Part shown: positions 1 through 64,000 of the stretch, in pieces
Layout: every line of letters starts with the position of its first letter
Numbering within the stretch: position 1 is the stretch's first letter
Source: Acetobacteraceae bacterium
GTDB taxonomy: Bacteria > Pseudomonadota > Alphaproteobacteria > Acetobacterales > Acetobacteraceae
Assembly: GCA_022842185.1 (NCBI GenBank)
Contig: JALHQB010000014.1
Coordinates: 1 to 64,000, forward strand
DNA length: 64,000 nt
Direction: 5' to 3'
Program-made: the position numbers and the translations under genes
The notes under the pieces: model-generated
Told to the model about the DNA's origin: nothing
The model's database searches: none
What the model saw: only the letters and a program-made list of their open reading frames with translations

Positions 1-338
1 CGCCGGCACCGGCACCCGCCGCGGCGCCCGCGCCGGCACAACGGGCCTCAGCCCCGCCGGCGTCCTACCTCCAGTCGCTGGCGGCGGCGCTGGAACGGCA
101 GAAGCGCTACCCCGAGGCTGCCCGGGCGCGGCGCGCGATGGGCGTCGCTCTGCTGCAATTCACCGTGCTGCGGGACGGGCGCGTCACACGCTGGCGTATC
201 GAACGCAGCGCCGGCGATGCCGATCTTGACCACGCCGTGGAGGCGATGATCCAGCGGGCGAGCCTGCCGCCCATGCCGTCCAGCATGCCGGGGGACAGCC
301 TGGTGATCACGGTGCCGGTGCGGTTTCAACTGCGGTAG
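1..338 (+). CDS. TonB C-terminal domain protein (5' end outside window)
   Basis: The reading frame is open from the left edge and ends at 338. The first ~20 visible residues are almost only Pro and Ala, a typical periplasm-spanning linker. About 90 residues follow that fit a TonB C-terminal domain: the YLQSLAAALERQKRYP start, the VLLQF-like strand around residue 48, DGRVTRW, and the final strand VPVRFQL. TonB passes proton-motive-force energy from ExbBD to outer-membrane receptors, and the C-terminal domain binds the receptor TonB box. The N-terminal membrane anchor is not in the window, so whether this is a true TonB or another energy-transducing or cell-envelope protein with the same fold is open. 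Confidence 0.75.
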   Translation, partial: PAPAPAAAPAPAQRASAPPASYLQSLAAALERQKRYPEAARARRAMGVALLQFTVLRDGRVTRWRIERSAGDADLDHAVEAMIQRASLPPMPSSMPGDSLVITVPVRFQLR

Positions 339-404
339 GTTGGGGTTGGAGGGGTCGGACGTTGGAGGGGCGCTGCCCCGTGCGCGCGACTATATGGCGA
401 TGGT

Positions 405-645
405 ACGCCTTGGAGAGGGGCGTCGCCCCTCTCCAAACCTCACCTCACCAAAGGCTTAGGGCCTTTGGAAACCTCAACTTTGGTACTGGACGCCGGCGGT
501 CGGCGCCAAGATGAATGCCCCGCTCTTGGCATTTGACCGGGCAAAGAACGCCCCGCCTGACAAGCGCCAAGATCCCGCGGTCCAGGGACCGGTTGGGCCG
601 GGGGGGGGTGGTTGGGCGGGGCAGCGCCCCTCCAACCTTCGCGCC
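405..645. repeat. Family A composite inverted repeat, copy A1
   Basis: This lies in the 470-base gap between the TonB-type gene and a convergent Bug gene. The left half holds a palindrome at 412-434 (GGAGAGGGGCG, one base, CGCCCCTCTCC) and a hairpin CCAAAGGC-TTAGG-GCCTTTGG at 448-468. The right half carries the same modules in opposite order and orientation: CCAAGATCCCGCGGTCCAGGGACC, then a GGGTGGTT box, then GGGGCAGCGCCCCTCC ending near 640. A central ~80 bases differ from the other copies. A further GGAGGGGC fragment lies at 364-380. I see no protein gene in 339-809. Confidence 0.75.
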
Positions 646-809
646 TATCGGGCGCTACCCCTCCAAGCCACCGACGGCATCCTGGGCCGTGGGATTCCTG
701 GTGCCGGTCCGCAACGCGCTCTGATGATGGTCGTCGCGAAAGGGGCAGGCTATCGTTGGGCGGGCCGCATCTGCGAACCGGGCGGCGGACGCTTCATCCC
801 AGCGGATCG

Positions 810-1787
810 TCACTCCGCACGGATGTTGTTGTCCCGCACCACCTGGGTCCATTTCGCCCAATCCGAGGCGAGCGTCTGCGCGAAGCGGTCGCGCCCGCCG
901 CCCACCGGTTCGCCGCCGAAGCTGCGTACCCGTTCGACCACATCGGGCTGTCTCAATATGACGTCCAACTCGGTGTTCATCCGGTCCAGGACCGCATCCG
1001 GGGTCCCGCGCGGCGCCAGCATGCCGCCCCAGAAGCCAACGGCGTAGCCCGGCAGCGTCTCCCCGAAGGTCGGCACGTTGGGATAAGCGGGGGCGCGTTC
1101 GGCGCTGGTCACGGCAATGGCGCGCAGCGTGCCGGCCTCGATCTGCGCGCGGGGCGTGAACAGCCCATCATGGGCGACATCGACATCGCCGCGGATCAGC
1201 GCGGTGATGGAAGGCTGGTTGCCGGTATAGGGGACCAGCGTCACCTCGATGCCGGTCTGACGCATCAGCAGCACCATCGCCAGGTGGTTGATGGCGCCGG
1301 TGCCGGGGTGGGACACGGTGAGCCGCCCCTGGCGTTCGCGCGCCAAAGCGATGAACTCCGCCACCGTGCGTGCCGGGAAGTCCGGGCGGCAGACCAGGGC
1401 CAGCGGGGAGGATTGCGCGAGCACCACCGGCACCAACGACTGCACCTGCTCCACCACCGGTGACCGGTTCACCAACCCCGAGATCAACGTGGAAGGGGAG
1501 GTGTAGAAGAAGGTCGTGCCATCCGGGTTGGATCGCGCGACGTGGTCGGCGGCGACCAGCGTGCTGCCGCCAGGACGGTTCTCGACGATGAAACTGCCGC
1601 CCGGGACTCGCTCGGACAGTTTCTGCGCCAGCAATCGGGCCATGATGTCGTTGGCCCCGCCGGCGGCGAAGCCGACCACGATGCGCACGGGTCGTGATGG
1701 CCAAGCAGCTTGCGCCTGCGCGCCGCCTGCGGTCAGCAGGGCCGGGACTGCCAACATCAGCTCGCGCCGGCCGATCGACTGGGTCAT
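810..1787 (-). CDS. Bug/TctC-family tripartite tricarboxylate transporter binding protein
   Basis: This 325-residue secreted solute-binding protein has an N-terminal signal peptide ending near AQA-AW (residues ~1-28). The Bug-family signatures follow: GFAAGGANDIMARLL (~38-52), VENRPGG and the AxPDGTT segment (~83-93). The family binds small carboxylates and related organic acids in the periplasm through a two-domain clam-shell. The start is set by GGGAGAG eight bases upstream of the ATG. No TctA or TctB membrane genes are nearby, as is common for this expanded family, so the partner transporter and ligand cannot be named. It is transcribed towards the TonB-type gene, with repeat A1 between them. 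Confidence 0.9.
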   Translation of the reverse strand: MTQSIGRRELMLAVPALLTAGGAQAQAAWPSRPVRIVVGFAAGGANDIMARLLAQKLSERVPGGSFIVENRPGGSTLVAADHVARSNPDGTTFFYTSPSTLISGLVNRSPVVEQVQSLVPVVLAQSSPLALVCRPDFPARTVAEFIALARERQGRLTVSHPGTGAINHLAMVLLMRQTGIEVTLVPYTGNQPSITALIRGDVDVAHDGLFTPRAQIEAGTLRAIAVTSAERAPAYPNVPTFGETLPGYAVGFWGGMLAPRGTPDAVLDRMNTELDVILRQPDVVERVRSFGGEPVGGGRDRFAQTLASDWAKWTQVVRDNNIRAE

Positions 1788-1924
1788 GCCGTCTCTCCCG
1801 TTCGTTTCCTGCCGCGAGGATAGCGGCTGAACCGCATGGGCGGAATGATCTGTGCCACGGAGCAGTTATTGCGGCACGGCCGTGAGCGGTGGTGGCCCGG
1901 CGCCGGCGCCAATTGGCGTGAGAA

Positions 1925-1967
1925 CTATACCGTCTGGACGGTTGAATAAACCGTCCAGACGGTATAG
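1925..1967. promoter_or_regulatory. Double-palindrome operator of the TetR gene
   Basis: Two 19-base arms (1925-1943 and 1949-1967) are perfect reverse complements around a 5-base spacer. Each arm is itself an imperfect palindrome of ACCGTC-TG-GACGGT type, so the site offers two adjacent TetR-dimer sites. It ends one base before the first possible start codon (1968) of the TetR gene, so binding would block its promoter or initiation region. The Bug gene starts 138 bases away on the other side and could also be controlled. Autoregulation is inferred from position and symmetry. Confidence 0.85.
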
Positions 1968-2549
1968 ATGCGACGGGACATGGACAACACCCCGACCATC
2001 GACGCCCGCACCCGCATCCTCGATGCTGTCGAATCCCTTGTCGTCCGCCGCGGCGTCACCGGCCTGACGCTGGAAGCCGCGGCGCGTGAGGCGAAGGTCT
2101 CCAAGGGTGGCTTGCTTTACCATTTCGGCTCGAAGGAGGCGCTGTTGGCCGGCGTCATGCAGCGCCTGGCCGGCACCGTGGCGCAGGATTATGCGGACGG
2201 TGTCGCGCTCCAGCCCCAAGGGCCCGGCCGCGCCGCCCGCGCCCAGCTCGCCTGGGCCTTCGGGGAAGCCGATTGTTCCCCTGGCCAGGACCAGCACGAC
2301 CGCATGGCCGCGGTCTGCCTTGCCGCCTTCCACCACGACCCCGTTCTGCTGGATCCGTTGCGCGCGGTGATCGAGGGCATGAAGGCCGACTTGATCGCGG
2401 ACGGCATCCCGCACGGGATCGCCATGACCATCCAGACCGCGACGGATGGCCTGTTCATGGCCCATCTGTTCGGGATGTACCGCCCGACCGAGGCGGACAT
2501 CCTGGCCCTGCGCGCCACGCTCCATGGCCTACTGGAGCAACCCTCATGA
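1968..2549 (+). CDS. TetR/AcrR-family transcriptional regulator
   Basis: This is a 193-residue repressor, or 189 residues if the ATG at 1980 is used; that one is preceded by GGGA. The N-terminal helix-turn-helix (~residues 14-62) contains the typical SKGGLLYHFGSKEALL recognition region. The C-terminal part is a helical ligand-binding and dimerisation domain, with a TetR_C-like end at DPVLLDPLRAVIEG. The gene sits on a long palindromic operator and overlaps the next gene by four bases (ATGA at 2546-2549), so it is the first gene of an exporter operon. It probably represses that operon until an exported compound binds. The inducer is unknown. Confidence 0.9.
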   Translation: MRRDMDNTPTIDARTRILDAVESLVVRRGVTGLTLEAAAREAKVSKGGLLYHFGSKEALLAGVMQRLAGTVAQDYADGVALQPQGPGRAARAQLAWAFGEADCSPGQDQHDRMAAVCLAAFHHDPVLLDPLRAVIEGMKADLIADGIPHGIAMTIQTATDGLFMAHLFGMYRPTEADILALRATLHGLLEQPS

Positions 2550-3586
2550 CCCGGCGCGGACGCGTGCTGACCGGCCTTGCGGTCCTCGCCCTGGCCGCCG
2601 GTGGCTACGCCGTTCTGTCCAATGGCGAGGCGACGCGGCCCGTCGCGACCGTGACCGCGGCGCCGGCCGGGCCGGTCGGGGTTGGCGCGCTCGGGCGTGT
2701 CGAACCATCCTCCCGCATCCGTCGCCTGACCCAGCCGGGCGGCATGGCGGTGACGCGGCTCGACCGTTTGCTGGTCGAGGAAGGCGATGCGGTCACCGAA
2801 GGCCAGTTGCTCGCCGAATTCGCCGATGCCGCGCAGAAGGATGCGGGCGTGGCGCAGGCCGTCGCCGCGGTGGCCGAACAGCGCGCCAGCCTGGACCGCA
2901 TCCGCGCCGCCGGAAGGCCCACCGAGATCGAGGCGCAGCGCGCCCGCATCGCCGCGCTGACCGCGCAGGAGGATCTCGCCTTGCGTGAGGCCGAGCGGTC
3001 CGACCGCCTGGTGCCGACCGGCGCGGGTGCTGTCGCACAGGCCGACCGCAACCGCGCCGTCGCGGTGCGCCTGGCGGCTGAACGTCGTCAGGCCGAGGCC
3101 GAGCTGGAGACCCTGCTCTCCTCCCGCCCCGAGGATCTGGCCCTCGCCGAAGCGCGCCTGGCCGCCGCGGAGGCCGCGCTCGCCAAGGCGCGCGCCGATG
3201 CCGAATTGTCGCGGGTGCGCGCGCCCTTCGCCGGCACGATCCTGCGCGTCATTGCCCGCCCTGGCGACCAGGTCGGCAGCGATGGATTGCTGGAGATCGG
3301 AGATCTCGCCCGCATGGATATCGTCGCCGACGTCTATGAAACGGACCTGCCGCGCCTGCGCGTGGGCGCGGTGGCCGAGGTGGTGGTGCCCGGCGAACCG
3401 CGCCGCTTCGCCGCCACAGTGCGCGAGATCGGCTGGACCGTCCGCCGCACCACCCAGGCGAATACCGACCCGGTGGCCGCGGTGGACAGCCGCACCGTGG
3501 AAGTTCGGCTCGCGCTGGATGAAGCCGGTTCGGAAGCCCTGCGCCGGCGATCCAATATGCAGGTGCAGGTGGCAATCCGGCCATGA
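2546..3586 (+). CDS. HlyD/DevB-type membrane fusion protein of an ABC exporter
   Basis: A 346-residue periplasmic adaptor. It has an N-terminal membrane anchor (~residues 7-22), a biotinyl-lipoyl-like half motif (VEEGDAVTEGQLLAEF), and a long alanine/arginine-rich alpha-helical hairpin (~90-215). The second lipoyl half with SRVRAPFAGTI and a beta-barrel region follow. The GVGALGRVEPSS opening strongly resembles the DevB branch of HlyD adaptors. It would link the inner-membrane ABC transporter encoded by the next two genes to an outer-membrane channel; no TolC gene is in the window. The start overlaps the TetR stop (ATGA) and its stop overlaps the permease start (ATGA), so the genes are translationally coupled. 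Confidence 0.88.
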   Translation: MTRRGRVLTGLAVLALAAGGYAVLSNGEATRPVATVTAAPAGPVGVGALGRVEPSSRIRRLTQPGGMAVTRLDRLLVEEGDAVTEGQLLAEFADAAQKDAGVAQAVAAVAEQRASLDRIRAAGRPTEIEAQRARIAALTAQEDLALREAERSDRLVPTGAGAVAQADRNRAVAVRLAAERRQAEAELETLLSSRPEDLALAEARLAAAEAALAKARADAELSRVRAPFAGTILRVIARPGDQVGSDGLLEIGDLARMDIVADVYETDLPRLRVGAVAEVVVPGEPRRFAATVREIGWTVRRTTQANTDPVAAVDSRTVEVRLALDEAGSEALRRRSNMQVQVAIRP

Positions 3587-4851
3587 ACGTGATGACGAAG
3601 ACGGCTCTGTTGCCCTGGGCGCCGGAGAAGACCGGCGAGGCGCCGCAGGCGGATGCCGCGCCGGCGCCGGTGGCGCGGCCTGGGCTGGTCGCCCTGCTGT
3701 GGCTCCCCACGCGGCTGGCGTGGCGGCAGTTGCGGGCGGAACGCGCAAGGCTGTTCTCGGCCATCGCCGGGGTCATGTTCGCGGCGGTGCTGGTGTTCAT
3801 GCAGTTGGGGTTCCGATCCGCGTTGTTCGACAGCGCGACGCGGCTGCTGTCGAACATGCAGGCCGAGATCTTCCTGATGAACCCGCTGACCACTGCGAGT
3901 TTCCGGCCCGAGCCCTTGCCCCGCGTGCGCGCGCATCAAGCCTTGGCGCTGCCGGAAGTTGCGCAGGCGGTGCCGGTCTATCTCGCGCAATCCACCTGGC
4001 GGAACCCCGACGACGGGTCGCGCCGCGCCATCCAGATGATCGGCTTCGACGTGGAAGCCGGCGCGATGCATTTCGAGGGGCTGGACGCCATCGCGCCCGC
4101 TTTGCGGCGCGTCGATGCAGTGGGCTTCGACGTGCGGTCCCGCCCGGAGTTCGGCGATGTCGCGCGGCTCTATGCCGAGCGCGGCCCCTTTGAGGTGCAG
4201 GTCGGCAATCGCATGGTGCAGATGGCGGGGGTGGTATCAATCGGCCCATCCTTCGGCGCGGACGGCAACCTGGTGATGAATGAGGTGAACTTCCGCCGCA
4301 TGGTGCGCGAGCGCCAGGCGTCCAACACCGACCTCGTCGCCATCCGGCTGCGGCCGGGCACCGACATCGCCTCCGCCCAGCAGCGACTGCGCGAGATTCT
4401 GCCGCAGGATGTCGTGGTGCTGACGCATGCCGAACTGGTGGCGCATGAGCGGATGTATTGGGAAACCGCCACGCCGATCGGCTTCATCTTCGCCTTCGGG
4501 TCCGTCATGGGGCTGATCGTCGGCATGGTGATCGTCTATCAGATCCTGTTCTCCGACATCGCCAATCACCTGCGCGAATACGCGACGCTGAAGGCCATCG
4601 GGTATTCCAACTTCTACCTCGCGCGCGTCGTGATGGCCGCGGCGCTGATCCTGGCCGTGATCGGATTCCTGCCGGGCGCGGCGCTGTCCACCTGGCTGTA
4701 CGGGGTTGTCGCGGATGCGACCTTCCTGCCGCTGGCGATGACGGTCGAACGCGCGACGATGGTGTTCGGGCTGATCTTCGGCATGTGCGCGGCGGCCGGG
4801 CTGCTGGCAATGCGCAAGCTGCGCGATGCGTCGCCGGCGGACATGTTTTGA
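3583..4851 (+). CDS. DevC-like ABC exporter permease (FtsX/MacB fold)
   Basis: A 422-residue inner-membrane permease. It has a cytoplasmic N-terminal leader of ~45 residues and a first transmembrane helix at ~57-78. A large periplasmic domain follows (~80-290), then three C-terminal helices (~295-320, ~348-375, ~392-410), which is the FtsX domain layout. The order MFP-permease-ATPase and the protein length match the cyanobacterial DevBCA glycolipid exporter and its proteobacterial homologues. Such systems export lipids, glycolipids or amphiphiles by a MacB-like mechanotransmission mechanism. The four-base overlap with the adaptor and the one-base overlap with the ATPase (TGATG at 4849-4853) show a tight operon. 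The substrate is unknown. Confidence 0.85.
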   Translation: MNVMTKTALLPWAPEKTGEAPQADAAPAPVARPGLVALLWLPTRLAWRQLRAERARLFSAIAGVMFAAVLVFMQLGFRSALFDSATRLLSNMQAEIFLMNPLTTASFRPEPLPRVRAHQALALPEVAQAVPVYLAQSTWRNPDDGSRRAIQMIGFDVEAGAMHFEGLDAIAPALRRVDAVGFDVRSRPEFGDVARLYAERGPFEVQVGNRMVQMAGVVSIGPSFGADGNLVMNEVNFRRMVRERQASNTDLVAIRLRPGTDIASAQQRLREILPQDVVVLTHAELVAHERMYWETATPIGFIFAFGSVMGLIVGMVIVYQILFSDIANHLREYATLKAIGYSNFYLARVVMAAALILAVIGFLPGAALSTWLYGVVADATFLPLAMTVERATMVFGLIFGMCAAAGLLAMRKLRDASPADMF

Positions 4852-5585
4852 TGGACCCGATCCATATCGAGGGCCTGACCTTCGCCTATGGGGAGGGCGA
4901 GTTGCGCCGCCCGGTGCTGCGCGACGTGTCGCTGACCGTCCATGCGGGAGAAGTGGTGCTGCTGACCGGCCCGTCCGGGTCCGGCAAGACCACGCTGCTG
5001 ACCTTGATCGGCGCGCTGCGGGGCATGCAGGACGGATCGTGCCGCGTGCTCGGCCGCGAACTGCTTGGCGCGTCGGAGCGTGACCGTGTGGTGCTGCGGC
5101 GGTCGATCGGCTTCATCTTCCAGAACCACAACCTGCTCGGCTTCCTGACCGCGCGGCAGAATGTGGCGATGAGCCTGGAAATGGATCTTGCCACCACGGA
5201 GAGCGAAAGGCTTGACCGTGCCGGGGCGATGCTCGCCTCCGTGGGACTGGCGGGGCATGAGGACAAGCCACCATCGAAACTGTCCGGCGGGCAGCGCCAG
5301 CGCGTGGCCATTGCCCGCGCCCTCGTCGGCGGCCCTGGCCTGGTGCTCGCCGATGAACCGACGGCGGCGCTGGACAAGGTCTCGGGTGGCGAAGTGGCGC
5401 ATCTGCTGCGCGACATCGCCAAGTCGCGCGGGACACCGATCCTGATGGTGACGCATGACCCGCGCATCCTGGACATCGCGGACCGCGTCATCACGATGGA
5501 GGATGGGCGGATCGTGGCGGGTGAGATGGCGCATGCGGGCGTTGGAGGGGTTTCACCCCTCCAAGCCACCCCACCAAAGGCTTAA
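4851..5585 (+). CDS. DevA/LolD-like ABC exporter ATPase
   Basis: A 244-residue cytoplasmic ATP-binding subunit for the DevBC-like exporter. Visible motifs: Walker A GPSGSGKTT at ~40-48, Q-loop FQNHN near 88-92, signature LSGGQRQR near 146, Walker B VLADEPTAALD near 165-175, and switch His in THD near 200. The chosen start overlaps the permease stop by one base. The last ~15 residues, from VGGVSP to the end, are encoded by the left arm of a family A repeat, so the natural domain end is near EMAHAG. The tail is probably an accidental extension and may be absent in relatives. Confidence 0.9.
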   Translation: MDPIHIEGLTFAYGEGELRRPVLRDVSLTVHAGEVVLLTGPSGSGKTTLLTLIGALRGMQDGSCRVLGRELLGASERDRVVLRRSIGFIFQNHNLLGFLTARQNVAMSLEMDLATTESERLDRAGAMLASVGLAGHEDKPPSKLSGGQRQRVAIARALVGGPGLVLADEPTAALDKVSGGEVAHLLRDIAKSRGTPILMVTHDPRILDIADRVITMEDGRIVAGEMAHAGVGGVSPLQATPPKA

Positions 5586-5790
5586 GGCCTTTGGAAACCT
5601 CGACTTGGCCCCGGGCATCGTCGGCGGCACAGGTGCCCGAATTTCTGCCTTTTGCCCGGCACGGTTCTCTCATGGGCACCATCCTGCCCGTCGGTACCAC
5701 GTCGAGGTGTCCAGAGGCCCTTAGGCCTTTGGTGGGCGCGACGCACTGCTTCGCGGCGAAGGAGAGGGGCAAAGCCCTTCTCCAAGTCTC
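5541..5790. repeat. Family A composite inverted repeat, copy A2
   Basis: This copy lies between the convergent exporter ATPase and SDR genes. The left arm runs: GGAGGGG-TTTCA-CCCCTCC, then CCACCCCACCAAAGGC-TTAAG-GCCTTTGG, then AACCTCGAC. The right arm mirrors it: GTCGAGGT near 5700, AGGCCCTTAGGCCTTTGGTGGG near 5715-5737, then GGAGAGGGGC-AAAG-CCCTTCTCC near 5761-5784. About 90 bases between the arms are unlike the cores of other copies. The left arm is read into the 3' end of the upstream CDS. Confidence 0.8.
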
Positions 5791-5823
5791 CGATCGACGC
5801 AGTTCCAACGCGGATGAAGCGGC

Positions 5824-6576
5824 TTAATTGCTCCCGCCATCCACCACGAAGTGCTGCGCCGTCACCATCGCGCTGTCATCCGCCGCAAGCCAGAGCACCA
5901 TTCGCGCGATGTCGTCCGGCATCACCCGCCCCTTGAGGCACTGGTTCGCCTGGCTGCGCGCTTCCGATTCCGCTGTCACCCACAGCGCGATCTGCCGTTC
6001 GGTATAGACCCAGCCCGGCACCACCTCATTCACCCGGATGCGGTCGGGGCCGAGGTCGCGGGCCAGGCCGCGCGTCAGCCCCCGCACCGCTGCCTTCGCG
6101 GTGGTATAGACGGGCATCCCGCCCGCGCGGTTCATCCAGGATATGGAACCGAGATTGATGATCGACCCGCCGCCGGCGCGGCGCATCATCGGCACGACCG
6201 ATTGCGCGCAGAAGAACTGGTGGCGCAAATTCGTCGCCATGCGTTCGTCCCAATAATCAGGCTCGACCGTCTCCAGCCCGTGGCGGTCGTCGCGCGCGGC
6301 GTTGTTCACCAGAACGGTGATGTCGCCGAGCCACTGGCCCGCATCCGCCACCGCGGCGCGCAGGGCGGCGATGTCGCGCAGGTCGCAGGGGATGAACAAC
6401 GCGCCAGTATCGGCCGCGACGCGCGCCCCGCCTTCGGCATCGAAGTCCAGGAAGGCGACCTTCGCGCCCTGGTCGGCGAAGCGCGTAACCATCTGGGCAC
6501 CGATGCCGCTCGCGCCCCCTGTCACAAGGACAGCGCGGTCCTCAAGGCTGGGGTAGCGGGCGAAGCGATCAGTCAT
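5824..6576 (-). CDS. SDR-family NAD(P)-dependent oxidoreductase
   Basis: A 250-residue classical short-chain dehydrogenase. It shows the cofactor motif TGGASGIG (~20-27), the acidic residue after beta-2 in FLDFDAE, which favours NAD(H), the NNAA motif and the catalytic Ser-Tyr-Lys set (S in GSISW, YTTAK). It ends with a typical VDGG motif. The start at 6576 was chosen over upstream Met codons because GGAGGAA lies six bases before it. The substrate cannot be told from sequence. It is divergent from an amino-acid binding protein gene 300 bases away and convergent with the exporter operon. Confidence 0.9.
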   Translation of the reverse strand: MTDRFARYPSLEDRAVLVTGGASGIGAQMVTRFADQGAKVAFLDFDAEGGARVAADTGALFIPCDLRDIAALRAAVADAGQWLGDITVLVNNAARDDRHGLETVEPDYWDERMATNLRHQFFCAQSVVPMMRRAGGGSIINLGSISWMNRAGGMPVYTTAKAAVRGLTRGLARDLGPDRIRVNEVVPGWVYTERQIALWVTAESEARSQANQCLKGRVMPDDIARMVLWLAADDSAMVTAQHFVVDGGSN

Positions 6577-6801
6577 GGGTTTCCTCCGACTCGTGGCCGT
6601 CATTGTTGACAGCGATTGCCGCGAACCGCGAGCATCCAAGCCGGGAGACAAAAGTGCCGGTAAAGGCCTTCATCACGTTCTATCCTGCATCGCGGCCGCA
6701 GTGGCGCAGCTGAGGTCGCGCGGCCAGCGCGATCCGGCGCTGGCGGTCCGCCCCGGGGTGCGCCGATGCGCTGCCTCCGTGGCATTCGGTGTGCATGGAC
6801 C

Positions 6802-6824
6802 CCGCGCGTGGCCTGCACGCGCGG
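6802..6824. terminator. Stem-loop in the leader of the orphan amino-acid binding protein gene
   Basis: CCGCGCGTG (6802-6810) and CACGCGCGG (6816-6824) pair perfectly around the loop GCCTG and are followed by TTTCAG. The hairpin lies about 55 bases upstream of the ATG at 6881, in a 304-base divergent intergenic region that otherwise shows nothing recognisable. It could be a leader attenuator, a 5' mRNA stabiliser, or the end of an upstream transcript. Confidence 0.45.
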
Positions 6825-6880
6825 TTTCAGTGTGGCTGGCGACGACGATCCAAACGCAAACATTATCTGGGAGACTTTGC

Positions 6881-7921
6881 ATGAGTTTCAAACGTAGCCT
6901 GGCGGCGGCCTTCGCCGTTCTGTGCGCCGGCTTTTCCGGCACCGCGCAGGCGCAGGGCAATATTCCAAGCCCGACGCTCGATGCCATCCGCGCCCGCGGC
7001 GCGCTGAATTGCGGCGTGGGCACCGGCGTCGCAGGGTTCGCGCTGCCGGACAGCCGCGGCGTGTGGCAGGGGCTTGATGCCGATCTGTGCCGCGGTCTGG
7101 CGGCGGCGATCTTCAATGATCCGACCAAGGTGCGCTTCATCTCGCTTTCCTCCTCCACACGCTTCACCGCGCTGGGGTCGGGTGAAGTGGATGTGCTGTT
7201 CCGCACCAGCACACAGACGATGCTGCGCGACACCACGCTCGGCCTGCGCCACGTCACGACGTATTTCTTCGATGGCCACGGCTTCATCGTGCGGTCCAAT
7301 GCCGGCGTCACGCGCGTCCGCGACATGTCCGGCGCGACCATCTGCTTGATCCAGGGCACGACGAATGAACAGGTGACGGCGGACTATTTCCGGTCGGTCA
7401 ACGTGCCGTTCCAGCCGGTGGTGTTCGAACGCACCGACCAGGCCGCCGCCGCGCTCGCCGCCGGGCGCTGCGACAGCTTCGGCACGGATGCCTCCCAGCT
7501 CGCGGCCGTGCGCTCCACCATGCCGACGCCGGGCGATTGGACTGTCTTGCCGGAGCGTTTCTCGAAGGAGCCCTACGGCGCCTACATCCGGCGTGGCGAT
7601 GACAACTGGCACGACATCGTCCGCTGGTTCACCACCGCGATCATCGAGGCCGAGGAACAGGGCGTGACCACGGCCAACGCCGAGGAAATGCGCCGCACCT
7701 CGGTCAATCCAAACACGCGCCGCCTGCTGGGCGTCACGCCGGAATTCGGGCAGTCGCTGAAGCTCGATCCGGCCTGGGCCTACAACGCCATCCGCGCCAT
7801 CGGAAACTATGGCGAACTGTATGAACGGACGATGGGAGAGGCGACGCCGGTGGCACTGCCGCGCGGGCCGAACCGGCTGCATACGCAGGGCGGGCTGTTG
7901 TACGCGCTGCCGATGCGGTGA
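6881..7921 (+). CDS. General L-amino-acid ABC transporter binding protein (AapJ-like, orphan)
   Basis: A 346-residue periplasmic binding protein with a signal peptide ending in AQA-QG (~residues 1-25). The conserved LDAIRARGALNCGVGTGVAGF start of AapJ/BztA proteins follows, then GVWQGLDADLCRG and the family C-terminus with GNYGELYERTMG and a final GGLLYALP. It is clearly paralogous to the binding protein at 27877-28920, which heads a complete aapJQMP operon. Here no permease or ATPase follows, so this copy may deliver its ligand to the AapQMP complex. The ATG at 6881 is preceded by GGGAG. An upstream in-frame extension lacks coding character and was left out. Confidence 0.88.
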   Translation: MSFKRSLAAAFAVLCAGFSGTAQAQGNIPSPTLDAIRARGALNCGVGTGVAGFALPDSRGVWQGLDADLCRGLAAAIFNDPTKVRFISLSSSTRFTALGSGEVDVLFRTSTQTMLRDTTLGLRHVTTYFFDGHGFIVRSNAGVTRVRDMSGATICLIQGTTNEQVTADYFRSVNVPFQPVVFERTDQAAAALAAGRCDSFGTDASQLAAVRSTMPTPGDWTVLPERFSKEPYGAYIRRGDDNWHDIVRWFTTAIIEAEEQGVTTANAEEMRRTSVNPNTRRLLGVTPEFGQSLKLDPAWAYNAIRAIGNYGELYERTMGEATPVALPRGPNRLHTQGGLLYALPMR

Positions 7922-7924
7922 CGA

Positions 7925-8020
7925 ATGGAAGGTTGGAGGGGCGCCGCCCCTCCAAGCCACCCCGCAGGGGGGCTGCGGTCCCCTGGACCGCGGGAACTTG
8001 GCGCTGATTCTGGGCTGGCC
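7925..8020. repeat. Family A repeat, half copy A3
   Basis: This fills the gap between the convergent binding-protein and cupin genes. It holds GGAGGGGCGCCGCCCCTCC (7936-7954), AAGCCACCCCGC, and a CAGGGGGGCTGCGGTCCCCTGGACCGCGG segment followed by AACTTGGCGC. Only the left half of the composite is present. A role as a two-way terminator is inferred from position. Confidence 0.65.
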
Positions 8021-8473
8021 TCACCCTCTTGGCGTGGGCCGCCAGTCTGCCGGCGCCATCTCGAACCCCGCGAAATCGAAGGCGGGTGACACCGTGCAAC
8101 CCACCAGGGTCCAGCGGCCGAGCGACACCGCCGCCTGCCACCACCCCTTTGGCACCATCGCGAAGGGGCGCTGGTGGCGCGTCATGTCGGGGCCGAGATG
8201 CACCGCTTCCGCATCATGCCCATTGGCCGACATCGACAATGCCAACGGCCCGCCAGCATACCAATGCCACGCTTCCGCGGCATCGACGCGATGCCAGTGG
8301 CTGAATTCATCGGCCGCCAGCAGGAAATAGATCGCGGTGCCCACGCCGCGCGACCCATCCGCCGGCACGTCGCGCCAGATTTCCCGGAAGTGGCCGCCTT
8401 CGGGATGCGGCTTGAGGTCCAGCGCGGCGATAACGTGCGCCGCCGTCACGGACGGGTCGCGCAGATCGACCAT
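8021..8473 (-). CDS. Cupin DUF985 (Cupin_5) family protein
   Basis: A 150-residue single-domain protein with the DUF985/Cupin_5 hallmarks: HPEGGHFREIW near residues 21-31, a conserved IYFLL strand, FSHWHR with metal-type histidines, and EAWHWYAGGPL. It ends in GCTVSPAFDFAGFEMA. Members fold as small beta-barrels and have been compared to sugar-phosphate epimerase-type cupins, but no reaction is established for this group. The start at 8473 shares one base with the stop of the GST gene (TGATG), so the two are co-translated. The partner suggests a stress or detoxification setting, which is only inference. Confidence 0.85.
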   Translation of the reverse strand: MVDLRDPSVTAAHVIAALDLKPHPEGGHFREIWRDVPADGSRGVGTAIYFLLAADEFSHWHRVDAAEAWHWYAGGPLALSMSANGHDAEAVHLGPDMTRHQRPFAMVPKGWWQAAVSLGRWTLVGCTVSPAFDFAGFEMAPADWRPTPRG

Positions 8474-9072
8474 CAGGCGACCGGCACCGTCTGCGCGAGC
8501 GGCGGCAGCATCGACACGTCGGCGAACCACTTGGCGAGCTTCGGATGCGCCTCGCGCCACGGTTCGGCCGGGAAGCGGAAATCCAGATAGCCAAGCGAAC
8601 AGGCTACGGCGATCGCGCCGATATCGGCCAGGCCTTCCGGCGGTGCCTTCTCCAGCACGTCCAGCGCGCGATCGACCGCCGCCTTCTGCCGTGCGTCATA
8701 GGCGCGGCGCCCATCATCCTGCGGATGCGGCATGGACAGCCGCCGCCCCACCGCGGCATCGAGGATGCCATCGCCCGTGGCATGCATGATCTGCGCGGAT
8801 AGCCGCGCGGCGCTGCCGGTGGGCGGGAACAGGGGCGGCGCATCGCCCAGCGTGTCGAGGTACTCGCAGATCACCGGGCTGTCGTAGATCGCGGTGCCGT
8901 CATCGGCGACCAGCGCCGGCACCTTGGACAGCGGATTATCCGCCAGCAGCTCGGCCGGCGAGACATGCGGGTTGGTCGAGACCGTCTCGATCCGCCCGGC
9001 GATGCCGCGCGCGATGGCGCAGGCCATCACCTTGCGGACATAGGGGCTGGCAGTTGAATGGTGCAGCTTCAT
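8473..9072 (-). CDS. Glutathione S-transferase family protein
   Basis: A 199-residue cytosolic GST. The thioredoxin-like N-terminal domain (~1-80) has STASPYVRKVM at the glutathione-site helix, the cis-proline in SKVPAL, and the DSPVICEYLD glutathione gamma-glutamyl contact. A helical C-terminal domain (~90-199) ends with ALLP-like HPKLAKWFADV. The start, MKLHHS, is typical for bacterial family members. It is followed directly by a cupin gene and preceded, 16 bases away, by the end of a glyoxalase II gene. Together with the glyoxalase gene it points to a small glutathione-linked detoxification operon. Confidence 0.9.
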   Translation of the reverse strand: MKLHHSTASPYVRKVMACAIARGIAGRIETVSTNPHVSPAELLADNPLSKVPALVADDGTAIYDSPVICEYLDTLGDAPPLFPPTGSAARLSAQIMHATGDGILDAAVGRRLSMPHPQDDGRRAYDARQKAAVDRALDVLEKAPPEGLADIGAIAVACSLGYLDFRFPAEPWREAHPKLAKWFADVSMLPPLAQTVPVA

Positions 9073-9088
9073 GGCGCGGTCCCCGGTA

Positions 9089-9814
9089 TCAGCGGAAATT
9101 GTCCTTGGCGGTGCGGATGCGGGCGAGCGTTTCCACATCCTTGGCGCGCAGGAACGGGTTGGTTGCCAGTTCCTGCCCGATCGTGGTCGGGACGGTCGGC
9201 TTGCCCTCCGCGCGCAGCGCCGTGACCTCATCGGCGCGGCTGCGCAGCGCGGTGTTGCCAGGTTCGACCGTCACGGCGAAGCGGGCGTTGCTTTCGGTAT
9301 ATTCGTGACCGCAGCAGACCAGCGTTTCGGCCGGCAGCGCGGCCAGCAGCTGAAGGCTGTCGAACATCTCCGCCGCGGTGCCTTCCAGCAGGCGACCGCA
9401 GCCGAGGGAAAACAGCGTGTCGCCGCACAGCAGGATGGCGCATTCAGGGAAATGGAAGGCGATGTGCCCGCGCGTATGTCCGTCGCTCGCCAGCACTTCG
9501 GCCGGCACGCCAAGCACATCGACGGTCTGGCCGGGTTCCACAATTACATCCAGGGGCGGCAGGCGATGCGCATCCGCCTTCGCGCCCATCACCTTCGACC
9601 CGTAGCGGGCCACCAGGTCCGGCACGCCGGCGACATGGTCACCGTGATGATGCGTCAGAAGGATCAGGTCGAGCGTGCCGCCCGCCGCATCGACCGCCGC
9701 GATGACCGGTCCGGCTTCCCCCGGGTCGCAGATCGCCAGCCGCCCATCGGGCGCGCGCAGCAGCCAGGTGTAGTTGTCGGAAAGGCACGGCAGGGCGGTG
9801 ACGGTGATCGGCAT
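9089..9814 (-). CDS. gloB: Hydroxyacylglutathione hydrolase (glyoxalase II)
   Basis: A 241-residue metallo-beta-lactamase-fold enzyme that hydrolyses S-lactoylglutathione to lactate and glutathione in the methylglyoxal pathway. The metal motif THHHGDH is at residues 54-60. A conserved GHTRGH-type histidine (~110), the DTLFSLGCGRLLEG metal and substrate segment (~130-143) and GHEYTESNA in the C-terminal glutathione-binding domain are visible. The C-terminus (FLRAKDVETLARIRTAKD) matches GloB. The length is slightly shorter than the E. coli enzyme. The start at 9814 begins MPITVTALPCLSDNY, the usual GloB start. It heads the gloB-GST-cupin run on the minus strand. Confidence 0.93.
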   Translation of the reverse strand: MPITVTALPCLSDNYTWLLRAPDGRLAICDPGEAGPVIAAVDAAGGTLDLILLTHHHGDHVAGVPDLVARYGSKVMGAKADAHRLPPLDVIVEPGQTVDVLGVPAEVLASDGHTRGHIAFHFPECAILLCGDTLFSLGCGRLLEGTAAEMFDSLQLLAALPAETLVCCGHEYTESNARFAVTVEPGNTALRSRADEVTALRAEGKPTVPTTIGQELATNPFLRAKDVETLARIRTAKDNFR

Positions 9815-9883
9815 GGCAGGTGTTTCCCCGGCAAGGCGCGGCTGGGAATCCCAACCCGCGTGTATCTTCCCTATATCCCCTGC

Positions 9884-10573
9884 ATGAGTGGAGAGGTCCA
9901 CGGTTTCACGACATTCTACGCATCGTCCGCCGGGGCGGTGACGGCGCGGCTCGTCTCCCAGCGGCTGCGGGCGCTGTGGCCATCCCTGCGTGGGCAGGCG
10001 GTGATCGGCATCGGGTATGCGGCACCATATCTGGACCTGTGGTCGGCCGACGCCACGCGGGCCATCGCCCTGTCGTCTGCGCCGGTGGCCAGGCAGGCGG
10101 CGGCCGGTGCGGCCGTGGTCGGGCAGGATTCGGCCCTGCCCTTCAGCGACCTGTCCTTCGACCGCATCTTGTTGATCCATGCGCTGGAGAACACCGAGAA
10201 TGCCCGCCGGCTGCTGCGCGACGTGTGGCGGGTGCTCAAGGATGACGGGCGGCTGCTGGTGGTCGCGCCGAACCGGCGGGGGCTGTGGGCCCATGCCGAA
10301 CACACACCCTTCGGCCATGGCCAGCCATATTCCCCCGGGCAGGTGACACGCCTGCTGGAACGGCATCTGTTCCGCGTCGAGCGGCGGGATTCGGCGCTGT
10401 ACATGCCGCCCTATGCGCCGTTCCTGCGGGCGGCCGGCGCCTGGGAAGCGGCGGGACGGGCGACCTGGCTGGCGCGCCACGCCGGGCTTGCGATGGTCGA
10501 GGCACGCAAGGACCTGTTGGCGGGGTCACCCGCCGGGCAGGTGGCGGTAGGGCGTCAGGTGGTGCCAGCGTAG
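9884..10573 (+). CDS. Class I SAM-dependent methyltransferase (Methyltransf_11 type)
   Basis: A 229-residue protein with a divergent SAM-binding site: GIGYAAPYLDLW replaces the usual glycine-rich loop. A clear post-core follows: QDSALPFSDLSFDRILLIHALEN (motifs II-III), then LRDVWRVLKDDGRLLVVAPNRRG. C-terminal sequence is rich in Arg and Ala. Alphaproteobacterial relatives often sit beside gloB, and here the gene is divergent from gloB with 69 bases between. The substrate is unknown. The ATG at 9884 has no strong Shine-Dalgarno site, and a GTG near 9860 is an alternative. Confidence 0.85.
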   Translation: MSGEVHGFTTFYASSAGAVTARLVSQRLRALWPSLRGQAVIGIGYAAPYLDLWSADATRAIALSSAPVARQAAAGAAVVGQDSALPFSDLSFDRILLIHALENTENARRLLRDVWRVLKDDGRLLVVAPNRRGLWAHAEHTPFGHGQPYSPGQVTRLLERHLFRVERRDSALYMPPYAPFLRAAGAWEAAGRATWLARHAGLAMVEARKDLLAGSPAGQVAVGRQVVPA

Positions 10574-10596
10574 GCCATGCGCTGCCCCTGAAAAGC

Positions 10597-10633
10597 AAAC
10601 CGCCGGCCCCGATCACTCGGAAGCCGGCGGTTT
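10597..10633. terminator. Bidirectional rho-independent-type terminator
   Basis: AAACCGCCGGC (10597-10607) pairs with GCCGGCGGTTT (10623-10633) around a 15-base loop. The T-rich ends on both strands make it suitable to end the methyltransferase transcript (plus) and the tRNA-Ala transcript (minus); it starts four bases past the tRNA 3' end. Confidence 0.8.
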
Positions 10634-10636
10634 AAT

Positions 10637-10712
<76 letters not shown>

Positions 10713-10835
10713 CCGGGAAGAGGCGCGCCGTATAACCTTCACTTGCCGTACCCGCAAGGGGGCACCTCCCCCTTTCGGCGCGGCGCGCGGAACGGTAGGG
10801 AGGAGAGGTCGAAAGTTCGGAGCGGGGAAGTGTCC

Positions 10836-11543
10836 ATGGGCAAGATCTATCCAGACGCGGCGGCGGCGCTGGCCGGCGTGCTGCGCGACGGCATGGTGAT
10901 CCATTCCGGCGGCTTTGGCCTCTGCGGCATCCCCTCCCTGTTGATCGAGGCGATTCGCGATTCCGGGGTGAAGGACCTCACCGTCGTGTCGAACAATGCC
11001 GGCATCGACGATGCGGGGCTCGGGCTGCTGCTCAAGACCCGGCAGATCCGGAAGATGATCAGTTCGTACGTCGGGGAAAACGCGGAATTCGCCCGCCAGT
11101 TCCTCGCCGGGGAACTGGAGATCGAATTCAACCCGCAGGGCACGCTGGCCGAACGCATCCGTGCCGGCGGCGCCGGCATCCCCGCCTTCTTCACCAAGAC
11201 CGGCGTCGGCACGGACGTGGCAAAGGGCAAGGAAACGCGGGAATTCGACGGCGAGACCTATGTGATGGAACGCGGCATCTTCGCTGACCTCGCCATCGTC
11301 CATGCCCATACCGGGGATACTGAGGGCAACCTCGTCTACCGAAAGACGGCGCGGAACTTCAATCCGATGATGGCGACGGCGGCGAAGGTCACGGTCGTGC
11401 AGGTCGAGAAGCTGGTGGAAGCCGGCAGCATCGACCCCGACCACATCCACACGCCCGGCATCTTCACCAAGCGCATGATCGTCTGCCCTGCCGGCTACGA
11501 AAAGCGCATCGAGCAGCGCACCACCCGCAAGCGTGCGGCCTGA
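10836..11543 (+). CDS. scoA: 3-oxoacid CoA-transferase subunit A
   Basis: A 235-residue alpha subunit of a succinyl-CoA:3-ketoacid (SCOT-type) CoA-transferase, which moves CoA between succinyl-CoA and acetoacetate. Typical features are the [20 protein letters not shown] opening, [14 protein letters not shown], the arginine-rich [10 protein letters not shown] segment, and the [13 protein letters not shown] and [16 protein letters not shown] stretches. The start at 10836 is preceded by GGGGAAG. The beta subunit begins 14 bases after its stop, so both subunits are co-expressed. An upstream acetoacetate or PHB link fits with the acetoacetyl-CoA reductase at 16808. Confidence 0.92.
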
Positions 11544-11557
11544 AGGGGATCACGACC

Positions 11558-12211
<654 letters not shown>

Positions 12212-12221
12212 GCGGCACAAC

Positions 12222-12255
12222 GGATCGCGCCTGACTGGATTCAGTCAGGCGCGCC
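12222..12255. repeat. Family B palindromic repeat, copy B1
   Basis: CGCGCCTGACTG (12226-12237) and CAGTCAGGCGCG (12242-12253) form a perfect 12-base-pair stem with loop GATT. It sits between the convergent scoB and response-regulator genes. The rest of the gap (to 12455) shows no gene. The tail found in other copies is not clear here. Confidence 0.8.
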
Positions 12256-12455
12256 ATGTCGTGGGTGGAGACACCGCGGAGAAGTCGGTTTCGAACGCGT
12301 CGCGCGCATCGCCAGATGATGGAACGAATGCCCTCCGGCATGCACGCCAGCAAAGCCTCGAATGGCCTTGATGGCGTCGAATGCCGAAGGGATATCGATT
12401 TCTTGGAGGCGATGGCCCGCGTCGGGCCCCATCCTTGCGCGAAGGCGGTCGCCCG

Positions 12456-13175
12456 TCAGGCGGTCTCGTTCGACGGTGCCGCCAATTCCAGCCGGTACCC
12501 ACCGGTCTCCGTCACCAGGATCCGCGTCTCGGCCGGATTGGGCTCGATCTTCTGGCGCAGGCGATAGATGTGCGTCTCGAGCGTATGGGTGGTGACGCTG
12601 CTGTTGTACCCCCATACCTCGTTGAGCAGGATCTGCCGCGGCACAGGCTTGCCGCCGGCGCGATAGAGGAACTTCAGGATCGCGGCTTCCTTCTCGGTCA
12701 GGCGCAGCCGCTTGCTGGTCGCCGGATCGAGAAGCTGCTTGGCGGCCGGGCGGAACAGATATGGCCCGACCTGGAAGATCGCATCCTCGCTGCTGTCATA
12801 CACGCGAAGCTGCACACGGATTCGGGCCAGCAGCTCGGCCAGGCGGAACGGCTTGGAGATATAGTCGTTCGCCCCGGCATCGAGGCCACTGACGATGTCC
12901 GCCTCCCCGTCCGATCCGGTCAGCATGATGATCGGCATGCGAAACCCGCCGCGGCGAATACGCATGCAGAAATCACGCCCATTGCCATCCGGCAGCGTCA
13001 GATCGAGCAGCATCAGGTCGAAATGGGCCCCAGGCGTGTCGAGCAACGCCTCGGCTTCCGCCAGCCGCCCCACCACCACAGGCTCGAATTCACTGTCCAG
13101 CGCCAATTGGTCGGTCAGGGTGCCGGCGAGCGCGACATCATCCTCGACGATAAGCACAGGACGCGGCCCTGCCAT
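12456..13175 (-). CDS. Orphan OmpR-family response regulator (CenR-like)
   Basis: A 239-residue two-domain regulator. The receiver domain (~residues 5-120) has the acidic pair VEDD, phosphoacceptor Asp in MLLDLTLPDGNG, LTGSDG and the KPF lysine. The C-terminal winged-helix domain (~135-235) has KRLRLTEKEAAILKFL, then WGYNSSVTTHTLETHIYRLRQKIE and GGYRL. The receiver-linker sequence and the THTLETHIYRLRQKIEP block resemble the CenR group of alphaproteobacteria, which controls envelope functions; that assignment is by memory and tentative. No histidine kinase lies within the window, so it is an orphan locally. The start at 13175 gives the usual receiver beginning. Confidence 0.88.
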   Translation of the reverse strand: MAGPRPVLIVEDDVALAGTLTDQLALDSEFEPVVVGRLAEAEALLDTPGAHFDLMLLDLTLPDGNGRDFCMRIRRGGFRMPIIMLTGSDGEADIVSGLDAGANDYISKPFRLAELLARIRVQLRVYDSSEDAIFQVGPYLFRPAAKQLLDPATSKRLRLTEKEAAILKFLYRAGGKPVPRQILLNEVWGYNSSVTTHTLETHIYRLRQKIEPNPAETRILVTETGGYRLELAAPSNETA

Positions 13176-13291
13176 GCCAGTAAATCCCCTCAGTGACCGT
13201 CGTTTCTGCCATCCCCCGACGAAACAACGCAATAACCTAAGACGTATGAACCGCCGGGAACCGATGTGCCAGCGCCCGCGGCACCGACGGT

Positions 13292-13323
13292 GTGAAATCG
13301 CACATCTGTGATTGCGACTTCAC
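13292..13323. promoter_or_regulatory. Dyad in the response-regulator/ribA divergent promoter region
   Basis: GTGAAATCGCA (13292-13302) and TGCGACTTCAC (13313-13323) are reverse complements except one pair, around a 10-base spacer. The dyad lies 117 bases from the response-regulator start and 88 bases from the ribA start. This fits an operator for one or both divergent promoters. No FMN-riboswitch conserved elements were recognised upstream of ribA. Confidence 0.45.
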
Positions 13324-13410
13324 GCATCTAGACGGGTGGCCGGAACGTACCACATCGGGGTCTCTCGCGACGCCTTCCGCGCGCCATATTCCGGGCGCGC
13401 CATCAAGACA

Positions 13411-14595
13411 ATGACGGAACGCCAATTCATGACGCCACATGGTCTCCTAGCGACCGAGACGCCGTCCGAGCCGCGCAGCGACCCGCGCGTTCCGGCCTTG
13501 CGACAGGTCCACCGCGCCATGGCCGAGCTGCGCCGCGGCACGCCGGTCCTGTTGCGGGGGGCGGAAGGCTGCCTTGCTGTCGCCGCGGCCGAAACGGTGG
13601 GCGCGCTGGGATTGGGCGAACTCGCGGGCGTCGCACGCAGCGCGCCGGTCCTTCTGCTTGCGCCCGTGCGCGCGGCGGCCGTGCTGCAACGCCCGGTTCC
13701 CCATGCGCCGGAGGATGAGGGCGCCGTCGCGTTGCGCCTGACACCGAGCCTGACCTCGCCCGAGGCGCTCCGCAGCCTGGCGGACCCGACCGCAGAGCGC
13801 ATCCTGCCGGACCTGCCCGAACGGGTGGCGGTCCCGCCTCTCGCCCTCGCGGCGATCGCGCTGGCCAAGCTTGGGCGCCTGCTGCCGGCGCTGGTGGCGG
13901 CGCCCGCCATCGAAGCCGCCGCCGAGCGCGCGTCTCTGCTGATCGTCGATGCGGCGGATGTCCTTGCCTATCCGAATACCGCCGCGACGTCCCTGACCCG
14001 CGTGGCTGAAGCCCGCGTGCCGCTTGAGGATGCGCCCGAAGCCCGCATCGTCGCCTTCCGCGCCGCCGAGGGCGGGATCGAACACCTCGCCATCCTGATC
14101 GGCACACCGGAAAAGACGGCGGCCGAAGGCGGCGCTCCACTCGTGCGCGCCCATTCGGAGTGCTTCACCGGCGACCTGCTCGGCAGTCTGCGCTGCGATT
14201 GTGGCCCGCAGCTGCGCGGTGCGATCGCCCGGATGGGGAAGGACCCCGCCGGCGGCGTCTTGCTGTACCTGGCGCAGGAAGGGCGCGGGATCGGCCTGGT
14301 GAACAAGCTGCGCGCCTATACGCTGCAGGATGGCGGGCTGGACACGCTCGATGCCAACCGGGCGCTGGGTTATGGGGCGGATGAACGCAACTTCCTGGTT
14401 GCCGCCACGATGCTGCGCGCCGTCGGTGTCGAGCGCGTGCGCCTGCTGACCAACAATCCGGACAAGATCGCCGGCCTGACCGCCTGCGGCATCGACGTGC
14501 TGGGCCGCGAAGCCCACGCCTTCGACCCGAACGGGGTGAATGACGGATACCTCAAGACCAAGGCGAGGCGCTTCGGCCACCTGCTGCCGGAATGA
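13411..14595 (+). CDS. ribA: GTP cyclohydrolase II with degenerate RibB-like N-terminal domain
   Basis: A 394-residue protein. The C-terminal ~200 residues are GTP cyclohydrolase II, the first enzyme of riboflavin synthesis, which converts GTP to a diaminopyrimidine with release of formate and pyrophosphate. Zinc ligands are C251, C262 and C264 (Cys-x10-Cys-x-Cys in SECFTGDLLGSLRCDC). YLAQEGRGIGLVNKL and RLLTNNPDKIAGL are also typical. The N-terminal ~190 residues align in layout with 3,4-dihydroxy-2-butanone-4-phosphate synthase (RibB) but the acidic and histidine active-site motifs are not recognisable, so that half is probably non-catalytic. The start at 13411 is one of several (13312, 13429) and is uncertain. 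Confidence 0.9.
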   Translation: MTERQFMTPHGLLATETPSEPRSDPRVPALRQVHRAMAELRRGTPVLLRGAEGCLAVAAAETVGALGLGELAGVARSAPVLLLAPVRAAAVLQRPVPHAPEDEGAVALRLTPSLTSPEALRSLADPTAERILPDLPERVAVPPLALAAIALAKLGRLLPALVAAPAIEAAAERASLLIVDAADVLAYPNTAATSLTRVAEARVPLEDAPEARIVAFRAAEGGIEHLAILIGTPEKTAAEGGAPLVRAHSECFTGDLLGSLRCDCGPQLRGAIARMGKDPAGGVLLYLAQEGRGIGLVNKLRAYTLQDGGLDTLDANRALGYGADERNFLVAATMLRAVGVERVRLLTNNPDKIAGLTACGIDVLGREAHAFDPNGVNDGYLKTKARRFGHLLPE

Positions 14596-15089
14596 GCGCC
14601 ACCGCCCGCGTTACCGCGGATGGCCTGCTGCGCTTTCGCGGAGAGACCCTGCGCTGCGCCCTGGGCAGCAATGGTGTCCGACCGATCAAGCAGGAGGGCG
14701 ACGGCGCCACCCCGGCCGGACTGCTGCCGATCCGTCGCGTCTTCTGGCGCGCCGATCGCGGTCCTCGCCCCGTGACGACTTTGCCGGCCGAACCGATCGC
14801 GCCCGATGATGGCTGGTGCGACGACGCCAGCCATCGCGACTACAACACGCGCATACGCCTGCCGCATGCGGGCCGGCACGAACGGCTGTGGCGCGACGAT
14901 GCGATCTATGACGTGATCGGCGTGCTGGGCTGGAATGATGCGCCGGTGGTGCGCGAGCGCGGCAGCGCGATCTTCCTGCATATCGCACGGGCCGGGCTGG
15001 CGCCGACCGAAGGGTGTGTGGCCTTGCCGGAAGCCGATTTGCGGCGGCTGCTGGCGGCGGGGATGACGGCCGTCGAAATCCTGGGCTGA
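14592..15089 (+). CDS. L,D-transpeptidase (YkuD) family protein
   Basis: A 165-residue protein with the YkuD-domain catalytic motif: H130 in FLHIARAG and C142 in PTEGCVAL. The Cys normally forms the acyl-enzyme with peptidoglycan tripeptide stems. No signal peptide is evident, as in the short alphaproteobacterial YkuD proteins annotated as L,D-transpeptidase. The protein begins with MSATARVTADGLLRFRGETLRCALG, a strand-rich region that packs as the domain start. Its start overlaps the ribA stop by four bases (ATGA), so it is co-translated with ribA. Peptidoglycan remodelling or another Cys-dependent acyl transfer is possible. Confidence 0.85.
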   Translation: MSATARVTADGLLRFRGETLRCALGSNGVRPIKQEGDGATPAGLLPIRRVFWRADRGPRPVTTLPAEPIAPDDGWCDDASHRDYNTRIRLPHAGRHERLWRDDAIYDVIGVLGWNDAPVVRERGSAIFLHIARAGLAPTEGCVALPEADLRRLLAAGMTAVEILG

Positions 15090-15092
15090 AGG

Positions 15093-15335
15093 TATTGGAG
15101 GGGCGTCGCCCCTCCAAACCACCCCGCCAGAGGCCAGGGGGCCTTTGGAATGCCGGAACTGGCGCCGGGCGTTGTTGTCGCGATGGATGCGGAGCGCGCT
15201 CTTGCGCACGAAGCACGTTGGGGCGAAGCAGGGCGCGCGTGGTGCGCGGCACCCGAAAATCGGCATTCCAAAGGCCCCCTGGTCTTTGGTGGGGTGAGGT
15301 CCGGAGAGGGGCAAAGCCCCTTTCCGGTTGAGGAA
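15093..15335. repeat. Family A composite inverted repeat, copy A4
   Basis: Left arm: GGAGGGGCGTCGCCCCTCC (15097-15115), AAACCACCCCGCC, AGAGGCCAGGGGGCCTTTGGAATGCCG. Right arm: CGGCATTCCAAAGGCCCCCTGGTCTTTGGTGGGGTG (15261-15296) and GGAGAGGGGCAAAGCCCCTTTCC. The AATGCCG/CGGCATT inner ends are themselves matched. This copy lies between co-directional genes, so it would be transcribed as a long double hairpin in the leader of the glycosyltransferase. Confidence 0.8.
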
Positions 15336-15340
15336 CCGGC

Positions 15341-16456
15341 GTGAAAATCTGCGAACTGACCAATGTGGACTTCTCGCTGCGCCACTTCCTGCTGCCGCTG
15401 ATGCGGGGCCTGCGCGACCGCGGGCATGAGGTTGTCGGCGTCTGCGCCGAAGGCCCGCTGCTGGATGTCCCCCGCGCCGAGGGGTTCCGAATCGAGGCCA
15501 TGCCACTCGCTCGCAGCCTGAACCCCATGCCCCAGGCCAGGGCCTTCCATGCGATGTACGATTTCTTTCGCCGCGAAAAATTCGACCTGGTCCACGCGCA
15601 TATGCCGATCAGCGGCCTGCTCGGTCGCTTGGCGGCGAAGGCGGCCGGGGTGCCACACATCGCCTATACCTGCCATGGCTTCCTGTTCAATCAGCCCGGA
15701 CCATGGTGGCGGCGGTCGCTGTCGCGGCACCTGGAACGCCTGGGCGGCCGCGTCACCGACACGTTCCTGACGGTCAGCGAGGAGGAAGCCGCCGACGCCC
15801 GTCGCCTGCACATCCACCCCGTCGCGACCGCGGTGCTGAACGGCCGCAGCCCGGCGGTGTTCCACCCCGACTCGGCGGCGCGCGCCGCGATCCGCTCGGC
15901 ATTCGGTTCCACCGACGAGGATTGTGTCGTCACCACCGTGTCCCGCCTGGTGCGACACAAGGGCCATCCGGAGCTTCTCCGTGCGATGGAGGCTACGCCG
16001 GACAACACCGTGTTGTGGGTGGTAGGCGAAAGGCTGGCTTCCGATCATGGCGAGGATCTCGAAGCAGACTTCGCGCGCGCCGCGGCGGCGCTCGGGTCAC
16101 GCCGGCTGAAGCGGCTTGGGTATCGCCATGACATCGCGGCGATCCTCGCGGCGTCGGATGTGTTCTGCCTGCCCTCGCATTTTGAAGGCCTGCCCATGTC
16201 GATCATCGAGGCGATGCTGACCGGATTGCCGGTGGTGGCGACCGATATCCGCGGTCCACGTGAGCAGGTGCGGGACGGGGAGACCGGCTTGCTCGTGCCG
16301 CCAATGACCGATGCGCCGCTGGCGCAGGCGCTGTCGCGGCTGGCGGCGGAACCGGCGCTGCGGGCGCGGATGGGCGCGGCCGGCAGGGCGATGGCGCTGG
16401 ATCGATTCGACGAGGCGAAGGTGATCGGGCGGACGATGGACTTGCTGGGAGCGTGA
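15341..16456 (+). CDS. Glycosyltransferase family 4 protein
   Basis: A 371-residue GT-B-fold retaining glycosyltransferase with GTG start, set by GAGGAA six bases upstream. The N-terminal acceptor domain includes HAHMPISGLLGRLAAKAAGVPHIAYTCHGFLF. The C-terminal nucleotide-sugar domain includes VSRLVRHKGHPELL, the DVFCLPSHFEGLPMSIIEAM donor motif with the conserved Glu pair, and VATDIRGPREQV. The family adds sugars to exopolysaccharide, lipopolysaccharide or other envelope glycans. No other polysaccharide gene is next to it, so its pathway is unknown. A family A repeat fills its upstream region. Confidence 0.9.
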   Translation: MKICELTNVDFSLRHFLLPLMRGLRDRGHEVVGVCAEGPLLDVPRAEGFRIEAMPLARSLNPMPQARAFHAMYDFFRREKFDLVHAHMPISGLLGRLAAKAAGVPHIAYTCHGFLFNQPGPWWRRSLSRHLERLGGRVTDTFLTVSEEEAADARRLHIHPVATAVLNGRSPAVFHPDSAARAAIRSAFGSTDEDCVVTTVSRLVRHKGHPELLRAMEATPDNTVLWVVGERLASDHGEDLEADFARAAAALGSRRLKRLGYRHDIAAILAASDVFCLPSHFEGLPMSIIEAMLTGLPVVATDIRGPREQVRDGETGLLVPPMTDAPLAQALSRLAAEPALRARMGAAGRAMALDRFDEAKVIGRTMDLLGA

Positions 16457-16494
16457 GGCGCGGCCAAGCGCGTACACATCGACCAGATTGCCCA

Positions 16495-16680
16495 CCCATC
16501 GGATCGCGGCCAAGCCGCGATCGGGGAGCGCACGGCGCGACCGCGCCCAGACCATCAGCGCCCCGTGGAGCATCCGCGCAAGGCGCGAAGCCAAGCCGCG
16601 CGGATGTGCGGCGCCCGGCGCCTGAGGGTCGAGACAAGACTCACATCCCCGGTTGCCGTTGGCGACCGGGGATGTGGAGT
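16495..16680. repeat. Cluster of three stem-loops between glycosyltransferase and phaB
   Basis: Three perfect hairpins lie in this 351-base gap. Hairpin 1 is GATCGCGGC-CAA-GCCGCGATC (16502-16522). Hairpin 2 pairs CATCCGCGC (16571-16579) with GCGCGGATG (16598-16606). Hairpin 3 pairs CACATCCCCGGT (16642-16653) with ACCGGGGATGTG (16665-16676). The word CCAAGC recurs at the loop or flank of the first two and also near 16465. None has a T-run, so they may stabilise or process RNA rather than act as simple terminators. I see no credible gene in 16457-16807. Confidence 0.55.
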
Positions 16681-16807
16681 GGTGCACTGCACGCATTCCC
16701 CCTGGCGCGGCGGGTCGCGACAGGATTTGATGAACCCCAAGGATTGCGCCGCCTAGCCGAAGCATCGATACGGCTCATCGCGCATCCGCCCAGGGAGGAG
16801 ATCAGGT

Positions 16808-17530
16808 ATGGCTCGCGTCGCACTCGTCACCGGAGGTCAGCGCGGCATCGGCGCCGCGATCAGCGAAGCGTTGCAGGCCGCGGGTCGAACGGTCGTCGCC
16901 TCCTACGCCGGCAATGACGCCGCGGCGAAGGCCTTCACCGATCGCACCGGCATCGCCTGCGTCAAGTTCGACGTGTCCGACTATGATGCCTGCGCCGAGG
17001 CCGTGAAGAAGATCGAGGCCGAGATCGGCCCGATCGAGATCCTGGTGAACAATGCCGGCATCACCCGCGACGGCACGATGAAGCGCATGAACCGCGAGAT
17101 GTGGGACGCGGTGATCGATACCAACCTCGGGTCCTGCTACAACATGTGCAAGCTGGTGTGGGACGGCATGACGGCCAAGAAGTTCGGCCGCATCGTCAAT
17201 ATCGGTTCGATCAACGGACAGGCGGGGCAGTATGGCCAGGTGAACTACGCCGCCGCCAAATCCGGCATCCACGGCTTCACCAAGGCGCTTGCCCAGGAAG
17301 GCGCGCGCGGCCAGATCACCGTCAATGCCATCGCCCCGGGCTATGTCGATACCGAGATGGTGCGGGCCGTCCCCCCCGACGTGCTCGAGAAGATCATCGC
17401 GCGCATCCCCCGTGGGCGTCTGGGCACGGCGTATGACATCGCGCGCGGCGTGGTGTTCCTGACCGCCGACGACGCGGATTTCATCACAGGATCGACGCTG
17501 TCGATCAATGGCGGGCAGCACATGTACTGA
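16808..17530 (+). CDS. phaB: Acetoacetyl-CoA reductase (PHB synthesis)
   Basis: A 240-residue SDR enzyme that reduces acetoacetyl-CoA to (R)-3-hydroxybutyryl-CoA with NADPH, the second step of poly-3-hydroxybutyrate synthesis. It has the cofactor motif TGGQRGIG (8-15), NNAGITRDG (81-89) with the MKRM segment, catalytic S134, Y147 and K151, and the Gln-rich NGQAGQYGQVNY region that is specific for PhaB proteins. It ends GGQHMY, as PhaB proteins do. An AGGAG site sits 5 bases before the ATG. phaA and phaC are not in the window. The SCOT genes at 10.8-12.2 kb handle related acetoacetate/acetoacetyl-CoA metabolism. Confidence 0.93.
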   Translation: MARVALVTGGQRGIGAAISEALQAAGRTVVASYAGNDAAAKAFTDRTGIACVKFDVSDYDACAEAVKKIEAEIGPIEILVNNAGITRDGTMKRMNREMWDAVIDTNLGSCYNMCKLVWDGMTAKKFGRIVNIGSINGQAGQYGQVNYAAAKSGIHGFTKALAQEGARGQITVNAIAPGYVDTEMVRAVPPDVLEKIIARIPRGRLGTAYDIARGVVFLTADDADFITGSTLSINGGQHMY

Positions 17531-17550
17531 CCGGCACCGGCCCGCCGACG

Positions 17551-17840
17551 GATGATGGGCTTCGCGGCTATCCCCTTCGACGGGCCGGACCCGTCCCGCC
17601 GCGCTGCCGCGGGACAGCAACATCGCCACGGCTGAGGCCGCGCCGGGGCGGCCGCGCTGACCTTCGCCGCCGAGACGATCGATGCGTCCGGTCCGATCCT
17701 GGTGACGGTGCATGACGCTGCCGCCGCGCATGGGTGGATCGACGCCAATCCGTTGCTGAGCCCCCCGACACCGTCGACCTGCATGCAACGCAGCTCCGCC
17801 CCCTGCCGTATGGGCCGCTGCCAGCTATGGGCTGACGCCC
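17551..17840 (+). pseudogene. Decayed copy of the adjacent YCII-domain gene
   Basis: Bases 17553-17625 translate as MGFAAIPFDGPDPSRRAA, matching the start of the intact neighbour (MGYAIIAKDGPDPSRRAA), with near-identical DNA across GACGGGCCGGACCCGTC. Bases 17690-17840 match the neighbour's C-terminal part: GPILVTVHDAAAAHGWI corresponds to its VTRHATDDAARAWM region. After a frameshift in the CCCCCC run near 17761, TQLRPLPYGPLP corresponds to its TRFAPLPYRALP, followed by a stop. The middle of the gene, roughly 350 bases, is missing. The duplicate is therefore both internally deleted and frameshifted. Confidence 0.8.
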
Positions 17841-17889
17841 TGCGCGGGGCATGCAAGTCTGCGGCAACAACCTTGGGCAGGAACGCATC

Positions 17890-18528
17890 ATGGGCTACGC
17901 CATCATTGCCAAGGACGGGCCGGACCCGTCGCGCCGCGCGGCATCGCGCGACAGGCACCTGTCGATCCTGACGCGCTGGGCGCAGGATGGGCGTCTCGCG
18001 CTGGGCGTGCCGCTCTTCTCGCCGGCCTGGCAGCCTGCAGGGTCGCTGATGGTCCTGGATGTGCCCGACAAGGCGGGCCTCGATGCCTACCTGGCCGAGG
18101 AACCCTTCGCCGTGGATGGCGTCTGGGCGAGCTGGGAGGTGTATCCGTACCGCATCGCGCCGCTGCCCTATCGGCCCCTGCCGCAGCCCGGCGAGCCGGT
18201 TTCGGCGACGCGCACGCATACGGTCACGATCGCGCTGGACGGCACGGATCAAGGTGCTGCCGCGCGGCGTGCCGCCGTTCGCCCGGCGCATGTCGCCCGC
18301 GTCACGTCGATGGCGGCGGACGGCACGCTGACGATGGGCGGGGCGGTGCTTGATGATGCCGGTGGCATGCGCGGGTCCATCGTGGTGACCCGCCATGCGA
18401 CCGATGACGCGGCCCGGGCCTGGATGGCGGAGGACCCGTACATGACGGGCGGAGTGTGGAAGGACATCACCATGCACGGCACGCGCTTCGCGCCGCTGCC
18501 ATACCGGGCGCTGCCAGGCACGGTGTGA
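17890..18528 (+). CDS. Tandem YCII-domain protein
   Basis: A 212-residue protein with two copies of the YCII-related ferredoxin-like domain (residues ~1-95 and ~110-205). The first has the typical RDRHLSILTRWAQDGRLALGVPL and AEEPFAVDGVW elements, and both end in a matching PLPYRxLP motif. YCII proteins are small homo-oligomeric enzymes or binding proteins, and some act as dehydrochlorinases or in pigment pathways; no role can be assigned here. The start at 17890 has AGGAA upstream and gives the conserved MGYAIIAKDG beginning. A degraded copy of this gene lies directly upstream. Confidence 0.8.
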   Translation: MGYAIIAKDGPDPSRRAASRDRHLSILTRWAQDGRLALGVPLFSPAWQPAGSLMVLDVPDKAGLDAYLAEEPFAVDGVWASWEVYPYRIAPLPYRPLPQPGEPVSATRTHTVTIALDGTDQGAAARRAAVRPAHVARVTSMAADGTLTMGGAVLDDAGGMRGSIVVTRHATDDAARAWMAEDPYMTGGVWKDITMHGTRFAPLPYRALPGTV

Positions 18529-18725
18529 CGTCGCGCGATGCCGGATGCCTTTTGGGAATGCCGCGCCGGGCAGGCCCGATCCTGCGCGACGGCAGCCCGA
18601 TCGGAGGTTGTGCCTGACGAAGTTCCCCGCTGGATGACCGACCTCCGGCGGGGCCAATGCCATCGGCCGCAGTAGCGGCGCGGCCCGAGCAAGAAACGCC
18701 GATCGTTGACAGACAGATAAACGAA

Positions 18726-18751
18726 GGGCGCGGTGGTCTCCCACCGCGCCC
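18726..18751 (-). terminator. Rho-independent terminator of glnK-amtB
   Basis: GGGCGCGGTGG (18726-18736) and CCACCGCGCCC (18741-18751) form an 11-base-pair stem with loop TCTC. On the minus strand the hairpin is followed by TTCGTTTATC, a T-rich tail, 28 bases after the amtB stop. Confidence 0.85.
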
Positions 18752-18778
18752 GTTCACGTGCATCAAGACGCGATCGTC

Positions 18779-20116
18779 TCAGTTAAGACGCTCGCCATGG
18801 AGCGTCACGTCGAGACCCTCGCGTTCCTCTTCCTCGGTCACGCGCAGGCCAACGACCACATCGACGATCTTCAGCAGGATGAAGGTCGCCACGGCCGTGA
18901 ATACGATCGTCGCGCCCACCGCCGTGCACTGCTTGATGAACTGCTCCATCGAACCGCCCGACCCGTCCGGCGCCGCGGTCGTCGCCGACAGCGGGCCATA
19001 GGCCAGGAAGCCAACCATCAGCGCGCCGACGATGCCGCAGATGCCATGCACGCCAAAGGCGTCCAGGCTGTCGTCATAGCCGAGCGCGTGCTTGAGCGCC
19101 GTGGCACCCCAGAAGCCCGCCAGGCCGGCGACCACCCCGATGATCAGCGCGGAACCCGGCAGCACGAAGCCTGCCGCTGGCGTGATGGCCACCAGCCCCG
19201 CCACCGCACCGGAAATCGCGCCCAGCACCGAAGGCTTGCCCTTGGTCATCCACTCGATGACGACCCAGCCGAGCGTGGCACCGCCGGCGGCGACCTGCGT
19301 CACCAGCATGGCCATGCCGGCCCGCCCGCCACCCGAGGACCCGGCCGAACCGGCGTTGAAGCCGAACCAGCCCACCCACAGCAGCGACGCGCCGATCACG
19401 GCGAGGCCGAGATTGAACGGCGACATGTTCTCGGTGCCGTAGCCGATGCGCTTGCCCAGCACCATCGCCGCCACCAGGCCGGCGACGCCGGCATTGATGT
19501 GCACGACCGTACCACCGGCGAAGTCGAGCGCGCCGTCCTTGAACAGCCAGCCATTCGGATGCCACACCCAATGGGCGATGGGCGAATAGACCAGCAGCGT
19601 CCACAGCGAGATGAACACGACCAGCGCCGAGAACTTCATGCGGTCGGCAATGGCGCCGGTGATCAGCGCGGCCGTGATGATCGCGAAGGTCATCTGGAAC
19701 ATCACGAAGATTGTCTCGGGGATGGTGAAGGCCACCGCCGAATCGCCCGTTCCGAGGCTGAACGGCTTGTCCCAGTTCTCCGCGATGCCCGAGAGCATGA
19801 CGCGGGAGAAGTCGCCGAAATACGCGCCGCCCTCACCGAAGGCGATCGAATAGCCCGCCACCATCCACAACACAGTCACCAGCGCCGTGATGAAGAAGGA
19901 CTGCATCATGGTCGCCAGCACGTTCTTCTTGCGGACCATGCCCGCGTAGAACAGTGCGACGCCCGGAATGGTCATCATCAGGACCAGGGCGGTGGAGGTG
20001 AGCATCCAGGCGGCATCGCCGGTGTTCACCGTCGGGGCCTCCTGCGCCATCGCGGGCATCGCCGCGAGGCTCAGGGCGGCAGCGGCGAGGCCGCCGCGCG
20101 CGAACATGCGCTTCAC
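18779..20116 (-). CDS. amtB: Ammonium transporter AmtB
   Basis: A 445-residue inner-membrane ammonium channel. It has a signal peptide (cut near AMA-QE) followed by eleven predicted membrane helices, beginning with WMLTSTALVLMMTIPGVALFYAGMVRKKN. It has the pore twin-histidine regions (HINAGVAGL and FGVHGICG), the Phe-gate segment and the short charged C-tail (TEEEEREG) that binds GlnK. The GTG at 20116 is chosen because AAAGGA lies 10 bases upstream; an ATG at 20140 and a GTG at 20155 overlapping the glnK stop are alternatives. It is co-transcribed after glnK, the classical nitrogen-limitation pair. Confidence 0.93.
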   Translation of the reverse strand: MKRMFARGGLAAAALSLAAMPAMAQEAPTVNTGDAAWMLTSTALVLMMTIPGVALFYAGMVRKKNVLATMMQSFFITALVTVLWMVAGYSIAFGEGGAYFGDFSRVMLSGIAENWDKPFSLGTGDSAVAFTIPETIFVMFQMTFAIITAALITGAIADRMKFSALVVFISLWTLLVYSPIAHWVWHPNGWLFKDGALDFAGGTVVHINAGVAGLVAAMVLGKRIGYGTENMSPFNLGLAVIGASLLWVGWFGFNAGSAGSSGGGRAGMAMLVTQVAAGGATLGWVVIEWMTKGKPSVLGAISGAVAGLVAITPAAGFVLPGSALIIGVVAGLAGFWGATALKHALGYDDSLDAFGVHGICGIVGALMVGFLAYGPLSATTAAPDGSGGSMEQFIKQCTAVGATIVFTAVATFILLKIVDVVVGLRVTEEEEREGLDVTLHGERLN

Positions 20117-20151
20117 GTTCGTCGTATCCTTTCCGTGCATGGTCGCTGGCC

Positions 20152-21885
<1,734 letters not shown>

Positions 21886-21982
21886 AACGCTGAAGGAGCG
21901 AAGCCGGCATCGCGCAGCCCCTGCTGCCGGCCGCACTCCGGCATCCAATCCCCCGCGACGCAATGCCGCGGGGGAGCAGATG

Positions 21983-22960
21983 TTACTGTTCCAGCCGGAT
22001 ATTCGCCCGCTGAATGATCGTCTGGAACAGAGTGCGCTGTTCCTGGAGATAGGTGGTGAACGGCGCCGTCGCGCGCGGGATGGGCTCCACGCTGATCCCT
22101 TCGAAACGGCTGCGGACCTCCGGCTGGGCCATGCCTTCGACCACTTCCGTGGACAGGCGCTCAAGGATGGGGCGCGGCAGGCCGGCCGGGCCCATCAGCC
22201 CGACCCAGGCTCCGGCATCAAAGCCGGCCAGCGTACCGCCAGCCTTGGCGAAGGGCTCGACGCCCGGCGCCAGGCTGCTGCCGCCGGCCAGGGATATGCC
22301 CAGCGCCCGCAGCGCGCCTTGGCGCACCAGCGGCCAGGTCGCTGCCATGGTCTCGATGCTGTAGTTGATCTGCCCGCCGATCAGCGCGGTCATCGAAGGC
22401 GCGCTGCCGGCGAAGGGGACGTGCAGTGCCTCGATCCCGGCCGCGGCGTTGAAGGCCTCGGCGATCAGATGCGCGGTGGCCGCGCTGCCCGATGACCCGA
22501 AGGTGTAATGGCCCGGCCGCGCCTTCAGCAGGGCGATGAATTCCTGCACGGTTCGCGCCGGGAAATCGGGCTTCACCACCAGCAGGTACGGGGAGACGCC
22601 GAACATCGCGATCGGCGCGATGTCCTTCGTTGCGTCGAACGGCAGGCGTTGAAGCAGCGGGGATATCGTCAGCGGCCCCGACGAGCCGGCGAGCAGCGTG
22701 TAGCCATCCGGCGCGGCCTTCGCCACGACATCCGACCCGATGGTGCCACCCGCGCCCGCGCGGTTCTCCGGCACGACAGGCTGGCCCAGCTTTTCCTGCA
22801 GCCGCTGTGCGATGACGCGGCCGGCGAGGTCGGTGGCCTGGCCCGGCGGCCATGGAATGACCAGCCTGATCGGCCGATTCGGCCACGGTGCCTGCGCGGC
22901 AGCGACGCCAGGCAGCGCGCTGGCCATCAGGGTAAGCACGGTACGGCGCGACTGGGTCAT
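21983..22960 (-). CDS. Bug/TctC-family solute-binding protein
   Basis: A 325-residue secreted protein. The signal peptide, with an Arg pair and a hydrophobic stretch ending VAAAQA (~residues 1-22), is followed by Bug signatures: RLVIPWPPGQATDLAGRVIA, VPENRAGAGGTIGSDVVAKAAPDGYTLL, and VVKPDFPARTVQEFIALLKARPG. It ends close to the UbiH-type gene on the opposite strand. No TctAB partner is adjacent. The start at 22960 was chosen over an upstream in-frame extension because it gives an exact signal peptide. The ligand is unknown, most likely a carboxylate. Confidence 0.9.
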   Translation of the reverse strand: MTQSRRTVLTLMASALPGVAAAQAPWPNRPIRLVIPWPPGQATDLAGRVIAQRLQEKLGQPVVPENRAGAGGTIGSDVVAKAAPDGYTLLAGSSGPLTISPLLQRLPFDATKDIAPIAMFGVSPYLLVVKPDFPARTVQEFIALLKARPGHYTFGSSGSAATAHLIAEAFNAAAGIEALHVPFAGSAPSMTALIGGQINYSIETMAATWPLVRQGALRALGISLAGGSSLAPGVEPFAKAGGTLAGFDAGAWVGLMGPAGLPRPILERLSTEVVEGMAQPEVRSRFEGISVEPIPRATAPFTTYLQEQRTLFQTIIQRANIRLEQ

Positions 22961-23149
22961 TTCGGATGGTCCTACCCGGTTGAATGGCGTTGGCGGTTGG
23001 CCCGCCCTGTCGTTCGCTTCAGCATGCCGCCCGTGGCGCCGCAAGGGTTGCTTGCCGCCTGACCGGCCACGCGGCAGATCGGGGATGCGCTCCGATCCCG
23101 GAGCGCCGGGCGCGACATCGCCCGGGTTCACAGGCAGCACCAAAGAACG

Positions 23150-23215
23150 GATCGCCTGACTGGATCCAGTCAGGCGCGTGAAAATGTTCGATCAAGCACA
23201 AGCCCGGACATCCAG
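23150..23215. repeat. Family B palindromic repeat, copy B2
   Basis: CGCCTGACTGGATCCAGTCAGGCG (23153-23176) is a perfect 24-base palindrome, followed by the family tail GCGTGAAAATGTTCGATCAAGCACAAG. It lies in the gap between the Bug gene start and the end of the next minus-strand gene. Confidence 0.85.
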
Positions 23216-23272
23216 TTGTATGCCCGGGCCTGCGCATTGCGGGCAGAATAGATTCCAGCGGCCCGCGGCAGT

Positions 23273-23746
23273 TCAGTTTGGCGGCACTTCGGAGAAGAAC
23301 ACCTGCGTCGGGATGCCGCGACCGCGATCATAACTGCCGACCCAGATATCGTACTGGCCCGACATGGGCTGGCGCAGGATGATCCCCGGATTGGTGCCCT
23401 GGAAATCGTCGTTGCACAGCCAGCGGCCGTTCGGGAGGTTGACCACCAGCGTCACGTCATAGTTCGACCGCGCGCCGATCCACAGCGGCAGCCCGCCGCC
23501 TGCCTGGTAGTTCAGCCGCACATCCGGCGGCTGCGCAATCGAACCGACGCAGCCGGCACCGCCGATCCGCTCGGCGGGGATCGTGCCACCGGCGGTCACG
23601 TTCACGACGAAAGGATCGGGCGCAAAGTTGAAACGGAGATTCGCCGTGCCGAAGGATGGCCGAAGGTTGAAGTTCTGCGCCGCGACGCCGCCCGCGCCGA
23701 CCGCCACCAGAACGGCCGCACCGGCCAAAACGCGTCTCGAAAACAT
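23273..23746 (-). CDS. Secreted protein with PPC-like beta domain
   Basis: A 157-residue protein with signal peptide (residues ~1-26, ending GGVAAQ). A mature part of about 130 residues resembles the bacterial pre-peptidase C-terminal (PPC) type beta-sandwich: DVTLVVNLPNGRWLCNDDFQG followed by SGQYDIWVGSYDRG. Two cysteines (in GAGCVGS and RWLCNDD) may form a disulphide. No catalytic motif is seen. PPC-like domains usually help secretion or surface localisation of enzymes, but here the domain stands alone, so the function is unknown. The start at 23746 gives a sensible signal peptide. Confidence 0.75.
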   Translation of the reverse strand: MFSRRVLAGAAVLVAVGAGGVAAQNFNLRPSFGTANLRFNFAPDPFVVNVTAGGTIPAERIGGAGCVGSIAQPPDVRLNYQAGGGLPLWIGARSNYDVTLVVNLPNGRWLCNDDFQGTNPGIILRQPMSGQYDIWVGSYDRGRGIPTQVFFSEVPPN

Positions 23747-23847
23747 ACCCGATCTCCACATTATAGCGGCGCGGATGATTGATCGGGAAACCGTTCGCCG
23801 CAAGCAAGGATTACGCGCGAGCCAGGTAACGTTGTGCTGTTGAACGA

Positions 23848-25380
23848 CTACTGCGGCTTCGACACCACAAGTCGCGGACGGGGCCCGTCCTCAAGCGCAT
23901 GGGTGGCGAGGATCGCCTCCCGCACCCGGGCACGAACCACCTTCCCTTGGGCATTGCGTGGCAGATCGGCCAGCGCGAGGAAGGCGCGCGGATGCTTCGG
24001 CCGCGCCAATGCCGCCAGACGCGATGCCGCTTCAGCCTGCCAATCGCCGGACGAATTCTCGGCGACCGCGACGATGACCTCGCCCCAATAGTCGGACGGC
24101 AGGCCGACCACGCAGATCGCGCCGCCGCCAGCCGCGCCGTCCAGCACCGTCTCGATCTCGCCGGGATGCACCAGGTAGCCCCCGGACTTCATCACATCCG
24201 CCGCGCGGCCGGACAGATGCAGCCGCCCGCGCGCATCGATGACGCCGAGATCCCCGGTCCGCAACCAGGCCCCCGGCGGACGCGGTGCGAAGCCGGCGGC
24301 ACTGATCGTGCCGACGGTCATATGCCGTCCGCGCAGGGCGATCTCCCCTTGCTGGCCGGGCGGCAGGGGTGCGCCCTCCTCGTCACGCACCGCGATCTCG
24401 ACGCCCGGTGCGGGCCAGCCGAGGCAGGCGCCCAGGCCGGGATCGGGCGAGGTCATCACCTCCGCCACCTCCGCCGGTTCCAGAACGGCGATGGGATTGA
24501 AGCATTCGCTCATGCCGTAGGTGATGCGGACGACCGGGCCGAAGGCTTCGGCGGCACGGCGCCACACCTCGCGCGACAGGGTCGAGGTGCCGGTGAAGAT
24601 GCAACGCACCCCTTCGAAGCGCCGCCCCGGGAACAGCGACAGGATCTTCGCCAGCACCGTCGGCGGCGCGAAGATCGCCGAACAGCCCGCAGCCAGGATG
24701 GGTTCGACGGCTTCGGCCTTCACACCGTCCTGCAACACCACCTCCGCGCCCTGTTCGAGCCAGGCGGCGGCGATCAACGACGCGCCATGGACATAGGGCG
24801 TCATCAGCAGCACGCGGTCGCCGCGGCCGGGGGTGAACGGCAGCACGGCGCGCTGCAGCAGATGCGCGGTCCAGCGCCCGCCATGGGTGTGCACGATCGC
24901 CTTGGGCTTGCCCGTGGTGCCCGAGGTGAAGATCAGGCGGCCCCACGCCTCGGCCGGGACGGGTGGCAGCGCGGTCGGCGCCGGGTCCGGTGTGATGGAT
25001 TCGATCGGCCAGGGATCGAAGCCAAGCGCGGCCAGCCGTGCGGCCTGCGCGGCGGGGGCCAGGATACGCCGGAAGCCGGCAAGTTGGGCGAACCAGAGGA
25101 TTTCGGCATCGGTGGAATGCGCGTTGACCGGCACCTCCGCCGCGCCGGAGATCGTCACGCCCATGCTGACCCAGGGGGCGTCGACGCCGTTCGGCACCAG
25201 GGTGGCGACCGGCGCGCCTGGGGCAACGCCGGCTTCACGCAGCCGATGCGCCAGCGCATGCGCCCGGGCGGCGAGCGCCGCGAAACGCAGTTCCGCCACG
25301 CCGTCAGTGACGGCCACGCGGTCGCCGAAGCGCGCCGCGATCGTCAGAAGGTCGTTCGACCAGGCAATTCCATCCCGCAT
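23848..25380 (-). CDS. AMP-dependent acyl-CoA synthetase/ligase
   Basis: A 510-residue member of the ANL superfamily, which activates a carboxylic acid as acyl-AMP and transfers it to CoA. Motifs in order: P-loop IFTSGTTGKPKAIVHTHGG (~150-168), VHGASL, TYGMSE (~290), WLRTGDLG (~378), KSGGYLVHPGEIE (~400) and the C-terminal catalytic lysine in NAQGKVVR (~485). The ligand cannot be predicted; the size fits medium or long-chain and aryl-acid ligases. An upstream ATG at 25416 would add 12 residues. It is divergent from an epoxide hydrolase gene. Confidence 0.88.
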   Translation of the reverse strand: MRDGIAWSNDLLTIAARFGDRVAVTDGVAELRFAALAARAHALAHRLREAGVAPGAPVATLVPNGVDAPWVSMGVTISGAAEVPVNAHSTDAEILWFAQLAGFRRILAPAAQAARLAALGFDPWPIESITPDPAPTALPPVPAEAWGRLIFTSGTTGKPKAIVHTHGGRWTAHLLQRAVLPFTPGRGDRVLLMTPYVHGASLIAAAWLEQGAEVVLQDGVKAEAVEPILAAGCSAIFAPPTVLAKILSLFPGRRFEGVRCIFTGTSTLSREVWRRAAEAFGPVVRITYGMSECFNPIAVLEPAEVAEVMTSPDPGLGACLGWPAPGVEIAVRDEEGAPLPPGQQGEIALRGRHMTVGTISAAGFAPRPPGAWLRTGDLGVIDARGRLHLSGRAADVMKSGGYLVHPGEIETVLDGAAGGGAICVVGLPSDYWGEVIVAVAENSSGDWQAEAASRLAALARPKHPRAFLALADLPRNAQGKVVRARVREAILATHALEDGPRPRLVVSKPQ

Positions 25381-25481
25381 GGCGCGCAGCGTCGCCGCGC
25401 CCGCCCCGCGCGTCAAACGGGGGGCTTGATCGCCACGCGGTTCACGGGCCGGATGCGCGCCACGATTCAGGAGGAACGACC

Positions 25482-26591
25482 ATGGACCCGCTCGATACCG
25501 CCGTGCTGCCCGCGGGCATCCGGTCCCGCATGGTGCCCGGCATCAACGGGCTGACGATGCATGTGCTGGAAGCCGGCGAGGCCGGGCGCCCGGTCCTGTT
25601 GCTGCTGCATGGGTTCCCGGAACTCGCCTATTCCTGGCGGCGGGTGATGGTGCCGCTGGCCGAGGCAGGGTTCCATGTCATCGCACCGGACCAGCGCGGC
25701 TATGGGCGCACCATCGGGTGGTCCGATGCCTATGACACGGACATCCGGGAATTCGCCTTCATCAACCTGGTGCGCGACCAGCTGGCGCTGCTGGCCGCGC
25801 TGGGCGTTGCCCAGGTCCATGCGGTGATCGGGCATGATTTCGGATCCCCGGTCGCGGCGCATTGCGCGCTACTGCGGCCGGATGTGTTCCGCCGCGTGGC
25901 GTTGATGAGCGCGCCCTTCGCCGGCCCGCCCGCCCTCGGGACCGCCACGCGGGCACCGGCGCGCGACATCGCCGCCGACCTTGCCGCGCTGCCCCGCCCG
26001 CGCAAGCACTATCACTGGTACTATGCGACGCGCCCGGCCAATGGCGACATCATGGCCGCGCCCGAGGGCCTGCACGCGTTCTTCCGCGCCTACTACCACC
26101 ACAAATCGGGCGACTGGGCCGGCAATGACGTCTTCCCGCTGGCGGGCTGGACGGCCGGGGAACTGGCCAAGCTGCCGACCTACTACGTCATGGATGAAGC
26201 CGAGACGATGCCGCAAACGGTGGCCCATGAAATGCCCTCCGCCGCCGAGATCGCCGCTTGCGGCTGGATGAGCGAGGCGGAGATGGCCGTCTATGCCGCC
26301 GAATACGGGCGCAGCGGGTTCCAGGGCGGGCTGAACGGGTATCGCGCGCGGTTCCTCGGCACCAACATGGAAATGGAGGTCTTCGCCGGCCGGCGGATCG
26401 AGGTGCCGGCGACCTTCATCGGCGGCGCGCGGGATTGGGGCGTGCAGCAGGCGCCCGGCGCGCTGCGGAAGATGGAGACCGAGGCCACCGCGGATTGGCG
26501 CGGCACGCATCTGGTCCCCGGTGCGGGGCACTGGGTGCAGCAGGAACGCCCGGCGGAGACGGTGCGCCTGCTGCTGGATTTCCTGCGGTAG
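25482..26591 (+). CDS. Alpha/beta-hydrolase, epoxide-hydrolase type
   Basis: A 369-residue alpha/beta-hydrolase. It has HGFPE at 43-47 (oxyanion hole, typical for epoxide hydrolases), a nucleophilic Asp rather than Ser in GHDFGS (D119), the conserved YGRT element, a cap region with tyrosines (KHYHWYYATR) and the catalytic His in PGAGHWVQQERP (H350). These support hydrolysis of an epoxide to a diol through an alkyl-enzyme ester. The GGAGGAAC site before the ATG is strong. It is divergent from the acyl-CoA ligase gene. The epoxide substrate is unknown, and a haloalkane-type role is less likely because the HGFPE motif is present. Confidence 0.85.
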   Translation: MDPLDTAVLPAGIRSRMVPGINGLTMHVLEAGEAGRPVLLLLHGFPELAYSWRRVMVPLAEAGFHVIAPDQRGYGRTIGWSDAYDTDIREFAFINLVRDQLALLAALGVAQVHAVIGHDFGSPVAAHCALLRPDVFRRVALMSAPFAGPPALGTATRAPARDIAADLAALPRPRKHYHWYYATRPANGDIMAAPEGLHAFFRAYYHHKSGDWAGNDVFPLAGWTAGELAKLPTYYVMDEAETMPQTVAHEMPSAAEIAACGWMSEAEMAVYAAEYGRSGFQGGLNGYRARFLGTNMEMEVFAGRRIEVPATFIGGARDWGVQQAPGALRKMETEATADWRGTHLVPGAGHWVQQERPAETVRLLLDFLR

Positions 26592-26614
26592 GGCCAGCCT
26601 GCTCCGGTTGCTGA

Positions 26615-26685
26615 TCGGATCGCGCCTGACCGCTTCCAGTCGGGTGCGCCGGGATGCTCCATCAGGCACAGGCCATCGGCGGGAA
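26615..26685. repeat. Family B palindromic repeat, degenerate copy B3
   Basis: GCGCCTGACCG-CTTC-CAGTCGGGTGCGC (26622-26649) matches the family with several substitutions that partly keep pairing. It is followed by a tail CCGGGATGCTCCATCAGGCACAGGCC. It lies between the convergent epoxide-hydrolase and cyclodeaminase genes. Confidence 0.7.
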
Positions 26686-26707
26686 GGCTGCAGCGCAGTG
26701 CCGGCGT

Positions 26708-27655
26708 TCAACCTGGTCCTGGCCCGCCCGCGCGGTGATAGGCCAACACTGCAGCGGCGAGGTCCTCGCCCGCCCAGCCGACCGATTTGAACGCGGTGAT
26801 CTCCTCGGCCGTGCGACGACCCGGATACGTGCCGCGACACAACTCGGCGAGGTCGGCCGCGATCGACGTTTCGCTGATCGCGCCTTCGGCGATCGCCTGG
26901 ACGATGTCGCCGGCTTCGGCGAGGGCGCCGAGGCGCGTATCCACCACCAGCGTCGCGCGGGCGAGTGCGGCACCATCGCATTCGCGCATGTCCCGCCGAT
27001 AGGCTCCGACGAGGTCCAGATGCGTGCCCGGCCGCAGGTCGGCGCCGTGCAGCAGCGGCGCGGTCGACAGGGTCGCGGCAGTGACGATGTCCGCGGCGGC
27101 CGGGTCGGGCGCCGGCGTGGCGCGCGCCGGCAGGCCTTCCTCCGTCAAAGCGCGGGCCAAGCGTTCGGCATTGGCCGCGGTGGGCGACCAGATGGCGATG
27201 TCGGTGATCGGGAACCGGGCGGCGTAGCCTTCGGCCAGCGCGCGGGCGACCTTGCCGCTGCCCAGCACGAGCAGCCGGGCGCTGTCCGGCCGTGCCAGGT
27301 GGCGCGCGGCCAAAAGGCTGGCCGCAGCGGTCCGCCGGTCGGTCAGTTCGCCGCCATCCATCAGGGCCAGCGGCGCCCCGGTCAGCGCATCCGACAGCAG
27401 ATAGGCGGCATGCACGGCCGGTTCGCCGCGCGCGGCATTGGCCGGGGCGACATGCACGATCTTGACGCCGGTGTGCCCGCCGGCCCGCCAGGCGGGCATC
27501 AGCAGCAGGGTCGTATCGGATCCGGCCGCACCGGGCATGGTGTGCCGATGACGCAGCGGCGCCTCGCAGCCGTCCCGGAACATGGCTTCCAGCGCGAGGA
27601 TCAAATCGTCCCACGTCAGGGCATGGCGCAGGGCCGCCCGGTCGAGATGCAGCAT
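26708..27655 (-). CDS. Ornithine cyclodeaminase/mu-crystallin family protein
   Basis: A 315-residue Rossmann-fold protein of the OCD/mu-crystallin family. The N-terminal half carries the substrate-site lysine in HTGVKIVHVAP. The NAD-binding site is LLVLGSGKVARALAEGYAARF (~126-146), and there are typical DIVTAATLSTAPLL and HLDLVGAYRRDMRE segments. The TVFKSVG-like end is FKSVGWAGEDLAAA. The family includes ornithine cyclodeaminase, ketimine reductases and opine-type dehydrogenases, so the reaction cannot be fixed. The start at 27655 has GAAAGG upstream. It is divergent from the aapJ operon 222 bases away, which would suit an amino-acid metabolic role. Confidence 0.87.
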   Translation of the reverse strand: MLHLDRAALRHALTWDDLILALEAMFRDGCEAPLRHRHTMPGAAGSDTTLLLMPAWRAGGHTGVKIVHVAPANAARGEPAVHAAYLLSDALTGAPLALMDGGELTDRRTAAASLLAARHLARPDSARLLVLGSGKVARALAEGYAARFPITDIAIWSPTAANAERLARALTEEGLPARATPAPDPAAADIVTAATLSTAPLLHGADLRPGTHLDLVGAYRRDMRECDGAALARATLVVDTRLGALAEAGDIVQAIAEGAISETSIAADLAELCRGTYPGRRTAEEITAFKSVGWAGEDLAAAVLAYHRAGGPGPG

Positions 27656-27876
27656 GCGGCGCCTTTCGGATGGTTCGGGGTCGGGGCGGGTTTGCACGTC
27701 CGGCCCGCCATTTGCTAGGCCCAGCCGCCAGGGCTGCTGCGGTCCGGGATGGAAGTTTCGCCGCGGATCGTTTGCGCGTTGATCCGTGCCGTCGCGTAGC
27801 GCAGCATGCCTGCAGGATAGGCAAGAATGCCGGGGCGTCCTATCGGGATGCCCACGACAGTCAGGGAGATAGGATC

Positions 27877-28920
27877 GTGGTTCAGTTTTCGCGGCACTCG
27901 GTTTTCCGCATGATCGGCGGGGCGCTGCTGGCGTCCGCCATGGCGCTGCCCGCGGCGGCGCAGCAGGCGGGTTCAGCCACGTTGGATGCGATCCGCGCAC
28001 GCGGCACGCTGATCTGCGGCGTCAATGCCGGCCTGGCCGGCTTCGCCCAGCCCGACAGCCAGGGCGTGTGGCGCGGCTTCGACGTCGATTATTGCCGTGC
28101 CGTCGCGGTCGCTCTGTTCAATGATGCCAGCAAGGTCCGCTACGTGCCGACCACGGCCCAGAACCGCTTCACCGCGTTGCAATCCGGCGAAGTGGACATG
28201 CTGTCGCGCAACACGACCCTGACGCTGTCACGCGACACTTCGCTCGGCTTCGATTTCCCGGCGATCAGCTTCTATGACGGCCAGGGCTTCATGGTGAAGA
28301 CCAGCCTTGGCGTCCGGACGGCGCGGGAACTGGATGGCGCGACCATCTGCGTGCAGCCCGGCACGACCACCGAACAGAACCTGACCGACTGGTCCCGCGC
28401 CAACCGCGTGCGCTTCACGCCGGTGGTGATCGAGCGGCTGGAGGACCTGGTGAATGCCTTCGTCGCCGGCCGCTGCGATGCCTTCACCACCGACGTCTCG
28501 GGCCTTGCCGCGACGCGCGCCGTCCAGGCTCGCCCGGCCGACTACACCATCCTGCCTGACGTGATCAGCAAGGAGCCGCTGGGGCCACTGGTGCGTCATG
28601 GCGACCAGCGCTTCTCGGACCTGGTGCGCTGGATCCATTTCGGCCTGGTGGCGGCCGAGGAATTCGGCATCACCGCAGCCAATGTCCAGGAAGCGGCAGC
28701 CAGCGACGCGCGCCCGGAAGTCCAGCGCATGCTTGGCAAGAATGGCGACCTGGGCCGCATGCTGGGCGTAGACAATGTCTGGCTGGTCAATGTGCTGCGC
28801 GCGACCGGCAATTACGGTGAGATGTTCGACCGCAGCCTGACGCCGATCGGCATCCAGCGCGGCCCGAACGCCCTGTGGACGACGCCGGGCGGCCTGCAAT
28901 ACGCGCCGCCTTTCCGTTGA
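27877..28920 (+). CDS. aapJ: General L-amino-acid ABC transporter binding protein
   Basis: A 347-residue periplasmic binding protein opening a complete four-gene importer operon. The signal peptide ends in AAAQQ (~residue 30). The conserved LDAIRARGTLICGVNAGLAGFAQPDSQGVWRGFDVDYCRAVAVALF block, the AapJ RNTTLTLSRDTSLGFDF region and the end GGLQYAPPF follow. The GTG at 27877 is preferred because AGGGAG and AGGAT lie just upstream; an ATG at 27910 would remove the n-region. Homologous to the orphan binding protein at 6881. Broad-range L-amino-acid uptake is the known role of Aap/Bzt systems. Confidence 0.92.
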   Translation: MVQFSRHSVFRMIGGALLASAMALPAAAQQAGSATLDAIRARGTLICGVNAGLAGFAQPDSQGVWRGFDVDYCRAVAVALFNDASKVRYVPTTAQNRFTALQSGEVDMLSRNTTLTLSRDTSLGFDFPAISFYDGQGFMVKTSLGVRTARELDGATICVQPGTTTEQNLTDWSRANRVRFTPVVIERLEDLVNAFVAGRCDAFTTDVSGLAATRAVQARPADYTILPDVISKEPLGPLVRHGDQRFSDLVRWIHFGLVAAEEFGITAANVQEAAASDARPEVQRMLGKNGDLGRMLGVDNVWLVNVLRATGNYGEMFDRSLTPIGIQRGPNALWTTPGGLQYAPPFR

Positions 28921-28931
28921 TCGGCGCGCCA

Positions 28932-28989
28932 GGCGGGGTGGGGGATCTTCCGCCCCGCCCGGCGTTGCTTCCCCGCCCCGCAGGGCGGG
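28932..28989 (+). terminator. Two hairpins between aapJ and aapQ
   Basis: Hairpin one pairs GGCGGGG (28932-28938) with CCCCGCC (28953-28959). Hairpin two pairs CCCGCCC (28972-28978) with GGGCGGG (28983-28989) around loop CGCA. Neither has a T-run. Placed between a binding protein and its permease, they would protect or partially terminate the message, so that binding protein is made in excess over the membrane subunits. Confidence 0.6.
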
Positions 28990-29021
28990 CAATTAACTGG
29001 GACAGGTGAGGCTCAACAAGA

Positions 29022-30224
29022 ATGTCCGACGCGACCGTCGATCCCCGATTCCGGCGCAAGCCGCCCAAACGACCCCTGCGCCTGTCCTGGGCGGATGAAC
29101 GCATCCGCGGCATCGTCTGGCAGGTCCTGGTCGTCGGCGTCATCGGGTCGATCATCTATTGGCTATGGTCGAACACCGTCCACAACCTTGAGGTCCGGCG
29201 CATCGCCACGGGCTTCGGCTTCCTCAATCGCGAGGCCGGGCTGCCGATCGCCGAGCATCTGATCCCCTACGATCCGACCGACACCTATCTGCGCGCGCTG
29301 ACCGTCGGCGTCTTGAACACGCTGAAGGTGGCGGTGGTGGGGATCGTCCTCGCCACCATCCTGGGCACCACCATCGGCATCATGCGGCTGTCGAAGAACT
29401 TCCTGGTCTCGAAGATCGCCGGTTTCTATGTCGAGGTGATCCGAGACCTGCCGCTGCTGCTGCAACTGCTGTTCTGGTACACCGTAATGCAGGGGCTGCC
29501 GGGGCCACGGCAGTCGATGAACCCGGTTGAAGGCGTGTTCCTGTCGAACCGCGGCCTGCTGATGCCGGCGCTGCAATGGGAAGGCGCGCATACCGCCGCC
29601 GTCCTCGCATCCGTGGCGGGCATCGTGCTGGCCTGGTTGTACGGGCGCAGCGCGCGCGCCAAGCAGATGGCCGATGGCCAGCCGCGGCGCATCTGGCCGG
29701 CCGCCGTCGCGCTGATCCTGGGATTGCCGATCGCGGTATGGCTGGCGCTCGGCGCGCCATGGACCATCAGCTGGCCGGCGCTGCGGGGCTTCAACTTCCG
29801 GGGCGGCATGTCGATCAGCCCGGAATACGCGGCACTGCTGATCGGTCTTGTCACCTATACCGCCGGCTTCATTGCGGAGGTGGTGCGCGCGGGCATCCTT
29901 TCGGTCAATACCGGGCAGTGGGAAGCGGCGCAGGCGCTTGGCCTGCGGTCGGGGTCCGTGCTGCGGCTGATCGTGCTGCCGCAGGCGCTGCGCGTGATCA
30001 TCCCGCCGATGACGTCGAACTACCTGAACCTGACGAAGAACTCGTCCCTTGCCGTCGCCATCGGGTACCAGGACATCGTGTCCATCGCCAACACGACGTT
30101 GAACCAGACCGGCCAGGCGATCGAGGGCATCGCCATCATCATGGCGGTCTATCTGACGATCAGCCTGTCGATCAGCCTGTTCATGAATTGGTACAACGCG
30201 CGTATCGCGTTGGTTGAACGGTGA
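29022..30224 (+). CDS. aapQ: General L-amino-acid ABC transporter permease 1
   Basis: A 400-residue inner-membrane permease of the HisM/AapQ type. A hydrophobic helix at ~30-50, then a spaced set of about eight helices, and the family insertion typical of AapQ/BztB (long loop around 130-240) are visible. The EAA-type coupling loop is GQWEAAQALGLRSGSVLRLIVLPQALRVIIPPMTSNYLNLTKNSSLA, which contacts the AapP ATPase. The ATG at 29022 is preceded by a GGTGAGG stretch. Its stop lies 10 bases before the aapM start. Confidence 0.92.
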   Translation: MSDATVDPRFRRKPPKRPLRLSWADERIRGIVWQVLVVGVIGSIIYWLWSNTVHNLEVRRIATGFGFLNREAGLPIAEHLIPYDPTDTYLRALTVGVLNTLKVAVVGIVLATILGTTIGIMRLSKNFLVSKIAGFYVEVIRDLPLLLQLLFWYTVMQGLPGPRQSMNPVEGVFLSNRGLLMPALQWEGAHTAAVLASVAGIVLAWLYGRSARAKQMADGQPRRIWPAAVALILGLPIAVWLALGAPWTISWPALRGFNFRGGMSISPEYAALLIGLVTYTAGFIAEVVRAGILSVNTGQWEAAQALGLRSGSVLRLIVLPQALRVIIPPMTSNYLNLTKNSSLAVAIGYQDIVSIANTTLNQTGQAIEGIAIIMAVYLTISLSISLFMNWYNARIALVER

Positions 30225-30234
30225 GGGCCCGGCC

Positions 30235-31380
30235 ATGAGCGATATCACCCTGAACGTCGCCTCCGCGAACCCCGAGGCCACGCCGCGTTCCGCGCCGATC
30301 ACCGTGGTCGGCCCAGTCGCATGGATGCGGGAGAACCTGTTCTCCGGCTGGCTGTCCACCGCCGTGACGCTGGTGCTGGCCTATGTCGTCATCCGCTCCG
30401 TCGTCGGCTTCGTGGACTGGGCCTTCATCAACGCCATCTGGTGGGTGCCAGTGGATGCCCGCGGCGTGGCGCAGACCCAGGCCTGCCGCGCGCTCGAGGG
30501 CAGCGGCGCCTGCTGGGCGGTGGTGACGGAAAAGCACCGCTTCATGCTGTTCGGCACCTATCCGTACGAACAGCATTGGCGGCCGGCCATCGTCTGCCTC
30601 CTGTTCATCGGGCTGTACATCGTCTCGGCGCTGAAGCGTTTCTGGAACTGGCGGCTGATCCCGATCTGGGCCGTGACGCTGACGGCGATCGGCGTGCTGA
30701 TGTGGGGCGGTGTGTTCGGCCTGCCCTATGTGCCGCAGGAACGCTGGGGCGGGTTGCCGATCACCCTGATCCTGGCGACCTTCGGCCTGGCCTTCGCCTT
30801 TCCGCTGTCGATCCTGGTGGCGCTCGGCCGGCGGTCGAACCTGCCGGCGATCAAGGTGCTGTGCGTCGTCTATGTCGAGCTGATCCGCGGCGTGCCGCTG
30901 ATCTCGCTGCTGTTCATGGCGTCGGTGATGTTCCCGCTGTTCCTTCCGGAAGGGATGAACATCGACAAGCTGCTGCGCGCGCAGATCGCCATCATCCTGT
31001 TCGCCGGGGCGTATCTGGCGGAAGTGGTGCGCGCCGGGCTGCAATCGCTGGACAAGGGCCAGTATGAGGCCGCCGACGCGATGGGGCTGTCATATTGGCA
31101 GAAGACCGGCTTCATCATCCTGCCGCAGGCGCTGCGGATGGTGATCCCGCCGCTGGTCAACACCTTCATCGGCTTCTTCAAGGACACCTCGCTGGTGCTG
31201 ATCATCGGCATCTTCGACCTGCTGACCGCGGGCAAGACCGCGATCGTCGAGCCCGCCTGGCAGGGCTTCGGCGTCGAGGTCTATGTCTTCGTCGGCCTGA
31301 TCTACCTGGTGTTCTGCTTCGCCATGTCGAAATACAGCCAGGGGCTGGAGGCGGAGTTGAACCGCCACCGACGGCGCTGA
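30235..31380 (+). CDS. aapM: General L-amino-acid ABC transporter permease 2
   Basis: A 381-residue permease partner of AapQ. It has an N-terminal ~90-residue stretch with one helix and a WAFINAIWW motif region before the permease core. The coupling loop is KGQYEAADAMGLSYWQKTGFIILPQALRMVIPPLVNTFIGFFKDTSLVLIIG, the standard EAA loop of polar amino-acid importers. The ATG at 30235 was chosen over a TTG at 30214 because GAGGG sits just upstream. It ends 90 bases before the ATPase start. Confidence 0.92.
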   Translation: MSDITLNVASANPEATPRSAPITVVGPVAWMRENLFSGWLSTAVTLVLAYVVIRSVVGFVDWAFINAIWWVPVDARGVAQTQACRALEGSGACWAVVTEKHRFMLFGTYPYEQHWRPAIVCLLFIGLYIVSALKRFWNWRLIPIWAVTLTAIGVLMWGGVFGLPYVPQERWGGLPITLILATFGLAFAFPLSILVALGRRSNLPAIKVLCVVYVELIRGVPLISLLFMASVMFPLFLPEGMNIDKLLRAQIAIILFAGAYLAEVVRAGLQSLDKGQYEAADAMGLSYWQKTGFIILPQALRMVIPPLVNTFIGFFKDTSLVLIIGIFDLLTAGKTAIVEPAWQGFGVEVYVFVGLIYLVFCFAMSKYSQGLEAELNRHRRR

Positions 31381-31470
31381 CCCATGACCCGCGCCGGCCC
31401 CGAGGCCGGCGCGGTTCCGGCGCCACGCTTCACGCACACTGCAACAAACGACCTGGGACACGAGACAAAG

Positions 31471-32265
31471 ATGAGCGCAGCACTGGAAACGGACGGTTTC
31501 ATCGCCTCCTCCGTCCGCACCGACGCCCCGCCGGCGATCGTGCTCGACAAGGTCAACAAATGGTTCGGCGCGCTGCATGTGCTGCGCGATGTCGACCTTC
31601 AGGTGGCACTCGGCGAGCGTGTGGTGGTCTGCGGCCCGTCCGGGTCGGGCAAGTCCACCATGATCCGCTGCATCAACCGGCTGGAGACGCACCAGGAAGG
31701 TCGCATCCTGGTCGATGGAATCGAATTGTCGGACGACCTGCGCGCGCTGGACGCCATCCGGCGCGAGGTCGGAATGGTGTTCCAGTCCTTCAACCTGTTC
31801 CCCCACCTGACGGTGCTGGAGAACTGCACCCTGGCGCCGATCTGGGTGCGCAAGATGCCGAAAAAGCACGCCGAGGAACTGGCGATGGAATACCTGACCC
31901 GGGTGAAGATCCCCGAGCAGGCGAAGAAGTACCCGGGCCAGCTTTCCGGCGGCCAGCAGCAGCGTGTCGCGATCGCCCGCGCACTGTGCATGAAGCCCAA
32001 GATCATGCTGTTCGACGAACCGACCTCTGCGCTCGACCCCGAAATGATCAAGGAGGTGCTGGACACCATGGTCATGCTGGCGGCCGAGGGCATGACGATG
32101 ATCTGCGTGACGCATGAAATGGGCTTCGCGCGCCAGGTCGCCGATCGGGTCGTGTTCATGGACCGTGGCGAGATCGTGGAATCCGGGACGCCCGAGGCCG
32201 TGTTCAACGACCCCAAGACCGAACGCCTGCAATTGTTCCTCAGCCAGATCCTGCGCGGGCATTGA
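31471..32265 (+). CDS. aapP: General L-amino-acid ABC transporter ATPase
   Basis: A 264-residue ATPase of the GlnQ/HisP class. Walker A is GPSGSGKST (55-63), Q-loop [11 protein letters not shown], signature LSGGQQQR, Walker [16 protein letters not shown] and switch THEMGFA. An N-terminal extension of about 25 residues before the first strand is common in AapP proteins. The start at 31471 follows the sequence GGGACACGAGACAAAG; an in-frame ATG at 31384, three bases after aapM, would add 29 unlikely residues. The operon ends with a strong terminator 8 bases after the stop. Confidence 0.93.
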
Positions 32266-32272
32266 GACCACC

Positions 32273-32304
32273 CGGCCCGCCGGGGGCGGGCCGAGGCGCT
32301 TTTT
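32273..32304 (+). terminator. Rho-independent terminator of aapJQMP
   Basis: CGGCCCGC (32273-32280) and GCGGGCCG (32286-32293) form an 8-base-pair stem with loop CGGGG, followed by AGGCGC and TTTTT at 32300-32304. Confidence 0.88.
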
Positions 32305-32510
32305 GACCCCCCCACGCAGGCCGCAGTCTTCAACATCGGCATTCGGTTTCTCGTACCCGATGCCGGATATGCGCTCCGGGTCCACGCTTTGCTAACCACA
32401 AGCGGCGTCCCCATCCCGGCCGCCATGCGTGCCGGACATTGCGGCATGATTGCGGCGCAGGGGCTGGCGGGCCTATCACTGCAAGTCTTGCCGCACTGCA
32501 ATGAGGCTCC

Positions 32511-34400
32511 GTGACAACATCCCCCTCTGACGCCTCCCCGGCCCGTGCCCTGACGCCCGCCCTCGTGCTGGGCGTGCTGGGCGTGGTCTATGGCGATATC
32601 GGCACCTCGCCGCTTTATGCGCTGCGCGCCGCACTGCTGCATTTCACCGATGGCGGGCTCGAACGCTGGGAGATCCTGGGCATCCTCAGCCTGATCATCT
32701 GGGCGCTCATCCTCACCGTCACGGTCAAGTACGTCGTCTTCATCCTGCGCGCGGACAATCGCGGCGAAGGCGGCATCCTCGCGCTGATGGCACTGGCCCA
32801 GCGCAACGTCGAATCGCCACGCGCGCGCTGGTATATCGCCCTTGTCGGCATCATCGGCGCCTGCCTGTTCTTCGGCGACGGGATCATCACCCCCGCCATT
32901 TCCGTGCTTTCCGCCGTCGAGGGGCTGAAGGTCGTGGACGACACCTTCGAAAAGGCGGTGATTCCGATCGCGGTGGTGATCCTCGTCGCGCTGTTCCTGG
33001 TGCAGTTCCGCGGCACCGGCAGCATCGGCAAGGTGTTCGGACCGATCTGCGCGGCCTGGTTCTTCGTGCTCGGCCTGCTCGGGCTGATCGAGATCGTGAT
33101 CCACCCCTCCGTGCTCGCGGCGCTGTCGCCGCACTACGCCGTCCAGTTCTGTCTCGAATATCGTCTGGCGGCCTTCATCGCCTTCGGTTCGGTGGTGCTG
33201 GCCGTGACGGGGGCGGAAGCGCTTTATGCCGATATGGGCCATTTCGGCCGGGTGCCGATCCGCTGGGCCTGGCTATGGCTGGTCTTGCCGGCGCTGGTGC
33301 TGAACTATCTCGGCCAGGGCGCGCTTCTGCTGTCCACGCCGGCCGCGCTCGAAAATCCGTTCTACCTGCTGGCGCCGGAATGGTTCCGCCTGCCGCTGGT
33401 GTTCCTGGCCACCGCGGCCACCATCATCGCCAGCCAGGCGATGATCTCGGGCGCCTATACCATCGCCCGGCAATGCGTTCAGCTCGGCTTCATCCCGCGG
33501 CTTGAGGTGTGCCACACCTCCGAAACCGAGGAAGGGCAGATCTACATGCCCCAGGTGAACACGCTGCTGCTGATCGGCGTGCTTATCCTGGTCTTCGCGT
33601 TCCACACCTCGGACAACCTGGCGGCCGCCTATGGTATCGCGGTGACGGGCACCTTCGTGTGCACCTCCATCCTCGCGATGGTGGTGTTCCGCCGGCAGTT
33701 CGGCTGGGCCTTGCCGTTGGTGGTGGGCGTATTCGGGCCGCTGCTGCTGATCGACCTGCTGTTCTTCGCATCCAACGTGCTGAAGATCCCGCAGGGCGGA
33801 TATGTCCCACTGGTGCTGGGCGCTGCGTTGTTCGCCATGATGACCACCTGGCATCGCGGGCGGGAATTGCTGTTCGCGCGCTTCCGCCAGGATGGGCTGC
33901 CGTTGAAATCCTTCATCGCCCGGCTGCCGCAGTCGCGCACCATCCGCGTTCCCGGCATCGCGGTGTTCATGACCAGCCAGGCGGATTTCCTGCCCGGGGC
34001 GCTGCTGCACAACCTCAAGCACAACAAGGTGCTGCATGAAAGGGTGCTGTTCGTGACAGTGACCAACGAAGGCATCCCCACTGTCCCGGCCGAGCGCCGG
34101 CGGGAGGTCGAGGAACTCTCCCCCAACATCCATCGCGTCTTCCTGCGCTATGGCTTCCAGGAGAGCCCCAACATCCCCAAGGAACTCGAGGCCTTGAAGG
34201 AGGTCGGCATCCCGTACGAACCGATGCAGACGTCGTATTTCCTCGGCCGCGAGACGGTGGTCGCGGCCGCGGTGCCCAAGATGTCGCGCTGGCGGCAGTG
34301 GCTGTTCACCATCATGTCGCGCAACGCCGTCCCCGCGACGGAATTCTTCCGCATCCCGTCTGACCGCGTGGTCGAACTCGGCGTGCGGGTCGCGATCTGA
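32511..34400 (+). CDS. kup: Kup-type potassium uptake transporter
   Basis: A 629-residue inner-membrane K+/H+ symporter. The N-terminal motif [14 protein letters not shown] (27-40) is the family hallmark. About twelve membrane helices follow (to ~430), with conserved [17 protein letters not shown] and [19 protein letters not shown], and a C-terminal cytoplasmic domain with [32 protein letters not shown]. The length is normal. GTG start, set by GAGG six bases upstream. It stands alone after the aapJQMP terminator, with a 206-base upstream region in which I recognise no site. Confidence 0.95.
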
Positions 34401-34402
34401 CG

Positions 34403-34771
34403 ATGGTGACGGTGCTCTTGGCGCTGGCGACAGGTCCGGGTTTCCCGCAGGGCAGCCCGGATCACCGGTATGAAATCTCGTTGACATTGGATGCGGCGGG
34501 TCGGCCGGATGGGGCGGCCTGGCTGGCCGAGCCGGAACCGTGGCGCGCGCGTCGGATCACGCCGGATGCCGCTCCGATTGAGGGCGATGTTCAGTTCGAC
34601 GCCGATTATGGCTGGTCGATCCGATTCTTCGGCGCCGTCGCCGATAGCCCCGATGTCCCCGAAGCGAGCTTCGACTGCGGCACCGAGCCGCTGCGGCCCG
34701 GCGCCTACGTCACCGTGACCGAACCGGACGGGGCGGCATTCGTCTATCGCGTGGTGGGCGTGGTGGGATGA
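34403..34771 (+). CDS. Small protein of unknown function downstream of kup
   Basis: A 122-residue predicted protein starting two bases after the kup stop. It is acidic and rich in Asp/Glu/Pro with several strand-like segments (RYEISLTLDAAG, GDVQFDADYGWSIRFFGAV, AYVTVTEPDGAAFVYRVVGV), suggesting a small beta-sandwich. The first ~14 residues are hydrophobic but too short and not clearly a signal peptide. No family was recognised. Coding status is supported by codon character (GC-rich third positions) and close coupling to kup, but not by homology. Confidence 0.6.
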   Translation: MVTVLLALATGPGFPQGSPDHRYEISLTLDAAGRPDGAAWLAEPEPWRARRITPDAAPIEGDVQFDADYGWSIRFFGAVADSPDVPEASFDCGTEPLRPGAYVTVTEPDGAAFVYRVVGVVG

Positions 34772-34831
34772 TGCTGGCCTGAGCGTCTGCTTCGCCATCG
34801 CGCATGTGCGCGCGGTGGCGCAACGGCGCCC

Positions 34832-35788
34832 TTATCCGGGCGTCGCGCCCGATGCCCGCACCACTGGCGCCCAGGCCGCGATTTCCGCCCGCACGAAGGC
34901 CTGCGCGTCATCAAGGAACAGCGTTCCCGGCAACGTCGCCGTCTCGGCGTAGCGCCGGGCGATCAGCGGCGACGCCATCGCGTCGCGGATCGCGGCCGCA
35001 AGGCGTTCCTGGAGTGCGCGCGGCGTGCCGGCAGGGGCGGCGATCCCGGCCCAGCCATCGGCGATGATGTCCGGGAAGCCGCTTTCGACGAAGGTCGGCA
35101 CGGTGGGGAAATCGGCGATCCGGTTGCGCGTGGTGAAGGCGATGGGCCGCAACGTCCCGGCACGGATATAGGCCGAGGCCGCCGTCAGGCTGTCCAGCAC
35201 CGCGGGCACGGTGCCGGCAATCGCGTCCGTCGCCGCCTGTGATCCGCCACGATATGGGATGTGCTGCAATTCGAACCCGGCGGCCTGCGCCAGCCGCAGC
35301 CCGACCAGATGAGGCACCGATCCGATCCCGCTGGTGGCATAGGCGACGCCGCGCGGGGATTTCGCGGCGGCGACGAAATCCGCCACCGTGTTGATCGAGG
35401 TCCCCGGATTGACCAGCAGCAGGTAGGGCGTCCCGAGGATGGTCGCGATATGCGCAAAATCCCGGTCGGCATCCCACTGGATACGGTCGCGATACAGCGT
35501 ATTGCCGACCGCCATGCCCGAGATGGTGGACACCAGCAGCGTTGTTCCATCCGGCGCCGCCCGGGCAACCAGCCCGGTGCCGAGCGTCGCCCCCGCTCCC
35601 GGCCGGTTGTCCACGATCACGGTCGTGGCGAGCCGACGGCCCATCTCCTCGGCGATCAGGCGCGCGATGATGTCGGTCGTGCCACCGGTGGCGAAGGGAA
35701 CGACCAGGCGCACCGGCCCAGGATACCCCTGTGCCAATGCTGGCGCCGTGAGGAGCGCGGATGCGAGGAGAAGGTGGCGACGCTGCAT
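34832..35788 (-). CDS. Bug/TctC-family solute-binding protein
   Basis: A 318-residue secreted binding protein. It has a signal peptide with MQRRHLLLASALLTAPALAQG (cut near residue 20) and Bug signatures RLVVPFATGGTTDIIARLIAEEMG, VDNRPGAGATLGTGLVARAAPDGTTLL and VPTFVESGFPDIIADGWAGIAAPAGTP. It is convergent with the small unknown protein downstream of kup and shows no adjacent TctAB. The length and the conserved C-terminal helix (DAQAFVRAEIAAWAPVVRASG) are normal. Confidence 0.9.
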   Translation of the reverse strand: MQRRHLLLASALLTAPALAQGYPGPVRLVVPFATGGTTDIIARLIAEEMGRRLATTVIVDNRPGAGATLGTGLVARAAPDGTTLLVSTISGMAVGNTLYRDRIQWDADRDFAHIATILGTPYLLLVNPGTSINTVADFVAAAKSPRGVAYATSGIGSVPHLVGLRLAQAAGFELQHIPYRGGSQAATDAIAGTVPAVLDSLTAASAYIRAGTLRPIAFTTRNRIADFPTVPTFVESGFPDIIADGWAGIAAPAGTPRALQERLAAAIRDAMASPLIARRYAETATLPGTLFLDDAQAFVRAEIAAWAPVVRASGATPG

Positions 35789-36119
35789 GGCGCATTTCCC
35801 CGAGTGGCGGAACGTTGACGATACCGTGTTTGCGTCGCGGGCGGTATCGCGCGAACGGAATGTGCTTGTGGCGATCGCGTCGTGGCGCTTCGCGCCGGTG
35901 GTGGGCCCCTCGCCGAAAGGATGTTGTTATTTCGTGCCGGGCTGGCCGGATGCTCGCGCTGGGGTGCCGGGGCTGTTAGCCTTCGGCGCATGTCAGCGCA
36001 TCGGCGCATTGCAGGGCGAATTACCGGCACGGCCGTTTGAGGTCCGCGCCCCGGGTGGGCGTGCCATCGGCCGATCGACGTCGCCACCCGGCCCTGCCCT
36101 CGCCGAAAGACTTGCCCCA

Positions 36120-36392
36120 ATGTCAAATTCCGAACGCCTCGTTCCCGCGCGATTCCATGTGCTTGCCGAAGCGTCGCCCGGCGCGCTATCGCGCCTGCTG
36201 CAGCCATTGGCAAAGCGGGACCTGGTGCCCGACGGCCTCCAGGCGCGGCGAGACGGCGACGTGCTCCGTGTCGAGATCAGGCTCGATGCCATGCCCGCGG
36301 CAATGGTGCATCTTGTCGCCGGCAATCTCAGCCAGGTCGTGGGCGTCCTGGAACTGCGCCACGGGGAGACGGAGGCGCTGCGCGCCGCCTGA
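36120..36392 (+). CDS. Small ACT-like domain protein
   Basis: A 90-residue protein with the pattern of a single ACT or ACT-like fold. FHVLAEASPGALSRLLQPLAKRDLVPDGLQARRDGDVLRVEIRLDA shows the beta-alpha-beta start with a loop Pro-Gly, and VHLVAGNLSQVVGVLELR gives the second helix and strand. The architecture resembles the regulatory small subunit of acetolactate synthase (IlvN/IlvM) and other amino-acid-sensing domains, but no large subunit is near. It is divergent from the Bug gene with a 331-base gap (35789-36119) in which I see no other feature. The start is weakly supported (GAAAG upstream). Confidence 0.65.
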   Translation: MSNSERLVPARFHVLAEASPGALSRLLQPLAKRDLVPDGLQARRDGDVLRVEIRLDAMPAAMVHLVAGNLSQVVGVLELRHGETEALRAA

Positions 36393-36593
36393 CCGGGCAG
36401 GGCGCCCACGCGGGCGCCGCTGCAATCGTGAGCCCGCCCGCGCGTCCTGGTCTGGTCCTCGCTACGCTGCGAATTGCGGCCGGTCCGCGCGCCGCCCCCC
36501 AAGCGCGGCACCACAAATCCAGTCTTCCCACCCTGCGCCGGAGATCATCGGCGCAAGAAAGGCTTCGTCAGGCGCCGATCGCGGTCGCCCAGG

Positions 36594-37397
36594 TCAGCCC
36601 AGCGCCAGAACCGCCATCATGACCAGCCCCAGCCCGATCCGGTACCAGCCGAAGGGCGTGAACCCGATGCGCCCGATCACCGCCAGTACCGCGCGCACCG
36701 TGAAATACGCCACCACGAAGGCCGTGACGAAGCCCACCCCGATCTGCCCGAAGGCTGAAAAATCGATCTCGTGCCGCGCCTTGAACAGCGAATAGAAGGT
36801 CGCCGCCACCATCGTCGGGATGGCGAGCATGAAGGAGAATTCCGCCGCCGCGCGGCGCTCCACCCCGATCACCAGCGCGGTGATGATGGTCGCCCCGGAT
36901 CGGGAGGTGCCCGGTATCATCGCCAACGCCTGCCCAAGGCCGATGAGCACCGCGGCCAATGGGCCGATCTCCGGCACCGAATGGATGGTCGGTGCCGGGC
37001 GCATGCGTTCGATGACGATGATCGCCACGCCACCCAGGATGAGGGCGACGCAGACCACCCAGGGGTTGAACAGCACCTCGGTGATCGTCTTGTGCAGCAG
37101 GACCCCGATGATCGCCGCCGGCAGGAAGGCAAGCACGAGGTTGACGACGTAGAAGCGTTCGACCCCCGGCCGCCACATCCCTCGCAGCAGATCCATGATC
37201 AATCCGCGGTAGATGATCGTCACCGCCAGGACGGCGCCGAGCTGGATCGAAATCTCGAAGGCCTTGCCGGGTGGTCCTTGGAAGCCGATCAACTCCCCCA
37301 GCAGGATCAGGTGGCCGGTCGAGGAGATCGGCAGGAATTCGGTCAGCCCCTCGACGATGCCCATGAGAAGGGCGGAGAACAACGCGGCGATGTCCAT
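36594..37397 (-). CDS. uppP: Undecaprenyl-diphosphatase UppP/BacA
   Basis: A 267-residue polytopic membrane enzyme that dephosphorylates undecaprenyl pyrophosphate, recycling the lipid carrier for peptidoglycan and other envelope glycans; high dosage gives bacitracin resistance. Catalytic elements: E16 and E20 in EGLTEFLP, S26 and H29 in PISSTGHL, and the second motif PGTSRSGATII with the conserved Arg. Eight membrane helices fit the family. AGGAGAG lies 6 bases before the ATG. It is expressed away from the TRAP binding protein gene, with family B repeats between. Confidence 0.95.
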   Translation of the reverse strand: MDIAALFSALLMGIVEGLTEFLPISSTGHLILLGELIGFQGPPGKAFEISIQLGAVLAVTIIYRGLIMDLLRGMWRPGVERFYVVNLVLAFLPAAIIGVLLHKTITEVLFNPWVVCVALILGGVAIIVIERMRPAPTIHSVPEIGPLAAVLIGLGQALAMIPGTSRSGATIITALVIGVERRAAAEFSFMLAIPTMVAATFYSLFKARHEIDFSAFGQIGVGFVTAFVVAYFTVRAVLAVIGRIGFTPFGWYRIGLGLVMMAVLALG

Positions 37398-37424
37398 GGT
37401 ACTCTCCTGAAACTAACTCGGGCG

Positions 37425-37635
37425 GATAGCGCCTGGCTGGTTTCGGTCAGGTGCGTGAAAACGGGCTACGCCCTTGTTTGATCGAACATCCTCACGCACC
37501 TGACAGTTCCCTGTCAGGTGCGATCGGCTCCACGACGTCGTGCGAGAGATCGTGCTGGCGCAAACGCTCTGCGCCCATGTTTGGTCGAGCATCTTCACGC
37601 GCCTGGCTGTACCCCGTCAGGCGCGATGTTCTTTC
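37425..37635. repeat. Family B repeat array, copy B4 (three palindromes)
   Basis: Three family B units lie in 210 bases. Unit 1 (AGCGCCTGGCTG..CGGTCAGGTGCG) is at 37430-37454, followed by tail GTGAAAACGGGCTACGCCCTTGTTTGATCGAACATCCTCAC. Unit 2, GCACCTGACAG-TTCC-CTGTCAGGTGC, is at 37496-37521. After a GTGCTGGCGCAAACGCTCTGCGCC stretch and an inverted tail (GTTTGGTCGAGCATCTTCAC), unit 3 GCGCCTGGCTGTACCCCGTCAGGCGCG is near 37599-37625. Tails point towards each other's palindromes, so the array is arranged head to head. It fills the gap between uppP and the TRAP gene. Confidence 0.82.
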
Positions 37636-37668
37636 GGCACCGTGGCAAGGCCGGTGAACCCGGATGCG

Positions 37669-38769
37669 TCAGCGCGCGGCCGCCGCCGGGAAGGCGAAGT
37701 TGTCGTACGAATTGTCCGACACCCGGAACCACTGATACAGCTCATTGCGATACGGCATGTAGGCATCGTGGATCTTCTTGAAGCGCGGATTGCGCGCCGA
37801 GGTCTCGGCATAGACCTCGTTGGAGGCGTTCCACGCCGCCTGCATCACGTCCCGCGGCCAGAAGCGCAGCTGCGCCCCCGCGGCCACCAGCCGGCGCAGC
37901 GCGATCGGGTTCAGGTGGTCGTAGCGCGCGAGCATTTCCGAATCCTGCTCGTTGCAGGCGGTCTCGATGGCGTATTTGTAGAGGTCCGGCAGTGCGTCAT
38001 AGGACGCCTTGCTGACCATCAGATGCAGCCGCGCGCCCGGCTCCCAGAAGCCCGGCGCGTAATAGTTGCGCGCGACGCGGACGAAGCCAAGCTTCTCATC
38101 GTCATGTGGCCCGACGAACTCGACGGCATCCAGCGTGCCGCGTTCGAGCGAAGGATAGATGTCCGCCGCCGCCACCTGCGTCGGTGCCGCGCCCAGCCGC
38201 TGGAACACCTGGCCAGCAAAGCCGGCAATGCGGAACTTCAGCCCCTGCAGCGCGGCGAGGTTCGGCACTTCGTTGCGGAACCAGCCACCCATCTGCGCGC
38301 CGGTATCGCCCGCGGGGAAGGAAATCGCGTTGTAGTCGCTGAACAGTTCCGCCCCGAGCGCGGCGCCGCCGCCATGACGCCACCAGGCCGTGAACTGGCG
38401 GGACTTCATCCCGAACGGCACGGCCGTGAAGAAGGCGAAGGATGGGTCCTTGCCGACGTAATAGTACGGAGCGGTATGTGCGCATTCGACCGACCCCGAC
38501 TGCACCGCATCGAGTGCGGCGAGCGGCGGGGTGATCTCGCCGCCTGGAAAGGCCTGGATGCGGAAGCGGCCCTCGGTCAGTTGCCCAACGCGGCGCGCGA
38601 TGCCTTCGGCGGTGCCGAACAGCACATCGAGCGAGCGCGGGAAGGAGGAGGTCATGCGCCAACGCACCTCCGGCGTCTGGGTCTGCGCCACGGCGGGGGC
38701 AGCCAGGGAGACAGCGAGGGCGGCAGGGGCGGCGGCGGCCGCAGCCCCCACCAGCGCACGACGATTCAT
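37669..38769 (-). CDS. TRAP transporter DctP-family solute-binding protein
   Basis: A 366-residue secreted protein with a signal peptide of Ala-rich type (~residues 1-30). DctP family marks: WRMTSSFPRSLDVLFGTAEGIARRVGQLTEGRFRIQAFPGGEI, the arginine anchor region LKFRIAGFAGQVFQRLGAAPTQVAAADIYPSLERGTLDAVEFVGPHDDEKLG, and a YAPGFWEPG stretch seen in the TakP/keto-acid subgroup. TRAP systems import organic and keto acids with Na+. No dctQ or dctM gene is adjacent, so this binding protein is an orphan here. It is followed by repeats B4 and uppP. Confidence 0.9.
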   Translation of the reverse strand: MNRRALVGAAAAAAPAALAVSLAAPAVAQTQTPEVRWRMTSSFPRSLDVLFGTAEGIARRVGQLTEGRFRIQAFPGGEITPPLAALDAVQSGSVECAHTAPYYYVGKDPSFAFFTAVPFGMKSRQFTAWWRHGGGAALGAELFSDYNAISFPAGDTGAQMGGWFRNEVPNLAALQGLKFRIAGFAGQVFQRLGAAPTQVAAADIYPSLERGTLDAVEFVGPHDDEKLGFVRVARNYYAPGFWEPGARLHLMVSKASYDALPDLYKYAIETACNEQDSEMLARYDHLNPIALRRLVAAGAQLRFWPRDVMQAAWNASNEVYAETSARNPRFKKIHDAYMPYRNELYQWFRVSDNSYDNFAFPAAAAR

Positions 38770-39025
38770 GGGGTCAGTTCCTCACGCGGGGTGTCGATGT
38801 GCCCGCCACATAGGGGATCGCGGGACCCTTGTCTTGCCTCAAAGACGGCGGCGTCGGTCCGCATATCCGGCTCCAGCTGCCGGCGCGCCCGTTCCTGACA
38901 TGGTGTTCATTCCGCCGGGGGCGACGGCGCACAGATCCGTGCGCCGGGCCGGCGCATAGGTTCGCGCCCCGGACGCCCGCCTCGATGCTCGCACCACGAT
39001 GCGGAACAGGCGGCAGATCCCGACT

Positions 39026-40264
39026 TCACGCCACGGCCGGTCTTGGCGGCGGTCGTTCGGCGGCCGGCGGCTCGGACCCACGCAACGCATAGGCGACCTG
39101 CACCGCGCCCGCCACCAACCCCATCGCCATGCCCAACTTCCAGGCCAGGACATAATCACCATTCAGGTCGAACAGCACCCCGCCCCCCAGGGCGCCAAGG
39201 AACGACCCGAACTGGTGCGACATGAAGGCGAGGCCCTGGATCATCGCCTGGAAGCGCAGGCCGAACATCTGCACCACCATCCCCGCCACCAGCGGCGCGA
39301 CGCCCAGCCACAGGAATCCCATGATCGCGGCGAAGACCAGGGTCGATGCCTCGGACGGCGCCCAGGCGAAATACAGGCCCAACACCACCGACCGCACCAG
39401 GTAGATGCCACCCAGCAGCACCCCCTTGTTCCACCGCCCGCCGGCCCAGCCGAAGAACAGCGACCCGAGCACGTTGAACCCGCCGATCGTCCCCAGGGCC
39501 TTGGCCGACAGCATCGGGTCCTGCCCGCACAGGATCAGGTAGGACGGCAGATGCGTGGTCAGGAACACCAATTGCAGCCCGCAGACGAAATAGGCGCCGG
39601 CCATCACCAGGAATGGCGCGTGGGTCATCGCCCGCCCGAGTGCCAGGCCCATGCGCGGTGATTCACCCGGCGCCAGGGGCGGGATCGGCACGCGATCCAC
39701 GCGGCCGGCGATCCAGGCGGCGGGAACCATCGCCAGTCCCAGCAGCACGAACCCCCAGACACCGACGCGCCAGCCCCAGCCTTCCACGAGCACCTGCCCG
39801 ATCGGCGCGGCGATCAGCGCCCCGAACGACCCCGCCGCCGAGACAATGCCAAGCGCCGAGGACCGCAGCGCGCTCGGCACCGGCCGGGCGGCGACGGCCA
39901 GCGCCATGCCGCTGCCCGTGCAGGCGAGCGCGACGCCCATCAACACCCCGGCACCGATCATCAGCGCGAAGGCCCCCTGCGCCATTGCCATGACCGCGAG
40001 GCCAGCGAGGTAGGACAGCACCCCCGCCACAAGCACCGGGCGGAACCCCCAGCGCGACGCCGCCGCCCCGGCGAAGGGCTGCAACAAGCCCCAGCCGAGG
40101 TTCTGCACCGCGATCGCCAGGGTGAACTCGGCCACCGCGATGCCAAGGTCCTGCGTCGCGGGGGCCATGAACAGGCCGAGGCTCTGCCGCAGCCCCATGG
40201 CGAGGGACAGCATCACGGCTGCGCCGAGCAGGATCGGCAGGCTCGGGCGGAGTTGTGAGGTCAT
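39026..40264 (-). CDS. Major facilitator superfamily transporter (OFA/monocarboxylate-like)
   Basis: A 412-residue transporter with 12 predicted membrane helices. The first helix (PSLPILLGAAVMLSLAMGLRQSLGLFMAPATQDLGI) and the loop MFS motif region AGAAASRWGFRPVLVAG resemble the oxalate/formate antiporter and monocarboxylate groups. A second-half GGRWNKGVLLGGIYLVR motif mirrors it. The start MTSQLRPSLPI at 40264 is chosen over an Arg-rich upstream extension. The substrate is not predictable from sequence. It lies 165 bases downstream of a CMD-family gene on the same strand. Confidence 0.88.
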   Translation of the reverse strand: MTSQLRPSLPILLGAAVMLSLAMGLRQSLGLFMAPATQDLGIAVAEFTLAIAVQNLGWGLLQPFAGAAASRWGFRPVLVAGVLSYLAGLAVMAMAQGAFALMIGAGVLMGVALACTGSGMALAVAARPVPSALRSSALGIVSAAGSFGALIAAPIGQVLVEGWGWRVGVWGFVLLGLAMVPAAWIAGRVDRVPIPPLAPGESPRMGLALGRAMTHAPFLVMAGAYFVCGLQLVFLTTHLPSYLILCGQDPMLSAKALGTIGGFNVLGSLFFGWAGGRWNKGVLLGGIYLVRSVVLGLYFAWAPSEASTLVFAAIMGFLWLGVAPLVAGMVVQMFGLRFQAMIQGLAFMSHQFGSFLGALGGGVLFDLNGDYVLAWKLGMAMGLVAGAVQVAYALRGSEPPAAERPPPRPAVA

Positions 40265-40429
40265 GCTCGGAATGATCACCCGCCTTGCCGCGCTGCGTCG
40301 AGACCAGGCCCATGCGCGCCGGGCGCGCCGCCATGCGTCCGGCGCGGCACCCGCGGCATTTGCATGACGTTGCGCCCCCCGCATCCTATTGCGCGGGCCA
40401 GCACGAGGGCTGGCCCGCGCCGACACACC

Positions 40430-40978
40430 TCACGCAGGCAGCGGATACTTGTCCAGATAGGGCTGGTATTCCGGCTCCACGCGGATATCGAGCGACGACA
40501 GCACCCGCACCACCGCGCAGTAGAAGGAGATCACCAGCACCAGGTCGACCAGCCGTTCATTGTCGAAATGCCCGCGCAGCGCTTCGAAGGTGGGGTCGGA
40601 CACGCCTGGCCCGGCATAGGCCTCCCGCGCTGCCCGCAGCACGAGCTTCGCCAAGGGATCGAGCAGCGTGTCCTGATTGGCGCTCTCGGCAATCAGGGCG
40701 CGGATGTCGTCGTCGGTGACGCCGAAATCGTAGCCGATCTTGACATGGTGGGACCATTCATAGGCCGACCGCGCCAGCCAGCCAACCTGGAGGATCGCCA
40801 GTTCCCGCAGCCGCGGGTCCAGCACCGACTTGAAGCGGATGAACTGCCCGAGGCCCGAGAAGGCGCGCGCCGCGTTCGGGCTGTTGGTCAGCGCGCGATG
40901 CAGCGCGATGTTGCGCTTGAGGAGGTCGCGGTCCTCCGGCTTCAGCAGATCGACGGTCATGTCCGGAACGCGCGCCAT
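40430..40978 (-). CDS. Carboxymuconolactone decarboxylase family protein
   Basis: A 182-residue single CMD-domain protein. The core is LRELAILQVGWLARSAYEWSHHVKIGYDFGVTDDDIRAL (~60-98), the standard CMD helix pattern with the YEWSHH block. The Cys-x2-Cys redox pair seen in AhpD-type members is not present (AYEWSHH occupies it), so a peroxidase role is unlikely and a lyase, hydrolase or binding role is possible. GAGGGAAGAA precedes the ATG. It is followed by an MFS gene and preceded, 32 bases upstream, by a Crp/Fnr-type regulator, so the two may share a transcript. Confidence 0.85.
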   Translation of the reverse strand: MARVPDMTVDLLKPEDRDLLKRNIALHRALTNSPNAARAFSGLGQFIRFKSVLDPRLRELAILQVGWLARSAYEWSHHVKIGYDFGVTDDDIRALIAESANQDTLLDPLAKLVLRAAREAYAGPGVSDPTFEALRGHFDNERLVDLVLVISFYCAVVRVLSSLDIRVEPEYQPYLDKYPLPA

Positions 40979-41010
40979 GGTGCTTCTTCCCTCGAGGTTG
41001 GAGGGGCAGG

Positions 41011-41715
41011 CTACACGCGCCGCGCGCCCTGCGAAGCCCCGGCGCGCGGCAGGCTGACACGGTACAGCGCCGCGCGATCGGGCACATCGACCCGCCGGCC
41101 ATGCAGGCGCAGCAGCCCGGCGTCCTCCAGCCCATGCAGCGCGCGCGACAGGCTTTCGGGCGTCATGCCGAGACGGGCGGCGATGGCACCGCGCGGCTCG
41201 GGCAGATCGACCGCACCGCGCTGCGCGGGCAACCGGCGCAGCAGGAAGCGCGCTGCGCGCTGGGTCGCGTCACGGGTCTTGAGGTCGACCACCTGTTCGA
41301 CCATCAGCCGCCATTGTCGCGCCATCTGTTCCATCGCCGCGTGCATGAGCGCCGCATCGGCCGCGGCGGCAGCACGGAAATCATCGGCCGGGATGGACAG
41401 CAGGTGACCAGGTGCGAGCGCCACGGCCGAAACCGGATGCGGCAGCTGGAGCAGCACGGCGGCGATCGACAGCGCATCCCCCGCGGCGACGATCTCGACC
41501 ATCGTCGCGGCGCCGCCATCCTCCGTGGTGTGCAGGCCAACGGAACCCTGCAACAGGATCAGCAACCGATCCGCCGGCGCGTCCTGTTCCAGCACGACGC
41601 CGCCGCGCGTCAGCGGCACCACCATGCCGTGCGCCAGCAACGCCGCGCGGGTTGCGGGGCTGGCCGCGGTGAGCAGCAGGGGACCCACCGCCGTCACGCC
41701 GCAGGCCTGGCACAT
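41011..41715 (-). CDS. Crp/Fnr-family transcriptional regulator
   Basis: A 234-residue regulator with a cyclic-nucleotide-type beta-barrel (~15-130), a long dimer helix (DAALMHAAMEQMARQWRLMVEQVVDLKTRDATQRAARFLL) and a winged helix. The recognition helix in PRGAIAARLGMTPESLSRALHGLEDAGLL keeps the Glu-x-x-Ser-Arg signature of Fnr/FixK-type proteins, which read TTGAT-N4-ATCAA. Such a site lies perfectly conserved about 62-75 bases upstream of its own start, so autoregulation is likely. Only two N-terminal cysteines (C2, C5) are present, too few for a classical Fnr 4Fe-4S cluster. The effector is therefore uncertain (FixK/Dnr-like). Confidence 0.87.
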   Translation of the reverse strand: MCQACGVTAVGPLLLTAASPATRAALLAHGMVVPLTRGGVVLEQDAPADRLLILLQGSVGLHTTEDGGAATMVEIVAAGDALSIAAVLLQLPHPVSAVALAPGHLLSIPADDFRAAAAADAALMHAAMEQMARQWRLMVEQVVDLKTRDATQRAARFLLRRLPAQRGAVDLPEPRGAIAARLGMTPESLSRALHGLEDAGLLRLHGRRVDVPDRAALYRVSLPRAGASQGARRV

Positions 41716-41776
41716 CGCAGACAGGCTGGAAAAATCCGCATGCCGGACATGATCGCATCAGTGTCGCGCGGCGGGA

Positions 41777-41790
41777 TTGATTCACATCAA
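41777..41790 (-). promoter_or_regulatory. Fnr/FixK-type operator upstream of the Crp/Fnr gene
   Basis: TTGAT-TCAC-ATCAA is a full match to the Fnr/FixK/Dnr consensus, centred about 68 bases before the regulator's ATG at 41715. The palindrome reads the same on both strands, but the only downstream gene facing away is the regulator itself; the plus-strand side faces the end of copZ. Control of the regulator operon (and perhaps the CMD gene) by oxygen-related or NO-related Crp/Fnr proteins is inferred. Confidence 0.85.
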
Positions 41791-41834
41791 TGGGGGTCGC
41801 GTGACCCTCAGTCGGTGGTCGCGCACCAGAACCA

Positions 41835-42044
41835 CTATGCCGTGACGGCGTAGCCTTCCTCCGCCACCGCCGAAACCACGGCGTCGCGCGGCAGAACCGT
41901 CCGCGTCCTGACAGTGCCCGCCGCAAGATCCACCGCCACCACCGCGTCGGGGTCGCGCGCACGGATCGCATTGGTCACGGCCTTCACGCAGTGGTCACAG
42001 GACATGCCCTCCAGCGTCAATGTCATGGTCGGGCGTTCGGTCAT
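41835..42044 (-). CDS. copZ: Copper chaperone (HMA domain)
   Basis: A 69-residue single heavy-metal-associated domain. The Cu(I)-binding motif GMSCDHC places cysteines at C16 and C19. The remaining beta-alpha-beta pattern (VKAVTNAIRARDPDAVVAVDLAAGTVRT.. AVVSAVAEEGYAV) is typical. It hands Cu(I) to the exporter CopA. The start at 42044 has AGGA five bases upstream; 42050 and 42026 are alternatives. It follows cueR after about 10 bases, so copA-cueR-copZ form one minus-strand operon. Confidence 0.9.
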   Translation of the reverse strand: MTERPTMTLTLEGMSCDHCVKAVTNAIRARDPDAVVAVDLAAGTVRTRTVLPRDAVVSAVAEEGYAVTA

Positions 42045-42054
42045 CGTCATCCTA

Positions 42055-42444
42055 CTACTCCAGGCGTGCGAGGTCTTCGAGGATCGGGCAATCGGGCCGG
42101 TCGTCACCATGGCAATGGTCGGCGAGGTGCCTGAGGCTGCCGGCCATGTTGCGCAGCATATCCGCCTTGGTCTCCAGCGCGGCAACATGCGCCAGTGCAA
42201 GCCGCTTCACCTCGGCGCTCGCCCGGCCGCGATCGCGCCACAGCGCCAGCAGTTTCCGGACATCGGCCAGCGGAAAGCCCAGGTCGCGCGCATGGCGGAT
42301 GAAGCGCAGCACGGCCACGTCGCGTTCGTCGTACACGCGATACCCATTGCTGCTCCGCGCCGCGGCGACCAGGCCGATCGATTCGTAATGGCGGATCATC
42401 TTCGCCGATACGCCGGACCGGCCGGCGGCCTCCCCGATATTCAT
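42055..42444 (-). CDS. cueR: Copper-responsive MerR-family regulator
   Basis: A 129-residue MerR protein. The N-terminal winged helix ([26 protein letters not shown], 1-26) and [19 protein letters not shown] are characteristic. The metal loop has C111 and C119 ([10 protein letters not shown], Cys-x7-Cys), the same spacing and near-identical positions as the Cu(I)-binding Cys pair of CueR. The gene overlaps the copA stop by four bases (ATGA) and sits between copA and copZ. It probably activates the copA promoter, where a CueR-like dyad is present at 44845-44867. Confidence 0.92.
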
Positions 42445-44816
42445 GATGCGACCCCCGCGGGCCGCCAACGGGCCAGCAGCAGCGCGCTCGCCAAAACACT
42501 GACCGAGGACGCCGCCATCGCCGCGCCGGCCACCACCGGCGAGAGCAGCCCGAAGGCTGCGAGCGGCAATCCAATGACGTTGTATCCAAAGGCCCAGGCC
42601 AGATTGTGCCGGATCCGCGCCCGTGTCCGTCGCGCGATGTCGAGCGCCGCGGGCACCAGCGCCGGGTCCCCGCGCAGCAGCGTGATGCCGGCGGCCGCGA
42701 TCGCCACATCCGTCCCGGTCCCCATGGCAATGCCGAGATCGGCCTGCGCCAGCGCCGGCGCATCGTTCACGCCGTCGCCCACCATGGCGACCTGACGGCC
42801 CTCCTTCTGCCACGCCGCGATGCGCGCCGCCTTGCCATCCGGCAGCACCCCGGCCGCGACGTCATCGAGGCCGAGGCGCCGGGCGGTGGCCTCGGCCGCT
42901 TCGGGGATGTCGCCCGACAGCATAGCCGCGCGCATGCCCATCGCGTGCAGGCCGGCGATCGCCGCGGCCGCGCCCGGCTTCTCCGCATCCTCGAAGGCGA
43001 GCAACGCCAGCGCGCGGTCGCCTTCGATCAGCCAGGCCAGGCTGCGCCCCTGCGCGGCTTGCGCGGTCGCGACGTCCGACAGCATTCCGGCCTCGGCGCC
43101 GCGTTCGGCCAGCAAGCGCGGGCTGCCGAGGGCGACATGACGCCCATCCACCACGCCCTCCACGCCACGGCCCGGCAGTGCACGGAAATCCGCGGCGGGC
43201 GCGACCGCTCCGCTCACCGCCAGCACCGCGCGGGCGAGCGGGTGTTCGCTGCCCGCCTGCAACGCGCCCGCCAGGCGCAGCGCCGCATCCTCCGTCATAC
43301 CCGGCGCGGCATGCAGGGCGGCGAGCCTGGGCTTGCCTTCTGTCAGCGTCCCGGTCTTGTCGAAGGCGACCAGGGTGATCCGCTGCGCGCGCTCGATCGC
43401 CTCGACGTCGCGCATCAGGATGCCGGCGCGGGCCGCCGCGCCGGTGCCGGCCATGATCGCCGCCGGGGTCGCCAGGCCGAGCGCACAGGGGCAGGCGATC
43501 ACCAGCACCGAGACCGCCGTGATCACCGCGGCTTCGATCCCCGCACCGGCAAGCAGCCAGCCGATCAATGTGAGCGTGGCGATCGCCAGCACCACCGGCA
43601 CGAAGATCGCGCTCACCCGGTCCACCAGCTTCTGCACCGGCGCGCGGGATGCCTGGGCGGCCGCGACCAGCGCGGCCACGCGGGCGAGCACCGTCTCCCC
43701 GCCCACCGCGCGGACCTCGATCACCAGCCGTCCGTCCAATGCGACGGTGCCGGTCGAAATCGTCGCGCCGGGATCCTTTTCGACCGGGCGGCTTTCGCCG
43801 GTCAGCGCACTTTCATCGACGCCGGCGCGGCCGTCATGCACCAGGCCGTCGGCGGGGATACGCTCGCCAGGCCGCACCACGATGCGGTCGCCGACGGCCA
43901 GGGCCGCGGCGGGCACCTCGACTTCCTGGCCGTCCTCGATCCGGCGGGCGGTGCGTGGCGCGAGGTCGAGCAGCGCGCGGATCGCCGCCCCGGTTGCGCG
44001 CCGCGCCCGCGCCTCCAGCCACTTGCCGAGCAAGATGAAGAACACGACGACCGCCGCGGCCTCGAAATAAAGGCCATGCGCGGCGTGTTCGGCGCCATGC
44101 CGCAGCAGCAGGCCCAGTGACAACGCCCAGGCCGCGCCGGTGCCGAGTGCCACCAGCTGGTCCATGTTGCCGCTGCCCGCGCGCAGCCCGGCCCAGCCGG
44201 CCCGCCAGAAGCGCGCGCCAAGGCCGAAGGTCACGGGCGTGGCCAAAGCCAGTTGCCACCACGGCCCGGGCATCCAGTCCTGCCCCACGGCCATGCCGAT
44301 CATGCCTATCAGGAACGGTGCGGTCAGAACGGCCGCGATCAGAAGATCTCGCCGTTCCCGCGCCGCGCCGGGGTCCGCCGCCACTGCTTCCTGCGAACCG
44401 ACCAGCCGATAGCCGGCGGCGGCCACGGCCGCGCCCAGCGCCGCTTCGCCCGTCCCGGCTACGACGCGCAGATGGGCGCGTTCGGTCGCGAGGTTGACCG
44501 ACACCTCCAGCACCCCCGGCACCCGTGCCAGGGCCCGTTCCACCCGGCCGACGCAGGACGCGCAGGTCATGCCACCGATCGACAGGTCGAACATGGCTTC
44601 CGGCACGCGATAGCCGGCCTTCACGACGGCGGCGGCGAGGGCGTCTGGCGCGGCGGTACCGACAAGCTGCGCCTGGCCGGATGCCGGGTTCACCTCGGCA
44701 TCGATGACGCCGGGTACGGCCAGCAGGGCGCGCCGTACCCGGCCGGCGCAGGCGGCGCAGGTCATGCCTTCGACGGGCAGCGAGGACCGCGACGGAGAAA
44801 TTGACGCTTCGGGCAT
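42441..44816 (-). CDS. copA: Cu(I)-exporting P1B-type ATPase
   Basis: A 791-residue membrane pump exporting Cu(I) (or Ag(I)) from the cytoplasm. Two N-terminal HMA domains have GMTCAAC (~17-23) and GMTCASC (~83-89). Eight membrane helices include the transport motif [12 protein letters not shown]. The phosphorylation motif is [10 protein letters not shown], with a soluble ATP-binding domain and [26 protein letters not shown] at the hinge. The CPC and HMA sequences favour monovalent copper. It is first in a copA-cueR-copZ operon and its promoter carries a CueR-like operator. The ATG at 44816 is followed by a short Ser-rich leader. Confidence 0.95.
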
Positions 44817-44836
44817 TGTGTCACCTCACGCCAGGG

Positions 44837-44867
44837 GAGATGGGCCTTGCCATGATGGGAAGGTCAA
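44837..44867 (-). promoter_or_regulatory. CueR-like copA promoter/operator
   Basis: On the minus strand, TTGACC (44867-44862) is a -35-like element. A near-perfect dyad CCTTCCC-ATCAT-GGCAAGG overlaps it (plus strand CCTTGCC 44845-44851 and GGGAAGG 44857-44863, one mismatch). A 19-base spacer to CATCTC (44842-44837) reproduces the over-long spacing of MerR-type promoters such as E. coli copA. The -10 match is weak, so exact spacing is tentative. Confidence 0.7.
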
Positions 44868-44915
44868 GCATTGGCCGATTGAATCATTCGCCGCCCTGTA
44901 CGACATGGTGACAGC

Positions 44916-45320
44916 ATGATCCGACACCGACTGCTCCTTCTGGTCGTCCTCGCCTGGGCCAGCCCGGCCCTGGCACAGAATGAGCCGTTCCGAATCGTCA
45001 ACGGTGCAGGTGTGCCGGCGACGACGTTGAACATCGTGCGGGCCGGCCAGGACGGCTGGGGGTCGAACCTTCTGTCGCGCGGGCCGCTCAGGCCGGGGGC
45101 GCAGTTGTCCATGCGACCACCCGAAGGGGCGGGTTGCCGGTTCGACCTGCGCCTGCTGCTTCAGGATGGGCAGGAAATCATCCGGCGCGATGCCGATGTC
45201 TGCCAGGACCGGCTGCTGGTTGTCGGTGGAGAGGCCGCTGCACCGCCATCATCGCCCGGCCCCCTGCCGCAGGTGGGGGGCGGCGACCGGCTGCTGCCTT
45301 CGGTCGGCGGTCGCAATTGA
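44916..45320 (+). CDS. Secreted protein with the same domain as the downstream protease
   Basis: A 134-residue protein with a signal peptide cut near LAQNE (~residue 21). Residues ~22-100 match the N-terminal domain of the serine protease 150 bases downstream: EPFRIVN, DGWGSNLLSRGPLRPG, then the strongly shared PxEGAGCRFDLRLLLQDGQEIIRRDADVC. Two conserved cysteines (in GAGCRFDL and ADVC) are in the same spacing in both proteins. The last ~30 residues are Pro/Gly-rich and low in complexity. No catalytic residue is seen. The protein is a stand-alone version of the protease's front domain, so it could be a partner, a decoy or a substrate-binding subunit. Confidence 0.75.
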   Translation: MIRHRLLLLVVLAWASPALAQNEPFRIVNGAGVPATTLNIVRAGQDGWGSNLLSRGPLRPGAQLSMRPPEGAGCRFDLRLLLQDGQEIIRRDADVCQDRLLVVGGEAAAPPSSPGPLPQVGGGDRLLPSVGGRN

Positions 45321-45470
45321 ACGGCGGTGGCCGCCACCGTTTTCCCCCGGCCGCCATGCCGAATTCGCTGCTCACACCCGGCAGGAAACGGATAAGAACC
45401 TCGTGAATAGTATCACTGGTGGACCGGGGACGACGTCCACAAGACGCTGGAAACAAGGCGCCAGGACACG

Positions 45471-46544
45471 ATGAAGCCGCTTTTCGTTTTTCTCTCGACC
45501 GCGATGCTTGGCCTGGCCGCGCCCGCCGCGCAGGCCCAGACCGAGCCATTTCGCATCGTCAATCGTACACCGGGCGCCGCGACCGCGCTGTATGCCGTGC
45601 GCAGCGGCAGGCCGGATTGGGGCGGCAACCTGCTGAACCGCGGGCCGATGCCATCCGGCGGCCAGTTTGCGCTGCGGCCATCCGAGGGGGCGGGCTGCCG
45701 CTTCGACCTGCGGATGGTGCTGCAGGATGGCCAGGAGGTCGTGCGCCGCAACACCGACATCTGCACCGAACGCACGGTGACGATGACCGTCCCGCTGGGC
45801 CTGGCACCCCGCGCCGTGCCGGGCGCCATGCCCGAGGCCAAGCCGCCCGCCGAGGGCGCGGCCGGTGCCCCCGGCCCTGCCACGCCCCCCGGCGCGCGGC
45901 CGAACCCGCGGGCGCGTGCATCGTCGGGAACAGGCTTTGTGGTGGCAAGCGACCGCGTGATGACCAACCATCACGTCGTCGAGGCTTGCTCGCGCATTTT
46001 CATCCGCACCGCCGACAACCGCACCCTGCCGGTCACGCAATCGCCGGTGACGGATGCGCGGCGCGACCTCGCCGTGCTGCGCGTGTCGGGCAACCCGGGC
46101 CCGGTGCTGGCCTTTCGCGCCAATCCCGTGCGCCGGGGGGAAAGCGTCGTGACGTATGGCTTCCCGCTCGCGGGGCTGCTGTCCTCCGGGCCGACGCTGA
46201 CGACCGGCGAGGTCAGCGCGTTGTCGGGCCTCGGCGACAACCAGACCCAGTTCCAGATCAGCGCACCGGTGCAGCAAGGCAATTCCGGCGGGCCGCTGCT
46301 GGACCGGCAGGGGCATGTGATCGGTGTCGTGGTGTCCAAGCTGAATGCGGCGCGCGTCGCGCAGCGCACCGGCGACATTCCGCAGAACGTCAACTTCGCG
46401 GTGAAGGGCAGCGAGGCCTTGGACTTCCTGCGCCGCAACAACGTCACGCCAGTCATGCGCGAAAGCCCCAATGGGGAACGCAGCGCCGCAGAAATCGGCG
46501 AGCAGGTGCACGCGTCCACGGTGATGATCCGGTGTGAACGGTAA
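45471..46544 (+). CDS. Secreted trypsin-like serine protease with N-terminal accessory domain
   Basis: A 357-residue periplasmic or secreted protease. Residues 1-22 are a signal peptide. ~24-108 are an accessory domain shared with the upstream protein. ~110-148 are a Pro/Ala-rich linker. ~150-357 are a chymotrypsin-fold (DegP-like) catalytic domain. The catalytic triad is H168 in TNHHVVE, D199 in RRDLAVL and S272 in GNSGGPLL. No PDZ domain follows, unlike DegP/DegS. Cleavage specificity is unknown. The pair with the upstream gene and their near-identical front domains suggest duplication or splitting of this domain and a functional link. Confidence 0.87.
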   Translation: MKPLFVFLSTAMLGLAAPAAQAQTEPFRIVNRTPGAATALYAVRSGRPDWGGNLLNRGPMPSGGQFALRPSEGAGCRFDLRMVLQDGQEVVRRNTDICTERTVTMTVPLGLAPRAVPGAMPEAKPPAEGAAGAPGPATPPGARPNPRARASSGTGFVVASDRVMTNHHVVEACSRIFIRTADNRTLPVTQSPVTDARRDLAVLRVSGNPGPVLAFRANPVRRGESVVTYGFPLAGLLSSGPTLTTGEVSALSGLGDNQTQFQISAPVQQGNSGGPLLDRQGHVIGVVVSKLNAARVAQRTGDIPQNVNFAVKGSEALDFLRRNNVTPVMRESPNGERSAAEIGEQVHASTVMIRCER

Positions 46545-46547
46545 GGG

Positions 46548-46862
46548 TGGAGGGGCGCTGCCCTTCCAAACCACCCCGCCAGGGACCAGCGGGTCCCTGG
46601 ACCGCGGAACCTTGGCGTTGGTCACGCAGGGCGATCCTCACCCGGTACAATGCCAAGAACACGGCAATTACCTTGGCTCCGATCGACGGTCGGTACGCAC
46701 GAAAACGCAACCTCGATTCTGGTGCTGATCGAGGAAATTCGGCCGGCGGAACAGGGTTCCGACCCTGGCACGCAAAGCACCAATTGCCCGCGGTCCAGGA
46801 GCCCGTTGGCTCCTGGCGGGGTGGCTTGGAAGGGCGGCGCCCCTCCAATCTCCCCTCCTCCC
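46548..46862. repeat. Family A composite inverted repeat, copy A5
   Basis: This fills the 322-base gap between the convergent protease and exonuclease genes. Left arm: GGAGGGGCGCTGCCCTTCC, AAACCACCCCGCC, AGGGACCAGCGGGTCCCTGGACCGCGG, AACCTTGGCG. Right arm: CCGCGGTCCAGGAGCCCGTTGGCTCCTGGCGGGGTGGCTTGGAAGGGCGGCGCCCCTCC (46789-46847). The core (about 170 bases, with CGATCCTCACCCGG, CCTCGATTCTGGTGCTGATCGAGG and GGGTTCCGACCCTGG hairpins) has no resemblance to a gene. Confidence 0.78.
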
Positions 46863-46866
46863 CGGA

Positions 46867-47673
46867 TCAACTCTCGGCCAGGCGCTCCGCGATGGCGGCA
46901 TGATCCGCCAGGTGCGGCTCCGCCCTGTGCTCCTCGAGATAGGCTGCGAAGGCGCCGAACGATTGACGCGCCGCATCCTGTGGCAATGCGCCCGTTGCCT
47001 GCCAGAAGCGCAACAGCAGGAGCCAGGTCGCGGCGACGTCCGTCTCGCAGTATTCCGCCACCTCCGCGCCGCGGCCGGCCAGCATCGCCGGTTCAACCTC
47101 CGCCCCGTGCATGCCGGCCTTGGCGGTCAGGCCGATGAGCGCGCAGGCCTCCGCCAGGGACGGCATGGGTGATGCCCGGAACCCTGAAAGCCGGTCCGCC
47201 AGGTCCAGATGGTCCTTGCCATACCGGTAGCCGTAATCCCGCCCGTTCCCGCCGTTCAACGACGGCATGGCAACCCCCGTAGCGATCGCGCGGTACCGCA
47301 GCACCGGCAGGTCGAAGCCGGAGGTGTTGAACCCCGCCAGTATCGGCGCCGGCCGCTGCGAAAGCGTCCGCTCGAACAGCGCCAGGATCTCGGCTTCGGC
47401 GGTGTCCCCGACGTGGCGTGCGGCCATGCGCCTGGTGCGCCAAGGGCCGTCCATGTCCTCTCGTTCGGCAACAAGCAGGGCCAGACAGGCCAGCGCGTGA
47501 AGCGGCGGCTTCACGAAGGCCGTGGCGGGGTCCTGTCCGTCCCGCGCATAGCGCGCGCCAAGTCGCGCCCGCAGCGCGGTGTCGTCGATTCCCTCCGCCT
47601 CATCGCCCAGCAGGGCGCGGCCGGCGGCAAGGTCGGGCACGGTTTCAATATCGAAGACGACGACGCGTTGCAT
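46867..47673 (-). CDS. DEDDy-type 3'-5' exonuclease (PolB-like)
   Basis: A 268-residue predicted exonuclease of the PolB-like 3'-5' exonuclease family. Exo I is FDIETVP with D8 and E10. Exo II is GFNTSGFDLPVLRYR with a catalytic Asp. The Exo III-type segment is HGAEVEPAMLAGRGAEVAEYCETDVAATWLLLLRF with the Tyr and Asp pair of DEDDy enzymes. It would degrade single-stranded DNA from the 3' end in a two-metal mechanism, perhaps in repair or DNA end processing. The start at 47673 is chosen; an ATG at 47682 adds three residues. It follows the MFS gene by about 20 bases. Confidence 0.85.
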   Translation of the reverse strand: MQRVVVFDIETVPDLAAGRALLGDEAEGIDDTALRARLGARYARDGQDPATAFVKPPLHALACLALLVAEREDMDGPWRTRRMAARHVGDTAEAEILALFERTLSQRPAPILAGFNTSGFDLPVLRYRAIATGVAMPSLNGGNGRDYGYRYGKDHLDLADRLSGFRASPMPSLAEACALIGLTAKAGMHGAEVEPAMLAGRGAEVAEYCETDVAATWLLLLRFWQATGALPQDAARQSFGAFAAYLEEHRAEPHLADHAAIAERLAES

Positions 47674-47692
47674 GCCATCCATGCTGCGCGCG

Positions 47693-48844
47693 CTATCGTG
47701 CCCGGCGCAACAGCAGCACCCCCAGCACCGCCGACAGCGCCGCCGCCCCCACCCAGAACCCGCCCAGAGCCGCGGGCGCCCCGAAGGCATCCACCGCAAG
47801 GCCGGTGAGCAATGGGGGGCCGCCGAAACCGGCATGCGCGACCAGGAAGACGCCGGCCGCGGCGCGCGCCCGGTCGTCACCCGACGCTGCCTCGGACGCA
47901 GCGGCCAAGGCACCGACGAACAGGAAGCCATAGGCCGCCGTGCCGACCAGCGCCCCGCCCGCCAGCAGCAGGGGCAGCGAGGCGCCCAGCGTTCCGGCCA
48001 GCAGCAGCGCCGCACCCAGCACCAGCACCGGAAGCCCAACCAGCGACATCCGCCGGGCCGGCAGCCGTCCGATCACCTGCTGCACGCTGGCGCCCGACAG
48101 GATCATGAAGCAGACGGCGAGCGGCCCAAGACGCGGATACCCTGCCGCCGCCAGCGCCGATGGCACCGAGGTCAGCGCGACCCCTGTCACGCTCCAGGCG
48201 ACGAACATCGCGAAGGATGAGGCCACTGTGCCGCGTGGGAAGGCTGGCACGCGCAGCCAGGCCACCCGCGTGGTCGGACGGTGGTCCGGCAACGTGGCCA
48301 CGATCGGCACCAGCAGTGCCGCGGCGGCGATGTGCAGCCAGAAGGTGACCGGCGGTTCTGCGTCGCCCAGCAGCCACAGGGCGGACAGCGTGGCCAGTCC
48401 ACCGGTTGCGAAGGACCCCGCGGTGGCCAGCGCCATCAGGCGCGCGGCGTTCCGGCCGGCTTCGGGCCCGCCGGCAAGGTCCGCGGCCCAAGCCGTGGCG
48501 CCGCCGGCGACCAGCCCGATGGCGAGGCCCTGGAACACGCGCGCGACGGCAAGCGCTGGCAGGCTAGGTGCGACCACCAGCGCGGTGGTCGCCAGTCCGG
48601 CGAAAATGAGGGCCGCCAGCACGCAGGGGCGGCGGCCAAGCCGGTCTGACAATCCGCCGAGCAGCGGCGCGGTGACGATCAGCGTGGTCGCATAGGCGAT
48701 GAAGGCCAGCGCCAACCCGCCCGCCCCGCCGCCATCGCGCGCGGCGTAGGTCGTGAACAGCGGCATGGGCAACGTGGTCGAGACGCCAATGACGAAGACT
48801 GCAGCGCCGATGACGGCGACGCCGCGGTGGGTTGATAGGGTCAT
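47693..48844 (-). CDS. Major facilitator superfamily transporter
   Basis: A 383-residue permease with 12 predicted helices. The first helix is GVAVIGAAVFVIGVSTTLPMPLFTTYAAR, the loop 2-3 motif is GGLSDRLGRRPCVLAALI (MFS motif A), and the second half has VVGRLPARRMSLVGLP-like repeats. It is Ala/Gly/Leu-rich with few charges, like drug/metabolite efflux-type MFS proteins, and ligand-determining residues cannot be identified. The start MTLSTHRG at 48844 was chosen. It is placed 20 bases before the exonuclease gene and may share its transcript. A family A half-repeat lies upstream. Confidence 0.87.
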   Translation of the reverse strand: MTLSTHRGVAVIGAAVFVIGVSTTLPMPLFTTYAARDGGGAGGLALAFIAYATTLIVTAPLLGGLSDRLGRRPCVLAALIFAGLATTALVVAPSLPALAVARVFQGLAIGLVAGGATAWAADLAGGPEAGRNAARLMALATAGSFATGGLATLSALWLLGDAEPPVTFWLHIAAAALLVPIVATLPDHRPTTRVAWLRVPAFPRGTVASSFAMFVAWSVTGVALTSVPSALAAAGYPRLGPLAVCFMILSGASVQQVIGRLPARRMSLVGLPVLVLGAALLLAGTLGASLPLLLAGGALVGTAAYGFLFVGALAAASEAASGDDRARAAAGVFLVAHAGFGGPPLLTGLAVDAFGAPAALGGFWVGAAALSAVLGVLLLRRAR

Positions 48845-48974
48845 GCGCGGAGTCCGACGGAATCGAGCTTCTCCATTCCGCCCGACCAAAGAGGCGCTTG
48901 CCATGCGAGAGCCATCGCATGGGCCATGTCGGTCAGGACGCGCTCCAAGAGGCGGAATCCCCAGCCTGTCCAAC

Positions 48975-49043
48975 ACCAAGTCGAGGTTTCCAAAGGCCTT
49001 AAGCGTTTGGCGGGGTGGTCCGGAGGGGCGGCGCCCCTCGACC
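48975..49043. repeat. Family A repeat, half copy A6
   Basis: Right-arm type: CCAAGTCGAGGTTTCCAAAGGCCTTAAGCGTTTGGCGGGGTGGTCCGGAGGGGCGGCGCCCCTCGACC. It lies in the 316-base gap between the MFS and GMC genes, which are both on the minus strand. The preceding ~100 bases contain no recognised left arm. No protein gene is evident in 48845-49160. Confidence 0.65.
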
Positions 49044-49160
49044 TGTCCCGGCACGCCAGCGATTCATTCGATGAAACGAACGGCATTCGCGCGACATCGG
49101 CGGCGCTGGACGAACACGGATCCTCCCGCCTGCAAGGCCCGGCATGGCGGGGCCGGTGGT

Positions 49161-50816
49161 TCAGGCCATGGCGCCCTGGCGCATGAAGGCGGCGGCACGT
49201 TCGGCCACCAGCATCACGGCCGGCTGGATGTTCGGCGACGGGATCAGCGGGAAGGCGGAGGCATCGGCGACGCGCAAGCCCCCGATGCCGCGCAGCCGAA
49301 GCTGCGGATCGAGCACGGCCATCGGGTCGTTGCCCATCTTCGCCGTGCCGCAGGGATGGAAGACGGTTCCGGCCGTGGCGCGGATGTTGTCGATGATCGC
49401 CTCGTCGGTCGTCGCGTCGGGTCCCGGGCGCAGTTCCTGCTCGATCAGCGCGGCGAGCGGCGCCTGCGCGGCGACGCGGCGTGCCAGCCGCGCGGCGCCG
49501 AGCATCAGTCGGATGTCGTTCGGGTGGTCGAGGTAGTTGGCGCGGATGCCGGGCTTGTCGGCGGCATCGGGGGATTTGAGGAACACCTCTCCGCGGCTGT
49601 CGGGGCGACAGGGACCGTAGTTGAACATGAAGCCGGGGAAGTCGTGCAGGCCCGCTTCGTAGGAGAAAGTGGAGAAATTCACGAACAGGAACTGGATCTC
49701 CGCTTCCTCGGCGCCCGGCGTGACCCGGGCGAAGGCGTTGGCTTCGCCGGCGCCGATCGCCAGCGGGCCGGCGCGCGAGAGCAGGTAGTCGAGCCCCATC
49801 TTCGCCTTGCGGACGGGAGAGCGCATGATCTCGTTCAGCGTGCCGCAGGGCCTGGATCGATAGATGAATTTCGCGATCAGGTGGTCTTGCAGGTTTCGGC
49901 CCACACCGGGGCTGTGGTGCACCACAGGGATGCCAAGCGCCTGCAGCGCGGCGCCATCGCCGATCCCTGATAGCATGAGCAGCTTCGGTGTCTCGATGGC
50001 ACCGGCGGAACAGACGATTTCGCGCGCCGCGCGGAAGGTGACGGGCTGGCCGTTCTGCCGCGCCTCGACAGCAACGGCGCGGCCGTCTTCGACGACGATG
50101 CGCGTTGCCAATACGCCCGTTTCGACGCGCAAATTGCCGCGTGACATCGCCGGGCGGAGGTACTCCCTCGCGGTCGAGGACCGCGTGCCGCCATTGACGT
50201 TGAGCTGCACCGGCCCGGCGCCATCGATCGGGCGGCCATTGTTCCAATCGGCGTTGCGCGGAAGCCCGGCGGCGACACAGGCGTCGACGAAGGCGGAAGC
50301 GGCCGGCGCCATCTTCCGCGGTTCGCGTACATGGATCGCGCCAGACGCGCCGCGCGCCGGATCGGGCGCGCCATCCCAATGTTCGATGCGGCGGAAGACG
50401 GGTTCGACATCCTGGTGGGACCAGCCCGTGGCACCAGCCTGCGCCCAGCGGTCGTAGTCGTGCGGTGAGCCCCGCAGGAACACCAACCCGTTCACGCTGC
50501 CCGACCCACCGAGCACCTTGCCGCGCGGCCAGTGGATACGGCGGTCCTTCAGGTTCGGTTCGGGTTCGGTTTCGTAGCGCCAATCGTACTTGCCGCTGCC
50601 GTACAACTTCGCGTAGCCGGCCGGCAGGCTGATCCAGATGTCGCGATCCGGCGGGCCAGCTTCGAGCAGCAGCACGCGGCAGCCGGGATCCTCCGACAGC
50701 CGCGCGGCGAGGATGCAGCCGGCGGACCCGCCGCCGACGATGACGATGTCCGCGTCTCCCGTCGCCTGGCCTGGCCGGCCGGGATTCTGGGGCTGCGCGG
50801 CTGCGGGCGGGGTCAC
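49161..50816 (-). CDS. GMC-family flavoprotein oxidoreductase (choline-dehydrogenase-like)
   Basis: A 551-residue FAD enzyme. The ADP-binding motif is DADIVIVGGGSAGCILAARLSEDP (~24-47). The GMC signature 1 region is RGKVLGGSGSVNGLVFLRG, signature 2 is CSAGAIETPKLLMLSGIG, and the catalytic His is in TVFHPCGTAKMG with the partner Asn in PSPNIQPAVMLVAERAA. It would oxidise an alcohol to an aldehyde or acid. Its GTG start (50816) overlaps the stop of the upstream Bug-binding-protein gene by four bases (GTGA), so the two are translationally coupled; a longer frame upstream lies in the Bug gene and is spurious. Confidence 0.9.
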   Translation of the reverse strand: MTPPAAAQPQNPGRPGQATGDADIVIVGGGSAGCILAARLSEDPGCRVLLLEAGPPDRDIWISLPAGYAKLYGSGKYDWRYETEPEPNLKDRRIHWPRGKVLGGSGSVNGLVFLRGSPHDYDRWAQAGATGWSHQDVEPVFRRIEHWDGAPDPARGASGAIHVREPRKMAPAASAFVDACVAAGLPRNADWNNGRPIDGAGPVQLNVNGGTRSSTAREYLRPAMSRGNLRVETGVLATRIVVEDGRAVAVEARQNGQPVTFRAAREIVCSAGAIETPKLLMLSGIGDGAALQALGIPVVHHSPGVGRNLQDHLIAKFIYRSRPCGTLNEIMRSPVRKAKMGLDYLLSRAGPLAIGAGEANAFARVTPGAEEAEIQFLFVNFSTFSYEAGLHDFPGFMFNYGPCRPDSRGEVFLKSPDAADKPGIRANYLDHPNDIRLMLGAARLARRVAAQAPLAALIEQELRPGPDATTDEAIIDNIRATAGTVFHPCGTAKMGNDPMAVLDPQLRLRGIGGLRVADASAFPLIPSPNIQPAVMLVAERAAAFMRQGAMA

Positions 50817-51802
50817 GATTCCATACGCACGCCCGTGCGGTCCACCACGCCCTTGAACTTGTCGAGCTCCGACTGGAAGAAGGCGCGCGTATCGGCCGGC
50901 GTGTTTGCCCGCGTGTAGGGCGTGATGCCGGCGACAAGGAAGCGATCCTTGAGCTGCTGGTCCCGCAGGGCGCTGTTGATGGCGCGGTTCAGCGCCTCCG
51001 TTACCGGGGCAGGCATGCGCGGGGGGCCGACAACGGCGAACCAATTGCCGATGTCGAAACCCGGTATGCCCGATTCCGCCAGGGTCGGCGTGTTCGGGAA
51101 GGCGGGAAAGCGTTCGAGGCCGGTGATGGCGATGCCGCGGACGCGATTGTCGCGCACCTGCGCTGCCGCCGAGGCCAGCACCGCCACGCCCCAGGCGGTT
51201 TCCCCACGCGCGATGCTTTCGACCATCAGCCCGCCCGACCGGTACGGCACATGGGCGAACTTGCCGCCCAGCCCGAGGGAGACGGCGACCGATTCCGCCG
51301 CGAAGTGCGGGATGGACCCCACGCCCGACGACGCATACGGCATGTCATCCTGCGGCCCGGCACGCAGCTTCTGCACTGCCTCGGCAGCGGTGGCGGCGGG
51401 GAAATCCGGCTTGGCGATCAGGATCAACGGCCCGTTCGCCACCACCGCGACATGGGTGAAGTCGGCCATCGGGTCATATCGCGTCCCGCCCTGCATCGCG
51501 TGCGGGATCAGCGCGTGGGACGAAGCCTCGTTGAGCATCAGGATATGGCCATCGGCCGGTTGGCGGCGCAGCCAATCCGACGCGACGGTCCCCGAGGCAC
51601 CAGGCCGGTTTTCCACCACGACACGCCCGTTCGGCCCCAGGAAGCTCTGCATCCGGTCCCCGAGCAGCCGCGCCGTGATGTCGGTGGACCCGCCCGGGGC
51701 GAAGCCGCTGACCAGCGTGACCGCACGATCGGGGAAGGACTGCGCGCGCGCGATGGCGGGCAGGGCGAGGACGGGAAGGGCGATCAGGCTCCGGCGGTTC
51801 AT
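50813..51802 (-). CDS. Bug/TctC-family solute-binding protein coupled to a GMC enzyme
   Basis: A 329-residue secreted binding protein. It has a signal peptide (MNRRSLIALPVLALPAIARAQ, ~1-21) and Bug signatures VSGFAPGGSTDITARLLGDRM, VVENRPGASGTVASDWLRRQPADGH, and KPDFPAATAAEAVQKLRAGPQ. The stop overlaps the GMC start. That pairing suggests the bound ligand is the GMC substrate or its product, which is inference. An in-frame Met upstream (51838) would add 12 residues and break the signal peptide. Confidence 0.9.
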   Translation of the reverse strand: MNRRSLIALPVLALPAIARAQSFPDRAVTLVSGFAPGGSTDITARLLGDRMQSFLGPNGRVVVENRPGASGTVASDWLRRQPADGHILMLNEASSHALIPHAMQGGTRYDPMADFTHVAVVANGPLILIAKPDFPAATAAEAVQKLRAGPQDDMPYASSGVGSIPHFAAESVAVSLGLGGKFAHVPYRSGGLMVESIARGETAWGVAVLASAAAQVRDNRVRGIAITGLERFPAFPNTPTLAESGIPGFDIGNWFAVVGPPRMPAPVTEALNRAINSALRDQQLKDRFLVAGITPYTRANTPADTRAFFQSELDKFKGVVDRTGVRMES

Positions 51803-51879
51803 TCTGGCGTTGTCCCTGTGATTCTTGGTTGTGGGCACAGGGAAGCCCCGAATGGCGGCCGAGACAAGCCGCCCGTTGG

Positions 51880-51915
51880 AGGCGGATCGCGCCTGACTGA
51901 TCCCGGGCAGGCGCG
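51880..51915. repeat. Family B palindromic repeat, degenerate copy B5
   Basis: GGATCGCGCCTGACTGATCCCGGGCAGGCGCGG matches the family with a shorter and imperfect right arm. It lies between the Bug gene start and the end of the DUF1345 gene. No other feature is seen in 51803-51922. Confidence 0.7.
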
Positions 51916-51922
51916 GCTTGCC

Positions 51923-52549
51923 CTAGCCCCCCGCCGTGCCGGCCAGCACGTTCACCGTCAGGCCGATGATCGCGGCATTGAACGCGAAGGAGGCCAGGGC
52001 ATGGGCCAGCACCATCCGGCGCATCGCGGGGGAGGATGTGGTGACGTCCGACACCTGCGCCGTCATGCCGATGGTGAAGGCCAGATACAGGAACTCCAGC
52101 CAGTCGGGATGACCGCCGCCAGGGAAATCGATCCCGCCCTCCGACAGCACATACAGATGCGCGTAATGCGCGGCGAATAGGATGTGCAGGTAGAACCATG
52201 ACAGCGTGATCGTCACCATGCCCAGGGGCAGGGAATAGGCGGCGCGCGCATGGCCGCCGATCTCGAAGACGACGCCGAACAGCGATGCCAGCGCCGCCGT
52301 CAGCGCGGCCGCGATCAACGCCCAGCGACTGTTCTCGACCTGCTCGGCATGGTCGCGCATGTGGTCGCGCGGTGTCGCGACCAGATGCCGCAGCAGCACG
52401 CCGGCATGCGTCGCGGCACCCACGCACCAGCCGCCCAGCACAGCCGCCCGGATCGTGAAGCCCGGGATCAGCGTCGCCAGGGCGCTTGCACCCAGGAATG
52501 CGGCGACTGCGAGGAGAAGCCCGGGCCGTTCGCGAAGACCTGATTGCAT
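51923..52549 (-). CDS. DUF1345 membrane protein
   Basis: A 208-residue integral membrane protein with about five or six hydrophobic segments: LLLAVAAFLGASALATLIPGF, RAAVLGGWCVGAATHAGVLL, WALIAAALTAALASLFGVVFEI, LPLGMVTITLSWFYLHILFAAHYAHLY and a C-terminal pair. The HYAHLY block and GGIDFPGGGHPDWLEFLYLAFTIGMTAQVSDV are hallmarks of DUF1345 proteins, whose function is not established. Its start shares one base with the stop of the threonine-dehydratase gene (TGATG), so the two are coupled. Confidence 0.85.
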   Translation of the reverse strand: MQSGLRERPGLLLAVAAFLGASALATLIPGFTIRAAVLGGWCVGAATHAGVLLRHLVATPRDHMRDHAEQVENSRWALIAAALTAALASLFGVVFEIGGHARAAYSLPLGMVTITLSWFYLHILFAAHYAHLYVLSEGGIDFPGGGHPDWLEFLYLAFTIGMTAQVSDVTTSSPAMRRMVLAHALASFAFNAAIIGLTVNVLAGTAGG

Positions 52550-53529
52550 CAGGCCGCGAGCGCGCGGGCGAAGACCGCCGGATCGACATTGCCGCCACTC
52601 AGCAGAACGCCGATCACCCCGCCCTTGGCCGTCACCTTGCCGGCCAGTACCGCGGCGAGTGCCACCGCCCCACCCGGTTCGACCACCACCTTCAGATGTT
52701 CGAAGGCGAAGCGCATGGCCCGGAAGACTTCCGCTTCGGTCACCACGATGCCCCCCGCCAGGTGGCGGTGGTTGATGGCGAAGGTCAACGCGCCGGGCTG
52801 CTTCGACAGCAGCGCGTCGCACAACCCGCTGCCGGGCGTCGCGTTGGGGACGGGGTGCCCGGCTTCCAGCGACAGGCGCGTGTCGTCCCAGCCCTCGGGT
52901 TCCACGGCGAAGATCTCGGCGCGCGGCGCCAGCGCCTCGAAGGACAAGACGCAGCCGGCGGTCAGCCCACCGCCGCCGGTGCAGACGGCGAAGGCATCCA
53001 GTGTGAAGCCGAGTGCTGCGGCATCCTCGATCAACTCGAGAGCCGCGGTCCCCTGGCCCGCGATGACATGCGGGTGATCGAAGGGCGGGATGACGGTGGC
53101 GCCGCGTTCGGCCGCGAGTTTCGCGGCCAGGGCGTCGCGGTCGGTGCCGTGGCGGTCATAGGGGATGATCTCGGCACCCCAACGGCGCGTCGCCTCGACC
53201 TTGATGGCCGGCGCGTCGGAGGGCATGGCGATGGTCGCCTTCATGCCGAGCATGTGGGCCGCCGCCGCACAGCCCTGGGCGTGATTGCCGGAGGAATGGG
53301 TGACGATGCCGCCCTGCCGCGCCGCAGGCGTCATCAGCAACGCGGCGTTGGTCGCGCCGCGCAGCTTGAAGGACCCCGTGCGCTGCAGCGGTTCCGGTTT
53401 CACGAGCACCGCAGCACCCGTCAGGCTGTCGAGCAGCGGGTGGCGCAGCAGGGGCGTATGCACAATGCGGCCGCCCAGGCGTGCGGCAGCGGCGCGGACA
53501 TCGGTGAAATCGGGGAGCATGTCGTTCAT
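52549..53529 (-). CDS. Threonine/serine dehydratase (PLP fold type II)
   Basis: A 326-residue single-domain PLP enzyme. The lysine forming the Schiff base is K55 in GSFKLRGATNA, the phosphate and substrate loop is SSGNHAQG, and the glycine-rich PLP-phosphate site is CTGGGGLTAGC. It lacks the C-terminal regulatory ACT-like domain of biosynthetic IlvA, so a catabolic threonine/serine deaminase or racemase/dehydratase is more likely. GGAAGGA sits just before the ATG. The gene overlaps a DUF1345 membrane gene, and is divergent from the ABC sugar-type importer with a 206-base intergenic promoter region. Confidence 0.88.
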   Translation of the reverse strand: MNDMLPDFTDVRAAAARLGGRIVHTPLLRHPLLDSLTGAAVLVKPEPLQRTGSFKLRGATNAALLMTPAARQGGIVTHSSGNHAQGCAAAAHMLGMKATIAMPSDAPAIKVEATRRWGAEIIPYDRHGTDRDALAAKLAAERGATVIPPFDHPHVIAGQGTAALELIEDAAALGFTLDAFAVCTGGGGLTAGCVLSFEALAPRAEIFAVEPEGWDDTRLSLEAGHPVPNATPGSGLCDALLSKQPGALTFAINHRHLAGGIVVTEAEVFRAMRFAFEHLKVVVEPGGAVALAAVLAGKVTAKGGVIGVLLSGGNVDPAVFARALAA

Positions 53530-53735
53530 TTGTGAGTCCTTCCGGCGAGCATCGGCACGACGGTTACACGTCAGACTGCTTCGGCAGCGAAAAGGCAACA
53601 AGCGGGCATCTGCCTGTCCGTTGGGCAATGCCGAATCCGTTCTTTCCAGTGGTTGCCATGCATCGTTTCCCCTGCCTAACCTGCATGCTCGGAAATGGAC
53701 CCGTGTGAGGTTCATCCGGGAGGTTGGAGAGAAAC

Positions 53736-55097
53736 ATGTCCAAGAACGGAATGTCCCGGCGCAGCGTGCTGCGCAACGGGGCGGGGGTTCTCGCCGCGAC
53801 CGCGGTCGGCGCCCCGATGGTTCACGCGCAGGGCACTGCCGGCAGTCTGCGCTTCGCCTTCTGGGATCATTGGGTCCCGGGCAGCAACGACGCGCTAAAG
53901 CAACTCGCCACGCGATGGGGCGAGCAGAACCGCGTCAACATGACGCTCGACTTCATCAACACCACCGGCAATCAGTTGCAGCTGACCATCGCGGCACAGG
54001 CGCAGTCGCGCAGCGGCCATGACGGCATCAGCCTGCTGCCCTGGGATCCCGGCACCTATGCTGACCAGCTCGAACCCTGCGACGACGTGATGCAGCGGTT
54101 GACGGCGAAGTATGGCGCGGTGAACCCGGTGGCCGAATTCCTCGCCAAGCGCGGTGGCGCGTGGCGCGGCGTGCCGGCGACCTCCGGCACCCAGGCGAAG
54201 CCGGCCTGCGTGCGCGCGGATCTGCTGCAGCAGCATGCCGGCATCGACATCAAGGCGATGTGGCCGGCTGCCGACCGCGCCGGCCCGGGCGCCGAGAACT
54301 GGACCTGGGACACCTTCGCGACCGCCGCCGAGGCCTGCCACAAGGCCGGCGTGCCGTTCGGCCTGCCGATGGGTCAGTTCACCGACGCGGTCGATTGGGT
54401 CGGGGCGGTGTTCCTGTCCTATGGCGCGCGTGTCACGGACGAGCAGGGCAACCCGACCATCCGAAACAACGCGGAACTGCGCCAGGCGGTGGACTACCTG
54501 GTGAAGCTGTCGCGCTTCCTGCCGCCGGAAGTGTGGGCCTGGGACGATGCCTCGAACAACCGGGCGCTGATCTCGGGCCGTTCGGCGCTGATCTTCAACC
54601 CTCCTTCCGCCTGGGCCGTGGCCAAGCGCGACGCGCCGCAGGTGGCCGAGAATTGCTGGACCGTGCCGATGCCCGGTGGGCCGAAGGGCCGCTTCCTGGC
54701 CTACCTGCCCTATGTCACCGGCATCTGGTCCTTCGGGCGCAACAAGACCGCTGCGAAAGGGTTCCTGGAATTCATCACGCAGCGCGAGAATTGCGACTTC
54801 ATCTCGACCTTCGGCCAGGGCTACGACATCCCGCCCTTCCTCAGCATGTCCGACTTCAAGGTGTGGGAGACCGAGGGGCCGCCGGTGGGGACTATCTACA
54901 ACTACCCGCTGAAGGCACATCATCAAGCGACCTACTCGATCGCCTTCTCGCCGGCACCGCCGGAACTGGCGCAGCAGATGTACCTCCAGGCGCTGAACAC
55001 CAAGGTCGTCGCGCGCATCGCCCAGGGCAACGAGTCGATGGACGCGGCCCTCGGCTGGCTCGAACGCGAAATCATCAACATGCGCCGCGGCGGCTGA
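53736..55097 (+). CDS. Sugar-type (family 1) ABC transporter binding protein
   Basis: A 453-residue periplasmic binding protein of the MalE/UgpB cluster. A Tat-type signal peptide has SRRSVLRNG in the n-region followed by a hydrophobic stretch ending VHAQG. The mature protein shows LRFAFWDHWVPGSNDALKQLATRWGEQN, a long lobe with YADQLEPCDDVMQRL, and an ending MDAALGWLEREI. It is first in an SBP-permease-permease-ATPase operon. GGAGAG lies before the ATG. The bound sugar or polyol cannot be told from sequence. A hairpin follows it before the permease gene. Confidence 0.9.
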   Translation: MSKNGMSRRSVLRNGAGVLAATAVGAPMVHAQGTAGSLRFAFWDHWVPGSNDALKQLATRWGEQNRVNMTLDFINTTGNQLQLTIAAQAQSRSGHDGISLLPWDPGTYADQLEPCDDVMQRLTAKYGAVNPVAEFLAKRGGAWRGVPATSGTQAKPACVRADLLQQHAGIDIKAMWPAADRAGPGAENWTWDTFATAAEACHKAGVPFGLPMGQFTDAVDWVGAVFLSYGARVTDEQGNPTIRNNAELRQAVDYLVKLSRFLPPEVWAWDDASNNRALISGRSALIFNPPSAWAVAKRDAPQVAENCWTVPMPGGPKGRFLAYLPYVTGIWSFGRNKTAAKGFLEFITQRENCDFISTFGQGYDIPPFLSMSDFKVWETEGPPVGTIYNYPLKAHHQATYSIAFSPAPPELAQQMYLQALNTKVVARIAQGNESMDAALGWLEREIINMRRGG

Positions 55098-55103
55098 GCG
55101 ACG

Positions 55104-55130
55104 CGGCCCGGGGCGTCATGCCCCGGGCCG
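55104..55130 (+). terminator. Stem-loop between binding protein and permease genes
   Basis: CGGCCCGGGGC (55104-55114) and GCCCCGGGCCG (55120-55130) form an 11-base-pair stem with loop GTCAT and no T-run, seven bases after the binding protein stop. As between aapJ and aapQ, it probably protects or partly terminates the message so that the binding protein is made in excess. Confidence 0.7.
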
Positions 55131-55158
55131 GATCCGAGATTGCACGGAGGATTCTGGG

Positions 55159-56091
55159 ATGGCCGATGGTGGTGTCGCCACACTCCCGCGGGCGGTGGCG
55201 CCGGGTGGCGCCTCGCTGAAGCGATTCGCCAGGCGGCGCTCGACGATCGCCTTCCTGATGACGCTGCCGCTGATCGTGGTGATCGGCGGGCTGGTCGCGT
55301 GGCCGGCCGGATATGCAATGTATCTCTCGACCCTGAACCGCCGGATGACGAGCTTCATCGGGCTGGGCAATTTCGAGATCCTGCTCGATTCCGAAACCTT
55401 CCGGATGGTGATTTTCCAGTCGATGTTCTTCGCGATCACCGCGGTGATCCTGAAGGCGGGGATTGGCTTCTGGCTGGCGCATATGCTGCACCACATTCCC
55501 GCCAAGGGGCAGCGCAAGTGGCGCGGCATGCTGCTGGTGCCCTGGGTGATCCCGCCGGCGCTGTCCACGCTCGGCTGGTGGTGGATGTTCGAGCCGACCT
55601 ATTCCTCGATCAACTGGATCCTCAACATCTTTGCCGTGCCGTCGGTGCCGTGGCTCGGCGAACCGTGGTGGGCGCGGACCAGCGTCATCATCGTGAATGT
55701 GTGGTACGGCGCGCCCTTCTTCATGATCATGTACCTCGCCGCACTGAAATCGGTGCCCGAGCAATTGTATGAAGCGGCGCAGATCGACGGCGCCACATCC
55801 TGGCAGCGGCTGCGCTACGTGACGCTGCCGATGATGGCGAACATCATCTCGATCACCGTGCTGTTCAGCCTGATCGTCACCTTCGCGAATTACGACATCG
55901 TCCGCGTGCTGACCAATGGCGGGCCGCGCGACCTGACACATGTCTTCGCATCCTATGCGTTCCAGGTCGGCATCCTGGCGGGCAATATCCCGCGCGGCGC
56001 TGCGGTGTCGCTTTTCATGTTCCCCATCCTGGCGATCATCGCCTTCTTCGTGCTGCGCGGCGTCAATCGCCGGAACCGGGAGGAAGCGTGA
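55159..56091 (+). CDS. Sugar-type ABC transporter permease 1 (UgpA/MalF family)
   Basis: A 310-residue permease with six predicted helices and the coupling EAA loop: LKSVPEQLYEAAQIDGATSWQRLRYVTLPMMANIISITVLF. N-terminal basic residues precede the first helix (STIAFLMTLPLIVVIGGLVAWPAGYAMYLS). The length suits UgpA/LacF-type subunits rather than MalF, which has an extra large loop. GGAGGA precedes the ATG. The second permease begins within the stop region (GTGATG at 56088-56093). Confidence 0.92.
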   Translation: MADGGVATLPRAVAPGGASLKRFARRRSTIAFLMTLPLIVVIGGLVAWPAGYAMYLSTLNRRMTSFIGLGNFEILLDSETFRMVIFQSMFFAITAVILKAGIGFWLAHMLHHIPAKGQRKWRGMLLVPWVIPPALSTLGWWWMFEPTYSSINWILNIFAVPSVPWLGEPWWARTSVIIVNVWYGAPFFMIMYLAALKSVPEQLYEAAQIDGATSWQRLRYVTLPMMANIISITVLFSLIVTFANYDIVRVLTNGGPRDLTHVFASYAFQVGILAGNIPRGAAVSLFMFPILAIIAFFVLRGVNRRNREEA

Positions 56092-56984
56092 TGTCCGCAA
56101 CGACGGTGCCGGTCCGGCAGGGTATCTACCACAAGGCCGGCAGCCTCCGGCGGGAACGCCGCTGGGCACTGATCACGGCCTATATCTCGCTGATCGTGGC
56201 AGCGATCATCATGCTCGCCCCACCGGTCTACATGCTGCTCACCAGTCTCAAGACCAGCGCGGAGGTGGCCGACCAGTCCGGCTCGCCCTGGTGGGTGCGC
56301 GATCCGACACTGGAGAATTATTCGGCGCTGCTGACCAACCGGATGTTCATCGACTTCTTCCTGAACAGCGCGAAGGTCACCATCCTGGTGGTGGCGATCA
56401 CCATGGTGATCTCGGTCCTCGCGGCCTTCGCGCTGGGGCGGATGCGGTTCTGGGGCAGCCAGATGCTGGCGACCGGCGTGTTCCTCACCTATCTCGTGCC
56501 CGACACGCTGCTGTTCATCCCGTTGTACCAGATCGTCGGCGGGCTCGGGCTGCTCGACAGCGCCTGGGGGCTGGTGTTGGTCTATCCGACGCTGACGGTG
56601 CCCTTCTGCACCTGGATCATGATCGGCTACTTCGCTTCCATTCCGAAGGAGTTGGATGAGGCGGCGCTGATCGACGGCGCAAACTGGATGCAGATGCTGT
56701 GGAAGATCTTCATCCCCGTGGCGCTGCCCGGCATCATCGCCGCGACGATCTTCGCCTTCACCGTGTCCTGGGCGGCCTTCGTCTATCCGACAGCCTTCAT
56801 CACCACACCGTCCGAGATGCCGATGACGATCGGCGTCGTCTCGCAGCTGATCCGCGGCGATACCTTCGCTTGGGGGCAGCTGATGGCGGGCGCGCTGCTG
56901 GCGGCACTGCCGCCGGTCGTCATCTACGCCTTCCTGATGGACTACTACATCGCCGGGCTGACCGCCGGCGCCACGAAAGGGTAG
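56091..56984 (+). CDS. Sugar-type ABC transporter permease 2 (UgpE/MalG family)
   Basis: A 297-residue permease with six helices. N-terminal VPVRQGIYHKAGSLRRERRWALITAYISLIVAAIIMLAPPVYMLLTSLKTSAEV and the EAA loop FASIPKELDEAALIDGANWMQMLWKIFIPVALPGIIAATIFAF are typical. The ATG at 56091 shares one base with the preceding stop, and AGGAAG lies before it; a GTG at 56088 adds one Met. An intervening ~50 bases separate it from the ATPase gene, in the same operon. Confidence 0.92.
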   Translation: MSATTVPVRQGIYHKAGSLRRERRWALITAYISLIVAAIIMLAPPVYMLLTSLKTSAEVADQSGSPWWVRDPTLENYSALLTNRMFIDFFLNSAKVTILVVAITMVISVLAAFALGRMRFWGSQMLATGVFLTYLVPDTLLFIPLYQIVGGLGLLDSAWGLVLVYPTLTVPFCTWIMIGYFASIPKELDEAALIDGANWMQMLWKIFIPVALPGIIAATIFAFTVSWAAFVYPTAFITTPSEMPMTIGVVSQLIRGDTFAWGQLMAGALLAALPPVVIYAFLMDYYIAGLTAGATKG

Positions 56985-57038
56985 CCGCCCGATCGCCGCA
57001 GCGCGCGGATCGGCCGGCTTCAACAATAGGGACCACAC

Positions 57039-58139
57039 ATGGCTGAGGTTTCACTTCGCAAGATCGTCAAGGCCTATGAAGGCGACGTGCAGGCGGTCAA
57101 AGGCATCGACCTTGAAATCGCCGACCACGAATTCGTCGTGTTGGTCGGCCCTTCGGGTTGCGGAAAATCCACCACCCTGCGGATGATCGCGGGGCTGGAG
57201 GAGATCACCAGCGGCGACATCGCGATCGGCGGCACGGTGGTGAACGACATCCCGCCGCGCGATCGCGACATCGCCATGGTGTTCCAGAACTACGCGCTGT
57301 ATCCGCACATGTCGGTGTACGACAACATGGCCTTCGGCCTGACGCTGCGGAAATTCCCCAAGGCCGAGATCGACAAGCGCGTGACCGAGGCCGCGCGCAT
57401 CCTCGACATCACGCCCCTGCTCGCCCGCAAGCCCAAGGCATTGTCGGGTGGCCAGCGGCAACGCGTGGCGATGGGCCGCGCCATCGTGCGCGACCCCAAG
57501 GTGTTCCTGTTCGACGAACCGCTGTCGAACCTGGATGCCAAGCTGCGCGTGCAGATGCGCACCGAGATCAAGAAGGTGCACCAGACCGTCAACACCACCA
57601 CCATCTACGTCACCCACGACCAGGTGGAGGCGATGACGCTGGCGGACCGCGTGGTGGTGATGAACCACGGCATCATCGAACAGGTCGGCCCGCCGCAGGA
57701 ACTGTACCACCATCCCGCGACCCGCTTCGTCGCCGGGTTCATCGGCAGCCCCGCGATGAACTTCATCCCTGCGAAGCTGGAGGAAGCCTCCGGCGCGCTT
57801 CGCGTGGTGCTGTCCAACGGCACCACGCTGGACGTGCCGGAAGCCCGCACCGCGCGATACCGCGCCCATGCCGGCAAGCCGGTGCTGTTCGGCATCCGCC
57901 CCGAACACCTGACGGACGACAAGCCGACCGACAAGACCAACCCAGCACCGATGATCCTGACGCCCGAAGTGATCGAGCCGATGGGCATGGAGACGCTGGC
58001 GCATTTCAAACTGGACGGCGCCGAGATCTCCGCCCGGCTTGACCCCGCGACGCCCGCATCGGTGGGCCAGCCCTTGCGCCTGATCGCGCACATGGATCAG
58101 ATGCACCTCATCGATCCGAGCAATGACAAGGTGTTGTAG
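57039..58139 (+). CDS. Sugar-type ABC transporter ATPase (UgpC/MalK family)
   Basis: A 366-residue ATPase. Walker A is [14 protein letters not shown] near 37-50, Q-loop [20 protein letters not shown], signature [40 protein letters not shown] with Walker B, and switch THDQVEAM. The C-terminal ~130 residues are an OB-type regulatory domain with [13 protein letters not shown] and FGIRPEHL, as in MalK/UgpC. In that fold this domain mediates regulation, and in UgpC-like proteins it also binds signals. The SDR gene begins one base after its stop. Confidence 0.93.
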
Positions 58140-58898
58140 ATGAAGCGTCTGGAAGGAAAGTCCGCCTGGGTTACGGGGGCGGGCAGCGGCATCGGCCGCG
58201 CCATCGCGATCGCCTTCGCGGCTGAGGGCGCGAAGGTCGCGCTGACCGGCCGGCGCGTCGGTCCGCTGGAGGAAACGGCGAAGATGATCGGCGATGCCGC
58301 CATCGTCGTCCCCGCCGACCTGACCGATGCGGCGCTGGTGTCCGCCGCGCTGGCGAAAGTGGAGAGCAGCATCGGCGGGCCGGACATCCTGGTGAACAAT
58401 GCCGGCGTGAACCTGCCCAAGCGTTACATGCACCAGCTGACGCCGGAATCGATCCGGACGCTGGTGGATGGCAACCTGACCGCGCCGTTCATGACCTCCA
58501 TCGCCGTCCTGCCGGGGATGCGCAAGCGCGGCGGCGGGATGCTGATCCAGATCGCATCCATGGCGGGGAAGGGCATCTCCTTCCTGTCCGGACCTGGCTA
58601 CACCGCCGCGAAGCACGGCTTCGTCGCGCTGTCGCAGTCCATCAATCAGGAGAACGGGATCCACAACATCCGGTCCTGCTGCATCTGCCCGGGCGAAGTC
58701 GCCACCGACATCCTGAAGAACCGCCCCGAACCCGTGCCGCAGGAAGACATCGAGCGCCTGCTGCAGGCCGAGGACCTGGCCGCCATGGCGCTGTTCGCGG
58801 CCACGATGCCGGAACGGGTGAACATCACCGAGATGCTCGTGGTGCCGACATACATGCGGCTGCTGGCGCCCGCCGCGCGCAAGGTTGCGGCGATGTAG
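58140..58898 (+). CDS. SDR-family oxidoreductase in the ABC-importer operon
   Basis: A 252-residue classical short-chain dehydrogenase. The cofactor motif is TGAGSGIG (~12-19). TGRR after beta-2 suggests NADP(H) is possible, and DLTDAALV and NNAGVNLP follow. Catalytic Ser is in IASMAG, Tyr and Lys in GYTAAKH. It starts one base after the ATPase stop. It probably oxidises or reduces a hydroxyl group of the imported compound. The C-terminal extension (LVVPTYMRLLAPAARKVAAM) replaces the usual GG ending. Confidence 0.88.
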   Translation: MKRLEGKSAWVTGAGSGIGRAIAIAFAAEGAKVALTGRRVGPLEETAKMIGDAAIVVPADLTDAALVSAALAKVESSIGGPDILVNNAGVNLPKRYMHQLTPESIRTLVDGNLTAPFMTSIAVLPGMRKRGGGMLIQIASMAGKGISFLSGPGYTAAKHGFVALSQSINQENGIHNIRSCCICPGEVATDILKNRPEPVPQEDIERLLQAEDLAAMALFAATMPERVNITEMLVVPTYMRLLAPAARKVAAM

Positions 58899-58903
58899 CA
58901 AGG

Positions 58904-58926
58904 TTGGGGGAGATGAACTCCCCCAA
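58904..58926 (+). terminator. Stem-loop after the SDR gene
   Basis: TTGGGGGAG (58904-58912) and CTCCCCCAA (58918-58926) pair around loop ATGAA, six bases after the SDR stop. The next bases are ACCCCCTCCTTCTTTTGTC, a mixed pyrimidine tail, so partial termination between the SDR and the next gene is possible. Confidence 0.5.
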
Positions 58927-59020
58927 ACCCCCTCCTTCTTTTGTCACTTGGCGACAATCGGAAAACGGAGGGGGATCGGGGGCGTTCTCTCCCCGCGCTT
59001 TCTTTCTTCAGGACATTCCC

Positions 59021-60100
59021 ATGGACATGCACCACATCCCCGTCCCCGCGCTGACCGCGCTTGTGCGGGACGTTTTCGTCGCCGCCGGCTGCGACACCGC
59101 GGAATCCAACCGTATCGCCACGCATCTGGTCGGCGCGAACCTCGCCGGCCATGACAGCCACGGCGTGGTGCGTGTGCCGCGCTATGTCGAATGGCTGCAG
59201 GCGGGCCACGTCCTGAAGGATCAGACGGCCGACATCGTCACCGATGGCGGGTCCTTCGCCGTGCTCGACGGCAAGTGGGGCTTCGGCCAGACCGTGGCAC
59301 CGCAGGCGGTGGCGCTCGGCATTAAGCGCGCGCAGGAGAACGGCGTCTGCATCACCGCACTTCGCAATGCCGGCCATATCGGGCGTGTCGGTGACTACGC
59401 CGAACAGGCGATCGCGGCGGGGCTCATCTCCATCCACTTCGTCAACGTCGCGGGCAGCGTTCTCGTCGCGCCGTTCGGTGGCGTGGAGCGGCGGTTCTCC
59501 ACCAACCCCGTCGCCATCGGCGTCCCGCTGCCGGGCCGGCCGCTGGTGCTGGACTTCGCGACATCGCTGGTCGCGGAAGGCAAGGTGTTGGTCGCTTCCT
59601 CCGGCGGCAAGAAGCTGCCGGCGGGCGCGTTGATCGAGGCTGACGGCACGCTGTCCACCGACCCGCACACCCTCTACGGCCCATACGACGCCGTCGGGCC
59701 GCGCAACCCTTCGAACGGCACGGGCGCGATCCGTGCCTTCGGCGAACACAAGGGTTCGGGCCTTTCCTTCATGTGCGAAATGTTGGCGGGCTGCCTGACG
59801 GCGGGCGGCACCTCCGGCCCGATCAATGAACGCGGGCGCATCGCCAACGGAATGCTGTCGATCTTCCTGTCGCCCAAGCATTTCGGCACCCAGGCGGAAT
59901 TTGAGGCGATGGGCCTGCGCTACGCCGAATGGATCAGCGAGACGCGCCCGGCCAACCCCGCTGAACCCGTGCTGCTGCCCGGCGACCCGGAGAACCAGCG
60001 CCGCGCCGATCGCAACGCCAATGGCGTGCCGCTGCCGGCGGAAACCTGGTCGAACATCCTGGCGACGGCGACACGGCTCGGCGTGAAGAGCCCCGTCTAG
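59021..60100 (+). CDS. Ldh2-family malate/lactate-type dehydrogenase
   Basis: A 359-residue NAD(P)-dependent dehydrogenase of the malate/L-lactate/ureidoglycolate/sulfolactate (Ldh2) family, which is unrelated to classical lactate dehydrogenases. Hallmarks: HLVGANLAGHDSHGVVRVPRYVEWLQAG, NAGHIGRVGDYAEQA with the catalytic His, RRFSTNPVAIGVPLPGRPLVLDFATS and EHKGSGLSFMCEMLAG. It oxidises a 2-hydroxyacid to the 2-oxoacid. The start at 59021 was chosen because AGGA lies 8 bases upstream and the upstream region is repeat-like. A strong hairpin lies downstream, towards the convergent DUF1932 gene. Confidence 0.9.
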   Translation: MDMHHIPVPALTALVRDVFVAAGCDTAESNRIATHLVGANLAGHDSHGVVRVPRYVEWLQAGHVLKDQTADIVTDGGSFAVLDGKWGFGQTVAPQAVALGIKRAQENGVCITALRNAGHIGRVGDYAEQAIAAGLISIHFVNVAGSVLVAPFGGVERRFSTNPVAIGVPLPGRPLVLDFATSLVAEGKVLVASSGGKKLPAGALIEADGTLSTDPHTLYGPYDAVGPRNPSNGTGAIRAFGEHKGSGLSFMCEMLAGCLTAGGTSGPINERGRIANGMLSIFLSPKHFGTQAEFEAMGLRYAEWISETRPANPAEPVLLPGDPENQRRADRNANGVPLPAETWSNILATATRLGVKSPV

Positions 60101-60103
60101 AGC

Positions 60104-60164
60104 AGATCGCCCCTGATTGGCCTCGGTCAGGGGCGTGACGGTGCTCGCTCAAACAAGGGCGTAG
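60104..60164. repeat. Family B palindromic repeat, copy B6
   Basis: GATCGCCCCTGATTGGCCTCGGTCAGGGGCG followed by the tail GTGACGGTGCTCGCTCAAACAAGGGCGTAGAGC. It sits between the convergent Ldh2 and DUF1932 genes and abuts a separate hairpin at 60165-60200. Confidence 0.8.
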
Positions 60165-60200
60165 AGCGGCTTGCGCCAGGACACTCTGGCGCAAACCGCT
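60165..60200. terminator. Strong hairpin between convergent Ldh2 and DUF1932 genes
   Basis: AGCGGC-TTGCGCCAG (60165-60179) pairs with CTGGCGCAA-ACCGCT (60186-60200) around loop GACACT, 14 pairs with one C-A mismatch, followed by TTA. It begins right after family B copy B6 and ends at the stop codon of the minus-strand gene, so it can end both transcripts. Confidence 0.72.
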
Positions 60201-61043
60201 TTAGCGGTTATCCAGGAAGGCGCGCAGCGCGGCGATATCATCCGCGCTGCCGTCATCCGCCAGCCGCGCGTAGAAGGCGGCGGCACCCTGGTAGATTGCG
60301 GCCGCGCCGGCATCATCGCGCGTGAAGTCGGCGATTTCCTCCATCTCGCCGGTCCAGCGATAGGCCTTGTCGTACATGCTGGGCACCATGCGCGCGAACC
60401 AGGCGGTCAGCGCCGGTTGGCTCGACGACAGTTCGGCCCGCAGCGCGTCCGCGGCCCCCGCGCGCGTGGCCGCCAGCATCATCGCGGACCCGATCGCCAC
60501 CAGCCCCTTGGTGATGCCGGCGTAGGACATCTTGAGCGCAGAGGCCGCGCCGATGGGGCCTTCGATCACGCGAAGGTCGATGCCCCGGCCATCGAGCAGG
60601 ATGGCCAACGCACCCGCACGAACGCCGGAGGCATAGATCACCGGCCCCGCATAGCCCTCACGCGGCGGCCCACCAATGATTCCGGCGTCGACCACGCGAA
60701 GCCCATGGCCGCCCAAGACCGCCGCGACGCGCCCCATTGTCGCGGGGCTGATCGCGTTGCAATCCACATAGATCGGCGACGCCGGTGCGTCGGCGAATAT
60801 CGGTGCCAACCGTTCTGCCGTCGCCACGGCCTCTGACGGCGGCAGGATGGACAGGAATGCGTCCGCGCCCGCCAAGGCCGCCTCCGGCACGGCCTGCATC
60901 CCCGCCTTCGCAGCGCGCGCCGCGCTGGCCGCGCTGCGCCCCTCCACACTGGTCAGCACCGTGACGCCATGCGCGACCAGCCGCGCGGCCACGCCCGCAC
61001 CCATCGCGCCCTGCGCGAGTATCGCTATCACCGGGTCCCGCAT
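60201..61043 (-). CDS. 6-phosphogluconate-dehydrogenase-like NAD-binding protein (DUF1932 C-terminus)
   Basis: A 280-residue protein. The Rossmann domain (~1-150) has GAMGAGVAARLVAHGVTVLT at the start, and SILPPSEAVATAERLAP plus VDCNAISPATMGRVAAVL are family marks of 3-hydroxyacid-dehydrogenase-like proteins. A DUF1932-type C-terminal domain (~190-270) contains ALKMSYAGITKGLVAIGSAMML, which carries the catalytic Lys. It may act on a 3-hydroxyacid or tartronate-like compound. It faces the Ldh2 gene at its 3' end and is divergent from the TauD-type operon (215 bases), a likely shared promoter area. Regulators are absent locally. Confidence 0.83.
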   Translation of the reverse strand: MRDPVIAILAQGAMGAGVAARLVAHGVTVLTSVEGRSAASAARAAKAGMQAVPEAALAGADAFLSILPPSEAVATAERLAPIFADAPASPIYVDCNAISPATMGRVAAVLGGHGLRVVDAGIIGGPPREGYAGPVIYASGVRAGALAILLDGRGIDLRVIEGPIGAASALKMSYAGITKGLVAIGSAMMLAATRAGAADALRAELSSSQPALTAWFARMVPSMYDKAYRWTGEMEEIADFTRDDAGAAAIYQGAAAFYARLADDGSADDIAALRAFLDNR

Positions 61044-61257
61044 CGCGCTGTCCTCCTTGCCGATCGATCAGCCTGGACCCGTCGCGGCACCGCGCCAATC
61101 CCGCGCGCCGATTTGCCGGACCCATGGCCCGGGTCTAACGTCTCGGACACCGGGGCCTCGATGCTCCGGGGGGAAGGAATGATCCGCTGTCCATCACGCG
61201 CCGACGCGCGACGGGCGGCACGTTCCGTCCCGCTGAGGCAGGAAAGGAACGATCCGC

Positions 61258-62157
61258 ATGCCCACCATCACCCCCAGCGGCGACGTGCTCGAAGCGCGCG
61301 TCACCGATATCGACCTGTCCAAGCCAATGAGCGCGACGGATTTCGCGACCATCCTGCGCGCGCTCGGCCAGCATGGCATCCTGTGCTTCCCGAACCAACT
61401 CCTGGAACCCGCCGCGCTGCGGGACTTCTCGCTGCGCTTCGGGTCCATCCAGACCTCGCTGTCGGGCAAGTTCCAGGACCCGGAGATCCCGGAAGTCGGC
61501 ATCCTGTCGAACATCCTGTTGGATGGTAAGCCGATCGGCCTGGCCGATGCCGGGCAGGATTGGCACACCGACATGTCCTATCGCGACACGATGGGTTTCG
61601 TGAATGTGCTGAACGCGCATCGCGTGCCGCGGCGCGACGGCAAGGTGCTGGGCAATACCGTCTTCGCCAACATGCATGCGGCCTATGACGCGCTGGACCC
61701 AGCGCTGAAGAAGAAGCTGGAAAACGCCACCGCGACCCACGACTTCAACAAATTCTGGGACATGATGGTCAAGCGTGGCACCGCCAACCGCAAGCCGCTG
61801 ACGCCCGAGGAACGCGCCAAACGCCCGCCCTCGGTGCATCCGGTGTTCCTGACGCATCCGATCACCGGCCGGAAGGTGCTGTACTGCAACCCTGGCTATG
61901 CCATCCGCATCAATGAACTGGATGAGGCCGAGAGCGATCGCGTGCTGGAGATCTTGTTCGAGCACCAGCTGCAGGACCGCTTCCTGCACACCCATCAATG
62001 GTCCGAGGGCGACCTGCTGATCTGGGACAATATCGGTACGCTGCACAACGCGATCCCCGATTACGGCCCGAACGAACACCGGCTGATGAAGCGCTGCCAG
62101 GTGATGGCGGACAAGGTGTTTCAGCCGGCCTTCATCCAGCAGGCACTGGCCGCCTGA
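61258..62157 (+). CDS. TauD/TfdA-family 2-oxoglutarate-dependent dioxygenase
   Basis: A 299-residue Fe(II)/2-oxoglutarate dioxygenase. The facial triad has H103 and D105 in DWHTDMSY and the distal His in GTLHNAIPDYGPNEHRLMKRC (near 265), with the co-substrate Arg nearby. The N-terminal GILCFPNQLLEPAALRDFSLRFG is family-typical. TauD and TfdA hydroxylate sulfonates, phenoxyacetates or other acidic compounds next to a heteroatom, leading to release of an aldehyde or keto product. GGAAAGGAAC lies 8 bases before the ATG. Its stop overlaps the FAH gene start (TGATG). Confidence 0.9.
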   Translation: MPTITPSGDVLEARVTDIDLSKPMSATDFATILRALGQHGILCFPNQLLEPAALRDFSLRFGSIQTSLSGKFQDPEIPEVGILSNILLDGKPIGLADAGQDWHTDMSYRDTMGFVNVLNAHRVPRRDGKVLGNTVFANMHAAYDALDPALKKKLENATATHDFNKFWDMMVKRGTANRKPLTPEERAKRPPSVHPVFLTHPITGRKVLYCNPGYAIRINELDEAESDRVLEILFEHQLQDRFLHTHQWSEGDLLIWDNIGTLHNAIPDYGPNEHRLMKRCQVMADKVFQPAFIQQALAA

Positions 62158-62942
62158 TGCGCTGGATCCGCTTCACGGCCGAAGGCCGCACCGCCTACGG
62201 CATCCTGGAAGGTGATCGCATCGCGGAAGTCGCGGGCGATCCCTTCCGCGGCTACGAGACCACGCCGCGAAAACACGATCTTGCGACCGTGAAGATCGAA
62301 GTGCCCGTCATCCCGCCGACCTTCTACGCGGCGGGGCTGAACTATGTCGAACACGTCAAGGAAGGTGCGGCCCGGCGCGGCGAGACACCTAACATCCCGA
62401 CCAAGCCGGATATGGGCTATCGCGCCGCCAATGCGCTGATTGCCCATGGCGAGACGGTCATCATCCCCGCCGATGCCACCGAGAAGGTGCATTACGAAGG
62501 TGAACTCGTCGCCGTGGTCGGCAAGAAAGCGAAGAACCTGACGGAGGAGAACGCACTCTCCTGTCTGCTTGGCTGGACCATCGGCAATGATGTCAGCGAA
62601 CGCAGCTGGCAGAAGGCCGACCGGACCTTCTGGCGCGCCAAGAACTCCGACACCTTCAAGCCGATGGGGCCGTGGATCGAAACCGATTTCGACCTGGACG
62701 CCGCGGTTACTACCGTGCGGCTGAATGGCGAGATTCGAACGCAGTACCACACCAACCATATGCTGTTCGGCGTGGCGAAGTTCATCGCCACCATGACGAA
62801 GAACATCACGCTGCATCCGGGCGACATCATCTGGATGGGCACCGATGGCGTCTCGCCCGACCTCGTCTCCGGCGATGTGGTGGATGTCGAGATCACCGGC
62901 ATCGGCCATCTGACCAACAATTTCATCCGCGAAGGCGCGTAA
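62157..62942 (+). CDS. Fumarylacetoacetate-hydrolase (FAH) family protein
   Basis: A 261-residue FAH-family enzyme, which hydrolyses or decarboxylates acylpyruvate-like and ring-cleavage compounds. Metal-binding residues are in VHYEGELVAVVG (Glu-x-Glu) and a further Asp/Glu in GNDVSERSWQKADRTFWRAKNSDTFKPMGPWI; the ending GDIIWMGTDGVSPDLVSGDVVDVEITGIGHLTN is characteristic. It starts within the dioxygenase stop codon and its stop is four bases before the Ldh2 gene start, so these three genes form one translation-coupled unit. The exact acid is unknown; C-C cleavage and hydratase activities are both known in the family. Confidence 0.9.
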   Translation: MRWIRFTAEGRTAYGILEGDRIAEVAGDPFRGYETTPRKHDLATVKIEVPVIPPTFYAAGLNYVEHVKEGAARRGETPNIPTKPDMGYRAANALIAHGETVIIPADATEKVHYEGELVAVVGKKAKNLTEENALSCLLGWTIGNDVSERSWQKADRTFWRAKNSDTFKPMGPWIETDFDLDAAVTTVRLNGEIRTQYHTNHMLFGVAKFIATMTKNITLHPGDIIWMGTDGVSPDLVSGDVVDVEITGIGHLTNNFIREGA

Positions 62943-62946
62943 TCCC

Positions 62947-64000
62947 GTGAATGTCCAGCATGAGCGCGTGCGCGCGCAGATCGAAGCCATCCTGCAATCC
63001 TGGGGCATGGCCCCCGATCTGCTGACCACCACGGTCGAGGCGATGATCGAGACTGACCTGCTCGGCGTGGACAGCCATGGCATCTCGATGCTGATGACCT
63101 ATGAGAAGCGCGTGAAGGACGGTTCGCTGAACCTCCAGGCGCGGCCGCGCATCGAAAAGCAGAATGCCTGCACCGCGCTGGTCGATGGTGGCGCGGGGCT
63201 GGGGCATCCGGTCTCGGCCTTCGGGATGAACCTGGCGGTGGATAAGGCGAAGGAGGCCGGCGTCGGCATCGTCGGCGTGCGCAACTCGCATCATTTCGGC
63301 GCGGCGGGTGTCTATGCGCGCATCGCCGCACGTCGCGGCGCGATCGGCATGGTCACATCGGCCACGCGTGGCGTGACGATGGTGCCGACGCGCGGCGCGG
63401 CACCCGTGCTCGGCACCAACCCGCTGGCCTTCGCGGCACCGGCCAAGCGCCACCCGCCCTTCGTGCTGGACATGGCGACGACGACGACCGCTGCCGGCAA
63501 GGTGAAGGTCTATGACCTGAATGATCGGCCGCTGCCCTCGGGATGGGTGCTGGATGCCAAGGGCCAGCCGGTTACCGACCCGAAGCAGGGCTTCGACATT
63601 GTGTTCAACCAGCCGCAGGGCGGGCTCTCGCCGCTCGGCGGTTCGCCGGAAATGGCCAGTGCCAAGGGCTATGGCCTGGCGATGATGGTGCATATCCTGG
63701 GTGGCACGCTGGTGGGTTCGTCGTTCTCGCCCATCCGCAACCGCACGCAGAAGCCCGGCGACCCGGACGATATCGGCCATTTCTTCATGGCGATCGACCC
63801 CGCCGCCTTCCGCTCGCCGGACGAATTCGAATCCGACCTCGACGACGTCATCGACGTGATGCACGCGACCCCCGCGACAGACCCGACCAAACCCGTGCTG
63901 GTCGCCGGCGAGCCCGAGGAAGCCGAGCGCCAGCGCCGCCTGCGCGACGGCATCCCCGTCCCTGACAGCCTCGCCACCCTGATCCGCGGCATCTGCGAAA
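62947..64000 (+). CDS. Second Ldh2-family malate/lactate-type dehydrogenase (3' end outside window)
   Basis: A long frame opens at GTG 62947, four bases after the FAH stop, and runs to the right edge without a stop (about 351 residues visible). Family marks: LLGVDSHGISMLMTYEKRV, VRNSHHFGAAGVYARIAARRG with the catalytic His, VLGTNPLAFAAPA and SAKGYGLAMMVHILGGTLVG. It is a clear paralogue of the gene at 59021, with a different C-terminal stretch. It should oxidise a 2-hydroxyacid with NAD(P). No strong Shine-Dalgarno is seen; translational coupling to the FAH gene is likely. Confidence 0.9.
   Translation, partial: MNVQHERVRAQIEAILQSWGMAPDLLTTTVEAMIETDLLGVDSHGISMLMTYEKRVKDGSLNLQARPRIEKQNACTALVDGGAGLGHPVSAFGMNLAVDKAKEAGVGIVGVRNSHHFGAAGVYARIAARRGAIGMVTSATRGVTMVPTRGAAPVLGTNPLAFAAPAKRHPPFVLDMATTTTAAGKVKVYDLNDRPLPSGWVLDAKGQPVTDPKQGFDIVFNQPQGGLSPLGGSPEMASAKGYGLAMMVHILGGTLVGSSFSPIRNRTQKPGDPDDIGHFFMAIDPAAFRSPDEFESDLDDVIDVMHATPATDPTKPVLVAGEPEEAERQRRLRDGIPVPDSLATLIRGICE

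Follow-up and report, generated by a model that had tools for sequence, protein, structure and literature searches.

A two-cysteine beta domain shared by an exported serine protease beside copA and an adjacent small secreted protein in Acetobacteraceae

Among described proteases, two groups come closest to the exported enzyme considered here. Members of the HtrA/Deg family (DegP, DegS and HtrA1) likewise have an exported trypsin-like catalytic part, and the catalytic fold of our protein resembles those of DegS and HtrA1 with a Z of about 20. MarP (Rv3671c), a periplasmic serine protease whose front part spans the membrane, is the closest by sequence among proteins of solved structure (3k6z, E 1e-18) and also gives the top match in NCBIfam. 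By contrast with HtrA/Deg, no PDZ domain appears among the Pfam matches of our protein at E values up to 10, a different, N-terminal beta domain sits on a linker modelled with low confidence, and the score against the HtrA/Do family (TIGR02037, 83.8 bits) is far below the cut-off of 416.2. It differs from MarP in carrying a signal peptide and the beta domain at its front, and its score against the MarP family (NF033740, 103.2 bits) is below the equivalog cut-off of 250. A third comparison concerns gene layout. Effector-associated domains, as treated in PMC7159879, are common to an enzyme fusion and the adjoining gene, with trypsin-like and TIR enzymes among their partners; the domain described here follows the same layout but is exported and probably disulfide-bonded, and among its annotated neighbours no NTPase core component was identified.

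The locus lies within a window of 64,000 nucleotides, which is the whole stretch of DNA analysed (contig JALHQB010000014.1 of an Acetobacteraceae bacterium). Two open reading frames on the plus strand, at 44916..45320 and 45471..46544, encode secreted proteins of 134 and 357 amino acids and are separated by 150 bases (45321-45470), as stated in the first-pass annotation. The shorter product, a stand-alone domain protein (hereafter the solo) defined by its open reading frame and translation, is composed of a signal peptide, a domain located by profile match at about residues 21-105, and a Gly/Pro-rich tail. The longer product is a serine protease composed of a signal peptide, the same domain with two cysteines (45537..45797, plus strand; profile match and alignment), a Pro/Ala-rich linker, a trypsin-like catalytic part and a short C-terminal extension. 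Both signal peptides are of Sec type by inspection, reading ...SPALA/QNEPF in the solo and ...AAQA/QTEPF in the protease. The annotation had also proposed that the two proteins have a two-cysteine domain of about 80 residues in common, one being this domain with a Gly/Pro tail and the other its fusion to a trypsin-like part. Both proposals stand: the quoted block is present in the solo and in the protease (PPEGAGCRFDLRLLLQDGQEIIRRDADVC and PSEGAGCRFDLRMVLQDGQEVVRRNTDIC), the solo and the protease N-domain are 55% identical, a search of the source genome with the solo matches the protease front at E 1.2e-32, far beyond chance, and the catalytic part exceeds the Trypsin_2 cut-off. The Gly/Pro tail of the solo is more than low-complexity sequence, given that the motif PQVGG[GS]DRL was found by inspection in 6 of the 11 adjacent solos examined (13 are known); the window copy reads PQVGGGDRL (45267..45293, plus strand, also by inspection).

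The catalytic part is a member of Trypsin_2 (PF13365), with a score of 96.8 bits against a curated cut-off of 27.6, a core matched at 45927..46328 on the plus strand (99.4 bits) and an intact catalytic triad. The triad, assigned by inspection as His147, Asp178 and Ser251 of the first alignment row, is invariant in all 30 aligned full-length fusions, and so are four cysteines. A match of DUF5642 to protease residues 89-195 (E 0.029; 14.6 bits where the cut-off is 26.2) was not accepted. In the full-length model both domains are confidently predicted, whereas the linker between them (model residues 88-119, or 45795..45890 on the plus strand when converted by hand) falls below a pLDDT of 50. The first-pass annotation had called for a structure prediction of the domain on the catalytic site; with a linker pLDDT of about 41 and a pTM of 0.63, the full-length single-chain model predicts no fixed docking of the N-domain on the catalytic part. 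Full-length fusions are present in at least 67 of 299 Acetobacteraceae genomes by hand count, taking as such the rows whose match begins no later than profile position 5 and has E at or below 2.9e-141. Many of the fusion-bearing genomes, including the source genome (contig C75), also carry a paralogue that matches the catalytic part only. Among eight loci of the coded genus g4, three (L128, L130 and L135) have two whole domain-proteases in tandem, with no copA adjoining, and in another a further domain frame lies 1.7 kb off on its own.

AlphaFold prediction of the domain from a 55-row alignment gave an all-beta fold of six strands (pLDDT 93.1, pTM 0.81). Fold comparison of this model returned middling matches, such as 2mca with a Z of 7.2, while a Foldseek search against the PDB gave no match at E 0.001 or better and a PDB profile search gave a best E of 0.15, nothing usable. 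The VHL beta domain (PF01847) aligns with the model over about 75 residues with a Z of about 6 and an rmsd of about 2.9, tied with other beta folds. The likeness may be one of similar beta-sandwiches, and no sequence relation was found: PF01847 gave no match in a Pfam search of the two window proteins or of eight paralogue sequences, and an hhalign comparison with six bacterial VHL rows gave E 0.076 over 11 columns, so no VHL kinship is claimed. Of 289 genomes of the class, 6 encode small proteins that match VHL itself (PF01847; L103-L109). The two cysteines are highly conserved in the domain, the second in all 150 distinct sequences and the first in 146. Because they flank a hairpin in the model (strands 55-62 and 67-74), a disulfide bond between them is likely. 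The four domains that lack the first cysteine (L050, L051 and L052 of the source genome, and L077) have one just before the first strand instead, which makes a swapped disulfide likely; they form a single clade (97/91), and the swap would therefore be one event. No conserved His or Met was seen in the alignments, so the domain has no evident copper site.

Divergent from the pair, on the minus strand, lie genes of copper efflux. The adjoining copA (42441..44816, copper-translocating P-type ATPase; TIGR01511, 538.2 bits, cut-off 397) and cueR (42055..42450, Cu(I)-responsive MerR-family regulator; TIGR02044, 152.5 bits, cut-off 147.4) both score above curated cut-offs, which identifies a copper-efflux neighbourhood. 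They are accompanied by a CopZ-like heavy-metal-associated protein (41835..42050, minus strand), whose start is not established and whose best CopZ model scores 50 bits (cut-off 85, E 2.9e-13). The pairing of the fusion with copA is conserved among relatives: a divergent copA (E below 1e-60) within 2.5 kb was counted at 49 of 73 fusion loci, or 47 of 71 distinct ones, this set being no random draw but one composed of best hits, named loci, g4 loci chosen for a second domain and 40 loci from the list of full-length fusions. At 20 loci of the paralogue without the domain, neither a divergent copA nor a domain frame was found (0/20 each). By hand count the adjacency occurs in 13 of 18 coded genera, the exceptions being g4, g6, g64, g73 and g76. 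The 24 fusion loci without divergent copA within 2.5 kb include all ten g4 loci tested and all loci of g6, g64, g73 and g76; at only three of the 24 (L174, L181 and L184) does the contig end on the side where copA would lie, and L173 has copA at 3.2 kb. At the compared loci outside the source genus, copA is kept in all but L070, and the other window neighbours tested gave no match save GMC once, at L117. The RefSeq annotation of two Roseomonas plasmids independently shows the same order, namely a heavy-metal-associated protein, a MerR/CueR regulator, a P-type ATPase and a divergent trypsin-like peptidase. Between copA and the protease, L068, L117, L119, L180 and L183 have an additional open frame of about 250-330 codons that lacks the domain.

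A CueR-type promoter element directed toward copA (CTTGACCTTCCCATCATGGCAAGGCCC, 44842..44868, minus strand) agrees at 12 of 14 positions with what we take to be the CueR-type consensus. Including the window, an element of the consensus CTTGACCtTCCCATnaTGGGAAgCcCCAcaT faces copA in 44 of 48 loci, and a looser scan scored at least 11 of 14 in 27 of 50 upstream stretches as against 1.25% of 2000 mononucleotide shuffles. Toward the protease the element (pattern TTGACCYTSCC) was found in 0 of 48 loci, which by this pattern places neither the protease nor the solo in a CueR regulon; a promoter and terminator scan and an Rfam search of the region found nothing. Copper control of the protease is something we infer, from gene order rather than from expression. 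In PMC8224329, stalked cells of Caulobacter in PYE medium responded to copper with higher levels of two proteases of the DegP family and of one trypsin-like serine protease, which by analogy is compatible with the present protease acting in the envelope during copper stress. In PMC3140484, a single row in a table on the copRS comparison names a trypsin-like serine protease, a mention to which we give no weight, and a search of an open library with chosen terms returned no paper recognisable as dealing with this domain or with a trypsin-like protease linked to copA. The adjacency of copA and the domain-protease could also be an inherited gene order without a shared role. With an envelope protease tied to a copper-efflux locus in so many genera, a part for proteolysis in copper tolerance can be tested directly.

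The solo lies directly upstream of the fusion in 9 of 13 genomes of the source genus and is absent in the other four. L110 (Neoroseomonas terrae) and L114 (Roseomonas sp. CECT 9278), two more named loci, likewise have it beside the fusion, and it is doubled in L114 and in genome G292. The fusion itself is widespread outside the source genus, where it stands without an adjacent solo: none was found at other-genus fusion loci in two sets (0/8 and 0/40, 0/48 in all), nor at the Roseicella and Dankookia loci L116-L119. Co-conservation of the pair, which had been put forward as a check on the first-pass annotation, thus holds in most genomes of the genus but fails at the other-genus loci compared. 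The solo gene is under constraint. pN is lower than pS in all 55 solo pairs from 11 genomes, and over 55 pairs each from these genomes the median dN/dS rises from 0.21 in the catalytic part through 0.28 in the protease N-domain to 0.38 in the solo, the ratios being rough since synonymous sites are well diverged (median pS of 0.49 for the solo).

The explanation that we favour, tentatively and with confidence somewhat short of even, is an envelope protease associated with copper, which carries a recognition domain on a flexible tether and is accompanied, in the source genus only, by a soluble copy of that domain. The protease would be an exported, PDZ-less, trypsin/HtrA-like enzyme belonging to the divergent neighbourhood of copA, cueR and the copZ-like gene, and would most likely clear envelope proteins that copper stress has damaged or caused to misfold. 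The N-terminal domain of about 80 residues, a predicted beta domain that is probably disulfide-bonded, would serve as a flexibly linked module for recognition or anchoring rather than as a pro-domain. The solo, a close paralogue of the protease N-domain that is seen in the source genus only, would be exported to the same compartment, where it would probably bind the same partner or pair with the fused copy and so tune where the protease acts.

Neither Pfam, NCBIfam, PHROGs nor PADLOC contained a model matching the solo protein, and Pfam gave no match over the domain copies in eight paralogue sequences of the source genome; that the first-pass annotation recognised no named family for the domain agrees with these Pfam and NCBIfam searches of the window proteins and the eight paralogues. 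Sixteen copies in 10 proteins were seen in the regions examined of the source genome, where the 55-row profile gave 17 matches at 1e-4 or better. Domain matches at 0.001 or better occur in 206 of 397 Acetobacteraceae genomes, and profile matches at 1e-4 in 46 of 385 genomes of the class draw and 39 of 299 of the phylum draw, two draws that overlap. Outside the source genome, 47 of the 63 matches in the class draw fall within open frames no longer than 201 codons (hand count), and short proteins made mostly of the domain seem, from the part of them inspected, to be its commonest form. The domain is therefore a general exported module that is mostly found without this protease. It is a widespread one that no model in the searched libraries matches, and its partners include proteases and TIR proteins.

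A second pair in the source genome (L047:3443-5262, contig C40) involves such a TIR protein. It consists of a TIR part (PF13676, E 3.5e-21), a membrane span assigned by inspection, a Pro-rich stretch and the domain, and is followed directly downstream by a solo domain frame. The fusion protein was detected in 19 of 59 relatives at 1e-10, in some by one part only, and in 10 of 12 loci of the genus it is followed by the solo, the other two being cut by contig ends. Start codons of these downstream solos are not settled, and none is obvious in the source genome. The arrangement of a solo beside a fused copy is thus not special to proteases, and in both pairs the domain that is fused to an enzyme recurs in the neighbouring gene, in the manner of effector-associated domains.

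This recurrence bears on an alternative that we consider unlikely, although it survives better than the others, in which the domain is a homotypic or shared-ligand adaptor. Solos would bridge or cap the fused copies, and the protease outside and the TIR enzyme inside, joined to the domain through its membrane span, would answer one envelope cue. That a fused enzyme with an adjoining solo occurs in one genus with two unrelated enzymes, in 9 of 13 genomes for the protease and 10 of 12 loci for TIR, speaks for such an adaptor, and the effector-associated domains of PMC7159879 provide a precedent for its logic. However, in the tree the domains of the TIR pair lie apart from those of the protease pair, and the solo on the protease side is missing in 4 of 13 genomes of the genus and at all 48 other-genus loci. 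A more specific form, drawn by analogy, would make the domain an exported homotypic adaptor whose soluble copies pair with the copies on different enzymes, such that the outside protease beside copA and, via the membrane span, the inside TIR enzyme would both be controlled by a single envelope cue, which might be copper or damage to disulfides; we consider this form doubtful, ahead only of the inhibitor model below. Adjoining solos and fused copies with two unrelated enzymes offer a simple setting in which to ask whether enzymes are steered by exported adaptor domains.

A further alternative, improbable in our judgment though a little ahead of the single-cue model just described, regards the solo as a by-product of local duplication, for example a gene copy from which the catalytic part was lost, and gives it no function connected with the protease. 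Tandem duplication of whole domain-proteases does occur in g4 (L128, L130 and L135). The phylogeny can be read in more than one way. In a domain tree of 77 columns, built without the rows of L111-L113 and L115 and some of L017-L045, which were repeats, near copies or truncated, no domains lie closer to those of the proteases than the adjacent solos. When the tree is left unconstrained, protease domains from every genus fall into one starred set (99/90) that excludes the solos, which speaks against a recent origin of the solo inside the genus. AU tests, in which 19 of 126 rows (long-branch rows or paralogues) were left out, rejected none of the alternative clades, namely the 13 solos (p 0.65), the solos with the protease domains of their genus (p 0.54), as duplication would have it, and the 52 protease-type rows (p 0.57), which leave the solos out; the tree therefore does not set the direction between fusion and fission. 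By contrast, the excess of pS over pN in every solo pair, the retention of the solo in most genomes of the genus and its doubling in G292 and L114 argue against a by-product without a role.

The reading of the first-pass annotation, in which the domain is a built-in inhibitor or pro-domain and the solo a soluble inhibitor or competitor, draws on the closeness of adjacent solos to protease N-domains in the tree, on the common destination given by their signal peptides and on a tail motif that could be a peptide ligand, but was not upheld and is the least probable of all, possible yet not favoured, because a general exported module makes a protease-specific inhibitor or pro-domain less likely and because the domain is also fused to a TIR protein with a solo of its own, the linker is of very low confidence with a pTM of 0.63, and the fusion persists in other genera with no solo beside it. 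The solo may still be a soluble competitor or have a docking role.

Proteases with two or three domain copies in front are encoded at L074:232-2448 (outside the family), L136:2782-4218 and L141:1556-4915. A plasmid search with a five-copy paralogue gave no match; this paralogue, a secreted protein of the source genome, consists of five tandem copies of the domain (L048:3526-4983, contig C84).
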